From contig JAGMVK010000015.1 of the NCBI GenBank assembly GCA_020747065.1, positions 620,001-684,000 on the forward strand: a stretch of DNA of 64,000 bases, written 5' to 3'. The notes beneath the pieces were generated by a model, which was not told the DNA's origin, made no database searches, and worked only from the letters and a program-made list of their open reading frames with translations. Each line of letters opens with the position of its first letter. The first letter of the stretch is position 1. Below, one piece after another: positions 1 to 64,000 of the stretch. This DNA is from Cadophora sp. MPI-SDFR-AT-0126 (taxonomy: Eukaryota > Ascomycota > Leotiomycetes > Helotiales > Ploettnerulaceae). A program made the translations under genes and the position numbers.

Positions 1-567
1 GAGATATCTGCATCGTGATAGCCATCAGCTGGAGTACCTGACGGCAGTTGCGATTAAGGTTTATTCCCACATGGAGTACCCCACATATATTCCTGCGATA
101 ACACGGGTATGTCGAAGTCCGGCTCAGCTTTGGTCCCTCAGCCTTACTTATCATACATCTCACAAAGACAAGCAATGCTTATGATATGTCGAGAGGTCTT
201 ATTTCAAATTCTGAGATTCATGCAAGGCCGCTGTCTGCCTTGTAAGAAAGAGATGATTGGCTGCAAGTCTGAAAGTAACTTGGGATCCGTTGTTTATTTG
301 GCTCATGGGTAAGTTGCTAGAGCGAGGCGGGTCTGTGGAGGACCCTGGATCGATCGCGGGAGGGGGTTGGTGGGGTTGAGGGGTTGATTACTATTATCAG
401 GATGTGGGGTATCCTCTGATTTAAGTTCTGGAATCCCCGTTTTGTACTTCCTCCTTTATGTTATGTTACCAATACATCTTTCTCTTACTAAAAGATTTCA
501 TTCACTTTAAAGAACTTGGAAAGAACCACCGTCTTCTTGAAAGAGCTTGAACATTCACGAGTACAAG
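1..567. other. Left-edge sequence without a recognisable gene
   Basis: I see no supported coding region here. The short open frame around 109-312 has no recognisable motif and no neighbouring exon. The last 100 bases (about 460-567) are AT-rich and probably hold the promoter and 5' leader of the serine hydrolase that begins at 568. Confidence 0.4.
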
Positions 568-1981
568 ATGGCAAGCCGCAATTTTGAGCAGAGGATGGAG
601 GAGGCTGTTCAGAACAGAGAGATTCCTGGGGCAATTTTGGTTGCAGGAGACAAAGAAGGTGAGATCTTGTTCATTGTGTGAGTCGTGAGAAACATCTAAC
701 AGATTCCAGGCAAATTCCGGTACGAGAAAGCCTTTGGGTATCGCTCCCTTAAGGACCCTTCTAGTCTCGATTCCATGAAGCTCGATGCTGTCATGTGGCT
801 CGCTTCATGTACCAAATTGCCCACCACAATTGCTGCCATGCAATGCGTTGAACGTGGACTTTTGAAGCTTGATGAGGATGTCACGGATATCTTGCCAGAG
901 TTGAAGGGTTTGAAGATCTTGACTGGGTTTGAGAAGGATGGTAATGGGAATGACAAGCCGGTCCTCGTGGAGAACACCAAGGCAATCACCCTCAGGTGCG
1001 ACCTAAGCGTCAAACGAAAATTACGAAGGCGTTGACTGTTTGATTAGACATCTTCTAACCCATTCCTCAGGACTTACGTACGACTTCTTCAGTGAGAAAT
1101 CCAAGCACCGTCAGCAGAACTGCACCTGAGCTAACGATTACTTCCTTGTAGATCCGGTCATGACTCGCTACCGAAAATCGCAGAACAACACACCAGACCT
1201 GAACATCAAACAAGACCTGAAGGAAGCCTTCCTCTTCCCCCTCCTCTTCGCTCCAGGCGATGCCTGGGAGTACGGTGTAGGGATTGAATGGGCCGGCTTC
1301 ATGGTCGAGCGTGTCACCAACACTTCTCTCGAAGCTTACCACCAGCAGAACATCTGGGGTCCATTAGGCGTTAAAAGCTTCACCTTCTTTCCGAGGACAA
1401 GACCTGATCTCATTGCCAGGTTGGTGGATATGAGTGATCGCGAGGGAGGCGTGAATATGTTTGGCGCGGCGGCAGACCTAAATGGCAAGGTAGTGCATAG
1501 AGATGGGGAGGAACTTTGGAATAGTCACTTGGAACAATGTGCTGGTGGCGCGGGCGGATTTGGTGCGCCGATTGACTACCAGAAGCTGTTGCACAGCATC
1601 TTGGCTGATGACGGGAAGTTATTGAAATCCGAGACAGTGAAGGAGATGTTTAGACCGCAGCTGAGCGATGCTTCAAGAACGGCTTTGATGGAGACATTGA
1701 AAATACCAGACTTGAATAATCTGCTTGGAGGCTTTCCTCTTGGGACGAAAGTCGATTGGGGTTTGGGTGGGATGATGGCCATGGAGGATGCTGGAGGCAG
1801 GAGGAAAGGTACCATGATTTGGATTGGTTACCCGAATCTGATGTGGTTTATTGATCCAATTGGTGGCATGTCGGGGATTTATGGGAGCCAGATCTATCCG
1901 CCTGGAGATCAGAAAACGATTGACTTGTACACGGCGTGGATGGAGGAGCTCTACAAGAAGGATCAGCAACCCAACTTGTAG
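568..1981 (+). CDS. Class C beta-lactamase-like serine hydrolase
   Basis: Four exons fit in phase: 568-658, 710-995, 1048-1091 and 1152-1981, giving 416 aa. The protein has the Ser-x-x-Lys nucleophile motif (SCTK, Ser63 and Lys66) after a W-L-A stretch. The conserved HLLTHSSGL segment is reconstituted only when the second intron is removed, which supports the model. A Tyr (Tyr181, in WEYGVG) is the candidate general base. This is the beta-lactamase/D,D-peptidase/LovD-type fold found in fungal esterases and acyltransferases. No signal peptide is visible, so it is probably cytosolic, like LovD. The substrate cannot be read from the sequence. No polyketide synthase or other biosynthetic gene lies beside it, so a secondary-metabolite role is unsupported. 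Length is normal for the family. Confidence 0.85.
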
Positions 1982-2744
1982 ACGAGGAAACTGGGTCTTC
2001 TAATCGAGGATCCCCAGCAGAGTGTCTAAGTAGTCAAATCTAGGAGTGAGTATCAAGATCATGTGGAGTTGTCGCTTCGGTCATTTATCACTTCTTCCCA
2101 TCGAATCCAGTTGTCATCTGATCTTCGGAGTGTTTTGGGCACATAACTCAAAGCCATCTTCTAGAAGCCCAATTTGGGTCTATTGGTCAACATTAAGGCG
2201 CATTTTCTTTCCTTTGATATTCATGCTCGAACTCGCTTATGGTTGATATTCAAGCAGGTCTATCCCCACTTTGAAAGCGAGAAATCGCCCGGACAATTCT
2301 CTACTGCTTACTGGAGTAATTACAACCTCCTCAATCTAGAACCCATGACCTGTCCTCAACAGATCAACGTTATGTAGTAGGTACCCTCTTCATAGTGTGT
2401 GTCCTTTCGGCATTATTACCTCTGTTGGAACTCAATGTTTTGACAGGCTATTTTGCTGGCAGCTAAGCGAACCGCATCCCGTCAATAATAGTTGGCAGGT
2501 ACGATCGCCACTTTCTTGCGAGTCAGCCGAGAATATAGTCTTCTAAATGCAAGTGGAATCTAGAGATCACAGAGTGGAAGAAGGTACGATGGACCTGCGA
2601 GGCGCCATTCCCCAGCTTTTCCTCGCTAGAACATGGAGTCGCATTTTCATCCACCTTAACACAACCATTTCTTCACCTCGATCCCTACCAACCTAGATAT
2701 ATGTAGCCAGCCTGCTTCCCCTTTCCATCTCACAAAAAAACAAA
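1982..2744. other. Intergenic region between hydrolase and aquaporin
   Basis: No coding signal is supported. It should hold the 3' end of the hydrolase transcript and the promoter and leader of the aquaporin. Short open frames near 2046-2377 have no family resemblance. Confidence 0.4.
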
Positions 2745-4005
2745 ATGGAGGCTCGATTAGTCCCCACAATGGCCGACAACAGGTTAGGGTCCCTGGTTCG
2801 CGCTCCTACCACAAGTCTCAATCGCGAAGGAACCAATCTCGCACGCGTCGATCCGCTCAAGCAAATGTTCCGAAGTTTGTTCGAACTCATTCATCCCTCT
2901 GCTCGTGGCCATGTTGTCGCTGTCATCGGTGAATTCCTTGGCACACTTATCTTCGTTTTCCTGGCCTTTGCTGGTGTCGAGGTGGCCGGCGCATCTTCCA
3001 ATAAAGACCAAGGAGATGGGGTCTCAACCGCACCACCTGCAGCATCTCCATCGCAATTACTATATGCTTCTCTGGCCGCTGGATTCAGCTTGGCTGTTAC
3101 TGCGTGGACGTTTTTTCGCATCAGCGGAGGCTTGTTCAATCCTGTGGTATGAAGTTCCGTGGTCGATTCCCTCAAGTCCACTGACTTACAATCGTCTGTA
3201 GATTTCACTCGGCATGGCTCTCATCGGTGCCATCACTTGGGCAAGATGCGCCCTTCTTTGTGTCGCTCAGACAGTCGCAACCATCGCAGCTTCGTACATA
3301 GTCTACGGTCTTTTCAACGGTGGTTTGAACACCGGCACAACTCTAGGAGGTGGAACCAGCCCAGCTCAAGGCGTTCTCATCGAAATGTTGTTGACTGCTC
3401 AACTCACTTTCGTCATATTCATGCTCGCTGCAGAACATCATGCTGCCACATACCTCGCTCCTCTTGGTATTGGCTTGTCATATTTCGTCGCGGAGCTTGT
3501 CGGTAAGCATCACTCGAGCCTGTATATTCACTGACGCTGACACTCGTCAGGCTTGTTTTGGACTGGCGGTTCATTGAATCCCGTACGTTCCCTCGCACCA
3601 TGTATCGTCAACAAGTCCTTCACCAGCTACCACTGGATTTACTGGGTCGGGCCGATTACTGGTGTTATACTCGCTGTGATCATCTACAAACTTGTGAAAG
3701 CCTTGGAGTACGAGTCCGTCAATGGAGAAGAACACGATGATCCTCTTGATATCCTACCCAGGATAATACAGAGCCGCAAGCCTTCCTCAGTGGTCGCTCT
3801 TGCCAGCACTCATTCAGAATATGAATCCGTCAGAGCTCCGACGCCAAAGCCAGCTTCGCTGAAGCCAACACAGCAATCGACTCCAGCCAACACAACTCCA
3901 ATGACCGAAACGGCTCCTGCTATGCCGGCTCCAAATGGCGTTCCAGATATCGAGGCAAAGAAGAAGGAGAAAGTTGAGCAACTTCCAGAATGTTTCGCTG
4001 ATTAG
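2745..4005 (+). CDS. Aquaporin / major intrinsic protein
   Basis: Three exons in phase (2745-3146, 3202-3502, 3551-4005) give 385 aa. Six hydrophobic segments and the two half-helix loops of the MIP family are visible. Both canonical NPA boxes read NPV: GGLFNPV is completed at the first splice junction, and GGSLNPVR lies in the third exon. The Arg after the second box, part of the selectivity filter, is kept. The cytosolic tail after the sixth helix is long (over 100 aa), rich in Pro, Thr and Ser, and ends in a charged Lys/Glu stretch. A second in-frame ATG at 2769 could also be the start. The family moves water or small neutral solutes across the plasma membrane; the NPV/NPV pair makes the exact solute uncertain. 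The next gene downstream converges on it. Confidence 0.88.
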
Positions 4006-4387
4006 TTGGGAGTCAACTTACAGATCTGCTGGAGCAGCATTGTCGATTGATGATTTTGTGAGGCCAGCTACCGTTGCTTGGTGGATAGGAAGGGGAGGGT
4101 GACCAGGGTCAAACCTCTCTCCGCTCGGCTGCAGGCGATATTTTCTTCGTCGGAGTGACCCTGTAAACTCCAGAAAGTTGTCTGTTTCTCAGTTTCTTTT
4201 GATGGCGAGAGTATCAATTCAATCCATAAAGCAAAAAGTCGATGTTCATTTTAAACAGGCGAAAAGTGAAGCAGATACTGATCATCGTTGATTATTTACA
4301 GCAGATTGTATCACCAAGACTAAGTTCTTGAGTACATAATTACAGCTAAGGAGGGTATGTCAAATCAAATTCGAATCCAGTACTCAA
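4006..4387. other. Convergent intergenic spacer
   Basis: This 382-base spacer separates two converging genes, the aquaporin (plus) and the 838-aa membrane protein (minus). It should contain both 3' untranslated regions. I see no gene in it. Confidence 0.45.
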
Positions 4388-7300
4388 TCACTTCCCACCA
4401 GGTGGAACAGTATACTGAACGCCAGTGTATGGTTGAGGATGACCGAGGTCCGGCGCCCCAGCATACTCGACTCGCGGGCTCGCTTGTCCCGGCGCCCCCA
4501 AGAACTGTTCTCCCTCAGCAGAAACCTCTCCCGATACTGATCTATCCCACTTCTCCGGCTGTTGCATCTGTCCTGCCCGCATAGGATAATCTCCAGAGAG
4601 ATTCACAACGGTAGTGCCCATTCGCTTACTCCAATCCCTGGAATGGACACGCAGACCTCCTTGCTCTGGATACAGGAATGTAGTGAAGATTCGTCCGGTC
4701 GAGCTCTGGTGGAGATGGGCACGCATCTTGGCGATACTTCCATGGCCGAAGATCAGCGTCACGATACCGGCAAGAGTCATGACGATGAGCATCAGCGCAA
4801 CGATAAAGGCTGGGATGGCGAATGGCCAGCGGTACTTGATACGGCGCTCCGTCGGACTGACCGGGAGCGCAACGAGATTCTGCTGTGCCACGTTTCCTGG
4901 ACCCAGAACTCCTTTGGTACCGACGACAGAGGCGGCTGCGTAGTCTGTGAACACGACGTTAGGGATCTTCGCTGCATCCTCTGGAGATGCGCTGAGTTCT
5001 CTCCAGCGTGCCCACATTGCCATGTTGTTCCCACCGCTGTAGTCGACTGGAGCAGAAGATCCTCCTCCAACGCTGTATGCATTCCCGGCTGCGCTCAGGT
5101 AGAATTCGCTCCCCGGTAAATTTTCAAGAGCGTACAGTGATAGCAACGATCCGTACGAGCTAGAGTATCCTGGGAGATAGAGAGACTCCTGGCGAACGAC
5201 AGATACGTTTTGGTTATTCTCATAATCGGAGGATACTAGTCCCCAGATGGGCTTCATGTCCCTCTGGTAGTATGAGTTTCCAGTGTCCTCGACACCCCAG
5301 AGAGGCCGGCTTTCGTCATTGGGATACTCTTTGTTCCTCAATTTCGTGATATTGAGATTTGAAAGTTCGCTTTCTGTTCCATTGAAGGTGAAAGAGACGG
5401 TCTTGATCGTGGCTTTTACTGCCGTGGCGCAGGAGTAAATAGGTTGTGACCACCGGCTGTTGGCTTCAAAGATCATGTTGGATCCATCATCTTGACGCTG
5501 AGGTATGCCTCGCATGAGTCCGCAGGTAACGAAGATATTCGTAATGTTTGCGTAATCCGCCCCACCAGAACCAGAGCAGATGAGAGCTAAACGAATGTTA
5601 GACCTTGCGGGCGACAAAGTCATCCAATGTACTCACAGATATCGGAGAAGTTACTTGAGCTGATACCGTCCATCCCAAGTCTTGGTGGCCTGGCGTCAGC
5701 ATTCGTGGAGTCTGTCGCACTGAGCGCACCTCCGATGTTGAGATGGTCCTTGAAAGTACTGTCCATGATAAGAGCATCGTAATACTCGCTGCTATCTTGA
5801 CTAGGAACAGCAAACTTCCTACCCATTTCGGAGTTGAGATAAGAAAATGCTTTCTGGCCAGAGGTCTCGTTACGTTGATTCGTAATATTCTAAATTCGCA
5901 TCAGCATACATCTAGAAGCAAGGTCGGGATGACCATTGAAAACAAAGTTAGGGATTGGTATAGTGGATACTTACGTAGAGAAGCATAGTCCAAGCATTTG
6001 TCATCCACGCTGCCTTCCAAGCTCGCTCATATAGCTTGGGGTTCTTCTGTGGATCAGAAAGGTCGAGGAGGGGATACGACTTGTTTATATTGACGAATCC
6101 TCCACGATCGGTCAAAACCAGATCAACGACTGTGACAGAGATGTTGGGACTTGGAGCAATCGTGAAATCGAGAGTTGTGTTGGTATTGACACAGACAGTC
6201 TCAGGCTCGATGAACAGAATATCTTCCTCCCAAGTCGCGCCATATTTGAAACCTGGAGGAACCGTATCTATTCGATCAGTGTCAGAGACCGATTAAAACA
6301 CAAGATCGACCTGAGTCAAATTGGGATGCAAACTTACGATTTCTCAATCCGACCCCTCCATTGATAGTGTCGACAATCAATCCCTCCACTGGCTGAATAG
6401 CACCATTCAATACTAAGCTTTGCATCGGACGGAACGATCCAACAAGAAATGTTGAGCCATTGTTGAGGTCAGGAACCGAATTTGTCTGATATCTTCGCCA
6501 TTGAATATCAAAGTAATTGGAGACAGTCGTGTCGTTACCGACCCCGCTAGAATAGATATCCGTCACGATGTCTGGTATCGTCATGTTGTAGCCGTATGGG
6601 GTGTCTATAGTACCATTTCCAGATTGATCAAATACATTAACGACAATCGTATCTGAGTAAGGACATGGAAGCGGACCTAAGTCCCCACATTTTCGATTGA
6701 ATGTAAGGTTGCTCCTTGCTGGTGTGCCGTATCCGAATGGCGAGGAATCTGTTCAATCAGCAGATATTCTTCAGCACGGCATAGGAGTTTCCTGGATTCC
6801 CAGAAATTTTCAAGCCTGGAAGTTCATTGCAAAGAAAGCGCTGAAGTGTATGCTTACCTTTAAGATATCGGAATGGTGTCTGAACATTGTCTGTCGACAC
6901 CAAAGTTTCGTAAAGTCCCAACGGAGTCACAATTCCAGCAACGGCGATCAAAGCTCCCATGAGAGATATGAAGTCTAGAAAATTGAAGAGTTAGTACATG
7001 TCTTGGTCTCAGTATCAAGGCGGCTGATGTCTCGAGGGGCTCGCCTACATGTGAGGAAGATGATATCTTTTCGCACTCCATGATTCTTGGCCCCATCGGC
7101 CCGGAGAAGGTTTGGCCAGTATGAACGTTGAAGGGCTGCCGAAGCAACGGTCCTAGAAGTTGTTGAGTACTAGAACCCGGAATTCCTGCTGTTTAACTCA
7201 CCATGTTGCTGCGCTGTTTTGGTCCCGTAGGATTGCAGATAGAATGAAGGTCAGAACACTCGGAGCATAAATTCGAGCTGTTCACAAGGAGTCATTTAGC

Positions 7301-7401
7301 TTTCCTGCAAATATTGTCTGTTAAGCAAGTCTCTTACCCACGAAGATAGCAGCTGCAATCGCACCTGCGACATAACCAACCGTGATATCCTGCAAATGCA
7401 T
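4388..7401 (-). CDS. Large fungal membrane protein with glycosylated ectodomain
   Basis: Eight exons on the minus strand keep phase throughout: 7401-7338, 7277-7202, 7152-7049, 6974-6858, 6748-6338, 6267-5975, 5889-5637 and 5586-4388. They give 838 aa. Near the N terminus there is a hydrophobic stretch starting VGYVAGAIAAAIFV, then a second membrane segment (ISLMGALIAVAGIVTPLGLY). A long polar region follows, with many N-x-S/T sites and scattered cysteines. Near the C terminus is one strong membrane helix (IPAFIVALMLIVMTLAGIV) followed by a Pro/Gly-rich tail. The topology suggests a large extracellular or luminal domain held by helices at both ends. It resembles a family of uncharacterised fungal membrane proteins; I know no assigned function. 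Confidence 0.8.
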
Positions 7402-8156
7402 GGTTGCGTTGTCGACTTCGACCCAATTTCCCTTTATTGAAGTGTCTGAAAGCTCTCAATTGCCTGGAGGTCAAGGGAAGCTCACGGTAATAACCAAATG
7501 CAACCCATTCCATTCTCGCTAGAGAACATGCATAGGAGCTACGTTCAGAGACTAGACTAAACAGACCCCTCGATGCGTGATCGGCGGCACGATTTTCAAC
7601 CTATGCTGACAAGACGACGATCTTTCGAACAGAGCGAGCTGAAGTCTGGTGAAGCCGGACATAATCAAGCCGGCTCTGGAAATGGTACTTTCGTCCTCTA
7701 ATCACCACATAGTGCAAGTGTAAGGGGTGAAATCGTTTTAGTGGCGCTCTTCGGTAGTCTTGATTCGCTTGCAACACGGGACGAAGAAAAGAAGCATGGG
7801 GGCGCTGAATCACCCGTTGGGGGATAAACCCTGGCGGCTTCAGCTAAGACGCTTTTCGAATACCTTAAATAAACTGCCAAGCATCAAAAGTACCAATGAC
7901 AGCTGGGCGGAGATTAAGCATAAACATTCGCAGCACTCAGAAGACAAACTCAACCTTCAACTAGGTTGCGAGCGGACAACATCCCGATCTGCACTACAGA
8001 CTACGAGCACAAATGTGGAAAGTAGATGCCAGGGTTCTAATTTATTTTTACCGATCTTACTCTTGCGTCCAGAAGCTCAAAATATATCTGTCTTGTCGAC
8101 CGGACCTCAAAGCCTGTGCAGAGCACCGTTCAAACTTTTATTCCCTCTAAAGCAAA
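7402..8156. other. Divergent promoter region
   Basis: This spacer lies between the starts of two divergent genes, the membrane protein (minus) and the GPI protein (plus), and must hold both promoters. No coding exon is supported; the frame across 7760-8227 is not resolved into a gene. Confidence 0.4.
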
Positions 8157-9056
8157 ATGGCGTTCTCGAAGATGTACCTTTCAACTACCATCTGCTTTGC
8201 TTTAGTGGCACTTGTCGCAGCAGATAAGTCCGGCGAAATCGAAGCTAGACAACGGAAAGATGACTTGGTGGGTATTTCTGCGTTACCACTTTCGTCTCAA
8301 GGGCAACGTGGGAAATTTTGCGTATCAACACTGACACTGAAGTGCTCTCTAGTCCTTCTGCTTCGGTACGGGTTCATATTGCGGGTCAGCTCTGGATCTC
8401 TACGACGAATGCAGCGATTTGCAAAATAACTTTCGAGATCTGAAACCGTGGTATGAATGCATTTGCGCAAATGGATACTTGTCCACGAAAATAGCGTACG
8501 TTCAATCATGCCTATAGCTGCTCTTAAATACTGACAGCTATCCAGATGTAATTGGTGTCAGGACGCATACAACCTCACGTATACCGTTGGCCTCACCGAA
8601 GACGAGACAGAGACCTGCCAGAGCGAGAGTTACAGCATCGCACCCATTCCAGCCACAATCCAAGCTCAGCAGTCATCTTTCAACGCAACGTATACAGGCA
8701 TTGTCCCGGGCGCCAATAATGGAAACTCTGAAGCAACAACGACTGGCACATCAGCTCCATCAGCAACCACGGAGAGCGACGCATCGCCGACTTCTGGAGG
8801 AGCAACTGTGACATCCGCATCCACACCGCGAATTGGTATTTCAGCAACGAGGTCGACTTTTGTGTCAACCGTCACGTTCAATGGAGGAGCGGCTGGTGCT
8901 GGGGCTACCAGAAGCAGCACGACCGATGCCGAGCAACAATCAGCTACCAGTACACCGAGCGCAACACCCACTGGAGCTGCTGAAGGTGGTAGAAATGGAT
9001 TTGCGGTTGGATTTTCTGTTTTCTTGTCTGCCATTCTGGGGTTGGTCATGGTCTAA
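8157..9056 (+). CDS. Secreted eight-cysteine GPI-anchored protein
   Basis: Three exons (8157-8267, 8353-8495, 8546-9056) give 254 aa. The N terminus is a classic signal peptide with a hydrophobic core (TTICFALVALVAA). The mature N-terminal domain has eight cysteines, mostly in the second exon and the start of the third, including ECIC and CNWC pairs. A long Ser/Thr/Ala-rich region follows, likely heavily O-glycosylated. The C terminus is a small-residue site followed by a hydrophobic tail (VGFSVFLSAILGLVMV), as expected for GPI attachment. The cysteine spacing does not clearly match CFEM. It is probably a plasma-membrane or cell-wall surface protein; function is unknown. Confidence 0.8.
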
Positions 9057-11507
9057 CTGGACCAGATGTGGATTTTCCGTTTTGGGAGATGCCAGAACTT
9101 TGGGATGAATGTGTATGTTAGAAGACTGATATTGCCGGTGTTGACAGTAATCGGTAAACACTACGATCGTCAGTTAGACCCAAGAACGATTACACTAGTA
9201 ATACATTCTCCTTAAACTTTTGCGTAAAACTGCAAATCAATTCAAGCATCAGCACGAGGTAACAAATCATCATCAGTGATATGCATTTGCCGGAAGGAAC
9301 CGTCCCCGAGAGCAGAGCACCAACTTGATAGCTGCTCAGGCACCGATAATCTCTTGCACATCACCCCAAAAGAGGAAATCTGCTCGCGACGTCAAAATCG
9401 TGCTATTTGAGCCTTGCCAAGTCGACTATGTGCTTTAGCACCCAGAGCTTGGAATTTGAGGGGTCATAAATCGACGATCATTTTCCCTTCACGCGTGCCT
9501 CGGTTCGAGCTATCGAGCGCCACAGAATCCTTCACGTAAAGACTGGACAAGGGGACAAACACGACTCGCAGAACAGAAAACGCATGCTCCAAATCGACCT
9601 TGGTAGATTGACAGGCGGGGCGGTCTTGATAGCTCGTAGCGGTAATCTGGGGGATGTGAGAATCCGAGATCGGAGATGGTCATCAATGTTGAAGCTCTTT
9701 GGCCTGGAGGTGAAAATAACGTTTTAAAGCTTGGCTCGCTTACTGTCGCTAAACCCTTTCAGATTACAACCGACCCTCGAAGCTAAAAATATCCGTCGGA
9801 CCGGGAGAACTTTCCACAGGGCTGACGATTTCGCAATTTCAGGGTGAAATTTGAGGTGTGCTGCATGCATTGATATGGGCTGGAGAGCAATTTCTTTGCA
9901 AGCCACAGGTTTCGTGATCTCGACTTTCAGCAGAATGGAGAATTTCTTCCCAGTGATTGGTGGAAATGTATTTGTGTGGAAATGATAGCCGCAACACGAG
10001 ATCGGAAATACTTCATGAATGCTCCTAGCCTCCGAAGAGAATTTTGAATATAGAAGAAAGAGGGAAGCAAGTATGCTCCCCTGAAAGCCTGGGGTTATTC
10101 TTAGATACCGCCTTGGTCTTTTGGCGTACCCTTCCTTCTTTGATACTTCCCATTTCGGAATCAGTCGCACCTCAAAAAGAATGTCCTTGATCCCTCCAGA
10201 ATACTTGCTGCATAGGCCGGTCTCCTCTGTCTCAAATTTACACCACTCCTCAGAATTTTACTTTTGAGTTTACCGACCCTGTTCGCCAACCTCGAATATC
10301 CTGATAGTGCTACATAATTGACTTTTACCAACAATTACGAGCAAGCGCTTCGGTTGTCAACGTTAATTCCTTCGCAATCATGTTATGGAATTTTTGAGTC
10401 GGCTTGCTTCCAAGTATTTAGCTTCTCATCTGGTAGTACTGCTTCTGCGATCTGGATCCCTCACTTGCAGAGTATGGCTTCTAAAATTCCTTACAACGGA
10501 TCAGTCTACGAGAGGAGTGAAATGAATTTATGTGGAGGTCCATTTGCAATTAGCACCGAGTCGTCGACTTCTATTCTCCAATTAGCTCCAACATCATACC
10601 TGCCTCAAATTCTAAGAAGTCCTCCAAGTATCTCCCATCTTGTTGTACTTCTTTCCTTCCAACAGTCTAGGTCTCGTTTACGCTATTGAGTCAGATATAA
10701 AAGATACTTCACATCACGTCACATCACAACTTCACTCAATTGTACTTTGGTCTTAAACTCTGAGACTGAAAAGTCTCTTCTCAAGATCGAGGACTCTCTT
10801 TGCTGAGTCTTGGCAGGCCAGCGTCAGGTCAACAAGCAAATGCAAGGTCCATTTTCTTCTACTCATCATCGAAGAAAGGACGGATGGAAGCTCCCGTCTG
10901 CGTAAATGTCTACAACAACAAGTCGTTCAGTACAGACTTCAGAATTCCGGATCAAGCCACTACTTCGCGGCTCGATTTGAGCTGACATCAGGTCGTCACC
11001 ATGGGAGTTAAAAGGAATGAACCATATTGCCCAGATAATGCAAAGTGCGAATACTATTTTTACGATTCCAAGACGAATAAGTAGATCATTCACATTCTTA
11101 CTCAGCGTGTCCGTAGCACAAGACACAAAAATCAACACGTTGACTTCATCTTGGCCTGGCAGTGAGATGTACCACCCGAAGGGCGTACACACGTGATCCC
11201 CCACTTTCCAAATCCAGCCATCCTGCGTCCATGAGCTCGCCATACCCAGCAGCTAATCCCTCACTTCTGGAATTGAAACATAAAAATCGATTCTCAAGTC
11301 TCGAACTTTGATTTTAGGAAAGGTACAATAACCATTCAGCTTCATCGTTCTTCAACAAGAAAAATAGATTCCAGTCGTCTCAACAAATAAGCCAGGTTCG
11401 AACCTGGTAATCTCACCCGGCTTCGGCGGACGACGGCAGTAAGCTGAGAAAGGAGAACTTGAAGAGAAGAGGAAGACGAAGAGTGTTAAACAACGTCAGA
11501 AGCAATC
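9057..11507. other. Long gene-poor intergenic region
   Basis: About 2.4 kb with no supported gene. Open frames on either strand, such as 9724-10170 (minus) and 10318-10689 (plus), lack domains, typical splice neighbours and family resemblance. The last 120 bases probably form the leader of the next gene and include a perfect palindrome at 11392-11407. Confidence 0.4.
11392..11407. repeat. Perfect 16-bp palindrome with Pol III B-box match
   Basis: CCAGGTTCGAACCTGG is a perfect palindrome about 100 bases upstream of the hydroxy-acid dehydrogenase ATG. It also looks like the T-arm of a tRNA, with the GGTTCGAAC core of a Pol III B box. I could not find a matching acceptor or D-arm upstream, so it is either a tRNA fragment or a dimeric protein-binding site. 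Confidence 0.5.
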
Positions 11508-12823
11508 ATGGCGGAGAATTCAATCGTAAAAGCTATGAGCAAGGAAGTCATCCTCAGCATCGAGGATCTCCAAGAAGCAGGTTCGAAGAAACTGCCTACT
11601 TCAGCACGAGGTTTGTCTCCTCCCCTCAAATTTCAAAGTCCCAATTCCAAGTTCTCATGATCTATCCTCCTATCATCTCTTTTGAAGCATCGTAATGAGA
11701 TATGAAGCACAAAGCTCACTTCTTAATCTAGATTTCTTCAACTCCGGCTCCACAGCCCAACAAACCCTCAACGACAACAGCACCGCCTTCGCCAAATACC
11801 GCATGCGTCCCCGCGTCCTAAAAGACGTCTCAAAAGCCAGCACCCGCACGACCGTCTTCGGGAAATCCATCGCCTTTCCTCTATGCATCTCTCCGGCTGG
11901 CCTGCAAGGCATGGCGCATCCAGACGGCGAGCTAGCCACAGCCCGCGCTTGCGCGGCCAAGAACATCCACATGGGCGTCTCCAGTTTCGCCAACTACACT
12001 GTTGAAGACATCGTCAAAGCCGGGCTGGAGGACGGTGGTCCCATGACACACGTGATGCAGCTGTATACGATGAAAGATCGCGGATTGCAGGAACGCATCA
12101 TCAAGCGTGCGGAGAAAGCTGGATGTGTGGCTATTTTTCTGACGGCGGATTCGCCGGTGCTAGGTGTGAGGTATAATGAGTGGCGGAACGACTTTCGTAC
12201 GCCTGCTGGATTGGAGTTCCCGATGCTGGAGAGGACGACGGAGCAGTTGCAGGCGCAGACGCATGATTCTGGGTTTCTGGCGCTGAATTCGGATAGTCAT
12301 TCTTGGGCTGAGGAGATTCCGTGGTTGAGAGAGAGGACGAAGATGCAGATTTGGATCAAAGGCGTATTGACTGCGGAGGATGTTCTGTTTGCGAGAGAGT
12401 ATGGGTGTGATGGTATTATTGTTAGCAATCATGGGGGAAGACAATTGGATGGAAGCCCAGCAACGATTGACGTTTTGACAGAATGCGTTGAGGCTGCAGC
12501 GGGAAAGATCAGAGTCCATGTTGACGGTGGATTTAGAAGCGGAGCGGATATCTTCAAGGCAATAGCCTTAGGCGCAGAATGCTGCTGGGTTGGGAGACCA
12601 GCAATTTGGGGATTGGCGGTAAGCCTCTTGCTCATGTCCTTGATATGAATATTCGCTGACTACTGTCTAGTATGATGGCCAAAAGGGCGTGGAAAAGGCC
12701 ATCGAGATATTGTACGATGAATTCCGCCGATGCATGATGCTGACTGGCTGTAACTCGGTTTCGGACATCTCAAAAGCTTCGATTGGTATTGCGAGAGTTG
12801 ATGGCCCCTTGGCGCGTCTGTAA
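11508..12823 (+). CDS. FMN-dependent alpha-hydroxy-acid dehydrogenase/oxidase
   Basis: Three exons (11508-11610, 11732-12618, 12671-12823) give 380 aa, normal for the glycolate oxidase/lactate dehydrogenase family. The N terminus (IEDLQEAGSKKLPTSAR joining to DFFNSGS) is typical of the fungal branch and is only complete after splicing. The FMN TIM-barrel signature SNHGGRQLDG is present, with the catalytic His at residue 268. It is followed by the phosphate-binding stretch DGGFRSGADIFKAIALGA. The enzyme should oxidise a 2-hydroxy acid such as glycolate or L-lactate to the 2-keto acid using FMN. No cytochrome b5 domain precedes it, so it is not a cytochrome b2-type enzyme, and no mitochondrial presequence is obvious. 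Confidence 0.9.
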
Positions 12824-13064
12824 GGAGAAAAGTCCAACTGTGAAAGAAGACAATAAGAAAGTATGGAACTGATAAAGGAGAAAAGTGAGAGAATAGAATC
12901 TATATAGTAGATGCGAGAAAGATCATTAATGTCCAATTTTCAACGTCCTTATATACAGTTATATATGTCCAGGTTTCGTGTTTTCGTTAGGCTCATCCAT
13001 CATGAGAAAGACAATCATCATTACCCTAGTCGCGCTAATCTGTTCCTGCCAGCTCGTTAAGTTT

Positions 13065-14678
13065 TCATCGAGACATCATAGCAACCTGTTCGGTGCTTGA
13101 CTCGGTTTCAGAGCCGGCGGGAATCTGATCCGACTGCTGCTCCGCGAGATTATTAGTTGTCTTCTCCCATTCCTTCATGAGAGAGGACATAGTCCGCTGC
13201 AAGTTACCCTTGAGAGCACCGGGGCTCAGATTCAGATTGTCCAACGCTGGCCACTGTATATCTGTGCGCTTTGTTGGAGTGTTGAGCTCGTCTGTGGGCT
13301 GTCCAATGATTCTAGTACTGTTAATTCTGATGAATGGTGGTAATGCGGAGGTTCTTTCATACTTGACATTCTCATCATCGTTCTCGTTCGAGGGTGTAGC
13401 CGGATTCGAGACTGTTGTGCTTCCACTCCAGCGAGGCGATTTCGGGATTGGGGAATCCCAAGCGGCCCAGTCATCATCGAGATCGTCTAAAGGGGGCGCT
13501 GCGAGAGAAAGTGGGCGAGATTTCTTGATCGTAGATGGTGATCTTGCCCTGGGTCGGACTGGTTCTTCAGTTCCCAAGTCGATGAGAGGACTGCTTCCAG
13601 TCAAAGTCTCCCATGTCCGCGGCGACATGGATCTTGGTGATTGACCACGCTTGCCTTTATCGTTGCTCGTCAAACTGGTCTTACTGCTCTTTCTCACAGG
13701 TCCAGTCGTCTGAGAAGGCTCCAGAGTTGTTCTGCTTGAAGTTCCATTGACAGCCTCATCTCCAACTGTCGCTTGGCGCAAGTCTTCGAGAAAAGTCCAC
13801 ATCCCGGATTTGAGATCCTCAGCAAGTTGTTTCGCACCTAGGGGGACACCAATCTGATAGGAATGTCTTGCATTCGCGCGACTAGATGAGATCTTTCGCA
13901 GTCCTTGACTGGTATCTGGCATTGTAAGACTCTTCGGCAAGCCCTGGTGTTCGGCTGATGACTCGATTACAGGTGGAAATGGCTGCGGCTGATGGAAGTT
14001 TGTTCGCTCAGGAGAGAGCAGTGACAGTGTTCGGGTATGAGCACCTGAGAACTTTCGCCGAGTCTCCTTGGGTATATTGAGATTGTTGAGCAGAGCTCTC
14101 CGTCTATCCATGTCTGCACTGAGTCTTGGCACAACTGATGGATCCTCGCTGCTGGAGCTTTCCATTACGACAGTCTGTAGCGGCTCGATGTGTCGCACCT
14201 CTGCCCTTTTCCTGGTTGCCTCGTGGCGTGCGTATTGCTTCTTCAGCTTAGTCAACTCTCCTTCAGCTTTGGCAAGTTCCTCCTTCAATTCCAACACCTT
14301 TCTCTCCTGTCCAGCGAGAGCAACAAGGAAAGAACTATGTTCATCTGGGGATGGTATAGGTATTTGCTCTATCGGAGTCGGTGGAAACGATGGTATGTTG
14401 GAGGAAGTGGCAGTTCCTCGTGCCGATTCATTCCCGTTGGTATTAGGGGCAACGGGGAAGCTCAATGACAATCGATTTGGTCGTCGAGGAGTGTATGACA
14501 ATGCTCGAGCATGTCCCATTGTTGGTCGAGGAGGCGGCGACATCGCGAACTGTGCTCTGTTTGGGGAAGTTCCGACGTGAGGACTTGGAGGAGCTGCCGG
14601 TTGGGTCGATTCCCCTGAAGTCAGAATCGACTCGACCGACGCACGGTTAACTGATGATCTTCGGCGGGTGGATGCCAT
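13065..14678 (-). CDS. DUF4048-type fungal protein
   Basis: One uninterrupted frame gives 537 aa. I start it at the ATG of MASTRRRSSVNR, because the open sequence upstream has no protein-like character. The protein is mostly disordered and rich in Ser, Pro and Arg. It contains the NRLSLSFPV motif that I associate with the fungal DUF4048 family, then a short coiled coil (about residues 130-160, QERKVLELKEELAKAEGE). A conserved block follows near GMWTFLEDLRQATVGDEA, and the tail has WPALDNLNLSPGALKGNLQRTMSSLMKEWEK. Many Ser-Pro and Arg-x-x-Ser sites suggest phosphorylation. Function is unknown; a scaffold or adaptor role is only a guess. Confidence 0.75.
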   Translation of the reverse strand: MASTRRRSSVNRASVESILTSGESTQPAAPPSPHVGTSPNRAQFAMSPPPRPTMGHARALSYTPRRPNRLSLSFPVAPNTNGNESARGTATSSNIPSFPPTPIEQIPIPSPDEHSSFLVALAGQERKVLELKEELAKAEGELTKLKKQYARHEATRKRAEVRHIEPLQTVVMESSSSEDPSVVPRLSADMDRRRALLNNLNIPKETRRKFSGAHTRTLSLLSPERTNFHQPQPFPPVIESSAEHQGLPKSLTMPDTSQGLRKISSSRANARHSYQIGVPLGAKQLAEDLKSGMWTFLEDLRQATVGDEAVNGTSSRTTLEPSQTTGPVRKSSKTSLTSNDKGKRGQSPRSMSPRTWETLTGSSPLIDLGTEEPVRPRARSPSTIKKSRPLSLAAPPLDDLDDDWAAWDSPIPKSPRWSGSTTVSNPATPSNENDDENVKYERTSALPPFIRINSTRIIGQPTDELNTPTKRTDIQWPALDNLNLSPGALKGNLQRTMSSLMKEWEKTTNNLAEQQSDQIPAGSETESSTEQVAMMSR

Positions 14679-15969
14679 ATTGCATAACGTGCTCGGGGAT
14701 AGCTGCAGAGCTTCGTGTTCGAGTATGGAGGGAGATGCAGTTCGTTGTGCGAGAGTGAGCCAGAAGAGAAGGTGTCGTTTCTGTCGAAGAGGACTCTGGC
14801 TTTGTTGAAAGTCAACAAAACAATTGGAACCGCCAAGAAAAATCAACAAGTAATAACAATAAGCCGGTGCGTATGTGACAGTCATATAGGCATTATGTAT
14901 GCAATGCAAGAATTAAGTACGATATAGGAGTGTAAATGAGGGGATTCAGACCATTTCTGGTCAGGGTAACATGAATGAGTGCGAGTTGATTCAGGAGGAA
15001 GTGTAGGTCATGCCCAAGATCGTGATAGCCGGGGAAACAGGGCTCGTTAGATTGGCCTCCCGGAAAGGGTTTGGCGCCACGCTAATCTTGTGGATCCCCT
15101 GCTCCTTTATCACGGGGACACGCATTTGACATTTCATGCGTCACGTCTTTCTGATGATAAACAACACGTCTCCCACAGTATCATCAACAGCACAGATATC
15201 CACCGCATCATTTGGCCTCAGTATCCACAACTCGTATTTGACAGCATCTTCAGTACTCGAATAGTGCAGAAGCCTGCTTGGAAGGCACCAACCTACCAGC
15301 ATTAGCCTATCATCAAACCCCTCTACGTCTTTCAGCCTGGGAGGATTAAGCTTAGAAGCGTGGTATAATATCGTACACTCCCGCTTCATTTGCTTCAACC
15401 ACAAAAGGGCCTTTCTACCCGGATTCTCTTCCTGGATACCCTTTTTTCTGGTCGGCTGTACTTCACATCAAGGTTTTTCGCAGGCTCACTTCATCCCACG
15501 TCGGGGTATTTTCCGGTGCAAGGCACCAACACGAGCACTGTTCTTCCTTACATATCGAGAAGGACATATATATCTTTTGGCTCTAGGAGTCAAGCTGTAG
15601 CGGTATCATCCGGCAACCTCTGGCGCAGCAAGGGACCAACTTATCTCCCCAGAAATTCTCCCGGACGAGGATCATGTTTTCATGATTTCCTGGACTCGTG
15701 CGAGCAGATTTCAGAAGTCTTTCAGATATTAGTTTCTGCTTGTCACTGTGATCCGTCTCTTTAACGGCCTTTTATTACCCATTAGTCATTCGGTTATCCT
15801 GATCAATCGGCAAAGAATTTTGTCGCTTTAGCTTCACGACATTTTCCACCGGCTACTGGCCCTCCGTTCGTGGACGATTTCTGAGTTCCATATCACTTTA
15901 TGGAGGTTCGCCATCACTCTTCCAATTTCGAATTTTGGATATACTCAACTGCCATGATTCGAAGAAGTC
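14679..15969. other. Divergent intergenic region
   Basis: This 1.3-kb spacer lies between the starts of the DUF4048 gene (minus) and the ligase-domain gene (plus). It should contain both promoters. I see no supported exon or RNA gene. Confidence 0.4.
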
Positions 15970-17679
15970 ATGCCCTTCCCCTTTGTGTACATGTGTGACC
16001 TGCTGGACAGACTCGAAGAGATCCACGTCAGGGAAGTGGCTTATCTTCCCAAAGATCGAAAATCTCGTACCAAAGATGCACTTATGTCCTGGTTCCAGAT
16101 GCATAGATGGAGAATCAACGCGCAAGATACCGATGGTAACGCAGTCTTGATGATGTTGAAGCCTGAACGGCAGACCGATCGAGAATATGGACTGGAGGAC
16201 TACATGGAGCAGATCCTCGCAAGAATCTTCAGGATGCCAACTGCCATGTACGAGAGACTGAAGAATTGGAGGGACGATGCTCACAATCAGGGCGATCTTG
16301 GACTGCGCTTGTGCAAGGTCCTCCAAGAAATGAAACGTGTGAGTGGAGTCGTCCGGATATCCCTTGCCTTGAATCGTGTTCCTGATGCGCTCCTCAGCAA
16401 GGTGTGGCTTCGTGCTAACATTGTCTACAGACACCATCTAGTTCAACCGCAAGTACGATATCCGCCGACGAGATTGACCAAGCACTACTTCGGATAGCGA
16501 TCTTCAATGCCGGTTCATCGGAGGCGGTAAGGTCGCTCAAAGAACAAGACGAGACAGCTCCAGATAGGATAGAAATTTTGGAAGGACTCTACTTGCGATT
16601 ACAGCCTCGAGAGGCGAAGTGGTTAACTAGAATCATCCTCAAGAATTTAGGCCCTGTTACACTTCCTAATGGCTTTCCTGTACCTGGAAGTGTAACACAT
16701 TTGCCGAATTCTCTTCCGGTTATGTTGAATTTTCCAGCTGAGCCACCAACACCGAAGCGAAGGACGAGAACTAGGATAAGGAGGGGCATTGGATCGAAGA
16801 AAGCAATACAATCAATCTCAACTCCACCAGCATCTTCCCCGAACCTACCTGGCTCAGCGGCAGCTGCAGTGGTGGCAAAATCTGCACCAAGATATCGAAT
16901 CGGGTGGGATCCTCAGTCCTCGATGCTCTCAGCAACAGTCAAAACCACAATGCCTCCGACTCCCGCCAGATCGTCTCCACCCCAGTCTTTAACCGCGAGG
17001 CTTGGAGAGACTGCTTCCAAGGTTACACTTCTGTCGAGTACTTCCTTGCCAGCGGCATCAATGCCAGCCAACTCAATACCACCACGAAAACCACTTGGTC
17101 AGATATCGTCCAATGTCCCCACCCATGGAAGCCAAAGCCAACGATCTCAATCTCGGTCCCAACACCGCAGTACTCCAAACCACTCCATCAAGTCTTCAAG
17201 CAGTCAACACTCATCGCCCAAAAGATCTCCGAATTCTACTCCAAAATCCCCGGTAATTTTCAGCACAGGCAAATGCAGCCACCGCACCTCCTCCTCGAAT
17301 CACAACCGCTGCCAATTCTCCTCCTCCCTCCTCATCTTCTCCCCCTGCCTGCAGTCCAATCCCCATCTCCTGCGCACACTACCTCACCTCCCTCTCGCAC
17401 CTCTCGGACCCTACCGTCCCTCGACGCACGAAGTCCGGTCGCCGCATCAAGAAATTCATACTGGTCGATATCACGCGTCCGGAGAAAGCTGTACAATTCT
17501 GTCAGAAGGTTGAGAAGGCTGTTGGGGAGCTTGGAGGATCAGGGTGGAGGACGAAGGGAGGGAGGAGGGAGAGAATTCCAATTTTCGATTGGAGGGTTTT
17601 GGAGAGTGCTGCGAAGTGGGATCAGGGGGTGGAGTTGGGCTTTGATTTTGTAGAGAAGCATTTTCAAGGAGTGGTTTGA
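15970..17679 (+). CDS. DNA-ligase-N-domain protein lacking a catalytic domain
   Basis: The first exon (15970-16338) and the second from 16431 join cleanly. They encode a segment (MPFPFVYMCDLLDRLEEI... to about residue 200) resembling the N-terminal DNA-binding domain of eukaryotic ATP-dependent DNA ligases. The frame then changes between a Ser/Pro/Arg-rich linker and a conserved C-terminal block (KKFILVDITRPEKAVQFC ... PIFDWRVLESAAKWD). An intron at 17170-17263 (GTACTC to TTTTCAG) restores phase and gives 507 aa. That junction is the weakest part of the model, and a frameshift is possible. I see no K-x-D-G adenylation motif, so it should not be an active ligase. The C-terminal block may be BRCT-like. 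It is probably a nuclear DNA-associated protein. Confidence 0.6.
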
Positions 17680-17820
17680 ATGGTGGCACCTTATGTTGTG
17701 TGTCTTGTCTTGTTTACTTTTTGTGCGTTGTCTTTTGCATTGCGAGATTGCTTTTTGGATGTTTTGTTTGGATATTTCTGTTTTGGTATAAGCATTGTTG
17801 GATGAGCGGCATTGATTTGG

Positions 17821-17870
17821 TTGGGAGGCATTGGGAGGCATTGGGAGGCATTGGGAGGCATTGGGAGGCA
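17821..17870 (+). repeat. Five exact tandem copies of a 10-bp unit
   Basis: TTGGGAGGCA occurs five times head to tail without mismatch, with a near-copy just upstream. It lies about 140 bases past the ligase-domain stop codon, in the probable 3' UTR. It is minisatellite-like; there are no spacers, so it is not a CRISPR array. Confidence 0.95.
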
Positions 17871-18719
17871 TAAGCATTTGGACATTTGGGCATTTTGACT
17901 CTAGCATTGGGATAGGATATCTAGGTAGATAGCATAGCATAGCGAGGAGCACTCTACATAATTGGCAGTCAATCACAAGCAGTCCCTAGTCTTGCATAAA
18001 CATGAAGGAGAAGCATAGCACCACAGGACACAAAACTGACGAACTGGACCTGGGCACCACCACTTCCATGGATACGGCAAATGTGCAGCACACGTATCTG
18101 TGGGTATGCCATACTGTTACTTTCTTGTGAAGACTTCGCAACGTTCTATTCTTCCCTTTTTGAGACGACAATTCGCTGTGTCTTGCTCGACTTATATTGG
18201 ATGGAATCATAGTTTAGTTTGAGTGGAGTTCCACGTCGACGATCTCCCGAGTCTCTTCGCTTCTCCTCTCCTCTAATCTCCGACCTTTACCATTTTATCC
18301 TCGCTAACATCATCATCTCATATTCGCAATCACAATCCACAAACATGGGCATGATCATACATTTGCAGCAACTATCTTAGTCTTGACTCTTCAAATTGTG
18401 TCTTCAAATTGTATATTTCTCTCTATATCATATCTGTGCTTACTATCCATCCATCCAACCATCCACCGACCATTCTAGAGACTTTTTCGTCTTTATATAG
18501 ACGGACGGATGGACCTCCCCTCCCCTCGAACTCCACTCCCATCCGCACCACTCCACTCTCGTTTGCTCATATCCTACACCCTCATCTCATCTCATCGCGG
18601 ATCTCGTCCGCCCATTTCCCCACCATTCTCTCTACCCTCATAAGCAATAAGAAAATATTAAAAAGATCTCGCCAAAGAAAAAACACGCTCAGACCCCCCA
18701 AACCCTATACAGACCAAAA

Positions 18720-18721
<2 letters not shown>

Positions 18722-18754
<33 letters not shown>
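18722..18754. repeat. (AG)n microsatellite abutting the AzgA stop codon
   Basis: A 33-base uninterrupted AG tract ends directly at the stop codon of the AzgA-like gene. On the coding (minus) strand the 3' UTR therefore begins with about 16 TC repeats. Confidence 0.95.
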
Positions 18755-18756
<2 letters not shown>

Positions 18757-20952
18757 AAGCGATCTTCCCGCCTTTCTCATGCTCAGTCGTCATATTATCG
18801 GAATTGGTGATGGCAGACGTATCTTTCGTGTCCGCAGCGTGAGTGGATGCGCCGTCTGAGGGGAGAGGACTGCTGCTTGTGATGGGGGTTGTGTTGGCGT
18901 GGTGATCATCGTCGTGGTCGTGCCAGAAGTCTTTTTTGCTGTGGTGGGGGAGGGGTGTTAGATGGGGTTTCTATGTGGATAGAGAGAGAGGAATAGGAAT
19001 AGGTATAGGGGGGGATGAGATGGGAGTTGGGGCGATATGTGAAAGGGAAGAGAAAATTTGAAGAAGGAAAACACATACCCCTTCGCAGCTCTCACAATCC
19101 AACCAGGCAACAAACCCCCCTTAATCCTCCACGTCCACGGCTCCTTAAACTCCTTATCAGCCGGTACGATCCGACCCCCACTCGCCTTCTCCACCACCCA
19201 CGCAATAGTATTCAACACAATATAACTGACAATGCCCGCAATCAAGCCATACGCAATACTATACGTAAACGGCATGATGGCAATCGTCAGGAACGCGGGC
19301 AGAGCATCGCCAAAGTACTTCCAGTTGATGTCCTTGGCGGCCGTGGCCATCATGGAGCCGACGATGATGAGTGTGCAGCCGGTTGCCCATGGCGGGATCG
19401 ATGCGAAGATCGGCGCGAAGAAGATGGAGATGAAGAAGCAGAGGCCTGTTACCATGGCGGTGATGCCGGTTTTGCCGCCTTCCGAGATGCCGGCGCCGGA
19501 TTCGATGAAGGCTGTTACGGGGGAGAGACCGAAGAGGGAACCGATGGAGATGCCGAATGCTGTTTAGAAACTTATGTTAGTGATTGAATTTTCAAATTTC
19601 TTGTGATTGTTTTTCTCTTGAAGAAGGAAATTTGTATGTCGTCCGTTGTTGGGACGAGATGAGCGGGGTAGGGATATTGTGTTTATTTACTTACCATCAA
19701 CCAAATACGCCACCGCGCTGCCCTCAAAATCCTGCGTCTCGGGATCAATCGCTCCAGAGAAATGCGCCATCGAATACAGCGTTCCGGTACAATCCAGAAT
19801 ATCGACATAAAGGAACGTAATGAGCGCGAGTCCAAACTGTCCCGACGCACCTCCAAGATTCCATTCATTGACACCGAGGGTGTCGCCGATAGCGTGGAAG
19901 GTGACGACTTTCTTGAAGAAGTCGAAGTTATCGTCACCGGTGGGGTCGTGTGGGAAGAATGTCACGGAGGTGGAGCGTGGCCAGGAGATGATGCTGACGA
20001 GGAGGATACCTGCGATGATGGCGCCTTTGACCTTGTACATGAGGAGGATGGCTGTGAGGAAGCCGCCGCAGAATATTCCGATCCACATTGTGTGTGAGGC
20101 CATCTTGTCGACGCCTGGGGGACAGAAGCCGGTATCTGGATCGCGATCTGCGATTGCGCAACCGGCGAGTTCCAAAGGAACTGATGTGCCTCCTGTGATG
20201 GCTCCGATACCTGCGGAGTAGGTCAATCCGATGATAGCTATCTTATGTTAGCTGGAAACTCTCTTGAAATGGTAAAGTACGGCAAACTCACTCAAGAACA
20301 GACCAATACCGACACTTGAAGCCAATTTAATCGAAGCCGGGATCGCTCTCGCAAGCCATTGTCGCATACCCAGCAGCGACAGACCCACGAAAACAAAACC
20401 TTCAATAAAGATAGCCGTCAAAGCAAGCTGGTAGCTGACCGGTCCAAAGCCATACGGCCCAACAACAGTGAATGCGAAATAGGCGTTCAATCCCATTCCA
20501 GGCGCAAGAGCAATCGGCATATTGGCGAAAAGACCCATGCAGAAAGAGGTAAGCGCGGAGATAGCAGCAGTTCCAGTGACGAAGTCACGAGTCATACGGT
20601 TCAAGCAGAGTGCGTATTCTGGTTGAGAGGGACATTCGAAGGGACTTCCTCCTTCGGAAATCTCGCAGGCGCCGCAGGTCCCTCCGCTGGATGTCAGGAT
20701 GTTGGCGTTGACCTAGACACAGTTGTCAGCCATCTTCGAAGATGAACTCAAGACCGAATTTAGAGAGGGAAAAGGAAGACATACAGATATAATATAGGCC
20801 ATGGCGAAGAACGTAGCAAGACCAGCTCGAATTTCAGTGAGGAATCTGGATCCCTCTCGAGCTTTGGGATGTCCAGAGCCCATCAGACGAAAGCGTCGCC
20901 CAATGAAGCTCGTTGCGACGGCATCGTTTATCTTTTTTGTGAAGCCAACCAT
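18755..20952 (-). CDS. azgA: AzgA-like adenine/guanine/hypoxanthine permease
   Basis: Five exons on the minus strand (20952-20785, 20712-20292, 20237-19695, 19559-19079, 18938-18755) give 598 aa, close to the 580 aa of Aspergillus nidulans AzgA. The N terminus ([25 protein letters not shown]) and the first helix ([17 protein letters not shown]) are characteristic. The signature segments [31 protein letters not shown] and [13 protein letters not shown] are all present. About 12-14 membrane helices are expected, in the nucleobase/ascorbate-like (NAT/UraA) fold. The protein should be a plasma-membrane proton symporter for purines. The C-terminal tail is hydrophilic and rich in His, Asp and Ser. 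A CGATAA site lies about 55 bases upstream of the ATG, consistent with GATA-factor nitrogen control. Confidence 0.92.
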
Positions 20953-23900
20953 CTTGAACAGCTAGATAGCTAAGCAAAGCTCAGCAAGCAGCAAGTCTGC
21001 AATTACGATAAAGCTGAGCAAATTTGAGCGACCAGAGCAAAGCAAAGCTCAAAAAGTGGCTGTCGGTCGTTGGTTATTGTTTGTTGTAGATCGAAGCAAG
21101 TAAGCGACGACAGCAACACTTGCTCTTTCTTCTCTTCTCTTCACGTCTTCACATTCACTTCTTCTCCAACTATCTGGTCGGCAGTGCGCTCACTTATACA
21201 GTTTCTGTGCGACCGGTTGCTTATCTCGGAGTCGCAGCGTGTTTGACGATTCTATTTGCTGCGGAGTCGATAGGCTTTTTGCTGCCAAGGGACCAAGACT
21301 CTGTTCTGCAGCTTGGCGAGCGGATATTTGGATCGAGAAGGACGGCCGAGATGGCCTGCTTGGGGTTGATGCCTCTTGGCGATGTGGTTCTGCTGTCTTG
21401 TGCCCCGGTGGACGCCGTCTGCCTTGCGGTTATTGCCCTACCCTTTCCTGCTTTTGCCTCGTGGGAAGTTGTGCACCATGTGGGTAGGGCCATGCCGAAG
21501 CGAGGGCATTTGGGGGTTTAGTAATGAATCCATTTTGCTGTGTATCAGGATAGCGTGGATGGCAATTGACGATGGGAAACACCGACAGCGAGGTTGAAGA
21601 AGTTGGAGCCGGAGAGGGCCAGGGAGGACCAGCTGAAGTCGAGTTTGAGTGGAGGAGAGAGACGCACGAGGGGAGGGGATGTGGCGATCTCCCGGGGTCA
21701 CGTTTACTCAAAGTGCAAAGCCCTGTTAGCTGAGGATAAGCTTAGAAGGCATTATCTGGCGAGTGGCAAGGGAATTAATTGTAAGTAGTCGTTATGGTTT
21801 GACGGCTCGCAAATGTCACACGAGCATGCATACAATCTGGCGTGTTGTTGGTGTGTTGACTATTTACTCTTAAAGCATTTTGAAATACAGAGGATGGATG
21901 TTGTTCTTGAAGGAGAAATAATTTATTGTCCACTGAGAGTGCTTTCCTCGTGTTCCTTGTATGAGCTCCTGCCTTCTTGGACTTTTCATCCGACCTTGTA
22001 CCTGGCAATCGGACCATCTCATCTCACTCACTGGCTGGAGTAATCCTTGAAGTATTGTTTTGATTTAGGGTTCATGTCCGATGAGAAGCAGGGACTGGAT
22101 GACATGCAGGTAGAGCCGACATTGTTCCGGATGTTCCGGGTGTTGTGTTCTAGAAGGCAATCATGAAATAAATCCTTATCTTAGCCTGCGAGTCAGTGAA
22201 GTTTCACTGAAAGGTGTCGCTGATCTGATAAGGGGAATCACCGACCTCGAGAAAGCAGTGCCCTATGGAACAGCAAAACAAAACAATTCATGAGCAGGCC
22301 ACGAACAGCAGCAAATGATGACGCAAGGATCAAATGTAAGCAACGAACACAAACTTGCGGTGAGACGAGATGAAGCAGAGATCTGACTCCTGACAGATGC
22401 TGTGCAACATTCAAAACGCAGCATCGCAAACACAGATGCATCTAGACTCCAGCCCGCATGCTGTCGTCTCAGCTTTCAAGCATGTCAATTGCCTCATGAC
22501 AGCGGGACTTTGCATCCATCCCTTACTGAAATCTCGATGACATCTTGCAGATCATGCACGAAGGTACAGTACAGTACAAGTTTAACATATCCCTCCTTGC
22601 TCTGTTGTGTAACTTCGTCACAGATTGCATGTCCCCCAAATCACATCCACAGCCCAGCATCATATCAGAAGGGCAGATGAGGTAAGGAAGAGAAAGAAGG
22701 TTGAGCCCGCCCGAGAGAGATGGACCTAGGCGATTTTCATCTGCAGGTACCACATAGTCACAGAACGCACCACCCCGGCTCGGGTATATAACCCAGATAC
22801 TGGAGCGGGCTGCAATCTAGATGGGGAGGTTCCGTACTTGTGCAACTTCGGGAAATCGACATCGAAGTCGTCATTCGATTAGTGGATTTCGTGGAGCTGG
22901 ATTCGAGGTGGGGTATCGCACGGCATAGTGATTCCTAAGGATGGGTTGAGGATCTGAGGTGAGGCATGGAGTCAGTCGTCCATGCGGCTGAAAATACGCG
23001 GCTGAAAGATGGGGAACGAGCGAGCCGCTGATTTTGCGTTGAGATATATCGGATTGCAACCGGGCTGAGATGAGGTGGACGTTGGCTGGAATGGTTGGCT
23101 TGAGGGAATTGGGAAGATGACAGAATCGATCGACGAAGATGAATTGGGGATCTGGAACTATGGCGGAGCTTTGTGAGGTGGGAAGGTACACCAGAAATAC
23201 TTTCCCATATTACACAGAACCTCCAAGTTTGGAAGGAAGGGTAACCGTAGGTTTTCTTTCCATTGCTTCCGATCCTCCTCTCTTTTGTGTTGGGGTTGTT
23301 TTTGTTTTCACACATCGCGTCACTCCTACTTCACAATTCCGCAGAGCTCCATCTCCTTATCAAGGAGTTTTTTACTTTACATTAAATTGACGATCCTCCC
23401 TCGTTAATTCGGACGGGTTCGTTCCCGAGTTATTTTAGTTTTTAGACTACCATGAAGTTGTGAACACAGTCCGCGATTGACATTCCTCGTAGCGCGAAAT
23501 GCCTCTACCAACCCCAGCCAATTCTTCCAGCTCCTTATCGTGAAGCTTCGAACGCTACCGTCCAAGAGGCATCTTTCATTGCTCTCTCTCAAATCAGATG
23601 TCGTGGAGTTCACTCACTTCTTATTTCAGCTTCCAGATTGTGTTCTTGGTGTGTTGAGTTTTGCATCAATTCTGGGATAGTTCGTTTGTGCATGCAGCTG
23701 TCTCCTTCCTCTCGGCAATACCGTCAGCAATTTATCAACAACACCACCAGATCCGTCAACGCCTCCACAGTCGATCGCAAACTTGCCGTCCGAGTCCCAT
23801 TGTTATGGATGCTGTCCTTTACCATTGAAAAAGTCAAATCGACCTTCGTTTCTCGTCATCAGACGCCATTCGGCCCATTCACAATTCGGGAATAGCGAAG

Positions 23901-25401
23901 CTGATGGCACAGGCAATGGATTTGTTCTCATTGGACGTGAGCAGGTTAATGGGTATGATTCGACTCTGACTCTGCTCATCTTGAGAGCTTGTTGCCTTGA
24001 AACATTAAAAGGCGATGCACGTGGGAATATTGGGAAAATGGTCTAATGGATATTAATGCAACCACCGTTTTTTATGGGACGAGACATGCCCAATCAGATA
24101 ATATTTGCATTAACCCCCTACTACACGCTCACGATCAAGAGAGTCTAAATAACGATTATGGGACTAGTTTCCGCTGCAGTTCCCTTTCGGATCCTCGGAT
24201 CATGTGTTGTTGGCTACTGTCCTTTGTTGAAATGATTCAACCAATCAAAGATCGTACCATTCTTCGAGGCACGTATCATGTGAACCTAACAATGAAGTCT
24301 TCACGTGAAAGATGAGGCACAAAGAAGTCCTCGTATGTTTTGCCTTTTCAACCTCAAGCCTCGGAAGACTCTTTGCAGTGAGTACGTATGCCGGTAGATT
24401 CGGAAGTCGGCTCCCGTAGTGTCATTGCCGAATGAAGAGGATTTGGGGAGGGAGAGAGCCTTGGAATGCTATTCTAGCACAGAACAAGCTCGTGAGGATC
24501 CGCATCTTCCTGAAAAGGGGTTGGATCGAACAGGAGAGTGATTTCTTTGTTGGTGTCTACCCAATCAAGAATTCAACAAGTCATCGTCAAGCTTCTCTGA
24601 TCGTGAGATCTGGTGCAGAACGAGTCTCACTACGGACTTAGCGTGGAAGACTATCGAGTGCCCGGCCAGTCACACGAGTCGCTCAGTCAGGGGGGCTTCG
24701 TCAGCCAACGCAAATCACCTGTCCACAAAGCTTGTCGTTCTTGTCGTTCTTGGCAATCTCCGATTTATCTTGGCAATACATCAATTCAAAGCCCATCTCA
24801 ACACGCGGGGTGCGGGAATATATTATCAAAACAGACGGATACACGATCAAATCGAAGCGAGAAGTGTGTTGTGTACAGACCACAAGGTTCCGAAGGTTGT
24901 ACCTTCCTGTTGAGAGACAGGAAGGGTTGATGGCCACCAAAAGATGTGTATGTGCAGTGCCCTGTCCCTCCCCCAAATCCCCCGTGATGCTCCTTCCCTC
25001 CTTGGCAATCAGCCTGGGCAATTCTTGGTATCTTGGCTTCATCATCTGTATTCATTCACTCATGACACCCCCGCTGACGCCGTCCCTATGATAGCTATCA
25101 ATGATATCGAGACCTTTGTGTAAGTCGACTCCTTCTCTCAACTCTGACGATTCCATCGAACCATCGCGAGCCCTGTGCCGGCCATCCGGTGGAAAACTCT
25201 GCAGCCTGCGCCCGACAACGACTGCGACCGCAGGCTCCAAGACATGAGAGAAAGCCCAGCCAAGCATCGCTGACTTTCAACCCAGTTTATTGTTTCCCAA
25301 CGACGAATGGAGTGACACAGCCTACGATGATTCTCTCGTGGCACAATTACGGGTATGTAACTGACCTTCGACTGTTCTTCCTGCCTGCATCCATCGGATA
25401 G
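20953..25401. other. Long intergenic region (4.4 kb)
   Basis: I find no supported gene in this long stretch. Open frames on both strands are short and lack domains. The left 150 bases form the azgA promoter and leader, with CGATAA at 21006-21011. The right end (about 25050-25400) must contain the unresolved first exon or exons of the RING protein. A GTAAGT donor-like site is visible at about 25118, and a short acidic, protein-like frame precedes a GTATGT donor at about 25352. Confidence 0.35.
21006..21011. promoter_or_regulatory. GATA-type (HGATAR) site upstream of azgA
   Basis: CGATAA matches the HGATAR consensus of AreA/Nit2 nitrogen regulators and lies about 55 bases from the AzgA-like start codon. 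A single short match is weak evidence; function is inferred from family knowledge. Confidence 0.3.
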
Positions 25402-27051
25402 GAGCGTGGACTGGTGCTGACGCTGCGGTGAAGCCAAATGTCTCCTTCACACAATTCGCCGACGACAACCTCCAAACCCTCTCCACACGCAATGCGAACC
25501 AGGATGGAACCATCAGTGGCTTCCTCTACGTGCCCGACCTCAAGACCGATGATTCATGCTTCAACGTCACCAAACAATACGTTCCTGCCAACGTCACCCG
25601 AACAGCCAACCTCCCTCAAACAGACTTCACGCTCGTAGCACTCGCCCCATGGATCAATGTCGAGTGTACCTTTGAATATATGGCCGCGGCTCGGATGGCT
25701 CCAGTACGAGCCTTAATTTTTTATCAACCCGGGAACGAGACCACGACTCCAGAATCCAACTCAGGAGCCTGGGATCTTCAAGATGGAGGAGCCTGGAGGA
25801 CGCATCATCAATTCCCCGTCTATGCCATTCCCGGGGCCCTTGGCTCATCGTTGATGCATCAACTGAGTCTTTACTCTGGAAACATGACCGAAGTACCCTA
25901 CGGTCACCAAATCGCGGAACTTCCTGATGTCGATGTGAGAGATTATGTCAGACTGTACACCGAGATAGGGTTGAGTACCAAAACGGTTCTCCCTACCCTC
26001 TGGGTCTACTTTCTGATCGTCATTGCCGTTCTTGTAATCTGTCTCGGAGGCATATCCGGCCTTATGCATTTCGTTCAGAGATCTAGACGAAAATCTTTAC
26101 GTCGACGGGTCGCCAACGGCGAGATAGATCTCGAAGCACTTGGTATCAAACGCCTCAGAGTCCCTCAAGAAGACATCGATCGTCTACCATTATTCATCTA
26201 CGTTTCAGAGGATGAGAAGTCACTGCCAGCATCACCACAGAAACAAGAACATTTCATCAGTATCGACCATCGAGATGATTTCAGTGGAGCATCCACCGTT
26301 CTCGGATCGGATTCCCGGATATATGACATGATGTCTGCCAAGGAGCTACCGACTGCAGAACTCGTTCTAATTGATGAGAAGACTCCCAGACCTGAATCTA
26401 CACTCGTCCATAGATTCCTTCCATATGTCCAACCTACTTGTGCTATTTGTCTCGAAGACTTCGAATCCGGGATCTCGGAGATTCGAGAGCTTCCTTGCGG
26501 TCACATCTTCCATCCAGAATGTATCGACAGCTTCCTCTCCAATAACAGTTCGTTGTGTCCGATGTGTAAAAAGAGCGCCTTGCCCATCGGTTCTTGTCCA
26601 ACGATTATCACCAATGCAATGGTTCGACGAGAGCGCAATCTTCGGCGCATCAGGTCGCGGGTCCCAGTACAGAACGAGCCCGATGTCGAGGCCTACGGCG
26701 CCCGTCGGCGGATCCATGATCTCAAGGCAAACCTCCGGAGGAACCTTATGAGCTCATCGCCAACGGTACAACCGTTGCCTGTACAACCACAACCAGTATT
26801 TGTGGCACAACCTGGGACTCCTCTTGGTCAACAAGGTCAGGTTTTGAGTCTGGAACTTTCAAGACAGGATCTTGTGGAGCGGAGGATTCGAGAACTACAA
26901 GCTGGACAAGTTCCAATACGAGATCCAGATATCGTCAGTGAGAGGCATCAATCGAAGTGTAAGTCATATATTCCCAGCACGTCTCCTGCTCTTCGTACTG
27001 ACATTCTATGCAGGGCGGAAGAACCTTTCGAAGGCATTTCCAGGCTTTTGA
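25402..27051 (+). CDS. Membrane-anchored RING-H2 E3 ubiquitin ligase (5' end unresolved)
   Basis: The main exon runs from an acceptor at 25400-25401 to a donor at 26959. A second exon (27014-27051) supplies the ending WRKNLSKAFPGF, which resembles other fungal members. An N-terminal region with several N-x-S/T sites, probably luminal and PA-like, precedes one membrane helix (VLPTLWVYFLIVIAVLVICLG). A basic stretch and then a RING-H2 finger follow at about 26437-26560. The finger pattern is C-x2-C-x14-C-x1-H-x2-H-x2-C-x11-C-x2-C. No in-frame ATG begins the main exon, so upstream coding sequence is missing; the exon candidate I tried near 25253-25349 did not join in phase. The protein should ubiquitinate endomembrane or vacuolar substrates. 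Confidence 0.75.
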
Positions 27052-27638
27052 AAAGCTTCGCTCAGCAGATGTCGGATGATTTATTTGATTTGCATTTAGC
27101 GTTTGCATTGCATGAACGGAAGGAATGGTATTTACTGGCGTTTGCAAAATACCTCGGGACCGGACGGTTTGGAGTTCTATCGGCGAGGTGTTCGGCCTGT
27201 AGAGTTGGAAAAGGGGAAAGGGAAATGGCAGTCTTCAAGAGATGGGATAGGATGGAAGGGAATACCACCACATTCGGTACTTTGTGACACAGAGCTCCAT
27301 TACGTTGATCGGGGAGTGATCCGAGAAGGATAACAGAGCTGTAATCGAAATAATTAATTTGTTTACAATCAATTCACAACCGAGTATTGTACTAGAATTA
27401 TGGACTGTCTCTCGGGTAGACTTTCTCTTACCCCTATTTCTTGCTGTCACGGCTGTTATCAACACCCCTGCCAAAATATCAGCCTCTTATCGCAACCCAA
27501 GACACAAGCGCGGGGTAGGTACAGCGCCAACATCAGACCAGCTCACAGCTCACTTTTTGAACGAACTCAATCGAAGCCTTTCAAGCTTTTTTCTTCTAGA
27601 AGGACCCTTCAGCTGGCAGACAAACTGACACGACAAGA
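27052..27638. other. Urease upstream region
   Basis: This holds the 3' end of the RING gene and the urease promoter and leader. It includes two GATA-type sites (27456-27461 and 27487-27492, both in reverse orientation). The frame that continues from the RING exon through 27287 is intronic or untranslated read-through. Confidence 0.4.
27456..27492. promoter_or_regulatory. Pair of GATA-type sites upstream of urease
   Basis: TTATCA at 27456 and TTATCG at 27487 are reverse matches to HGATAR, spaced 31 bases apart and 150-180 bases upstream of the urease ATG. Paired GATA sites are typical of AreA/Nit2 nitrogen-controlled fungal promoters. Function here is inferred. Confidence 0.35.
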
Positions 27639-30600
27639 ATGCATCTCGTGCCGAAAGAGGTACGCGCATCCATTCTCCTCTCTCTCTCCCGTCCTTTCTC
27701 TCATTCTCTCCCCTACTTTCCCCTCCTCTCCTCTCCTCTGTCCCTCACTACCAGCCCTAGTTTCCGAGCGAGTGTCCAAATTTCCAGTTTCCAATCAATC
27801 ACCTAAAGAAGAGAACATACCTGCTAACGAACTCGACTCTTCGCCCGTAACAGCTCGACAAGCTCGTCATCTCTCAGCTGGGACTGCTGGCGCAGAGGAG
27901 GCTTGCGAGGGGCGTTAGGTTGAATCATTCGGAGGCTTGTGTGAGTTTTAAATTTCTCTTTCTGCTGATTTGGAAGGGTGTAGGTGAGGTGAGAGAGAGG
28001 GGGCAGGAGGGTAGGGGGGAGGGGGAGTGAGAGGGAGAATTGGAAGATGAGGGGGAATTGAGTTGAGAATTAAGAGGGGTGGAAGGGAGGGGAATTGGAT
28101 GGGAGGCAGAGGGAAGAGGGGAGAGGGGAGAGAGGAGAAGAATAGCTGATAGTAATGCTAATCCTGGGTTCTGCTAGGCTTTGATCGCGAGTAATTTACA
28201 AGAAGTATGTATACCTCTCTCCATACCACCTGCCCCTCTACCAGCGCATCGCACCAAATCCTCATACTGATATATACTTAACAGCTCATCCGCGATGGCG
28301 CCCACACCGTCTCCGACCTCATGTCCCTCGGCAGCACCATGCTCGGCCGACGCCACGTCCTCCCCTCCGTCCCCTCAACCCTCACAGAGATAATGGTCGA
28401 AGGCACATTCCCCACCGGGACCTACCTCGTTACCGTACATCATCCCATCAGCACCGATGACGGCGATCTGGCGAAGGCTCTGTATGGCAGTTTCCTGCCT
28501 GTGCCGGACAAGGAATTGTTTGCTTTGCCGAAGGAGGAGGAGTATGAGGGGACGAGGATGCCGGGGGCGGTTGTTGTGGTGAAGGAGGGAGGGAAGGTCA
28601 GGCTGAATGAGGGGAGGAGGAGGATTAGGCTCAGAGTTAAGAGTTTAGGGGATAGGCCGATACAGGTGTGTTTAATTCCTTGGTTTCAATTTTTAGATGG
28701 AAGAGGAGATCGGAGGCGTTGGAATTGGGAGGGCAGAAGAGAGGAGAGAAAGTCTGGCTAATTCTGCCAGATTGGTTCCCATTACCATTTCATCGAGACG
28801 AATCCCCAACTCGAATTCGACCGCGCAAAAGCCTACGGATACCGCCTCGACATCGCAGCTGGAACATCCGTTCGCTTCGAGCCTGGAGATACAAAGACCG
28901 TTACACTTGTTGAGATTGGCGGGAACAAGATCATTCGTGGCGGGAATCATCTGGCGACGGGTAAATTAGATCTCTCACGAATCGACGATATTGTAACGAA
29001 GCTCCAACAAGGCGGATTCGCACATGCGCCTGAACCGATTGGTAATGCGGCTCATATCAGCGGGTTCGAGATGGACAGAGCGGCGTATGCCACGATGTTT
29101 GGTCCTACAGTTGGTGATACGGTTAGATTGGGCTTTACGGATCTTTGGATCAAGGTTGAAAAAGACTTGACTTCTTACGGCGACGAGTGTAAATTCGGGG
29201 GCGGCAAGACACTACGAGAAGGAATGGGTCAAGCGACTGGTGTTTCCGACGAAGTTTCTCTGGATCTGGTGATAGTCAATGCTTTGATCGTCGATTGGAC
29301 CGGTATCTATAAAGCGGATATCGGTGTCAAAGATGGATATATTGTTGGGATTGGAAAGGCTGGGAATCCGGATGTGATGGAAGGAATCTCGCCGCCGAAT
29401 ATGATCGTGGGATCTTGTACGGATGTTATTGCTGGAGAGGGGAAGATTATCACGGCGGGTGGGTTTGATTCGCATATTCATTTTATCTGTCCTCAGCAGG
29501 TTAATGAGGCGATTGCGTCGGGTATTACGACTATGCTTGGTGGTGGGACTGGTCCTAGGTATGATATCGGACGAATGATATTGATTTTCGCTAAATGAAA
29601 GTAGTGCTGGGACGAGTGCGACGACTTGCACACCGGGTAAGAATTATATGCGGCAAATGCTTCAAGCATGCGATACCTTGCCTGTAAACTTTGGTATTAC
29701 AGGTAAAGGTAATGATAGCTCTCCTATTGCATTGAGAGAACAAGTTCTGGCCGGAGCATGTGGTCTCAAATTGCACGAGGATTGGGGAACCACCCCATCA
29801 GCAATCGATTCCTGCCTCACAGTCTGTGACGAACTGGACGTCCAGTGTCTGATCCATACCGACACACTCAATGAATCCGGCTTTGTCGAATCCACCATCG
29901 CCGCAATCAAAGACCGCACAATCCACACCTACCACACGGAAGGCGCTGGAGGAGGTCACGCCCCAGACATCATCAGCGTCGTCGAACACGCCAACGTCCT
30001 CCCCTCATCCACCAACCCCACGCGACCATTCACTCGCAACACCCTGGACGAACATCTTGACATGCTAATGGTCTGCCACCACCTCTCCAAAAACATTCCT
30101 GAAGATGTCGCTTTTGCCGAGTCCCGCATCCGCGCTGAAACAATCGCTGCAGAAGACGTCCTTCACGACCTCGGCGCTATCAGCATGATGTCCTCAGATT
30201 CACAAGCTATGGGACGCTGCGGCGAAGTCATCCTTCGCACGTGGAACACCGCGCACAAGAACAAGGTGCAGCGCGGTTTCCTTGCCGAAGATGAGGGTAC
30301 CGGCGCGGATAACTTTAGGGTCAAGAGATATGTGAGCAAGTATACTATTAATCCAGCTATTGCGCAGGGGATGGGTCATGTTATTGGGAGTGTTGAGGTG
30401 GGCAAGTTGGCCGATTTGGTGGTTTGGGATCCGGCTTGGTTTGGGACGAAGCCGATGACTGTTGTGAAGAGTGGTTTGATTGCTTATGCGCAGATGGTGA
30501 GTCCTCTACTTTTCTTCCTTCTCACTTTATATTTCTCCTCCCCAGTGTACAACCCCCTAACGTCTTTCAGGGCGACCCCAACGCCTCCATCCCCACCGTC

Positions 30601-30891
30601 CAACCCATCATCGCCCGCCCCATGTTCGCCCCCCTCGTCCCCTCAACCTCCATCCTCTTCGTCTCCGCCTCATCCATCACCAGCGGCAACATCGCCTCCT
30701 ACAACCTCCACAAACGCATCGAAGCCGTCAAGAACTGTCGGAATATTGGAAAGGCGGATATGAAGTTTAATGATGTGAGGCCGAAGATGAAGGTTGATGC
30801 CGAGAGTTATAGGGTTGAGGCGGATGGAGTACATATGACGGCTGAGCCGGCTGTGACGTTGCCGCTGACGCAGGTGGCGTTTGTTTATTAG
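27639..30891 (+). CDS. Urease (single-chain, nickel-dependent)
   Basis: Seven exons (27639-27659, 27854-27940, 28178-28204, 28285-28665, 28771-29558, 29605-30496, 30571-30891) give 838 aa. That is the usual fungal/plant length in which gamma, beta and alpha parts are fused in order. The nickel ligands are present and the residue numbers coincide with jack bean urease: His407, His409 (DSHIHF), carbamylated Lys490 (LKLHEDW), His519 and His545. The flap Cys-His pair (VCHHLS) and the GRCGEV region are intact. The enzyme hydrolyses urea to ammonia and carbamate in the cytosol and needs accessory proteins that are not encoded here. The first exon codes for only seven residues. The intron at 29559-29604 is just 46 nt. 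Intron 2 (27941-28177) is strongly purine-rich. Confidence 0.96.
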
Positions 30892-31777
30892 TGATTTTGG
30901 GTTAGGCGATGGGGAAGGGGGGAGGGAGTGGAGTGTTGATATTCGCTTAGCATGGAAAATATTTGTCACGAGTCATGACATCCATCAACAATTTTCAGAT
31001 CACAGCATATCAATCACACCAGGGCGATCTTGTCTAGTGAAAGGAACGGAATTTGCAGCCCAGCAGCGCAGTAACTCAGACCACATAAAACCATTCTTTG
31101 ACTTTCTTTTTTCCTTCATTTGGGTTTTAGTTTACCTCCAGGCATAGAGACACGCCGGATATTTCCTTTATTGCGCCTTACTTCACCTCACTTCGCTAAA
31201 CAAGAATTCATTTCATTGTATTGTATCCGTTGTTTAAATTTTACTGCGCCTTCTTTTCTTTTCTTTCCCTTAACCTTTCAGCAGCTGATATCACCTCTTG
31301 CGTGAAATGAAAGGAGGGTAGGTTCACAAAGTCATTGTCGACTTTCTTTCTTTCTTGCCTTATGTGCTTTGTGCGATTTATATCAAGTCCTTTCTTTTCT
31401 CTTTCTTGTGGGGAGGGAGGTGAAGATATATTGGAGTGATGAGGGTGGAGGAGAACAATGCTATTGATAGGTATATGTACTCGTTCTATTTACACCTGTC
31501 TGTCTGTCTACTTTTGACATACAATTTCAAAAACAGAATATCGATGTCACAAAAGCATTACACAAACAAAGCACATACACATCCATACACAAACCACACA
31601 ATATCATCGCCAAAATCAACAACTCCCTCTAACCAACCCCACCAATCAACCATCCACAGAAATTCAAACCCTCGCATCCTTTCCTCACCCATCCCTCCCC
31701 TCCCAGCACTCCCCCTTTCCCTTTCCCCTTTCCCTATTTTCCGCACAACCCAACCCCCAACCCCCAACCCCCCAAGA
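30892..31777. other. Intergenic, pyrimidine-rich
   Basis: This contains the urease 3' end and the leader of the small cysteine-rich frame at 31778. The stretch 31220-31410 is T-rich and 31560-31770 is rich in CA and CT. No other gene is supported. Confidence 0.4.
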
Positions 31778-31945
31778 ATGTGCACAACAGAGCACTACCT
31801 CTTCACCTGCGGCCACACCCTCTACTGGCGCGACAGGAACTGCCTCGCATACCCTAAATACTGCGATGGCGATGCCCGTGACCGCGAAGATTCTCCACGC
31901 ATGTATACCCCCTGGGGGCGGATTGTGAGGCGTGTCAGAGGGTGA
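31778..31945 (+). CDS. Small Met-Cys cysteine-rich protein, possibly frameshifted (family member A)
   Basis: The 55-aa frame begins MCTTEHYLFTCGH and has the N-terminal pattern of the three other small proteins at 39929, 41094 and 41763: Met-Cys, an aromatic residue, then C-x-H or C-x-C near residue 11. Those proteins end with a C-x2-C pair, which this frame lacks. A different forward frame at about 31918-31944 reads GADCEACQR, which would supply it. No GT-AG intron that I can find joins the two frames, so this copy may carry a frameshift or an unusual intron. A zinc-binding role is inferred from cysteine spacing only. Confidence 0.45.
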   Translation: MCTTEHYLFTCGHTLYWRDRNCLAYPKYCDGDARDREDSPRMYTPWGRIVRRVRG

Positions 31946-32924
31946 GAGCTGGGAGAGCGGGGAGGTAGAGAGGTGGGGAGAGAGGGAGGACGATGAGGGG
32001 ACGGGGTGAGATTTGGCATCAAAGCTTATGTATTTTATTGCTAAATACAACTTTATCATAAGAAGTGTTATTTATTTGCTTCTCTTAATATTAGAGCCTT
32101 AGGCAAAGAAAAAATAAGCGATAAGGGATTAAAACACGAACTCCATTAAAACATTACTATAGAGGTATAGCGATTAAGTATTATTAAAGGGGCAGTAGAG
32201 ACTCTTAAGGAGCCCTTACTAGAGTCTTACTCTTTTCTTCTTAAAGCAACTTATTTATTAAAATGGCTCGTAAGTTATGCCTATGATTACTTAATAAAGT
32301 CAAGAGCCGCGTCTGTGGAAAATCCCCCTTGGGAGTCCCCACCGCCCCTCTGACAACACTTAACCGCTGTATCTTTGTAGGCTCTCTGGACCTAGTTTTG
32401 AGATCTCCGCGAGCTGCCGGAGGGCGCAAGAGACTCGTGCTTGCTGCATTGAATCTGAAAACTCGGTCCCACTGGTTCAGCCTTGCGAGGTGACTTCTGT
32501 GACATTGCGCGTCTCGAAACCCTCCCTGTATCTTGCCGGCCACGAAATGCAATATGCTGCCCGGGCTAGAGTTCCTGTTGCAGTTGACTCCGACTTTTCA
32601 GACAAGCTAAGCCCGTATACTGTAGGGTTCACGAACGGATTTTATCCTGTGTGTCTGGGCAATTTGAGTGTTGCTAGGGCTGTGCATCGAACGCTTAAAG
32701 TTGAAACGGCCACAGCCTGCTCCGCTAGGTTGACACTTCGGGCCGAGAAAATGAGAGAAAAAAAGATAATAAAAATCAACGAAGACCCAGATGGTAGCTT
32801 GAGTAAAAAATAACAAAACTCATTCCTTAGGTTCCTTGTGGACATAATCAGCTTCCCGCTAGGTTGGCAGTTAACCCAACAGCGTTGACTGCGGCTCCGC
32901 AGACCCGGGCCACTGCACTTCATC
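31946..32924. other. Intergenic with AT-rich RIP-like tract
   Basis: The segment 32040-32290 is very AT-rich and dense in TpA. The rest (32300-32924) is of ordinary composition without a supported gene. The frame at 32490-32813 has no recognisable features. Confidence 0.45.
32040..32290. repeat. AT-rich, TpA-dense tract, probable RIP-mutated relic
   Basis: Base composition drops sharply here compared with the genes on either side. TTA, TAA and ATTA words dominate, and no frame stays open. This is what repeat-induced point mutation leaves of old transposons in Pezizomycotina. No terminal repeats or transposase motifs survive, so the element cannot be named. Confidence 0.45.
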
Positions 32925-35306
32925 ATGACCTTAGGTCATTCTGACTTCTACGACGGTGATAGCGCCATTGAGGTTGATACGACCCCCAATAAAAGCGATG
33001 CTTCTTCTGTTACGGACCGTGACTCCAAATACGGTCGAACATGGAGGAACCCTCTCAGAAATGTTGACATGAAGAAATGGCTACGTAGCTGGCTATATGT
33101 TGCCTCTAGGTTGGTACTATACTGAATTCTGAGCAAATTTCTGCTGCCTTTGCATACTGAGCATCACTTCAGGCATGGAAAAGAAGGTCCCAAGGTTGTG
33201 TTCAGTCTGAAGCGCCGCCTCGCACTCATTGAATTCACGACGCTTCATCTCTTTCCGATAGCAATTACCTTTGCTCTGCTGAGCTTATATCTGGGGCAGG
33301 TCTTCTGGACTCCACCTTGGCCTGAGACAAACACGCTCAACGCCCTGCAATTCGCAGCCAAAGTCCACGAGAGCTTGATTGTGGCATCGCTGACCGGCAT
33401 CCTACTCCACCACGTACGATATAGGTTGGTGGCTCACATTGACAAGTCTAGCGGCATTGCTCTCGGTCTGGTAGCAGCGCCTTTTCAGCTGACCTCGCCG
33501 ACCTACCTCATCAGCTCTGATTTTACCTCGCTCCTAGGCCGATCCAAACGTCTGTCTTCGAGGGATGCTGCAAGCCTCTTGTTATTCGTTTACGTGTTCG
33601 CCCTCGCGTCGATCGCAGGGCCTTCGTCTGCGATAGTGATGCTGCCAAGGCTAGACTGGTGGCCGTTCCCGCTCCATTCCTCGCCGAATGCCTCTGCATC
33701 TTTGACGCACTACTATGTTAATGCCACCTTCCAGCAGATTTTCCCCAACAGCATCACGGCCGATTTCCACCCAGTAGCCTGCAGCTACGTCGACATCGGC
33801 GCCAACAGTTCCACATGTCCTCGCCAGGGATTAGATGCAATCTCCAAAAACATGCCGGCTGTCACCACGCTCGGATATCAGGATGAACAAACATTTAATC
33901 TTACGGTCCAGCTTCAGGGCGGGAATCTCCAGCTGCCTCGGACACTTTATGGAGTTATGACGTCAAGGAATGTCGGGAGCACTGCTACAGGCTTGTGGTT
34001 CTACCAGTCCCTCGGCTATGCCACCACGCCTATTGACACTGCCAACTTTCTGACTGAAGAGCTGCTGAGAAACGCCGGAGGAAACGAACTCTTAAGCAGT
34101 AAGACTCAGTCAAAGAACGGGCCTGTTCAGTTCCGACCCAAAGCGCAAGATGCTATCACTGGGTCGATTCGTTCCTGGAAACAGCCTCTGGTCTTTGCCC
34201 ACTGCAGTCAGCGAGCTGTGTTTCCGAGGGCTTTGATGTACAACATTAGCTCAGACCCTTTCTTGTTTCGGGCGACAAGGGAAGAGGGAGTATCTGTTGC
34301 TGTCAATCCGAATTCAGTACCAGCCAGTATAAACAACACCTCCGGGCTCGCCTTTCTCAGCCCCTCAGCACTATCGATGCAGCCGCCCTTCAACTTGTCT
34401 TCGGCCTTTGCATTTCAAAAGGGAAACGAGTCCACGCTGTGCCTTATATCGGCATGGTGGATTGACTCCGACATCTCCCTTTCGACCGCGCGCTCTACAA
34501 TCCTGCCAGAGTTTAACATCGACAAACCCCAGCTCTCCCATATGAAGGAGGCTTCAAGCTCGGTGCTATCTATGGACGTGGCTTGGCTCAACACTCTCGA
34601 CCGTGCCGCCGGCGTAGACAACACTACTGACCGGGGCTACTTCTACAACATGACTGACTTCTGCTCCAGCCCAGGCAACGCCATCACCGGCGGCCCGTTC
34701 GGCTATGGCACGCCGCCCAGCCCGCAGTGCCTGTCCACCGGGATTGCCCTTCTGATCGCAGAGGGCATGGCTCGATCAACCTACAAATTTGCGCACTACC
34801 AGATCGGCGTCAACCGGACCGGCCGATACTTTCAACCTCTGCTCGGCACTGGAGACATAAACTCGCCAGGCACGCTCGCCCTCACGAGCGACATGCAGTT
34901 GGGTAACTCTACACGTGTTACCTTTGATATCAAACACAAAGTGTACTCGTACGGATTCCGCAGCGTCACGACGTATCTAGCCTTTACTGTTCTACTGCTG
35001 TACGTCGCGACGGTGGCGGTGCACATGGGCATCATTCTCCTGGGCGAGCGGTGGAGCAGTAAGGCCTGGTCAGGACTTGGCGAGCTGCTCGTCCTTGCAC
35101 TCCAGTCACCCTCGCCATCCGAAGGCCTGAGGAATACGGGAGGAGGGGTTGAATGTGCCGAGACCTGGACCATGCGCGCGACGGTAGAAGAGGTGTCACA
35201 GGACATCGGGGCTGGAATGGTCGTAAGGAAGGAAGAGGGCTTACGTGAGACATGGGACGTCAAGATTCGGTCGCGAGCACTTCGTCCGGATTCGAAGTAC
35301 TCTTGA
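32925..35306 (+). CDS. Fungal multi-span membrane protein with large N-glycosylated domain
   Basis: Two exons (32925-33109 and 33173-35306) join in phase to give 772 aa. After a polar N terminus come hydrophobic segments (HLFPIAITFALLSLYLG and VHESLIVASLTGILLHHV). A third pair of membrane segments lies near ASLLLFVYVFALASIAG. A long ectodomain follows with many N-x-S/T sites and paired cysteines (for example CSYVDIGANSSTC). A C-terminal helix (YLAFTVLLLYVATVAVHMGIILL) leads into a short charged tail. The layout resembles the minus-strand 838-aa protein at 4388, but I see no clear sequence similarity. The gene is GC-richer than the AT-rich sequence around it. It belongs to a type of large fungal membrane protein without known function. 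Confidence 0.75.
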
Positions 35307-35973
35307 TTCCTAATGTTTTGGGTCATAGAACAAGACATGCGTATTACATTCAGTTCTGCCCATATGTAGGCATTTCAATCTCACTGCTAAATGCTAAAGT
35401 AACTTGAGTAAAACTAGAGAATGCAGGCTTGGAACGGTGGCAATCAGTCCATCCACTAACCTTGTGCAGTCTCCTCCAGGATCAGAGGAAGTCACTGTCT
35501 CCTCTGCGTTACTCGCGACGAGGTGCTTTGTCTGCTGTTTAGACAGGATGCCTCTGCAATGCTGTCGTATTTCCGGAACTACGTTTGACTAAAATTAGCT
35601 GTTGAATCTCTAGCGATATGGACTCCATCGGTAATGATAACCGATGCAATCGAAGTACTGGATCACTACTGTTCTACAGTGGTAGGCTCCTCGTATTTAC
35701 AGTTGCTGTAAGCGCGGTAGGCTTTAATCCCGCAGCCTACAGTGGAGGCTATAGTACCCTTGTAGAGGCTACAGCATAAATTTCAGCAATGCTAAAGTCA
35801 CTATAGCCTGTGGGCCTCGGGCACCTCAAAACCCAACACTTTGATTCGGATGTGGATTCGAAAGTGATAGAAAAGAATATTTCTATTTTGATACCAAGCG
35901 CAATTTCATGGAGGATCGATGAAGGCTTAGAGAGGGCTTTGGGAAAGAGGTTAGGCTGTGTACGTAATGCTAT
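35307..35973. other. Intergenic with short inverted repeats
   Basis: No gene is supported. The stretch 35660-35780 carries several copies of GTAGGCT/AGCCTAC and CTACAGTGG words in both orientations, described separately. Confidence 0.4.
35704..35776. repeat. Short inverted-repeat element (MITE-like)
   Basis: TGCTGTAAGC at the left end is matched by GGCTACAGCA (reverse complement TGCTGTAGCC) at the right end. Internal inverted copies of GTAGGCT and AGCCTAC lie between them. A further CTACAGTGG copy lies just upstream. The structure could be a small non-autonomous element or a hairpin; no target-site duplication is obvious. Confidence 0.35.
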
Positions 35974-36408
35974 CTATGCTTTCCACATTTGTCCCTGTTT
36001 TGAAGAATAGCTCTTTTGCTTGATTGGGGGCGATGCTGGGCTGACAGGTGGTAGCTTCACCATGATGTATTTATCTTTCCAGGGAATCTTTACCCTCAAC
36101 GGAGAAGCTAGTGGCGGAGGTAGAGACTCTGTATTGATTGGCCGTCGTGCAAAGTTGATCCTGCGAAACTCTGAGGGTAAACCTGTTCTCCGTGGATACT
36201 CCGTGTACTCCAAGGGCCCTACGCGAAGTGTGGGGTAGGGTCCATGTCGATGTATTTTTGCAAGACTTGGTCCGGCCATGTCCAAGTCTAACCAGGGCAT
36301 AGCTTGGAAGCTCAACGCGAAAGTTTCTGAGACGAAGGGGTTTGGTGACGACGATGGTCGATCAGTACTGTTTTTCTTGTCCGTGCCATTCCTTAATGGA
36401 TTTTTCAT
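35974..36408 (-). CDS. Hypothetical basic, Pro-rich open frame
   Basis: A 144-aa frame starts about 50 bases past the stop codon of the nuclease-like gene, on the same strand. It has protein-like character in the middle (PWLDLDMAGPSLAKIHRHGPYP) and is rich in Pro, Arg and Lys, but I recognise no domain. It could be a separate small gene, an alternative last exon of the upstream gene, or a chance frame. Confidence 0.25.
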   Translation of the reverse strand: MKNPLRNGTDKKNSTDRPSSSPNPFVSETFALSFQAMPWLDLDMAGPSLAKIHRHGPYPTLRVGPLEYTEYPRRTGLPSEFRRINFARRPINTESLPPPLASPLRVKIPWKDKYIMVKLPPVSPASPPIKQKSYSSKQGQMWKA

Positions 36409-36456
36409 ATTCAGTGACGTTCCCCCTTTAAGTAAGAGGTCCGAATTTCGACGTTT

Positions 36457-38558
36457 CTATTTCGCCAGAGACAACACATGCCCATTCTCTACCCTTGACG
36501 CCATCGAGCGAAGGGTTCTTTGTACGAGGTTGAGATTGGCATATTCAGATTCCTTCGGTGGTCTCGGGCTTTTGCTTCCCTCAGCACTCGAGGTTTTGAT
36601 CTGGCGTTGGTTGGAGAAGGATACTTTATTGTTGCCTCTCTCATCCGCCTCGGAAACAGTAGGCGATTTGAAGTTGAAATTAAGTTTATTGGTCAAGACA
36701 TTGGTTGAAGTAGCTGGAAATGATGTCAGCACAGGGCGAATGTAGGGGAGAAGAAATCTCATGGAGGGCTCACCTTTTGTGTCTTCTAGGACTGTTGAAA
36801 TCTCATCGGTAGATTCTTTGCCCCTATCTGGGACGACAAGTAAAGGTTTTTGATGTTTGGGAGGCGACTGTCGCTCGGCTATGTGCGTATTATGTGGCTT
36901 TGAAGACTCGGCGGTACCTTTCTCGCTTTTCCCAGTGAGAAAGCCGCTATCCTGAAGCAGAATTTCTTTTCTTTCTGGATGAATGTTTGGATTGGTTCCT
37001 TGTCGAGACCCTGCCGAACTAGATAGAGCGGCTTCAAAAGTGCTGTCTCTGGGAGGTGAGGGCAAGGATATGGCTGCTGCACGTAGTTTCCTTTCTTCTT
37101 TTGATGTTGAGTCCATTTTCGCCTCTTTATTATTAGATCTCATAATTTCCTGGAAGACAACGGCTTGCCGAACGAGCGAAGGTAAATCTTCGTTCGGGGA
37201 TAACCCCAAAGAGCTCAATCGGTCTTGAATCTGATGGACAATTTCTGCAGTCCTCGTATCCATCTCAAGCAGGGAGTAAATCTTCGGGACATCAGGGCAA
37301 TACCTTAGTCTCCACTGACTCAAGTACTGCGTGACCTTAGGCTTCAAACAATGACAGGCCCAAAAGAAAAGATTATCTATGATACGGCAAAATTGAATGG
37401 CATCCCAGATCCTAGTGATCGTACCCTCCCATATACTGATCATTTGCTGTTGATTTGTTAGTCTTTTCTTTTTTTATTATAGCATGAGTAAGAGCTCTCA
37501 CATGATCTCGAATCTTACCATCGACGATATCATTGTAAGCAAGCCACACTGTGGTGTTTGCTCCAACTGAAGTGATGGCGATCACAGGTGGTATGTGTTG
37601 GCCGCCATGCTTTTCGTCTGCAAATTTCGCCAGGTTTTCGAACATCGAGAGTGCAGTTGATGCGGCAGCAGAGACTTGAGAAATGGGACTCGCAAACGAA
37701 ACATCGTTTGCCTCGGACGATTTAAAGACGCCATATGCCTCAAATATTCCCCAAGGAAAACAGACTTTGTGAGGCTGCGGCTCTTTGCTGGCGCTTTGTG
37801 CCATGGTTTCGTCAACTGAAGACGGGACATGAAGCTCACAACGGAGCCCTTGCGTGGTGAGCTTAGTAAGTTGTTCCCTGGCATAATTGCCGAATGATGA
37901 ATCGTTTCTGAAGCCCATTACCGCCCGTTGGTCAGCTTCTTGAATAGGGAATCCGAAGTACAGACATGGTGTGGGAATTGTGGTTGGAGGCTTGTGTAGA
38001 TCTAAAGCGGCATTGGCACGCCATGTTTTGTTTTCTGCCCTATTGGATGTTACTGCATTGTCAGGTTATATTGGATATTCAAAGTAAACTCACCACGCAA
38101 TGCTGTTATCCAAACTGGATTCATTAGCCATTCGTTCAGCCAAGATCTAGAGCCGCCCTTCAACCAACTTACCCGCAGCGGGCACTATCTATTCGCCCGG
38201 TCATAATTGCTCGAAATAGTTTGTGCCATTCGTATTCGTCATGCGCATCGACATTCTGTGCGCATGCTGCCAAACGCTGTGCATTTTCCACAAATTCGGA
38301 CTCTCTTGCTCGCTCCAATTTGCCCACGCCGTCGGGTTTGTATGCTGATAGAGGGATATCATCCTCGTCTTTTTCTTCAGCTATCAGCATAGCGGCCTGC
38401 AATCCCATGAAATGGTTGAAGTCTAACAATCCATCTCTAACCGATTGAACATGAGCTGGTACGTTGCTGAGGTCCTCGTCTTCCATATCATCCTTCTCAC
38501 TTCCCTGAGAGGCTTCGCGCTGATCATAACCAGAGTAGGAATGGGGCTTTGAAAACAT
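36457..38558 (-). CDS. Fungal nuclease-like protein (PD-(D/E)XK-type fold suspected)
   Basis: Exons on the minus strand join in phase: 38558-38173, 38146-38094, 38034-37502, 37446-36774 and 36713-36457. They give 633 aa. The last intron (60 nt) is optional, because the frame also stays open without it. The N-terminal third is acidic. The central region (about residues 150-350) has conserved-looking blocks: CFPWGIFEAYG, ASTALSMFENLAKFADE, PPVIAITSVGANTTVWLAY and DGKIRDHQMISIWEG. I associate these with a large fungal family carrying a restriction-endonuclease-like domain. The expected E-x-K reads E-A-Y here, so activity is doubtful. The C-terminal 200 residues are disordered and rich in Ser, Pro and Lys. 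Family assignment is from memory and moderately sure. Confidence 0.6.
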
Positions 38559-38889
38559 AGTGGAATCCAACTGAGAAGAGCAGATCAGTGAGTAAGATAT
38601 GAAGACACACGAGGAACCATTGGGGAGATTTTTGTACTGTCAACGTTAAACGCTTGTAGTTTGAGTTTGGATTCAGCCGGAGAGCGGGGCAGGTGGGATG
38701 TTTTGTTGGCAGCCAATCAAATGTTTTATAGATGTTCGCTCCAACACTCAACCCTGCAACCAACATCGAAACCGAAGTTGGGATATTTTGGCGAGCTCTT
38801 GCCTGTGACCGGAGACTTGACACTGCAAAACTATCTCTGAAAGATCTAATAATTGACGAAAGAGGCGTATTGCAGCAAAACCCGCATAG
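38559..38889. other. Upstream region of the nuclease-like gene
   Basis: This holds the promoter and leader of the minus-strand nuclease-like gene. The minus-strand frame spanning 38524-38823 begins with a plausible ATG but does not resemble a known protein. Confidence 0.35.
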
Positions 38890-39255
38890 TTAGCTGATTT
38901 CATTTTTGACATCCTCCACAAACCAGATCTGCAGAAGGAGACTATACCAAAGACAAGGAGCCTGGCAAATGCTGGTACAAATCTTAAGGAAGACAGCCTG
39001 ACCAGAGGTATCAGGGATTTGATGCGGCACGAGTACTGGCACCGAATTTGGATCATCCAGGAGATTTCACCCTCAAAGGAGGCTATTATACTCTGTGGCA
39101 AGAAGACTATCCCATTGGAAACTTTTAACGCTACTTTCTCTGCTGTATCGCACTGCATCCGTTTAGGGTTCCGCAATCTCTACCACGACACTCGAGACTT
39201 TGTGTACAGCTCGCATGCCAACTTTTACGACAACATAGCCTACAATTTGATATGA
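38890..39255 (+). pseudogene. HET-domain (heterokaryon incompatibility) remnant
   Basis: The frame, open from 38890 to the stop at 39255, contains DLMRHEYWHRIWIIQEI followed by KEAIILCGKKTIPLETFN. This closely fits the middle of the fungal HET domain, where a conserved Y-W-x-R-x-W-x-x-Q-E motif is typical. A full HET protein is normally several hundred residues. Here the upstream part of the domain and the C-terminal region are missing, and both sides are ordinary AT-rich spacer. I read it as a decayed copy. A short spliced gene cannot be excluded. Confidence 0.65.
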
Positions 39256-39790
39256 TCCGAAGACTGGAACTGAAAGAACCCCCCTCCCCCCAAATGCTGT
39301 GGCATTTGTAACGTTACCCTGGCCTGCGTCATTGAATCGCATGGTTTACCTTCCATTTATTGGGCGACTTTCTTTCTGGACAAGGTGGGTACGGCGTCAA
39401 AGTAGAAAAAAGACCTATGTGAAGCTACGGAACTTGCTCTACTATTGCCATACCATGAGTAATGAGCAGATTGAAAAAGGGGGCGGGGCGGGGGGTTCGT
39501 CTTCTGAAAACTCCACCTCACCTTGATGTAGCTACCTCAGAGTCCTTTGTTAATCAAATGTTTTCTGAATGAAAACTCTCTTTCCTTAATGGTCTTCGAA
39601 ATCGCTCTACTTCTTTGCATTACGTATGCTCTGTTGTGTCAGGTGAAAGAAGTTATAAAACCATTGTTTTCTTTCTTGAAAGGGAAATGTCAATGGCTTT
39701 GTTGATTATTATTGAGCAACTTTAGTTCCTTGTGAGGAGTGAAGAACAATGCCATTAGAAAAAGTATATATCTGTACCAGTGACTGAGAT
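39256..39790. other. Intergenic, no gene seen
   Basis: No open frame with recognisable features. It includes a C-rich patch at about 39277-39291 and a G-rich patch near 39479-39496. Confidence 0.4.
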
Positions 39791-39843
39791 TGACCCCTTA
39801 ACTTAGGGGTCACCACCCGGGTCCCAATCTACCTCTATATATA
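39791..39843 (+). promoter_or_regulatory. Inverted repeat plus TATA box upstream of small Cys protein B
   Basis: TGACCCCT and AGGGGTCA form a perfect 8-bp inverted repeat around a 6-base spacer (39791-39812). A TATA box (CTATATATAC) follows at about 39835-39843, some 95 bases upstream of the ATG at 39929. The arrangement suggests a binding site for a dimeric regulator next to a core promoter. Confidence 0.5.
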
Positions 39844-39928
39844 CACCTCCTACGTAGACTTCTCTGCCATCGCTACCCCCCTCCACCCTGCAACAGTACA
39901 GCTTGTAGCCATTAATTCGGAGGCAGCA

Positions 39929-40120
39929 ATGTGCTACAAGGAGTACTTCAAGTATATCACCTGTGAGCACCACGTCTTGCAGCGAATCGCCAAGTGCGGG
40001 TATCCAGAGTGCGGTGGGCCTGGAAGCAATCGAATTATTTTACCTCGTGCGGGATACTGTCCGGATTGCAGCACAAGGGCCGAGGTGATCAGACTTATGC
40101 AGGAGAGATGCAAAGTTTGA
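39929..40120 (+). CDS. Small Met-Cys cysteine-rich protein (family member B)
   Basis: A single exon encodes 63 aa starting MCYKEYFKYITCEHH. Cysteines fall at the N terminus, in a C-x-H near residue 12, in a central KCGYPECGG pair, and in a C-terminal CPDC pair. This is a zinc-ribbon-like layout. There is no signal peptide, so an intracellular protein is likely. The family start Met-Cys-x-x-x-(F/Y)-x-x-Y/I-x-C-x-(C/H) is shared with the frames at 31778, 41094 and 41763. A TATA box and a palindrome lie upstream. Function is unknown. Confidence 0.65.
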   Translation: MCYKEYFKYITCEHHVLQRIAKCGYPECGGPGSNRIILPRAGYCPDCSTRAEVIRLMQERCKV

Positions 40121-41093
40121 TGGAGATGATTGGGATCATAGGGCTGGTCCCTAAACTTACAAATTTATTCTGTTGCTTACAAGACTTTGGGTTTCCCACA
40201 AACTTTTGTGCTGTACAGTACATTCGTGAATATTTGTGGAATTGGAACTTTGTGATTGTCTGTTTGGATTTATACTTTTGAATCTGTGACTATCACTCAA
40301 AAATTTGACAAGAAGTGCATTGAAAAGTCATTTAGTCGACTAATGATAAAGAGAAATTAAGAGGGATCTCGTTTGTTTTCGCGAAGTCGGGTGAGAGGGA
40401 ATTCAAGCTCAGACTCACGAATTCTAACCACGCCCAACGTACCATACTTGGCCCATCCTCAGTCATCCTGGCAGCTTATCGCCTCCAATGTCATTGTATG
40501 ATAGATATTCCAGGGACCAGGAAGTCTGGTGTGTGAATCATCAGATATTTTACTGCGTCAAGCAGAATGTAGGCAGTCGGGGACTGTAAATATAGGACAT
40601 GACTGGTGGTTAATAGGTAGATTCCTCTTCTGCACAGCTATTTTAGCGTTGCAGTTGCTCTACTGTTTTAGAGTTCTTGGTCTTGTTTGCGCTTTTATTA
40701 ATTGTAGAGAGGTTACACGAAATTGTTAGGTGGCAAACGTGCAAAGATCAATTCCATTGTTCTTTTCAGCAAAGACATTTAAATTATGCTTTGGCATTTG
40801 TCTTCATTAGATAACAATAAGACAAAGCAATGTCTGAAATAGAAGAGGTGACAGAGTTCAATGTTCTCAGTAAATGTCCCGGCCTTTGTTCTTCGACCTG
40901 GAGACATCCAAATACCGTATGATCTCTGATCCCCAGATCGAATATGCAAAGGAGCGCTCTTTTGTTCTCAAGAACAACGAGTAACATTCCGATATAATCA
41001 GAGCATGATGTGAGGTCCCCTTTGCTCTGCAACTTTCACAAAACTGGCTCCATTCCGTTTTCACTCCTCCTTCCGACCGAAAATCAGGTCAAA
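40121..41093. other. Intergenic, AT-rich
   Basis: No gene is supported. A TATA-like word (GATATAATC) at about 40991 lies roughly 100 bases upstream of the next small gene. Confidence 0.4.
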
Positions 41094-41459
41094 ATGTGTA
41101 GCAAACTCTTCAGAACGTACACTTGCACTTGCAAGCATCTCATTTTCACGACACCCTGCTCAAATTTGCATTCATCGAATCCATGTGTCTGCACAAACTC
41201 ACTTGCAGATGCTGAATTTCCATGCATCGACTGTCGGGAGTCAAAGCAGCGCCGTGGATATACGAAGGTTCATTGGACATACAGCTGTGGCTGCGTAAGG
41301 CTCGCTTATTTCACACCGAATGAAGATGAAATGCAGTCAACTGAAGTTGTGAAGGAGGTTGGGATTCCGTGTGTGGAATGCCTGGATGTGGAGATGGCGC
41401 GCATGGAGTGGATGTTTGAAAAAATTGAAGGTGAGTCAAAGAGGGGCGAGGATGTGTAA
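41094..41459 (+). CDS. Small Met-Cys cysteine-rich protein with duplicated module (family member C)
   Basis: A single exon encodes 121 aa. The first module runs from MCSKLFRTYTCTCKH to a FPCIDC pair. The second repeats the pattern with WTYSCGCVRLAYF and a GIPCVEC pair. Each module therefore has a Y-x-C-x-C motif and a later P-C-x2-C, as expected for two zinc-binding knuckles. No signal peptide is seen, and the C terminus is charged. The start is set by the conserved Met-Cys; the longer open frame upstream is not protein-like. Function is unknown. Confidence 0.65.
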   Translation: MCSKLFRTYTCTCKHLIFTTPCSNLHSSNPCVCTNSLADAEFPCIDCRESKQRRGYTKVHWTYSCGCVRLAYFTPNEDEMQSTEVVKEVGIPCVECLDVEMARMEWMFEKIEGESKRGEDV

Positions 41460-41762
41460 GACGAAGGGAACATTGCTGTTCAAGGAAATAGGGAACAGAT
41501 GGAACCTGCTTTCATGAAAACACAACGTATTTTTATCTCCGCTTGGTTTCATATTAGCATAAAAACAATGAACAGCTGTTGACAGCGACATTCTCCAAAC
41601 AGCCTGTACTGCTTTGTTTTTCTTCCCAAAACAAGTGAAGCCATTCACGTGAATGAGCTCAATAACGATGTATATATATCTGGGACATCCCCCCATAACA
41701 TCATTCAGACTCACCAAAACATTTCTTGCCACAAGTCCATCTCCTTGCTCGGCAACTTCAAA
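41460..41762. other. Promoter region of family member D
   Basis: This AT-rich 300-base spacer between members C and D carries the palindrome and TATA box described for member D. Confidence 0.45.
41642..41679 (+). promoter_or_regulatory. E-box palindrome plus TATA box upstream of small Cys protein D
   Basis: CATTCACGTGAATG is a perfect 14-bp palindrome centred on a CACGTG E-box (41642-41655). A TATATATAT box follows at about 41670-41679, some 90 bases upstream of the ATG at 41763. This matches the spacing seen for member B, though the palindrome sequence differs. Confidence 0.5.
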
Positions 41763-42137
41763 ATGTGCAACAAACACTTCACCACCTACAGCTGCGGCTG
41801 CACCGTCTTCGATAACATCATCCGGTGCCGGGTCCACATGAACCCAGTACCGGCAGCATGTTCAAAGGAAAGCATCGCTAAATCTGATTACCTCATTTCA
41901 CGAGCGACTATTCCCTCTTGCCTATCTTGCTGCCTGCTCGACACCCCACCTGCCGGACTTCTGAAGATCTATATCTCTTACAGCTGTGGATGTACACGGT
42001 TCGAGTCATACTTGCGTAGCTCAAATTATGGCCCATATCCTCGTAAATTATCCTCTACTGCTGAGGTGCAGTGCTTCGAATGCAGAGTACATGAATTGAC
42101 TGAGCATTCTGCTGAGACGCTTGAGAGTTTGGACTAG
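41763..42137 (+). CDS. Small Met-Cys cysteine-rich protein with duplicated module (family member D)
   Basis: A single exon encodes 124 aa. It starts MCNKHFTTYSCGC, has a first module ending in the cluster SCLSCC, then a second module with ISYSCGCTRFESYL and a VQCFEC pair. The layout matches member C module for module, so C and D are probable tandem duplicates that have diverged strongly. It lacks a signal peptide. The gene ends about 250 bases before the unusual tRNA gene. Confidence 0.65.
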   Translation: MCNKHFTTYSCGCTVFDNIIRCRVHMNPVPAACSKESIAKSDYLISRATIPSCLSCCLLDTPPAGLLKIYISYSCGCTRFESYLRSSNYGPYPRKLSSTAEVQCFECRVHELTEHSAETLESLD

Positions 42138-42383
42138 AAACAAACTTCTCAAATATGGGCGATCACAAGTTCAGAGTTCTTCCTAAACCTCGATAGAAAT
42201 ATCAAATTTCCTTTCAATTAGATACCTGTCCATCATGCAATGTTTACGTACAACTTATTTCAACGATTTCAAGATGAAGTTCTTGCTAAATTTCAGGGGA
42301 AAGTCTTGGCATTTCCGCTTACCCGCTTTTCCGATTTTCACCTGCTTTTCATCTGCAATAACTCCTCGACCACAACATCAATA

Positions 42384-42519
42384 GGCCGGATAGTTCAGTG
42401 GTAGAATACGTGCTTTGGGTAATATCAACGCTTGTACGTGGTCTTGGGTTCAATGTGAGTTTCATGAAGATATACTTCTTCTTGATCAACAACTAATGTC
42501 AACAGCCCCAATTCGGCCC
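42384..42519 (+). tRNA. tRNA-Pro(UGG) with two insertions: anticodon-loop intron and a spliceosomal-type intron in the T-loop
   Basis: The acceptor arms (42384-42390 and 42512-42518) pair fully with one G-U, and discriminator C is at 42519. The D-arm is 42393-42407 with the usual AGTGGTA loop. The anticodon stem 42409-42413 pairs with 42434-42438, and the anticodon TGG is at 42416-42418. A 13-nt intron (42420-42432) sits at the canonical 37/38 position. The T-stem TTGGG (42444-42448) pairs with CCCAA at 42507-42511, but only across a 51-nt insertion (42455-42505) placed after the sixth T-loop base. That insertion begins GTGAGT, has CTAAT near its end and finishes CAG. Removing both gives 72 nt and a perfect cloverleaf. 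Gly35, Gly36-type identity (G35, G36) and C73 fit proline. The insertion splits the Pol III B box, so expression is uncertain; a pseudogene is the main alternative. Confidence 0.75.
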
Positions 42520-42535
42520 TCTTTGAGAGACTTTC

Positions 42536-42540
42536 TTTTT
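42536..42540 (+). terminator. Pol III T5 terminator candidate
   Basis: A run of five T follows the tRNA by 16 bases, a normal distance and length for RNA polymerase III termination. A preceding TTTC makes the whole stretch T-rich. Confidence 0.55.
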
Positions 42541-42900
42541 GAATTCCGAATATTATTTTCGTCTCTATTCATGATAAATGAATGAATATTTGATTCTTCA
42601 CTTCTTCAAACCTTTTTTTCTCTCTTTAATTTCACCAACGTAGGGAAGAAGGATTCTCGGCTCGGATATGTTAGGCAAAATTTTCAGACCCACTCTTGAC
42701 CGCCTATTTCCTTGCAAGTTGAAGCTGAAAACTCTGAAAAAGCATACTTACAGTGTTTTAGTCAATGGGCCTTGAAATTGAATGAGCAATGATATGATTG
42801 ACGGCGGTTTCTTGTTGCATTTCTTCTCAAGCTAAACAATGTTGTCAACTGAATCTGATAAGTGAGCCTACACCACCCTCCTGACATGATGTCAATCCTC
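42541..42900. other. Intergenic, no gene seen
   Basis: This AT-rich spacer lies between the tRNA and the 3' end of the first Myb-like gene. Nothing further is recognisable. Confidence 0.4.
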
Positions 42901-43433
42901 TCAATCCGTATCTTCGGTGATATCATCACCCAATATTTCTGATTGCCCTTCCTCCTCATCGTCCTCATAATCTTCGTCCGGAACCAAAATCTTTCTCCTC
43001 ACACCCACAGCCCTTCCCGGCCTACCCCTGCCCCGCTTCTCCTTTCCAGTGTGCTTCTTCTCATCCTTCTCACCCAAGCCGTGATTATCATTATCCTCAA
43101 TGTCATCTTTGTCAGCCACTCTCTCACACTTTCTATTCCCATTCTTCTCCGCGGCTTCTTTTCGTGGAGAGGGAGAAGTGGCTAGTGCAAAATTAGCGAA
43201 GGAAGTCCTTGCACATTGCATCTGCCAATACCGGCGGTCTTACCCAAAGTCTTGCTGGGACTATTTTTTGGGCTTCCAGCTACAGATTCGTCAAGCTTTG
43301 CCTTCAAACGTCGCCATCGTGAGCGTGCTGCCTCGGAATTGGAAAGACCAATGTCACCAGCCAGACGCTGGAAGTCAGCTTGGTGACAGAGCTCGGAGAG
43401 GACAGTTGCCATGATTTGGTTTTCGGAAGCCAT
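42901..43433 (-). CDS. Small Myb/SANT-like protein, copy 1
   Basis: Two exons (43433-43244 and 43181-42901) give 156 aa. The N terminus starts MASENQIMATVLSELC and holds a helix-turn-helix-like segment (FQRLAGDIGLSNSEAARSRWRRLKAKL) typical of small fungal Myb-like DNA-binding proteins. The second half is strongly charged. It carries an AT-hook-like KRGRGRPGR core and an acidic tail (EDYEDDEEEG). Together these suggest a nuclear, DNA-binding protein. A related gene on the same strand lies about 570 bases upstream (44000-44558), so the two are tandem paralogues. Confidence 0.7.
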
Positions 43434-43999
43434 TGTAAGTTTCCCTTGAATATGAGTCTATAGTAGCAGAATCTAATAGTCTCGATGAAGAGAATGTACT
43501 CGTGTGCGTTCACTGGTCGGTCGATCGAAATTTGAGGTAGTTGGATGACCGGATGGATGAACGGCGGGACGTCGACCACTATTAAGTAGAGTTCTTCAGT
43601 ATGAGAGCCTCTCACGCACATCTTTGCAAGATCGCCCCAGTCGCGAGAGTTCGAACAGATTCTGTGCAGGACGGAGGCGTTTGTGGACTCCTGCCTACAT
43701 CAATAGAGCCTGGAATCTTCAACAAACATGCGCCTCGTGAGGAACCAGATCTGTCATATATCATTTGACAAACTCAGGCAAAATAGATTTACTAAAAAGT
43801 CAAAGATAAGGCTGGCTGAGGATCCTCAGAGCCTCAGCAGTGAACCATCATGTGGAATTTCCGGTTATGAGTCCTAAAAATTGATGTGAAAACGGAATTG
43901 GGAAGAGCTCAGTTACCCATCACCACCAAACTTTCTTTTCGTCTCAATACCACCATGATTTTATCGTCGGTGGTATCTTATCATGAAGCCATTGCAAAA
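43434..43999. other. Spacer between the two Myb-like genes
   Basis: Contains the promoter of copy 1 and the 3' end of copy 2. No other gene is supported. Confidence 0.4.
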
Positions 44000-44558
44000 T
44001 CACCACAACTCGCCCCGCGCTTCCAACGCAACCATATCTACTGTTGCCCCGACCTTCTTCTCTGCCTCTACATACTTTGAGCCGTCTAAAGTCTGTTGTA
44101 TCTCCCTTTCAATATCCGCACTCAATTCTGCTTCATGACTGTCTTCACTCATCGCCGTCTTCCTCTTCTTGATACTCGCAGTCTTCCCCACTGCAGTACC
44201 ACACTTCCTCTTACCCGGCGAAGGAGTTTGGGGAGGAGTCTGTGGGGTGGCCGTGTCTCCGTTGCCAGCTGACGTGATGGTGGAGTTCGCTGATTTCATG
44301 ATCTTGGCCTATTTCCGATTGTCAGCGGTGTATTACACTCATAATCCAGCTGGAAACAACTGACTTCCTCGGCAAGGAAGACAGTTGGAAAAATGTTAAG
44401 AAAGCAAAGCGCCAAACACATACTTGGAATCTTACCCATCTGTTTCTGGCAGCTTCTCTAGACAAGCCAAGGTCCTTCCCGAGTATTCCATAGTCGAGCT
44501 TGATGACACCGAGCCGGCAGAACACAGCTACGAGGAGGATTTCGTTTTGGGATGCCAT
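44000..44558 (-). CDS. Small Myb/SANT-like protein, copy 2
   Basis: Two exons (44558-44424 and 44308-44000) give 147 aa. The first exon encodes MASQNEILLVAVFCRLG followed by LGKDLGLSREAARNRWVRFQ, the same Myb/SANT-like layout as copy 1. The second exon encodes a Thr/Pro-rich linker, a basic patch (SIKKRKT) that could act as a nuclear signal, and a charged C terminus. The two copies share the N-terminal helices but not the C-terminal halves; copy 2 has no AT-hook-like core. Probable nuclear DNA-binding protein of unknown target. Confidence 0.7.
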
Positions 44559-46281
44559 CTTCCTATGATGCTTTGGTGGGATGTAGTGTGTTGGTGGCAG
44601 AGGATACGTTGAGGTTTTGAGGAATCAATGTCTGTGAGAGCTGGAGTGAGTCTCTCAGAGCTGCTTTCAAGATTTCGAAGTCGCAATGGGGCCTCCGAGG
44701 AATTGTTTGTGCTCTGCAATGCAGGAGAGGATTTGGCGCATAAGTAACATAATCAGCGGCTTCGACACCGAAGCGCCACTTCACTTGCAAACATTCTGAA
44801 GCATACAGATCGGATCAAGATTGTGATCTATCATGACTTACTATACACCAGAGCCGAATAAATCCTGTGTGGCTTACAATAAGCCATCGGTCCAGAGTTC
44901 ATCCAACCAATTCCCTGCCCTCGAGTTCAAGCAAACAAACATCTCGCTTAAATGAGGGGTCGGCATTGTAGATATCAAATCTCCATGTCTTCTATCTTCT
45001 GTCGCGTGCAGATCTCGAGTTACGACAAAAAATGGTCGAAGTTGTTGAGCTGAATGCAGTAATCTTAATTTGCTCGTAGAAATGGCATGTCTGTTTCACG
45101 GATTGAAGAAAGTTGTCCCACTGGTTATGATTTCTTGGTGGCTTCAAAGGCGGGATCATGGAACCACCAGTACTGCGGGATGTTGATGTGCGATTTGTTG
45201 TCAAGTAGCTTACCAACTTATCTCTTCATGGAGCACCACACATCAGGGTAAGTTCTCGTTCCAACCTTGAGAAAGTAATTCAATGAAGCCTGTCCTGGAT
45301 TTTCATTTTTGTTGACTGAAGCTCATTAGACGAAGCCGAAACAGGGTCAACAGGATCAGGCACTTCTCGCTAAAATTTCAGGGGTCGTCGCCTGGAAATG
45401 CCCACCTGACTCTGCGCTCTCACAACTCACAACTCTCTCACCAGCGCCACCACATTTCAACCCATTCATCTCGCTCGAATCATGCATGCGGTACTCATCC
45501 TTCAAAGGATCACGCACCTGAATCATCCAATACCAATGGTAGCCTCATGTCACGAAAATTACCCCGCTAACGCCAAACAAAACATCGCTAGTCAAATCTC
45601 GCCAAGGTTTTGACATCGTCTCAGACTCCCAGCTCGTGCCAGCCATCTCTCCTGGGCACGTTTCAAAAATGTATCAAAGCACCGCCCACGCGATCTTTGA
45701 TCTCATTTCCCAACTCTCAATCTCACACCTTCTTCCTCGGTCTGGTTCCGGGACTGAAGAAGAATAAAATTGTCTGTCAACGACTTCAACCGCTCAATTC
45801 TACCCCGCGTCTCCCTCACTGTATTATAATAAATCCGTCCTGGCGGCGCTGGATCTGTACCTAGCTTTTAAAGCTCCTCTGATGATGTGCTGGATTTCAT
45901 GATAATTTTTCTTCGACTTTTAATATCGATAATCGGGACTCGAAGTTTGTTTTGGGCGCTCGATTGCAACCACAACTGGGGTCTATTTATGCGTGTAACC
46001 TCTATATGCAGGTACGTGAGCAAATGTTCGAAACCAAACCTTGAACGGAACGAACTCTATCCTTTGTTTTTTCATGCGGTATCTGTACATGTACATGCAT
46101 GGTACTGGGTAGCTAACAAAGGGCCAATTAGTCTTCTGGCACGGCGTTGATTACTTCTCGTTTTCCCTATCACTGCCTGCAGTGACTTCGGCTGCCCAAA
46201 ATAAAGTAAAACGATACTGGACTGGACTGGAATTCTTTCGATTGTTGGTGGTACAACGTTGTGAGAGGTTAAGGGTTCACC
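44559..46281. other. Intergenic region (1.7 kb)
   Basis: No supported gene. It holds the promoter of Myb-like copy 2 on the left and that of the coiled-coil gene on the right. The frame at 45610-45864 has no recognisable features. Confidence 0.4.
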
Positions 46282-49021
46282 ATGTCGACATGGGGTTCTT
46301 ACTTTTCTTCTTATGTGAAGAAGAAGCCTGCTGGAGAGGCGACAGAATCAACACCAAAAGTCAATGCGACTACGACGGAAATATCACCAATCACGAAAGT
46401 TGACACCTCGCTCCTCAATGCGCCAGCTTCAACGACTGCAACGACAACGGCCGCGAAGCCTCCCTCTGTCAGGAAAGCGACCGACGGTTTCCAGCGCACA
46501 AATTCGAGCGCAAAGAAATTATACGAGATTCCTAAAGAGCCAGTCATGAAAGACGGCTTGGTAGGGCAGAAAGCGGCGTCGAATGCGTCGAGAGTGGCGA
46601 GGATGTTTGGATACGCAGCGAGCGCATACACACCTCCGGTTGAGGAGCCAAAACCATCACTGCCGGTGGCCCCTTTAATTGCTATGGTTGAGGCGACGCC
46701 TCCAAAACAAGATATCAAGGTTGATAGACCCGTTTCCCCAATGCTGGCAATGGTCGCGGCGGCTAGTCCGAAGAAACCAGAGCCTAAGGTGATGCCGATT
46801 GTGGATGCGGTGTTGAAGTACAAGAAGGAGAATCCTAGTGTATCTACGAAGCCGAAGTCGAAAAAGGACGAGGTACAAGATATGTTGGATTTCTTTGCGA
46901 GTCAACTTGATGCGCCGAGTGATGCTCTGGCTTTACCGAGTGATAAGAAGGTGGCTGCTGTTGAGCCCAAGGTGGAAAAAGCTAAACCGAAGGCATTGGA
47001 TATGCTGGACTTCTTTTCCAGTCAATTGGATGCTCCTCAAGACGCGCTTGCTTTACCAGGTGAAAAGAAGGCTGAGGCTTCGACACCTGTGGTCAAGACT
47101 AAACCGAAGACTGGCGATTCGCTTGGATTTTTCTCGAGTCAATTAGACTCTGCAGATGATCTATTTGCCCTCCCTGGTCACGACAAGAAGGCAGAAGTTC
47201 CAAAGCCAGTGGTCAAGGAACAGCCAAGAATGGTACAAGTGAGCAATATTTTCACACTCCACCGTCTCAATACTGATTTTGTCGCAGAGAGATCCCCCAA
47301 TCAAACCTATAGCCCGAAAAGACTCCGGCTGGAGCAGTCAAGGCTCAAACACATCCCAAGAGCTGAAACAGATAATGTCGTCTCCTAGAAGCAATGTCTG
47401 GAGTCGTTCAACTTCACGCACATCTTCCGAACTAAACTCTGTCGTCAGCGGCCGTAAAGATTCTGTCTGGAGCCAGCAAGGTTCACCTACCTTCTCCGAG
47501 CGAGCAATGTCTATCAAAAAGCGAACATCACTCATCGAGCAAGATGTCATGCAGATCCGAGGCCGGATCCTCTCGTATGGAGAGGACGACGAACAGTTGA
47601 AACTCGAGCGTAAACGTAGGGATGCGGAACATGAAAGAATCGTGGAGCTGCAGACGCAAGCTCAACGAATTATTTTTGAGAGAGAGCAGATGGAGATGGA
47701 GCGTGATCGGATGCTGGAAGAACAATTACGATTCGAGAAGGAAGCTGAACGTATCGCCGAGGAAGCGGAGTCGATGCGGAAGTTTGTGGAGAGTGTGGAG
47801 AGGGAGAGACAGTTGGATCTGGAGAATCAGGAGAAAAAGAGGAGGAGGAAGGAGGCTGAAGAGAGGGCTAGACGGGAAGCGAAGGAGGCGGAAAGGAGGA
47901 GGATTGAAGCGGAGGAGGAAGCCGAGCGGAGACGGCTTGAACAGGAGGAGGAAGCTAGAAAGGAAGCTGAGCTGGCTGCTGAGCTTGAAGCCGAGAGAGC
48001 AGCGCGGGAGATGGAGAAAGAGCGGAAACGTGTTGCGGAACTGGAGAGAAAGCAGCAATATGAAGCTAAGGAGGACCGATTGGCGAAGGAGGAAGCTGAT
48101 CGGCTGACGGCTAAGATGCGGAAATACGAGGAAGAGAAGCAAGCAGAGCGACGATACTATGGGGAGGAAGAGGAGAGGAAACGAGATGTCGCGAGACAGA
48201 AAGAGTTGGATCGGCAAGAATATGAGGAGGAGCAGGAGAGGAAACGGGAAGCTGGACGACAGAGGAGACTTGCTGCGAAGGAGCGTCAGGAACAAGAAGA
48301 GCGTTTACGCTTGGAGCAGGAAGCTGCCAAGGAAATACGAGCGCTTGAAGAAGAGAGAATCGAGAAGCAGCAAAGACGAGAAGCGGAAAGAAGAGCTAAT
48401 CAGCTTTTCAAAGAAGAGGAAGAACGCCGACTCTTCGAGCAAAAGCAAGAGCGTCAACTTTACGAACAAGAACAAGCAGAACGACGATTCGAGCAAGAAG
48501 AAGCTGAAAGGAGCAGGGCTGCTGGTGCAGGCAAACTCGCTGACGCATATAGATTCGACTCGAACGTCTCCAGTAAACCAATGCTCAGTCCATCCGTCTA
48601 CGAGGACGAGACTTACGAGTCAGAAGAAGAGCGCGAGGAGACAAAAGAAGAGAAGCTAGCCAAAGCAGAAGAAAAGATTCGCATGGCATTCGCTGGTCTG
48701 GCGCAGGAGAGAGGACAACAAGCACCTCCTACACCAGCTCCTGTTTCTCCTCTTCCGAGATCAAATACTGTTCGTAACGATCGTGGACCAGGTGGCTATG
48801 GTGGATTCGGTGCTGGTGAGCTGCGGCCTAGTCCGAGTATGAGACAGGAGAAGGGTGTTTCGAGATTTAATACTACGGGAGGAGCAGCAAAGCTGCAGAA
48901 ACGAGTGATGCCGCAGCCTGGACTGGTGAAGGTCAATAATGTTAGTGGTCGTCCTATGGGACTGCCCAGCGGACCGAGAGCTGGTGGTTTGCCTGGTGGA
49001 CCCAGGCCGGTGAGACGATGA
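46282..49021 (+). CDS. Long coiled-coil protein with three FFxSQLD repeats
   Basis: Two exons (46282-47238 and 47288-49021) give 896 aa. Residues 1-195 are low-complexity and rich in Ala, Pro, Thr and Lys. Between about residues 198 and 306 there are three tandem repeats of 35-40 aa with the core LDFF(A/S)SQLDAPxDALALP; the third copy is the most diverged. A Ser-rich linker with two related K-D-S-x-W-S motifs follows. About 330 residues (roughly 400-730) of nearly uninterrupted, heptad-like Glu/Arg/Lys-rich coiled coil come next, then a Gly/Pro-rich C terminus ending PGGPRPVRR. The layout suggests a cytoskeletal or trafficking scaffold in which the short repeats are binding motifs. I do not recognise a named family. 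Confidence 0.75.
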
Positions 49022-49505
49022 AGAGGACTTCCCTTTCTTGTTAAGATACCCATTTAACGAATTTCAACGTAATTATGCCAATATACCGTTTATGAGTGCT
49101 TTGATACTTGTTATCGTTCGTCCTGCATTAGAATTTGATTGATCTTTGTTTTGTACCGAAGTATGGAGCTCTGCCATCGACCTCTCCACCTCTGCCATAA
49201 TTCACACCCCGTTTTTTTTTTTTTAAAAAAAAAGGTCGATTGAAGAATAGAAGGCGCGCTTTCAACAAGACGCTAGACACCACAAAAACCAGATCGAGCC
49301 ACAGTTCCTCCTCCATACCACATGAGCCTGAAACGCAGATGGAGCTTACGAATACGCAGCTCTCCCTCGTATCATCAGAACCACATCTCTCGTCTTCTCC
49401 CACTCCCTCCTCAAAACCATTTACATCATTCAAGCCAGGCAACTACATACGGTTCAATTTTCCCGTCATGCTATTATGGTAATAAAAATTCCCATCAGGA
49501 CCTTT
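49022..49505. other. Convergent spacer with poly(T)/poly(A)
   Basis: It contains a T13 run followed directly by an A10 run (49212-49234). The run could form a hairpin and act in 3' end formation of either converging gene. No gene is supported. Confidence 0.45.
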
Positions 49506-49907
49506 CTACACTCCACCAGCACGCACAACTTCACTGATCTCCTCCATTTCATCGTCGGTGTTGGCGTTTTCGCTTTCGCTTTCGCTTTCGCTTTCGCTTT
49601 CATTCTCACTTTCGGCTTCAGGGATATCGTCCCTTTCGACCCACTCGGTGATACAATTGCTCTGGAAGGTACTTCTGAGGATGGGGATGTCTTCATAGAA
49701 CCATGCCTCGAGAGAATCGAAGTGATCATCGATAGACTTGTCGAGAGAATCGAGGTAGGCGTCGATAGATCGGAAGAAAGGATGGAGATAGGCATAGGCA
49801 GATCTGGAGACTGAGATGGATATCTTGACTATGGATCTCCAGTGCATGCTTGCCACGAGGACGGCGAGAGTGGGTAGGAGGTAGAGAATGATCTCTGAAA
49901 ATAACAT
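49506..49907 (-). CDS. Small membrane protein with acidic Glu-Ser repeat tail
   Basis: A single frame of 133 aa starts MLFSEIILYLLPTLAVLVASMHW, a signal-anchor or signal-peptide-like stretch. An amphipathic region with repeated YLDSL/FDSL words follows. The tail is strongly acidic and includes (ES)5, encoded by five exact CGCTTT hexamers on the plus strand (49571-49600). Codon use and the ordered layout look real, but I know no family. Confidence 0.5.
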   Translation of the reverse strand: MLFSEIILYLLPTLAVLVASMHWRSIVKISISVSRSAYAYLHPFFRSIDAYLDSLDKSIDDHFDSLEAWFYEDIPILRSTFQSNCITEWVERDDIPEAESENESESESESESENANTDDEMEEISEVVRAGGV

Positions 49908-52241
49908 GGTGGAAGGATCGAGTGATTTATCTGCGAAAAGAGTGGTTAGTTGATTTCAAAAAGAACATCTAGAATAGGAGAAAAGAGCTGAAGATAAGTT
50001 TAGTGAAGTTGAGAGTATACGTGTATTGTTGAAGTCTCAGATGTGACCGCCAGACGAGGGAACGAAACTTAGCGTACGGTATTGTGCCAAGTTTTGTTCA
50101 ACTCTGTAAGGTAGATGCCGGCAATTTACAAGCCACTGCTCGTCAGATCGAATTGTATCCATGATAGTAAAATGAAGCGAGGACACACGTCTTCATCTGC
50201 ATTTCGCAACCATGACCTTCAGCTCAGCTCTACCCGTGCCAGCTCATCATCTCATCCTCATCTTTCAAGCTCCTGGGCTGAGAGGCTCATCGTATATGGT
50301 GTGATGCTGAGCAATCTAGCAATCAATCAGTTAACGCTGCCTCTCACGCTCGAGTCAGATATTTGGATCCCCAAGCCAAGCGAAACGAAGCGAGAAGTAA
50401 ACAGCCACGTAGTGTTCGTTCACGCACTCCTATCCCATACTACCCAACTCAGGGCAAAATAAAACAGGCATCTATTAACTCCCCATCCCTATCTGCCTAC
50501 CTGCCTGAAACCCATACAATCTGTAAACGAGCATTTGCGATTCATTAACCGAGCAGTATCAACGCCACCCACCCACACCATACTGCACCACGCCAAACCA
50601 GACCAGCAGTTATAGTCCCGCCGACCTAGCAATAGCAAGTGAAGTCAATTGCACACGAAATGGGAGTAGGAATCTTCTCGATGCAGTACCCGTCTATCTC
50701 CCTACCCACTTCTATGTACCACAACTTTTTAATCTAGCCGCTAATCTATCCTAACAACAGATGCATGCATTTGCATGGCAAAGCAACGCAACCCGACCCA
50801 AACCCCCGAAACCAACCTCCATCTCTCAAATCGACCAAGATCCTTCCTTACCTTGGCCTCTAACCTTTTCCTTTTCCTTTCCTTTCCCTTTCTTTTCCCT
50901 CCCAATTCCCAATACACACCTCCAACCCTTCCCTCCGTCCCATCCCCCAAACTCTCCATACGCCCTATGCTCTCCTTTCGTAATGTTGGTGGCGTCAATC
51001 ATCCCATCTTTCCCCCTCCCTTCTCTCCCATCCACACCGACCTCACAGCGGGCTACCAGCCGGCCGCTTGACCTACAATCAGACCCAGACCAGGTCCCGA
51101 CCCAGACCGACCGAGTCAATAAATCCTTCACAATCTCCCAACCTCCCAATTTCCCAGTTTAGCTTTCCAACTTTTACGTGCCTCAGCAGTGCAGAGTGCA
51201 GCCAGTTTAAAATCCTTAATTCTAAATCGTAATTCCTATTCTTATTTCCACAGCCACCTCATCCTCAATAATACCAACATTAACGGCAAGAGTACGTATG
51301 TAGTGCGATTAGCCGAGCGTCTACTACGGAATCCCAAGAACGTACTCGTAGAACGAACAACACAAAACAACACGCATAACACAACTTAAGTCAACAAGGC
51401 CATCGAAGATATCATTCACATCTCAAGCTACCGTTATCTAGCAACATTTTTTTACTCTCAATCTCTCTATCTTTCCTTTGCACTCCCCGCCCACCACGTT
51501 TACCAGCAAGCCAGCAATGCAACGCTCGCTGATTCGTTCCAAAAGGTATAGCTTACCCGTCTCCCTCATCTCCTTCATCTCAAGATGTCAACGCATTAAG
51601 TCCATGCATGAACCACTTTGACGGTCCACTCTCGTGTTGAAAGATCCCATATGTACCCTTTCGATCCCTTTCCATGTCCGGTTGAAGCCTCGAAAGAAAG
51701 AAAGCAACGCCCACAATGCCGCCTAGCTGTTCGTCTGTCGTATCCATACCTTTCATCCTTCACAGCATATCTATCCTCCACTTCCTCCCATCCCTCCCTT
51801 AAAACCACGTGTTCAACGCGCCCATGCGATAGCCCCAAGCACGGCCAAATGCCCACCTAAATATCAATCCCATTCCACATCCACCTATCCCTCTATCAAT
51901 CCCCCAAAAGCGTCGCGCAGGCTGAAACAAGCCCAAGCGAATTCCAAATGCAGCTAAATATCTCAATTGCAAAAGATCAAAACCGTAAACCGAAAAACAC
52001 TCACAAGCAAAAAAGTTAAAAGCCCTATGAAACGCCATGCTAAATACAACGCCTTGAGCCGGTTCTGTGTATAACAACGAAACGAACAGAGAAACATGGA
52101 AAAGGAAGTCAGACAGGTAGACAAGGAAGCAATGATATAATGGCCAGCCAATTAATGATCCCATTCACTCCCCTTTGACAATGGCTTCGAGAATGCAGCA
52201 ATATGTATGATGAGATCCATGCAAGTTGAAATCGGCTTCTC
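49908..52241. other. Long intergenic region (2.3 kb)
   Basis: No supported gene. The stretch 50770-51060 is C/T-rich on the plus strand. Frames on both strands are low-complexity and shadow each other. Confidence 0.4.
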
Positions 52242-53387
52242 TCAGGAGTTAGTCCGTGGTTGAGTACCCATGTATGTGACAGGAACGCGGGTCATGCCAG
52301 GATTGATGCTGAGGATTGAGGGTACTCTAGCATCTCTTGCTGGGTTCATCGCGGCCGGGACAATTCTAGATCGGGGTCTGAGATTGGACCTCGACTGGAA
52401 TGGTGAGCTGGTCGTACTTGAAGTAGACGGAGTTCTTGAGAATGGTGAAGTAGTAGAGTTTGTTGCGGCTGGTGGTCTCGAAACGAACAGAGGATTTGTA
52501 CTTCTCGAGCCATGTGTAGATGTAGGACCATCATGGGGATCATCCATCCTCCGATTACCATCTGCAAGGTGTTGCCGAACGATGTTATGTAGAGCCTCTG
52601 GAATTTGTGACCACTGTCCCATTCTAGCTGCGGTCAGAAGTCTCGAAGGCATATCGGAGTTGTCGACTGCAGGCCTAGTACCCGGAATATTGGCATTTGG
52701 CGAAAGTTCCGTTGGCATATATGGCATACCTCCAGATTCGGCGGCTTCCTTCAACCATTGCTCCCATGCTTCGTCCATCACTGTATCGCTTCCAGCCTCT
52801 CGTAGAGCAGCATTTGCTCGCAGCTGCTCATTCAAAGCGACTCCCACGCTCTGAATCTCAACATCCGAGTCATCTATATCCTCGTCCATTTCGTTCTCGG
52901 CCTCGTTATCCTCGGTCTCCTCATCCTCCTGAATGTCCTCCATATCCTCAATATCGGCACGTTGCGCCAACGGGGCAACAGGGACGCGCAGCTCAGGTGG
53001 AACCCAGTCAAAAATTCCATCTGACGTGGTGTCTCGAATCACGATTCCCTGTTCCCGCTCAAATCTCTCCTTTGCCCAACGTGTACCCTCCCATTTTGTC
53101 AAGCTCGCAATCTCGTGTTTCGTCAGCCCAACATTGTCGAACGCGCGGAAGAGTCTTCGATGCCATGGGTACCGGGAAAGTCGGACTCGGTGTGGCTGAT
53201 AGGAGTAGTCAAGACCCGGATATTTTGCTTCCTGCGAAGAGAGATGCCCGTAGAAAGCTTGCGTCTCGAGACGGACTTCTGGAACGAGGTTTCGCTGTAG
53301 CAAGCCCTGGAAATTCTGCGGATCATTAGGTTTTGGTTTGGGAAACATAAACTCGTAAACGAGCTGATCAACTGCTGGCCCCTTCAT
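52242..53387 (-). CDS. Conserved-looking fungal protein of unknown function
   Basis: One uninterrupted frame gives 381 aa. The N-terminal half has a folded-looking core (LSRYPWHRRLFRAFDNVG, then HEIASLTKWEGTRWAKERFE) that contains strings of conserved-type aromatic residues. A very acidic patch follows (EDMEDIQEDEETEDNE). The C-terminal 150 residues are Ser/Thr/Pro-rich and probably disordered. The 'WEGTRWAKERFE' block suggests a fungal family restricted to filamentous ascomycetes, but I cannot name it. No signal peptide or membrane helix is seen. An intracellular, possibly nuclear, role is a guess. Confidence 0.65.
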   Translation of the reverse strand: MKGPAVDQLVYEFMFPKPKPNDPQNFQGLLQRNLVPEVRLETQAFYGHLSSQEAKYPGLDYSYQPHRVRLSRYPWHRRLFRAFDNVGLTKHEIASLTKWEGTRWAKERFEREQGIVIRDTTSDGIFDWVPPELRVPVAPLAQRADIEDMEDIQEDEETEDNEAENEMDEDIDDSDVEIQSVGVALNEQLRANAALREAGSDTVMDEAWEQWLKEAAESGGMPYMPTELSPNANIPGTRPAVDNSDMPSRLLTAARMGQWSQIPEALHNIVRQHLADGNRRMDDPHDGPTSTHGSRSTNPLFVSRPPAATNSTTSPFSRTPSTSSTTSSPFQSRSNLRPRSRIVPAAMNPARDARVPSILSINPGMTRVPVTYMGTQPRTNS

Positions 53388-56300
53388 CTTGCAGACCTGC
53401 GGTGTTTTTGCTGGACGTGTCGTGGCCTCAGAAGTTGAGGTCTTTCTGAGGCGGCGTAGAGGGGCACAATGAGAACTGCGCAGACGGAAAGATCAGAAGT
53501 GTTCAAGATCCTTGAAGGTTGTGGGGCGTCTCGAGATTATGAATCCGCGACGTGGTTGTGGTCGTGTCCGTCCGTGCCTGGATAGGATATCACAGGAAGC
53601 GGATATGGTGGGGGACTCGAGAGTGTCGCTACGCAAGGAGAGAGACCAGTAAGGGTCCTGGAGGACAAATTTAAAGCTGGGCGAGGAGATGTTGTGCTCG
53701 CAGAGAGAAGATTGGGAAGATGAGAAGTGGCGGGTGTGACTGAGTAAGACGGAGAGAGAATATTATATGCTGGTGGTGGTGGGTTTGACTCGGCGGTTCC
53801 TTCTCGAACAGTGAATTCCTCAGCTCCGAGTCCGGGTATGGATCAACAATGATTCACAGCCACCAGCCAACATAGATGTGAATAAATCCCAAATCGAACT
53901 TTTTGGCAGATCCGCAGACTCTCAGGACAGTCCCAATCTCTCCTCGCGCCCGGTGGGTTGTAACAAGCGTAGTTAGGTCAGGTTGTACAAGTCTCCACGC
54001 AAGATTGGCCTTTCCTTTTCGTAAAACCAACCAGCCAGCACTCCTCCCTTTCTATACGTGTCGTTCAAATCGTTTCCTTCGTTAAGTAGACTGGTCCTTC
54101 CTACTCTGCAATGTAATGCCCGTCCGTCGTATTCCTCCAGTTGGTGTGACAGAGACCTACCCTCTCACGAACTGCACTGACTGCTGCGGATGCAGGAATC
54201 GAACACACTTTCGAGGAGCGGGCTTCGACCTTTTCAATATCAGTGGGTGCGTGCGTGCGTGCGTGCCGACTTGGAGGAATGGGTGGCTCGGAATTCGTAG
54301 GAAGAGGGAATAGTAGAAAGAGGTCGTGGGATGTGGCCGTTACAAAGCGGTCGCAGTTCGGGTTGCGAGGTCTTGTGGTGTTGAGTTGTGTGGTTTGCGG
54401 TGAGTCGGGTCTGGTCGGTCGGTCGGCCAAGTGGTGAGCGTCGAGTCGTAAAATTGTCGAGAATAGGCCGGAGACGTAGGCCAGAGGAAGTGGGATGGAC
54501 GGTATGATGAATGGTTGAGAAAGGAGAGGAAGGGATTGGACAGGATGCAGGGATAGAATGGGGATGGGATTGTTAATACACGCCACTAACAAAAGAAAGG
54601 AATAGTCTCAAGAGATTGCCGGCTGGCTGGTATGAGGTCAAGGTTGATTCGTGAGGTAACGAATGTTGTGATTCGGTAGAAAATAAAAAGGAGGAGAGGA
54701 GCTGAAATATTCTTTTGATTGCCTTCCCTATCTTATCTTTCCTCTCTCCCTTTTTTTTGAACCTTCTTCTCCCCTTCTTCCCTGGCTTTAATCTTCAATC
54801 TGCCAGAATGTTACAATGCAACACAACAATCCTCGGGTCCTGAAGATCCAGCCAGGTCCAGGATCAGGTTCAGGTCCAGATGCTGATCAAATCCAGATCC
54901 TTGCCGTGATCCGCACAGTATCACCTCACTTCTATTCGGTACGGGCATGCACGGCATTTATTCTCGCCTTACTTCGCCTGGACAAGCATCCTGAAGTAAT
55001 TCCAGTCCAATCAATGCAAATGCGAACCTTGGAAGTCCCTCCCCTTCCACCCCTCCTATTCATTCCTTGACCGTCGAATCCACACCAACACACAAGTCAA
55101 TCAAATCGAATCAAATCAAATACAAACCCTTCCCACAATCCTCCACCCATAAACCAATCATCTTCACTACCTGCAATAAACTCACGACTTATCAACTCCA
55201 TTCCAGCGAGTCGTGAAGCGAAAACCAATAAACACCAATTGTCACTACTGCACAACCAACTCGCTCCGAGCTCAAGCATAATCCCACAGCCAATGAGCAG
55301 CCCAAGCAGCCTTCCGTCTCTGGATGTATGTACCTGTCCCGAAACGATTGTGACCGGGAGGCTTGACCTTTAAGGTTAAAATCTTGATCACAATCTTGAT
55401 TTTGATATCAGGTGGACTCTTGGTTTGTTGGTTGGTTGGTTGGACCTGAAGTTGGAGCTTTATCGAGAAGTTTCCTATATTCGAGACGAACATTCAACTC
55501 GACACCGTACAACTTGTATACCGCACAGCGTTACACAGTCATACGAATGCATCTACTTCGTACATCTCACTCTTACTTCCCCGAATATATAAGTCGACGT
55601 GTCCAGCTTCCCTGGAAATTTTCTGTACTCGTCACCAAACTCGGTGCAGTATAACACTATCCCCTGCATGGCTCCGTTGTCCAGGTACAAGTACTTGCAC
55701 CTGTCCTCTCCACTAACTAGCTAGTATATCCAGCCTCCTTACCATGGAACGGAGGTGTGGCCTCCAGCTTTCGATTCGAGAACCAAAAGATGACGCTGAC
55801 GATGCAGTGATACAGCTCTTATTAAGAGTGACACGTCTGCTTACCGACCCGCCTAATTCCCACCACCCACTTCCTACACTTCTAGGGCTATGGCAATGAG
55901 GGATATCCTTCCACAAATTCGTTAAAGTGAGTAACAATAACTTCTAAGGCCTACTGGACTGTCCATTCTCCATCTCATAACCTCCACTCCAGCGTACCCC
56001 CTCCAGCCCTTGCATCTACTCGTCGTCCACATGACCAAAAAACCTACCATTTCACGAATTCAAACCCACTCAAAAGCCCCGAGAAGATGCGACCACGTCT
56101 TCAATCCTTCAATACTTCACAGCCAAAGGGATATCCCTCCCTCTTAAAGGGAACTTGGCCTTGACCTGTCTGACTTCCTCCAACACTCCAAGCGAGCAGC
56201 AATTGTTAACCCCACCGATTCCACTCCACTCACTCACTCACTCATTGACTGGCAACCCCTCCAACCCCTCCAACGCTTCAAATTCCAAGAAAACGAGTAC

Positions 56301-57128
56301 ACAAGTGACCCTCCGACGAGACTGACCGGCACATGATATGTTATAACACGGAAATACCAATCAAAGCACTACCTCAATCCCCGCAGCTTGGCCAGGTAAG
56401 TCAGAGCCTGCGCCCTCCCCACCAATAACCAACAACCCCACCAACTCGCCTGAGACCAGCGACCTTTTTCAGCGGCCTCGACCAGCCACTTTACATCTCC
56501 AACCACAACCACAACCACAACCACACCCCGAGGTATCTTACTCAGGAAATCCAGATTCACAGCCCTTGAAAAGTCGTGCTCATGATGACCACGGCTGGCC
56601 TAGAGCGTTGGGAGGGATTGATGGTGAGTGATTGGATGAGGCCTTGCAGGATACAGAAACCGTGGTAGGGGCGGGGAAGAAGGACGCCAACACATCACTG
56701 CAAAGTAAACAATATACACGACTTACTGGTCCTGAGGGGAAGATAATCCTCATCCCCATGTATCTACACTTAGGACACATAGGAGACAAACCTGACTGCA
56801 AATAGTTCATGTTGAATTACGAGCGAGTGAGATAACTACCTAGCTATTCAGGTCAAGACTGTTTTGAGTCCAAATACGCCTGATATAAATGCGAATGCCA
56901 ATGCATGGGTATAATGCTCCTTGTCCATGTTCCTCCCTTCCATAGCCTTTCTCTCCATGCGCCATAGCAAAATAAAGCAAATGCCTTGGGTATTCATCTC
57001 TTAGACGCCAAATCACCGTACCCGATGCCTACCGTGCGCCAGTTTTGTAAAATAGCAAACAATGTCCCTCGATTTTTCATCCTCCTAGCTTAGTCGTCTA
57101 CCGTCCCCTCAAAGATGCCTAACGACAC
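53388..57128. other. Long intergenic region (3.7 kb)
   Basis: No gene is supported on either strand. It contains a GTGC-GTGC microsatellite-like patch at about 54246-54266, CT-rich patches near 54760 and 56240, and short frames without domains. Part of it must be the promoter of the gene at 52242 (left). Confidence 0.35.
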
Positions 57129-60100
57129 CTACAATTCAATTTCCGCATGCGTATGATTGCCCGTGACGGAAGTCAAAGACACATCATGCCAACCACCATC
57201 TCTGGCCGCCTCGAAAGCCTCAACGCGATCTCTAATGCGCTCATCAGAGACCTCCGAGTCCTGAGACTGCTCTCTTGCTTGCGACAAGATGATATCGGTA
57301 GCGATAGGATCTGGTGGCGTAACATCAACAATCAGCATGCCATCCTCATCGAAGTCGTCTTCGTCAATGTCATCTTCGTCTGTCTCGGATGGCATGTCGG
57401 AGCCAAAGACATATTTCCGGAACTCGTAGTGACGCTCTGCAAGATTATCGAAATCGTTTTGAAGTCCAAGGTGCTGAGTCTGGAGCACCTTGAACTTAGC
57501 TTCCCAGTCGACTTCGCCACTACTCGATTGGGATTCCTCTCCGGACTCAGGCTCGAGGACTTCGTCGTCATCGATGAAGCTGTTGATTTCATATTGTTCT
57601 TCAAATTTGACAGCCGAATCTTGAGAGTCGTATGCGGAAGAGTCGTAATCAAGGCAATCGCCCACAAGTTCCCTCACGACAGTCGAGTCGACAACAACTT
57701 CATCCGTGTACTCATCGAAAGTGATTTGCGGCAGACGTCCAGCTAGGCTAGGTGCCTCCTCGAAATAAGGGGGTTCAGGAGTAACTTGATCGCAGCGAGT
57801 ACAGACTCCATGTTCACCTCCCCAGACTTCATGATTGCATGCTTTGCAGCGGAAAACTTCGTCAATACTGTCAAAGAATGTCAGAGGGTCCTCGCGCTCT
57901 GGCGAGTCTTCGCTATCCACATCTGAGCCTGGTGTGTCGGGAACATCACCATCCGAACCGTCAGACGAGATGGTGTACGGATTGAATCGCTCACCAGCCA
58001 AATCGCCTGATGGCGAAGAAAACAAGCCGCCTGGACTCAGGCGTGAACGCTTCTGTGGTGCTTCCGAGTCGACGAAACTTGACTTGCGACGTAAATTTGA
58101 TAGTACCTCTGATATGGATTTCGGGGCTCTCGATACCACATCAACTTCATTACCATCCATATCAAAGGGTCTCAGAAGTCCTTGCCCGTTGCGCTGGATG
58201 AGTTGGGGACCGCTTGGAGGAGATGTTCCTGCCTCAGCGACCTGAGCTCGCAATGAAGATGCTTGACGATCGCCATCCTTGCGGCAGGATCGTGATACTC
58301 GATCATCCTCGGTTTTCGAAGTCGACGTGGCAAGGGAAATCCTTCTCTTTGAAATTGGACTAGGCCACTGTGCTGATAGAGGCGAGCTTGCTGTTGTTTG
58401 TGACTGAATATAGACACGGCGAGATTCTGATGCTGCGACTTGTCTCTCCATTTCTCGATCGTATCGAAAGATGGCCTCAGAGCATTCATTACCAAAGAGT
58501 TCTTCAACACTCATCCCCACTGCATCGAGTCAATAAATATTGGTCAGAATACGGAGCCTTCATACCTTCATGCCAATGATATGGATCCTCCGTGCATGGC
58601 CAAACGTCCTTTGGCTTGAAGACTCTCAGAAGGTCGCATAGCTCGTCATATGAGGAATGTCGAGAGTAAGGGAACGTAATGATCTTAGAGAGCGTTTGAG
58701 ATCTTTCCTTCTCACGCGAAGTGGCCAGATCGTCAGGATCTTGTTCAATTACAGTCCGAATAAATGCTGCTGCAAGCTGAGTCAACGAAACATTGCTATC
58801 TTCGTCACCTAAGCCGACCTCTGCCAAAGATAGGACTCGTCCGGGTGTATCGAGAACCTTAGATAACAATCGTCTGACATCGTTCTTGATCGAGTGGCTT
58901 GCATCCGAGAAGCTAAGCCATATTAGATTTGCAATCCCGAGGACTCTTGAGACTTACAGAGGCATCAGATGATTGATGTCAACATCCTCGTCAAATTCGA
59001 CTTGAGGACATCCACTCAGATCATTTCCAGCTTGTACGACTGCAGGCTCTGCTTCGTCGGTACCATCATCTCTTCTTCTGACGATTGGTTGAATCCATAC
59101 CGTCTTTTGATTTAGGAGGGGACATTTGATGCCCTTCTCGCAAGAATGTAGTCGGACGTTAGGATCGGTGGTAAGGCAGCCGGGTTGAAACCCATTCCCG
59201 CAAGTGTAACCAGTCAATGCAGCTCCTTCGTGTATGTGGAAGTTGGTGGGGAGTCCCTTTCTGTCCGCAGCCTCAGCTCGTAGAGATTTGTAAACACCGT
59301 AGGCGTATTTGCTAACATGAATCTATATGATTGTTAGTATCCTGGCAGAGCATTTGTTGCGAACTCTGAATATACCTGGGATTTGAGAGCCTTCGAGAGT
59401 GCCATCCAGACTTCCTCATAACCATAAGTCCAAGCAGTGAAGTGAAAGACGGTGTCTGGAGGGTATTGCGAGACCTTTGTCAACAGCTCCTTGAGACCAT
59501 CTGCTTTTGGTGGGAAAACGCGTGGCACAGTATTACTGGTATCAAGGTAAACGCAATCAAGCGTCTTCAGTCCCGACGTATATTCGATCAATAACGGGTT
59601 TCGAGTCAACGAGTTCACAAACCACGGTTCAGATCTAATGTCACCAGTATATAGCACAGCAGTTCCATTGAGTTCGAATACTATATGCTATCAGTAACTG
59701 AGCTTAGAGTGTCCAATAGAACATACAGAACATGACAGCTCCTGTGCAGTGATTCGCATCGAACAGTGTAACTTGTAGTCTGACGCCTGGCTTCAATTCG
59801 ATTTCGGTGGGTGTCTCGAGAGGAATGGGCTTCTAGAACGACGTTAGATTTGCAAATATCCATCTGCGAGCACATACAAGTAGCTTCTCAAGATGTCCGT
59901 ATTGAACCTTCCTTGCCTCCAAAATCTTCGTCTCGTAGCCTACCCTGTTCATCTTTGTCTCCAGTCGAAGGAGGATCTCTCTGGTTGCCGGAGAACAATA
60001 TATCCTGCGCATTGTATCAACACTCGACCCGTTCGTCCAAATGCTTGGGTGACATACGGAGAGGTCCTCCACAACTTCGACTCGAGGCCCTGGAGATGGT

Positions 60101-60265
60101 CGCTGTGAACATGGCTGAGGAAGCATGCGCGAGGATTGGGCAAGCCTGAAGTAGGGCCAAAGTAGTCAACTCAAAGAATGTTAGCTTAACGTCGCAGATC
60201 GTGCAGGGCGCCACCCTACCTCGAATATCTTCGAACCCCTCCATCACTCCTTTGAATGTTGACAT
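57129..60265 (-). CDS. Artemis/SNM1-like metallo-beta-lactamase DNA repair nuclease
   Basis: Eight exons on the minus strand keep phase: 60265-60220, 60169-60058, 60004-59878, 59832-59727, 59680-59376, 59322-58958, 58912-58566 and 58519-57129. They give 932 aa. The metallo-beta-lactamase motif H-x-H-x-D-H is LSHVHSDH (residues 35-40). DANHCTGAVMF and YTGDIRSEPW supply further metal ligands. The beta-CASP and DRMBL regions follow, to about residue 470. The protein should be a nuclear 5' nuclease of interstrand crosslink repair or end joining. The C-terminal 460 residues are acidic and Ser-rich and hold a C-x2-C-x11-C-x2-C finger (FRCKACNHE ... CTRC). No N-terminal UBZ finger is present, so it is closer to Artemis in layout than to Pso2. 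Confidence 0.88.
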
Positions 60266-61557
60266 CGTCGCGGTGTTGGATTGGGGTCATGTCAATCTGC
60301 GGGTTTGTTGTCAAGTAGGGACTCCTTTGGCAGAGTCCAGATGGTGATATAGAAGCGATGTTCTGTCAACAGTACATTGGGAGGTTGAATGCGATGTCAG
60401 AAAGATTGACAAAGGAAGGTGGAAGCATTGTCGCAATTCGACGCGACTGGAGGGGCTGCCAGACGCGCTAGCCACACGGCAGCACGTGACTCGGACAAGT
60501 ATCCAGCATGAAGTGAGCCCCTCTTCCTATTGTCTTCCATGTTTGGAACAAGGGCTGAATTTCACCAAGATTTTAGTCTATCCACTATATTCAGGTCAAT
60601 TATCACCCAAGCGATGACTATCATCCGGTACGGCGGACATGAAGATGTCGCGTGGATCAAGTATACCGACTTCCAGATACAAAATGCTCTTGCTCCAAGA
60701 TGATTACTGAATGGAGGTTTTGGCCAGAGTGAAACTTGGTCAGTCCAAAGCTTTGTTCCTATCTCCAGGTTCACTTCATATTCATTTGCTAATCAACATT
60801 AAGGACTTTTGCCCTCGAAAGGCGGTCAAAGATCGCCCATAGTACGCCATATTCTCAATAAACCTCAAGAGCAGATCTGACCGTCCAAGATCCTCTGTTC
60901 AATTCTTCAAAAATTCAGGCTTCAAACTTCAGATGTCCCAGAAACTTGCATGGACAGCAAAGCATCGACTACGATCTACCACCGCCAGACTTCATGTCGA
61001 TTGGGTCGCAGATGGAAATACAACAGTCCAGAGAGATCAACTTTCCTGGGTGGCTTCGTCAAAGTCCCCCTCTATGCCCGATATTCTTCTTCGTCTCTAC
61101 TAGGCTCTTCTCCATCGGCACGCACAACACGCTGTACCTTGGCCTAAAGAAGTAACGGACTCGAAATGTGTTCAGGATACTGATGGTTTCGGCCTTGGTT
61201 GTAATTTACATGAGCTCCAATATACTGTTCAGGATAGAGTCCTTGGATCAAATCCAGATGCTTTTTACGTTAGCAGCCCCAAAAGAAAGAACATCTTGTG
61301 TCTAAGTATTTATGAAAAATTCTACAAATCGGAAAACATCGCCAGATACTTGCAGATGAAAGGATCTGATTGGGTCACGACGTCTGCTGGCCATGCATCG
61401 CCATGTTCTTATTATTCGGATAACCAACCAATCTTCAGGCTGTGTGGCGGGGTCACAAGAAGGCGGCCAGGCTTCCAAATCTTGACGACCTTACACCCTC
61501 ACTTCCAGTCCATATCACATCTGTAACGAGACTAGCGACACATCCTGAGAATATTTG
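60266..61557. other. Intergenic region between repair gene and STAND gene
   Basis: Divergent promoters for both neighbours should lie here. Small frames near 60946-61155 have no recognisable domain. No other gene is supported. Confidence 0.4.
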
Positions 61558-64000
61558 ATGAACAAAATTCCGATGGCGCCGTCGAAATCCCCATATTCCG
61601 ACAAGCTGAGGGCGAGATTACCCATGAGATGGCGGTCGTCTTCCCCAGCCTCGTCTTCCTTGGCGCCGGCCGATTCGCTCACCCATGCATCAACCCCAGA
61701 TGCTTCTGCTTCGCGGTCGCAGATAGCTTCCGAGCCTGGTATGATAACTGAGAAAAATCCCTTGGGCCCTTCTGGTATCGTGTCAGAGGAGTCCCGGTCT
61801 CCTGGACATGCCACAGGACATGCTTCCGACCCTACCCTGCATCCCTCTCCAGTCGTGACGATTAGTACGCCAGCGTCTTCGTCCAACGTCCCTGGAGATA
61901 ACCAGGCTTACCGTGACGCCATCAACAAGGTTGTTGAAAAACTCGATGAATCCGAAAAGGAAGCTTTTCGCCAAGCCTATCAACAAATTTCGCCCGAGAG
62001 AACGTTGGACACGATAAGGAGATTGGATAGCTCCGATGAAGCATCAAGGACAAGAAGCGGAGCGAAAGCCCTGGAACCAGCTATGAAGATTATTGAAACC
62101 TCGATGAGGAGCGTTGCAATCAGTATTCAGCATAGTCCTGAAATCTCTTCGCTTGTCGTAGGAGGCGTTCGTCTGATCATCGATGTAAGTGATATAATCA
62201 TCCACTAATCGTGTCAGCGCTGACTTTTAGACATCCAGCTTGTGGCCAAGTTCATCCACTTTTACAACAGATTGAGCCAGATGATATGCCAAATGGCAGA
62301 ACATATAAAAATCTTCCAAGAATTGGGCAAGCTCAGCAATGGCACGATTGTACACGAGGTAATGATTTCTTAAAGTCAGTATTGTGGATCTGTGATCAAA
62401 TATCTAATAAATTCCAGGCGCTAGTCGATGTATATAGGGATTTCCTCACATTCTGTGTTCAGTCCAGGCGTGTTTTTGTAGATCATGACGGAGCCGAAAA
62501 GAGTGAGTGGCCATCACACAATGCCTAGCTCTAGAGCTACCCTTCGAATTGAATGTCTTGCAAAGATTTCACGGGCTCGGTGATCAGTATCTGAAGAAAT
62601 ATACGATCGTTTGCAGATACTGACCTAGTATGGCCTAGAATTCGGACATTTTCGAACGTTCTGCCGTGTCCAATGGCAACCCTTCGAAGATAAATTCGGG
62701 GACATCGAAGCAAACTTCACTCATCATGTCAATATCCTACGCATGGCTGCCCAGGCTCAACATCTTGGTGCATCGTACAGCCAGCAGGAAGCTATCAGAA
62801 ATGGATTCGATAAAGCGGAAGGAGAAAGGAAGCGAATTCAGACCAGGGAGCAGATTGAAGAAAGAAAACAATTCCTGGAGTGGGTCTCGGATATTGACTA
62901 CGAGGCAACATTCGATGAGATAATCAAGAAGAAGCATCCGGGAACCGGAGAATGGCTGCTAACCCACAGAACATTCAAGTACTGGGTCAATAATCCTGCA
63001 GCATCATTGCTATGGTGTCATGGAAAACGTGAGTGTTGCATTCAACTTTTGTTGCAAATGTTAAAATAGACATAGCTGGTGCGGGAAAATCTGTTCTTTC
63101 GTAAGTGCACTCGATCTGAGCAATAACGAACCTTCTGCTCACCGAAAATGAAGGTCTATAGTCCTGGACCACATCTCAAATCTTGAGCTTGAAGATCCAG
63201 AAACGTGCGTCATTTTCGCCTACTACAGCTACCAAACTCCAGAACGCCACTCTCTCGCGAAATTACTAGGTTCTCTCATACGACAACTTGCGTGCAAGCT
63301 GAAGGAACTTCCAGAGGACATATTGAAGTTCTTTCAAACTTGTTATCGTGATGCGAAATCTCCAAGATCCTATGACTTGGAAATCTACTTCTTCAATCTC
63401 CTTCGCAAATTTCCCTCTCAGGCAATCATTGTGTTCGATGGCCTCGACGAATGCGAATCTAGCAGCCGTGAAGATGTGCTCGCTTTCATCGCAAGGCTGG
63501 CCAAGGAGCAATCTTCGTTGGTCAAAGTGTTTGTTACAAGCAGACGAGACGAAGATATCAAAGACACCTTTGACGGATGCCCGGTGGTCGAAATTGATTC
63601 GGAGCTTGTGAATGATGATATTAAGGTCTTCCTCCGGGATGAGATTGAACGACGGATCCAGGACAAGAAGCTGAAATTACGAAACCTTGACCTCAAAGAT
63701 GCGATACTGGATGCCATATCATCTAAATCAAATGGAATGTGAGTAAACATGGACGGTTATTAGATGTGTGCATATACTGATATAGCCAGGTTTCTATGGG
63801 CAAAGCTGCAACTTGATCTAGTCTGCGAAGAACGACGAGATTCGGACATCATAAAAGCGCTTGAATTCCTACCGCGTGATCTATATGCTACCTACGACCG
63901 CATTCTTCAAAAAATTGACAAAAAGACACCTGCTTTACGAGAATTGGCACGGAAAACCTTGATGTGGATTATCTACGCAAAAAGACCATTGAACGTGGAG
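61558..64000 (+). CDS. NACHT-domain STAND (NLR-like) protein, cut by window edge
   Basis: Seven exons fit in phase: 61558-62184, 62239-62358, 62418-62502, 62639-63028, 63076-63100, 63154-63738 and 63790 onward. The gene runs off the right edge, so the C-terminal repeats are not visible. After a Ser/Pro-rich N terminus, a helical domain (about residues 115-280) resembles the fungal DUF7708-type N-terminal domain. It is followed by the NACHT NTPase. The Walker A loop GAGKSVLS is assembled from a 25-nt exon (63076-63100). Walker B is IIVFDGLDEC, and a sensor-like VFVTSR follows. The family acts in fungal non-self recognition and programmed cell death. The exon at 62418-62502 joins through a 136-nt intron that may hide another small exon. 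Confidence 0.82.

Follow-up and report, generated by a model that had tools for sequence, protein, structure and literature searches.

Introns of the spliceosomal type in tRNA genes of the fungus Cadophora sp. MPI-SDFR-AT-0126

Introduction

It is standard teaching that spliceosomal splicing and tRNA splicing are distinct pathways, each with its own substrates. The usual substrate of the spliceosome is RNA transcribed by RNA polymerase II (Pol II), and GT..AG intron borders have no role in the pathway in which tRNA endonuclease cuts a bulge-helix-bulge (BHB) structure.

Several systems are known in which introns occur outside their customary places. The U6 gene of Schizosaccharomyces pombe is described as containing an mRNA-type intron (PMC10484740), and according to a 2017 paper on fungal U3 snoRNA introns, frequent interruption by introns is known, among small structured RNAs, for U3 and U6 only (PMC5832005). 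Ectopic spliceosomal introns are reported from the rDNA of lichen-forming fungi, and in yeast they are excised from Pol I transcripts too (PMC8527467). As for tRNA genes, nuclear introns are placed at position 37/38 in the relevant passage of a review. Ectopic tRNA introns are described in Cyanidioschyzon merolae and in the nucleomorph of Guillardia theta, many of those in G. theta being without a defined BHB motif; T-arm introns of C. merolae lie at 55/56 and 53/54, and the one at 55/56 is said to be BHB-processed (PMC3978253, PMC9602550).

Here we describe a tRNA-Pro(UGG) gene in a 64,000-nt stretch of DNA (the window; contig JAGMVK010000015.1, positions 620,001 to 684,000) of Cadophora sp. 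MPI-SDFR-AT-0126, together with related genes in the rest of the genome. Their putative introns resemble those of fungal U6 genes (S. pombe and others) in being of the U2 type and in interrupting a small structured RNA of RNA polymerase III (Pol III), and a U6 copy of the present genome is interrupted as well. They differ from them in that the host is a tRNA, many genes and positions are affected, a second intron of the endonuclease type is present in 12 of 16 genes and the internal promoter is split in several. Fungal U3 snoRNA introns likewise are described as normal spliceosomal introns in a small structured RNA (PMC5832005), although their host is not a tRNA. The rDNA introns of lichens are another case of fungal spliceosomal introns beyond Pol II genes, but they reside in Pol I rRNA genes. 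C. merolae and G. theta share with the present case tRNA introns off 37/38, including, in C. merolae, the T arm. Unlike the inserts considered here, however, the C. merolae introns are BHB-mediated by description, and the portions of the two papers that treat them mention no GT..AG and branch signature.

Results

Anatomy of the tRNA-Pro(UGG) gene

The window gene and its surroundings contain the following features (positions in the window).

42384..42419, + strand: exon 1 of tRNA-Pro(UGG), with the acceptor 5' strand, the D arm and the anticodon arm up to position 37; shared with the copy on contig C3 and with locus L123 of NYXK01000005.1
42420..42432, + strand: canonical 37/38 intron of the tRNA endonuclease type, 13 nt; given by ARAGORN as intron (38,13) after removal of the 51-nt insert; identical in L123
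42433..42454, + strand: exon 2, from position 38 up to T-loop base 59
42455..42505, + strand: spliceosomal-type intron, 51 nt, GTGAGT...CAG, at T-loop position 59/60; the C3 copy likewise interrupted at this site, the C34 copy and L123 with an empty site
42493..42497, + strand: branch-site-like CTAAT, its presumed branch A 9 bases before the insert end
42506..42519, + strand: exon 3, with position 60, the T-stem 3' strand, the acceptor 3' strand and discriminator C73
42536..42540, + strand: TTTTT, resembling a Pol III terminator and starting 17 nt beyond the tRNA end

The first-pass annotation had described a 13-nt intron at 37/38 and a 51-nt piece in the T loop marked by GTGAGT, CTAAT and CAG, the excision of which would restore a 7-base T loop, the T stem and the acceptor stem. 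Its coordinates proved right to the base. With the insert in place, ARAGORN found no tRNA in the window and Rfam none over the cut-off; a permissive Rfam search gave, at this gene, a misaligned tRNA family match of 12.8 bits, where the cut-off is 29. With the insert removed, ARAGORN called tRNA-Pro (tgg) with the same 13-nt intron. The resulting cloverleaf is complete: all seven acceptor pairs (GGCCGGA/TTCGGCC) and all five T-stem pairs are formed, the T arm reads TTGGG-TTCAATC-CCCAA with a loop of 7 bases, and the discriminator is C. The GT and AG borders of the insert are not slidable, and shuffled inserts combined a GT[AGT]NGY start with an AG end at a frequency of 5.6e-5.

The gene lies between an ORF ending at 42137 and another beginning at 42901, and it is inside no ORF of at least 90 aa. 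Beside it, at 39794-42137, are three ORFs with alike cysteine-rich starts (MC..F..Y.C.C-like), perhaps a tandem family.

Survey of tRNA loci

The genome around the window consists of 54 Mb in 38 contigs, numbered here with C, the window copy being on C7; the style of its genes and introns points to an ascomycete. An Rfam tRNA search yielded at least 52 matches, of which at least 49 were over the cut-off; these are lower bounds, 62 of 1988 candidates having been scored. In total, 66 tRNA loci were read, comprising 50 of the 52 Rfam matches and 16 others found with the 136-nt window gene or with D-arm patterns. Two Rfam matches of 21-22 bits and five A-box matches stand outside this set, as do loci L119 and L120, which contained no tRNA. 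Inserts outside 37/38 numbered 18 and were located in 16 of the 66 loci. Interruption of this kind thus affects at least 16 tRNA genes in the genome, the flagged gene included. The insert-less controls were 42 genes, with L110, L112, L113, L114, L115, L117, L118 and L121 (insert-less or unclear) excluded. L113 (C7:1453292-1453532) is tRNA-like, with an ATC-like anticodon and an incompletely paired acceptor in AT-rich DNA, and is either a pseudogene or another interrupted gene. Apart from slight differences in length, L110 (C27:29801) duplicates the Ser(AGA) gene L031, and C27 may be an unpolished duplicate contig.

The first-pass annotation had also proposed a search for other tRNA-Pro(UGG) genes. 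The 136-nt gene found two paralogs. One, C34:242275 (L003), is an insert-less Pro(UGG) gene scoring 50 bits as an Rfam tRNA. The other, C3:320117 (L002), is itself interrupted at 59/60 by a GTGAGT...TAG insert, which measures 116 nt, most of it an (AG)n run (C3:320190-320305). A sequence pattern (GGTTCRANTGTRNGT shortened by one base) gave 24 matches, of which those at the C3 and C7 loci alone lie behind a tRNA. An A-box-like string preceded 4 of the 24 within 110 nt, and two of these four showed no tRNA by eye. A Pro D-arm pattern gave 44 matches against 69 for its reversed control, so its two-mismatch matches are mostly due to chance. Eleven of the 44 were read by eye and 30 loci were passed through ARAGORN, 14 two-mismatch matches being left out. 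ARAGORN found no further tRNA-Pro at those 30 loci, though interrupted genes would escape it. Within this scope (30 loci of the 44 matches), the only recognised genes for Pro(AGG) and for Pro(CGG) contain two inserts each. A Phe/Tyr/Asn-type pattern search led to five known Lys genes and three other places, and a scan of viral contigs gave no match. Among the loci read, genes for Phe, Tyr, Asn, His, Val(AAC) and some other isoacceptors were not seen.

Positions and splice signals of the inserts

The 18 inserts are distributed over the tRNA as follows (each slash separates the flanking tRNA positions).

Acceptor 5' strand: Ile(AAU) C1 6/7; Ile(AAU) C18 6/7; Ile(AAU) C13 5/6; Arg(UCU) C13 6/7; Pro(AGG) C8 6/7
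Variable loop: elongator Met C18 46/47; Pro(CGG) C10 47/48
T arm, 50/51 to 55/56: Ala(AGC) C12b 50/51; Glu(UUC) C14 52/53; Pro(CGG) C10 54/55; Arg(UCG) C1 55/56
T arm, 58/59 to 61/62: Ala(AGC) C12a 58/59; Pro(UGG) C7 and C3 59/60; Pro(UGG) C34b and Pro(AGG) C8 61/62
Acceptor 3' strand: Ser(AGA) C15 69/70; Leu(UAA) C36 71/72

The weakest case is Leu(UAA) C36, the last exon of which is two bases long. None of the 18 inserts lies at positions 8-45, possibly through ascertainment, as the genes were found via the D arm and anticodon.

All 18 inserts in the 16 genes have the form GT[AGT]NGY...AG, and all contain [CT]T[AG]A[CT] in their final 40 nt, as compared with 34% of shuffles. Each thus shows a 5' splice site of the U2-type consensus (GTRNGT-like), a branch-like motif and a terminal AG. 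The A of the motif lies 9-12 nt from the insert end in 14 of the 18; in the remaining four it is off this register (taking the 3'-most match), at 3 nt in the C3 copy, which is too close for a branch site, at 6 nt in both the first Pro(CGG) insert and Glu, and at 17 nt in Arg(UCU). Seventeen of the 18 inserts are 50-61 nt long. By comparison, the canonical 37/38 introns, present in 12 of the 16 genes (ARAGORN gives 17 and 34 nt for those of Pro(AGG) and Glu), never start with GT (0/12).

The comparison with mRNA introns in length and make-up was made with the urease introns of the window. One of these, with ends placed by eye between tblastn exons, has the form GTGAGT...CTAAC...CAG and is 74 nt long. 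On the opposite strand to the urease gene, at 29212-29509, there is an Rfam match to 5_ureB_sRNA (69.8 bits), which probably reflects coding conservation rather than an sRNA. A U6 snRNA copy (C11:486589-486742) has 51 nt of the form GTAAGT...GGCTAAC...TTTCAG between ATGGC and CCCTGC; this copy scores 38.6 bits, under the Rfam cut-off of 44, and 100 nt of it were read (L122, 486620-486719). Three other U6 copies, all on C38, are of normal length by their matches.

The inserts might alternatively be ectopic tRNA introns that form a BHB and are cut by the tRNA-splicing endonuclease, as in C. merolae. The Arg(UCG) C1 insert lies at 55/56, the site of the processed C. merolae intron cited above, and the Ile C13 insert makes a 4-bp central helix when one border is shifted by one base. 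In exact register, however, such a helix was formed by none of the 18 inserts (3 of 4 pairs in the window insert, at whose borders the first-pass annotation had formed no BHB), although this test is weak, since just 1 of the 12 canonical 37/38 introns passed it and the two kinds of intron were not told apart. The GT..AG borders of all 18 inserts argue against BHB cleavage, having no part in it, and the predicted fold of the window pre-tRNA would place both splice sites in an enlarged T loop. We regard this explanation as extremely improbable, and spliceosomal-type introns remain the preferred reading.

Integrity of the interrupted genes

The first-pass annotation had offered a second possibility, that of a tRNA pseudogene with a fortuitous intron-like insert. 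Extended to the interrupted copies as a class, this would mean that the intact paralogs supply the tRNA. The presence of at least one insert-less Pro(UGG) gene is in its favour, and so are the split B box and missing upstream element of the window gene (see below). The stems of the interrupted genes, however, show no decay. After insert removal, each of the 16 genes has 7/7 acceptor and 5/5 T-stem pairs, so that none of 192 pairs is broken, while the 42 insert-less controls have 500 of 504. Dead copies would be expected to lose their 5' and 3' splice-site motifs, yet all 18 inserts retain both.

Gene prediction gave a similar picture. ARAGORN made no call on 9 of the 16 unspliced genes, was correct for Met and Ser, and assigned wrong ends or a wrong identity to the other five. 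With the inserts removed, isotype and anticodon were right for 13 of 16 genes when the 37/38 intron was kept and for 14 of 16 when it was taken out, each of the 16 being right in at least one of the two versions.

Pairs that straddle an insert were compared with those of an insert-less gene for 15 genes, Pro(UGG) C34 serving as the reference for every Pro gene. Among 135 such pairs, both partners differed in 23 and a single partner in 3; double changes were also seen in 4 pairs that do not straddle an insert. These paired changes speak against dead copies, although they may be older than the inserts.

The best single test of the interrupted-but-intact reading is the Pro(AGG) gene. Its 3' acceptor strand, TAAGACC, does not pair with the DNA before the D arm and requires GGTCTTA. 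GGTCTT occurs 65 nt upstream and is followed by GTAAGC...CTAAC...TAG. When random window pieces were forced to end in AG, between 0 and 4 of 20,000 trials produced a comparable solution in each of the five acceptor 5'-strand cases. That, among the loci covered, the sole recognised Pro(AGG) and Pro(CGG) genes are doubly interrupted also tells against pseudogenes.

The C7 and C3 copies of Pro(UGG) are identical at 72 of 72 exon positions. Their inserts (51 and 116 nt) agree at 35 of the 50 positions that can be aligned (z 4.1 relative to shuffles in which the splice motifs were not kept), and the 80 nt upstream show no similarity beyond that of shuffles (z -0.3); downstream, the first ~40 nt are still alike (87% over 47 nt). 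Identical exons beside diverged inserts and upstream DNA suggest an old duplication under constraint, although gene conversion could also have kept the exons identical. Taken with the stems and the paired changes, this makes it very unlikely that the interrupted genes are pseudogenes, and the alternative of the first-pass annotation is disfavoured relative to intact, intron-bearing genes.

Empty sites and origin of the inserts

Insert-less members of the interrupted gene families were seen for Pro(UGG), Met, Arg(UCG), Arg(UCU), Ile(AAU), Glu(UUC), Ala and Ser. An exon-1 pattern scan of bacterial and archaeal genomes gave one locus, L123 on NYXK01000005.1, in which the exons are the same and the 13-nt 37/38 intron is identical but the T-loop insert is absent. 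Its flanks match the C3 locus over 771 bp at 70% downstream and over 204 bp at 78% including the 5' part of the tRNA, while its match to the window is confined to the surroundings of the tRNA. L123 is therefore syntenic to the C3 gene and has an empty site. The difference is more simply explained by gain of the insert in the present lineage, although the relative behind L123 may instead have lost it precisely. NYXK01000005.1 is a contig of ~134 kb filed under a Deltaproteobacteria MAG and evidently fungal, judging by its tRNA and by the resemblance to the present genome; it is a contamination of the public bacterial genome collection. The MAG record that holds it has 31 tRNA matches.

The first-pass annotation had raised an introner-like origin and suggested looking for copies of the 51-nt insert. 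Introner-like mobile elements recently inserted into tRNA genes would explain why inserts of comparable length occur in many genes and are missing from other copies, and some inserts of the same family do resemble each other to a degree (Ile C1 with C18, z 5.1 against shuffles without splice motifs kept). However, when the 18 inserts (that of C3 shortened) and the U6 intron were joined into 1032 nt and searched against the genome, all 19 matches were to their own loci, and inserts of unrelated genes are hardly similar (Met and Glu, z 1.3). Recent introner-like insertion is therefore hardly credible, and the idea found no footing beside that of ordinary spliceosomal-type introns.

Promoter, terminator and polymerase

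The first-pass annotation held that the insert splits the Pol III B box and that Pol II transcription might be needed. The B-box consensus is GGTTCRANNCC. Eight of the 18 inserts fall within the B box. The corresponding stretch of the window gene reads GGTTCAATGTG in the DNA, with 9 of the 11 consensus positions left, so that the split is real and the box is not intact; in three other cases among the eight (Glu, Pro C34b and Pro AGG), the uninterrupted DNA matches at 11, 10 and 9 of 11 positions. The split boxes lend some weight to transcription by Pol II, as do the inserts in the acceptor 5' strand, which separate the 5' end from the A box by 51-60 nt, and the fact that Pol II RNA is what the spliceosome usually works on.

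The 3' ends of the genes point the other way. A run of at least five T is found within 40 nt downstream in 15 of the 16 insert genes and 36 of the 42 insert-less genes, as against 2.9% of random 40-mers of the window. No insert contains T5 (1.3 expected from shuffles), and T4 occurs in one (4.2 expected, p 0.04). The B boxes that still match at 9-11 of 11 positions, the lack of an enclosing ORF at the window tRNA and the mRNA-type intron of fission-yeast U6, itself described as a Pol III RNA (PMC10484740), weigh against Pol II as well. Transcription of the interrupted genes by Pol II is thus unlikely, and we favour Pol III.

A candidate start-site element was seen upstream. The motif [AG]ATAAG occurs within 90 nt upstream of 27 of the 42 insert-less genes, at a distance of 13-70 nt from the tRNA (median 35), compared with 7% of shuffles, and within 80 nt upstream of 9 of the 16 insert genes (for one of which only 23 nt are visible). 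Where an insert interrupts the acceptor 5' strand, the motif precedes exon 1 by 34-46 nt in 4 of 5 genes, registered to the tRNA 5' end and not to the displaced A box. We infer that a TATA-like box may select the Pol III start. The window copy has no [AG]ATAAG upstream. With this element missing and the B box split, its own expression is the least certain, and since an insert-less Pro(UGG) gene (L003) exists, the flagged copy need not be needed.

Discussion

The gene flagged in the window is very probably a working nuclear tRNA-Pro(UGG) gene with a 37/38 intron and a U2-type spliceosomal intron in its T loop. It is one of at least 16 tRNA genes in this genome with introns of the latter type, which lie in the acceptor stem, variable loop or T arm. 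The anatomy of the genes, the recurrence of the inserts, their empty sites and the conserved and covarying exons are features of the DNA itself. The main proposal of the first-pass annotation, acquisition of a spliceosomal-type intron by a tRNA gene that would then rely on two splicing systems, is supported by the pattern across the 16 genes.

The involvement of the polymerase and the spliceosome, which we infer from such features, may be pictured as follows. Pol III would transcribe the gene and stop at the T run, its start being set in many of the sibling genes perhaps by [AG]ATAAG. The spliceosome would recognise GTGAGT, CTAAT and CAG and join T59 to C60, completing the T arm. tRNA endonuclease and ligase would excise the 37/38 intron, with end trimming, after or overlapping the spliceosomal step. 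Fold prediction for the window precursor yields the T stem, with the insert as an enlarged loop that holds both splice sites, although the fold is weak (z -1.3).

No report of spliceosomal introns in tRNA genes was found in the open-licence literature, a scope outside which most subscription papers fall, and none was seen in PMC11782384 or PMC13130702. The intron type is known, and its tRNA host class and its spread are new as far as that literature shows.

If the introns are spliced, tRNA gene finders miss such genes, as the 9 of 16 unspliced genes without an ARAGORN call illustrate. The genes would also provide a natural set of introns, with empty sites, in exons that are short and constrained by structure; on this set, intron gain and the handling of split promoters by Pol III could be tested. 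On balance we lean towards an invasion of the tRNA genes of a fungal lineage by spliceosomal introns. Some of the tRNAs of this lineage would then need the spliceosome, among them Pro(AGG) and Pro(CGG), for each of which the only gene recognised has two such introns. Precursors would be handled by two unrelated splicing systems, and Pol III transcription driven by the A and B boxes would cope with intron-split promoters. The sequences suggest that the production of some tRNAs depends on the mRNA-splicing machinery. If so, the spliceosome would make tRNAs in this fungus, and translation and mRNA splicing would be coupled in a new way.
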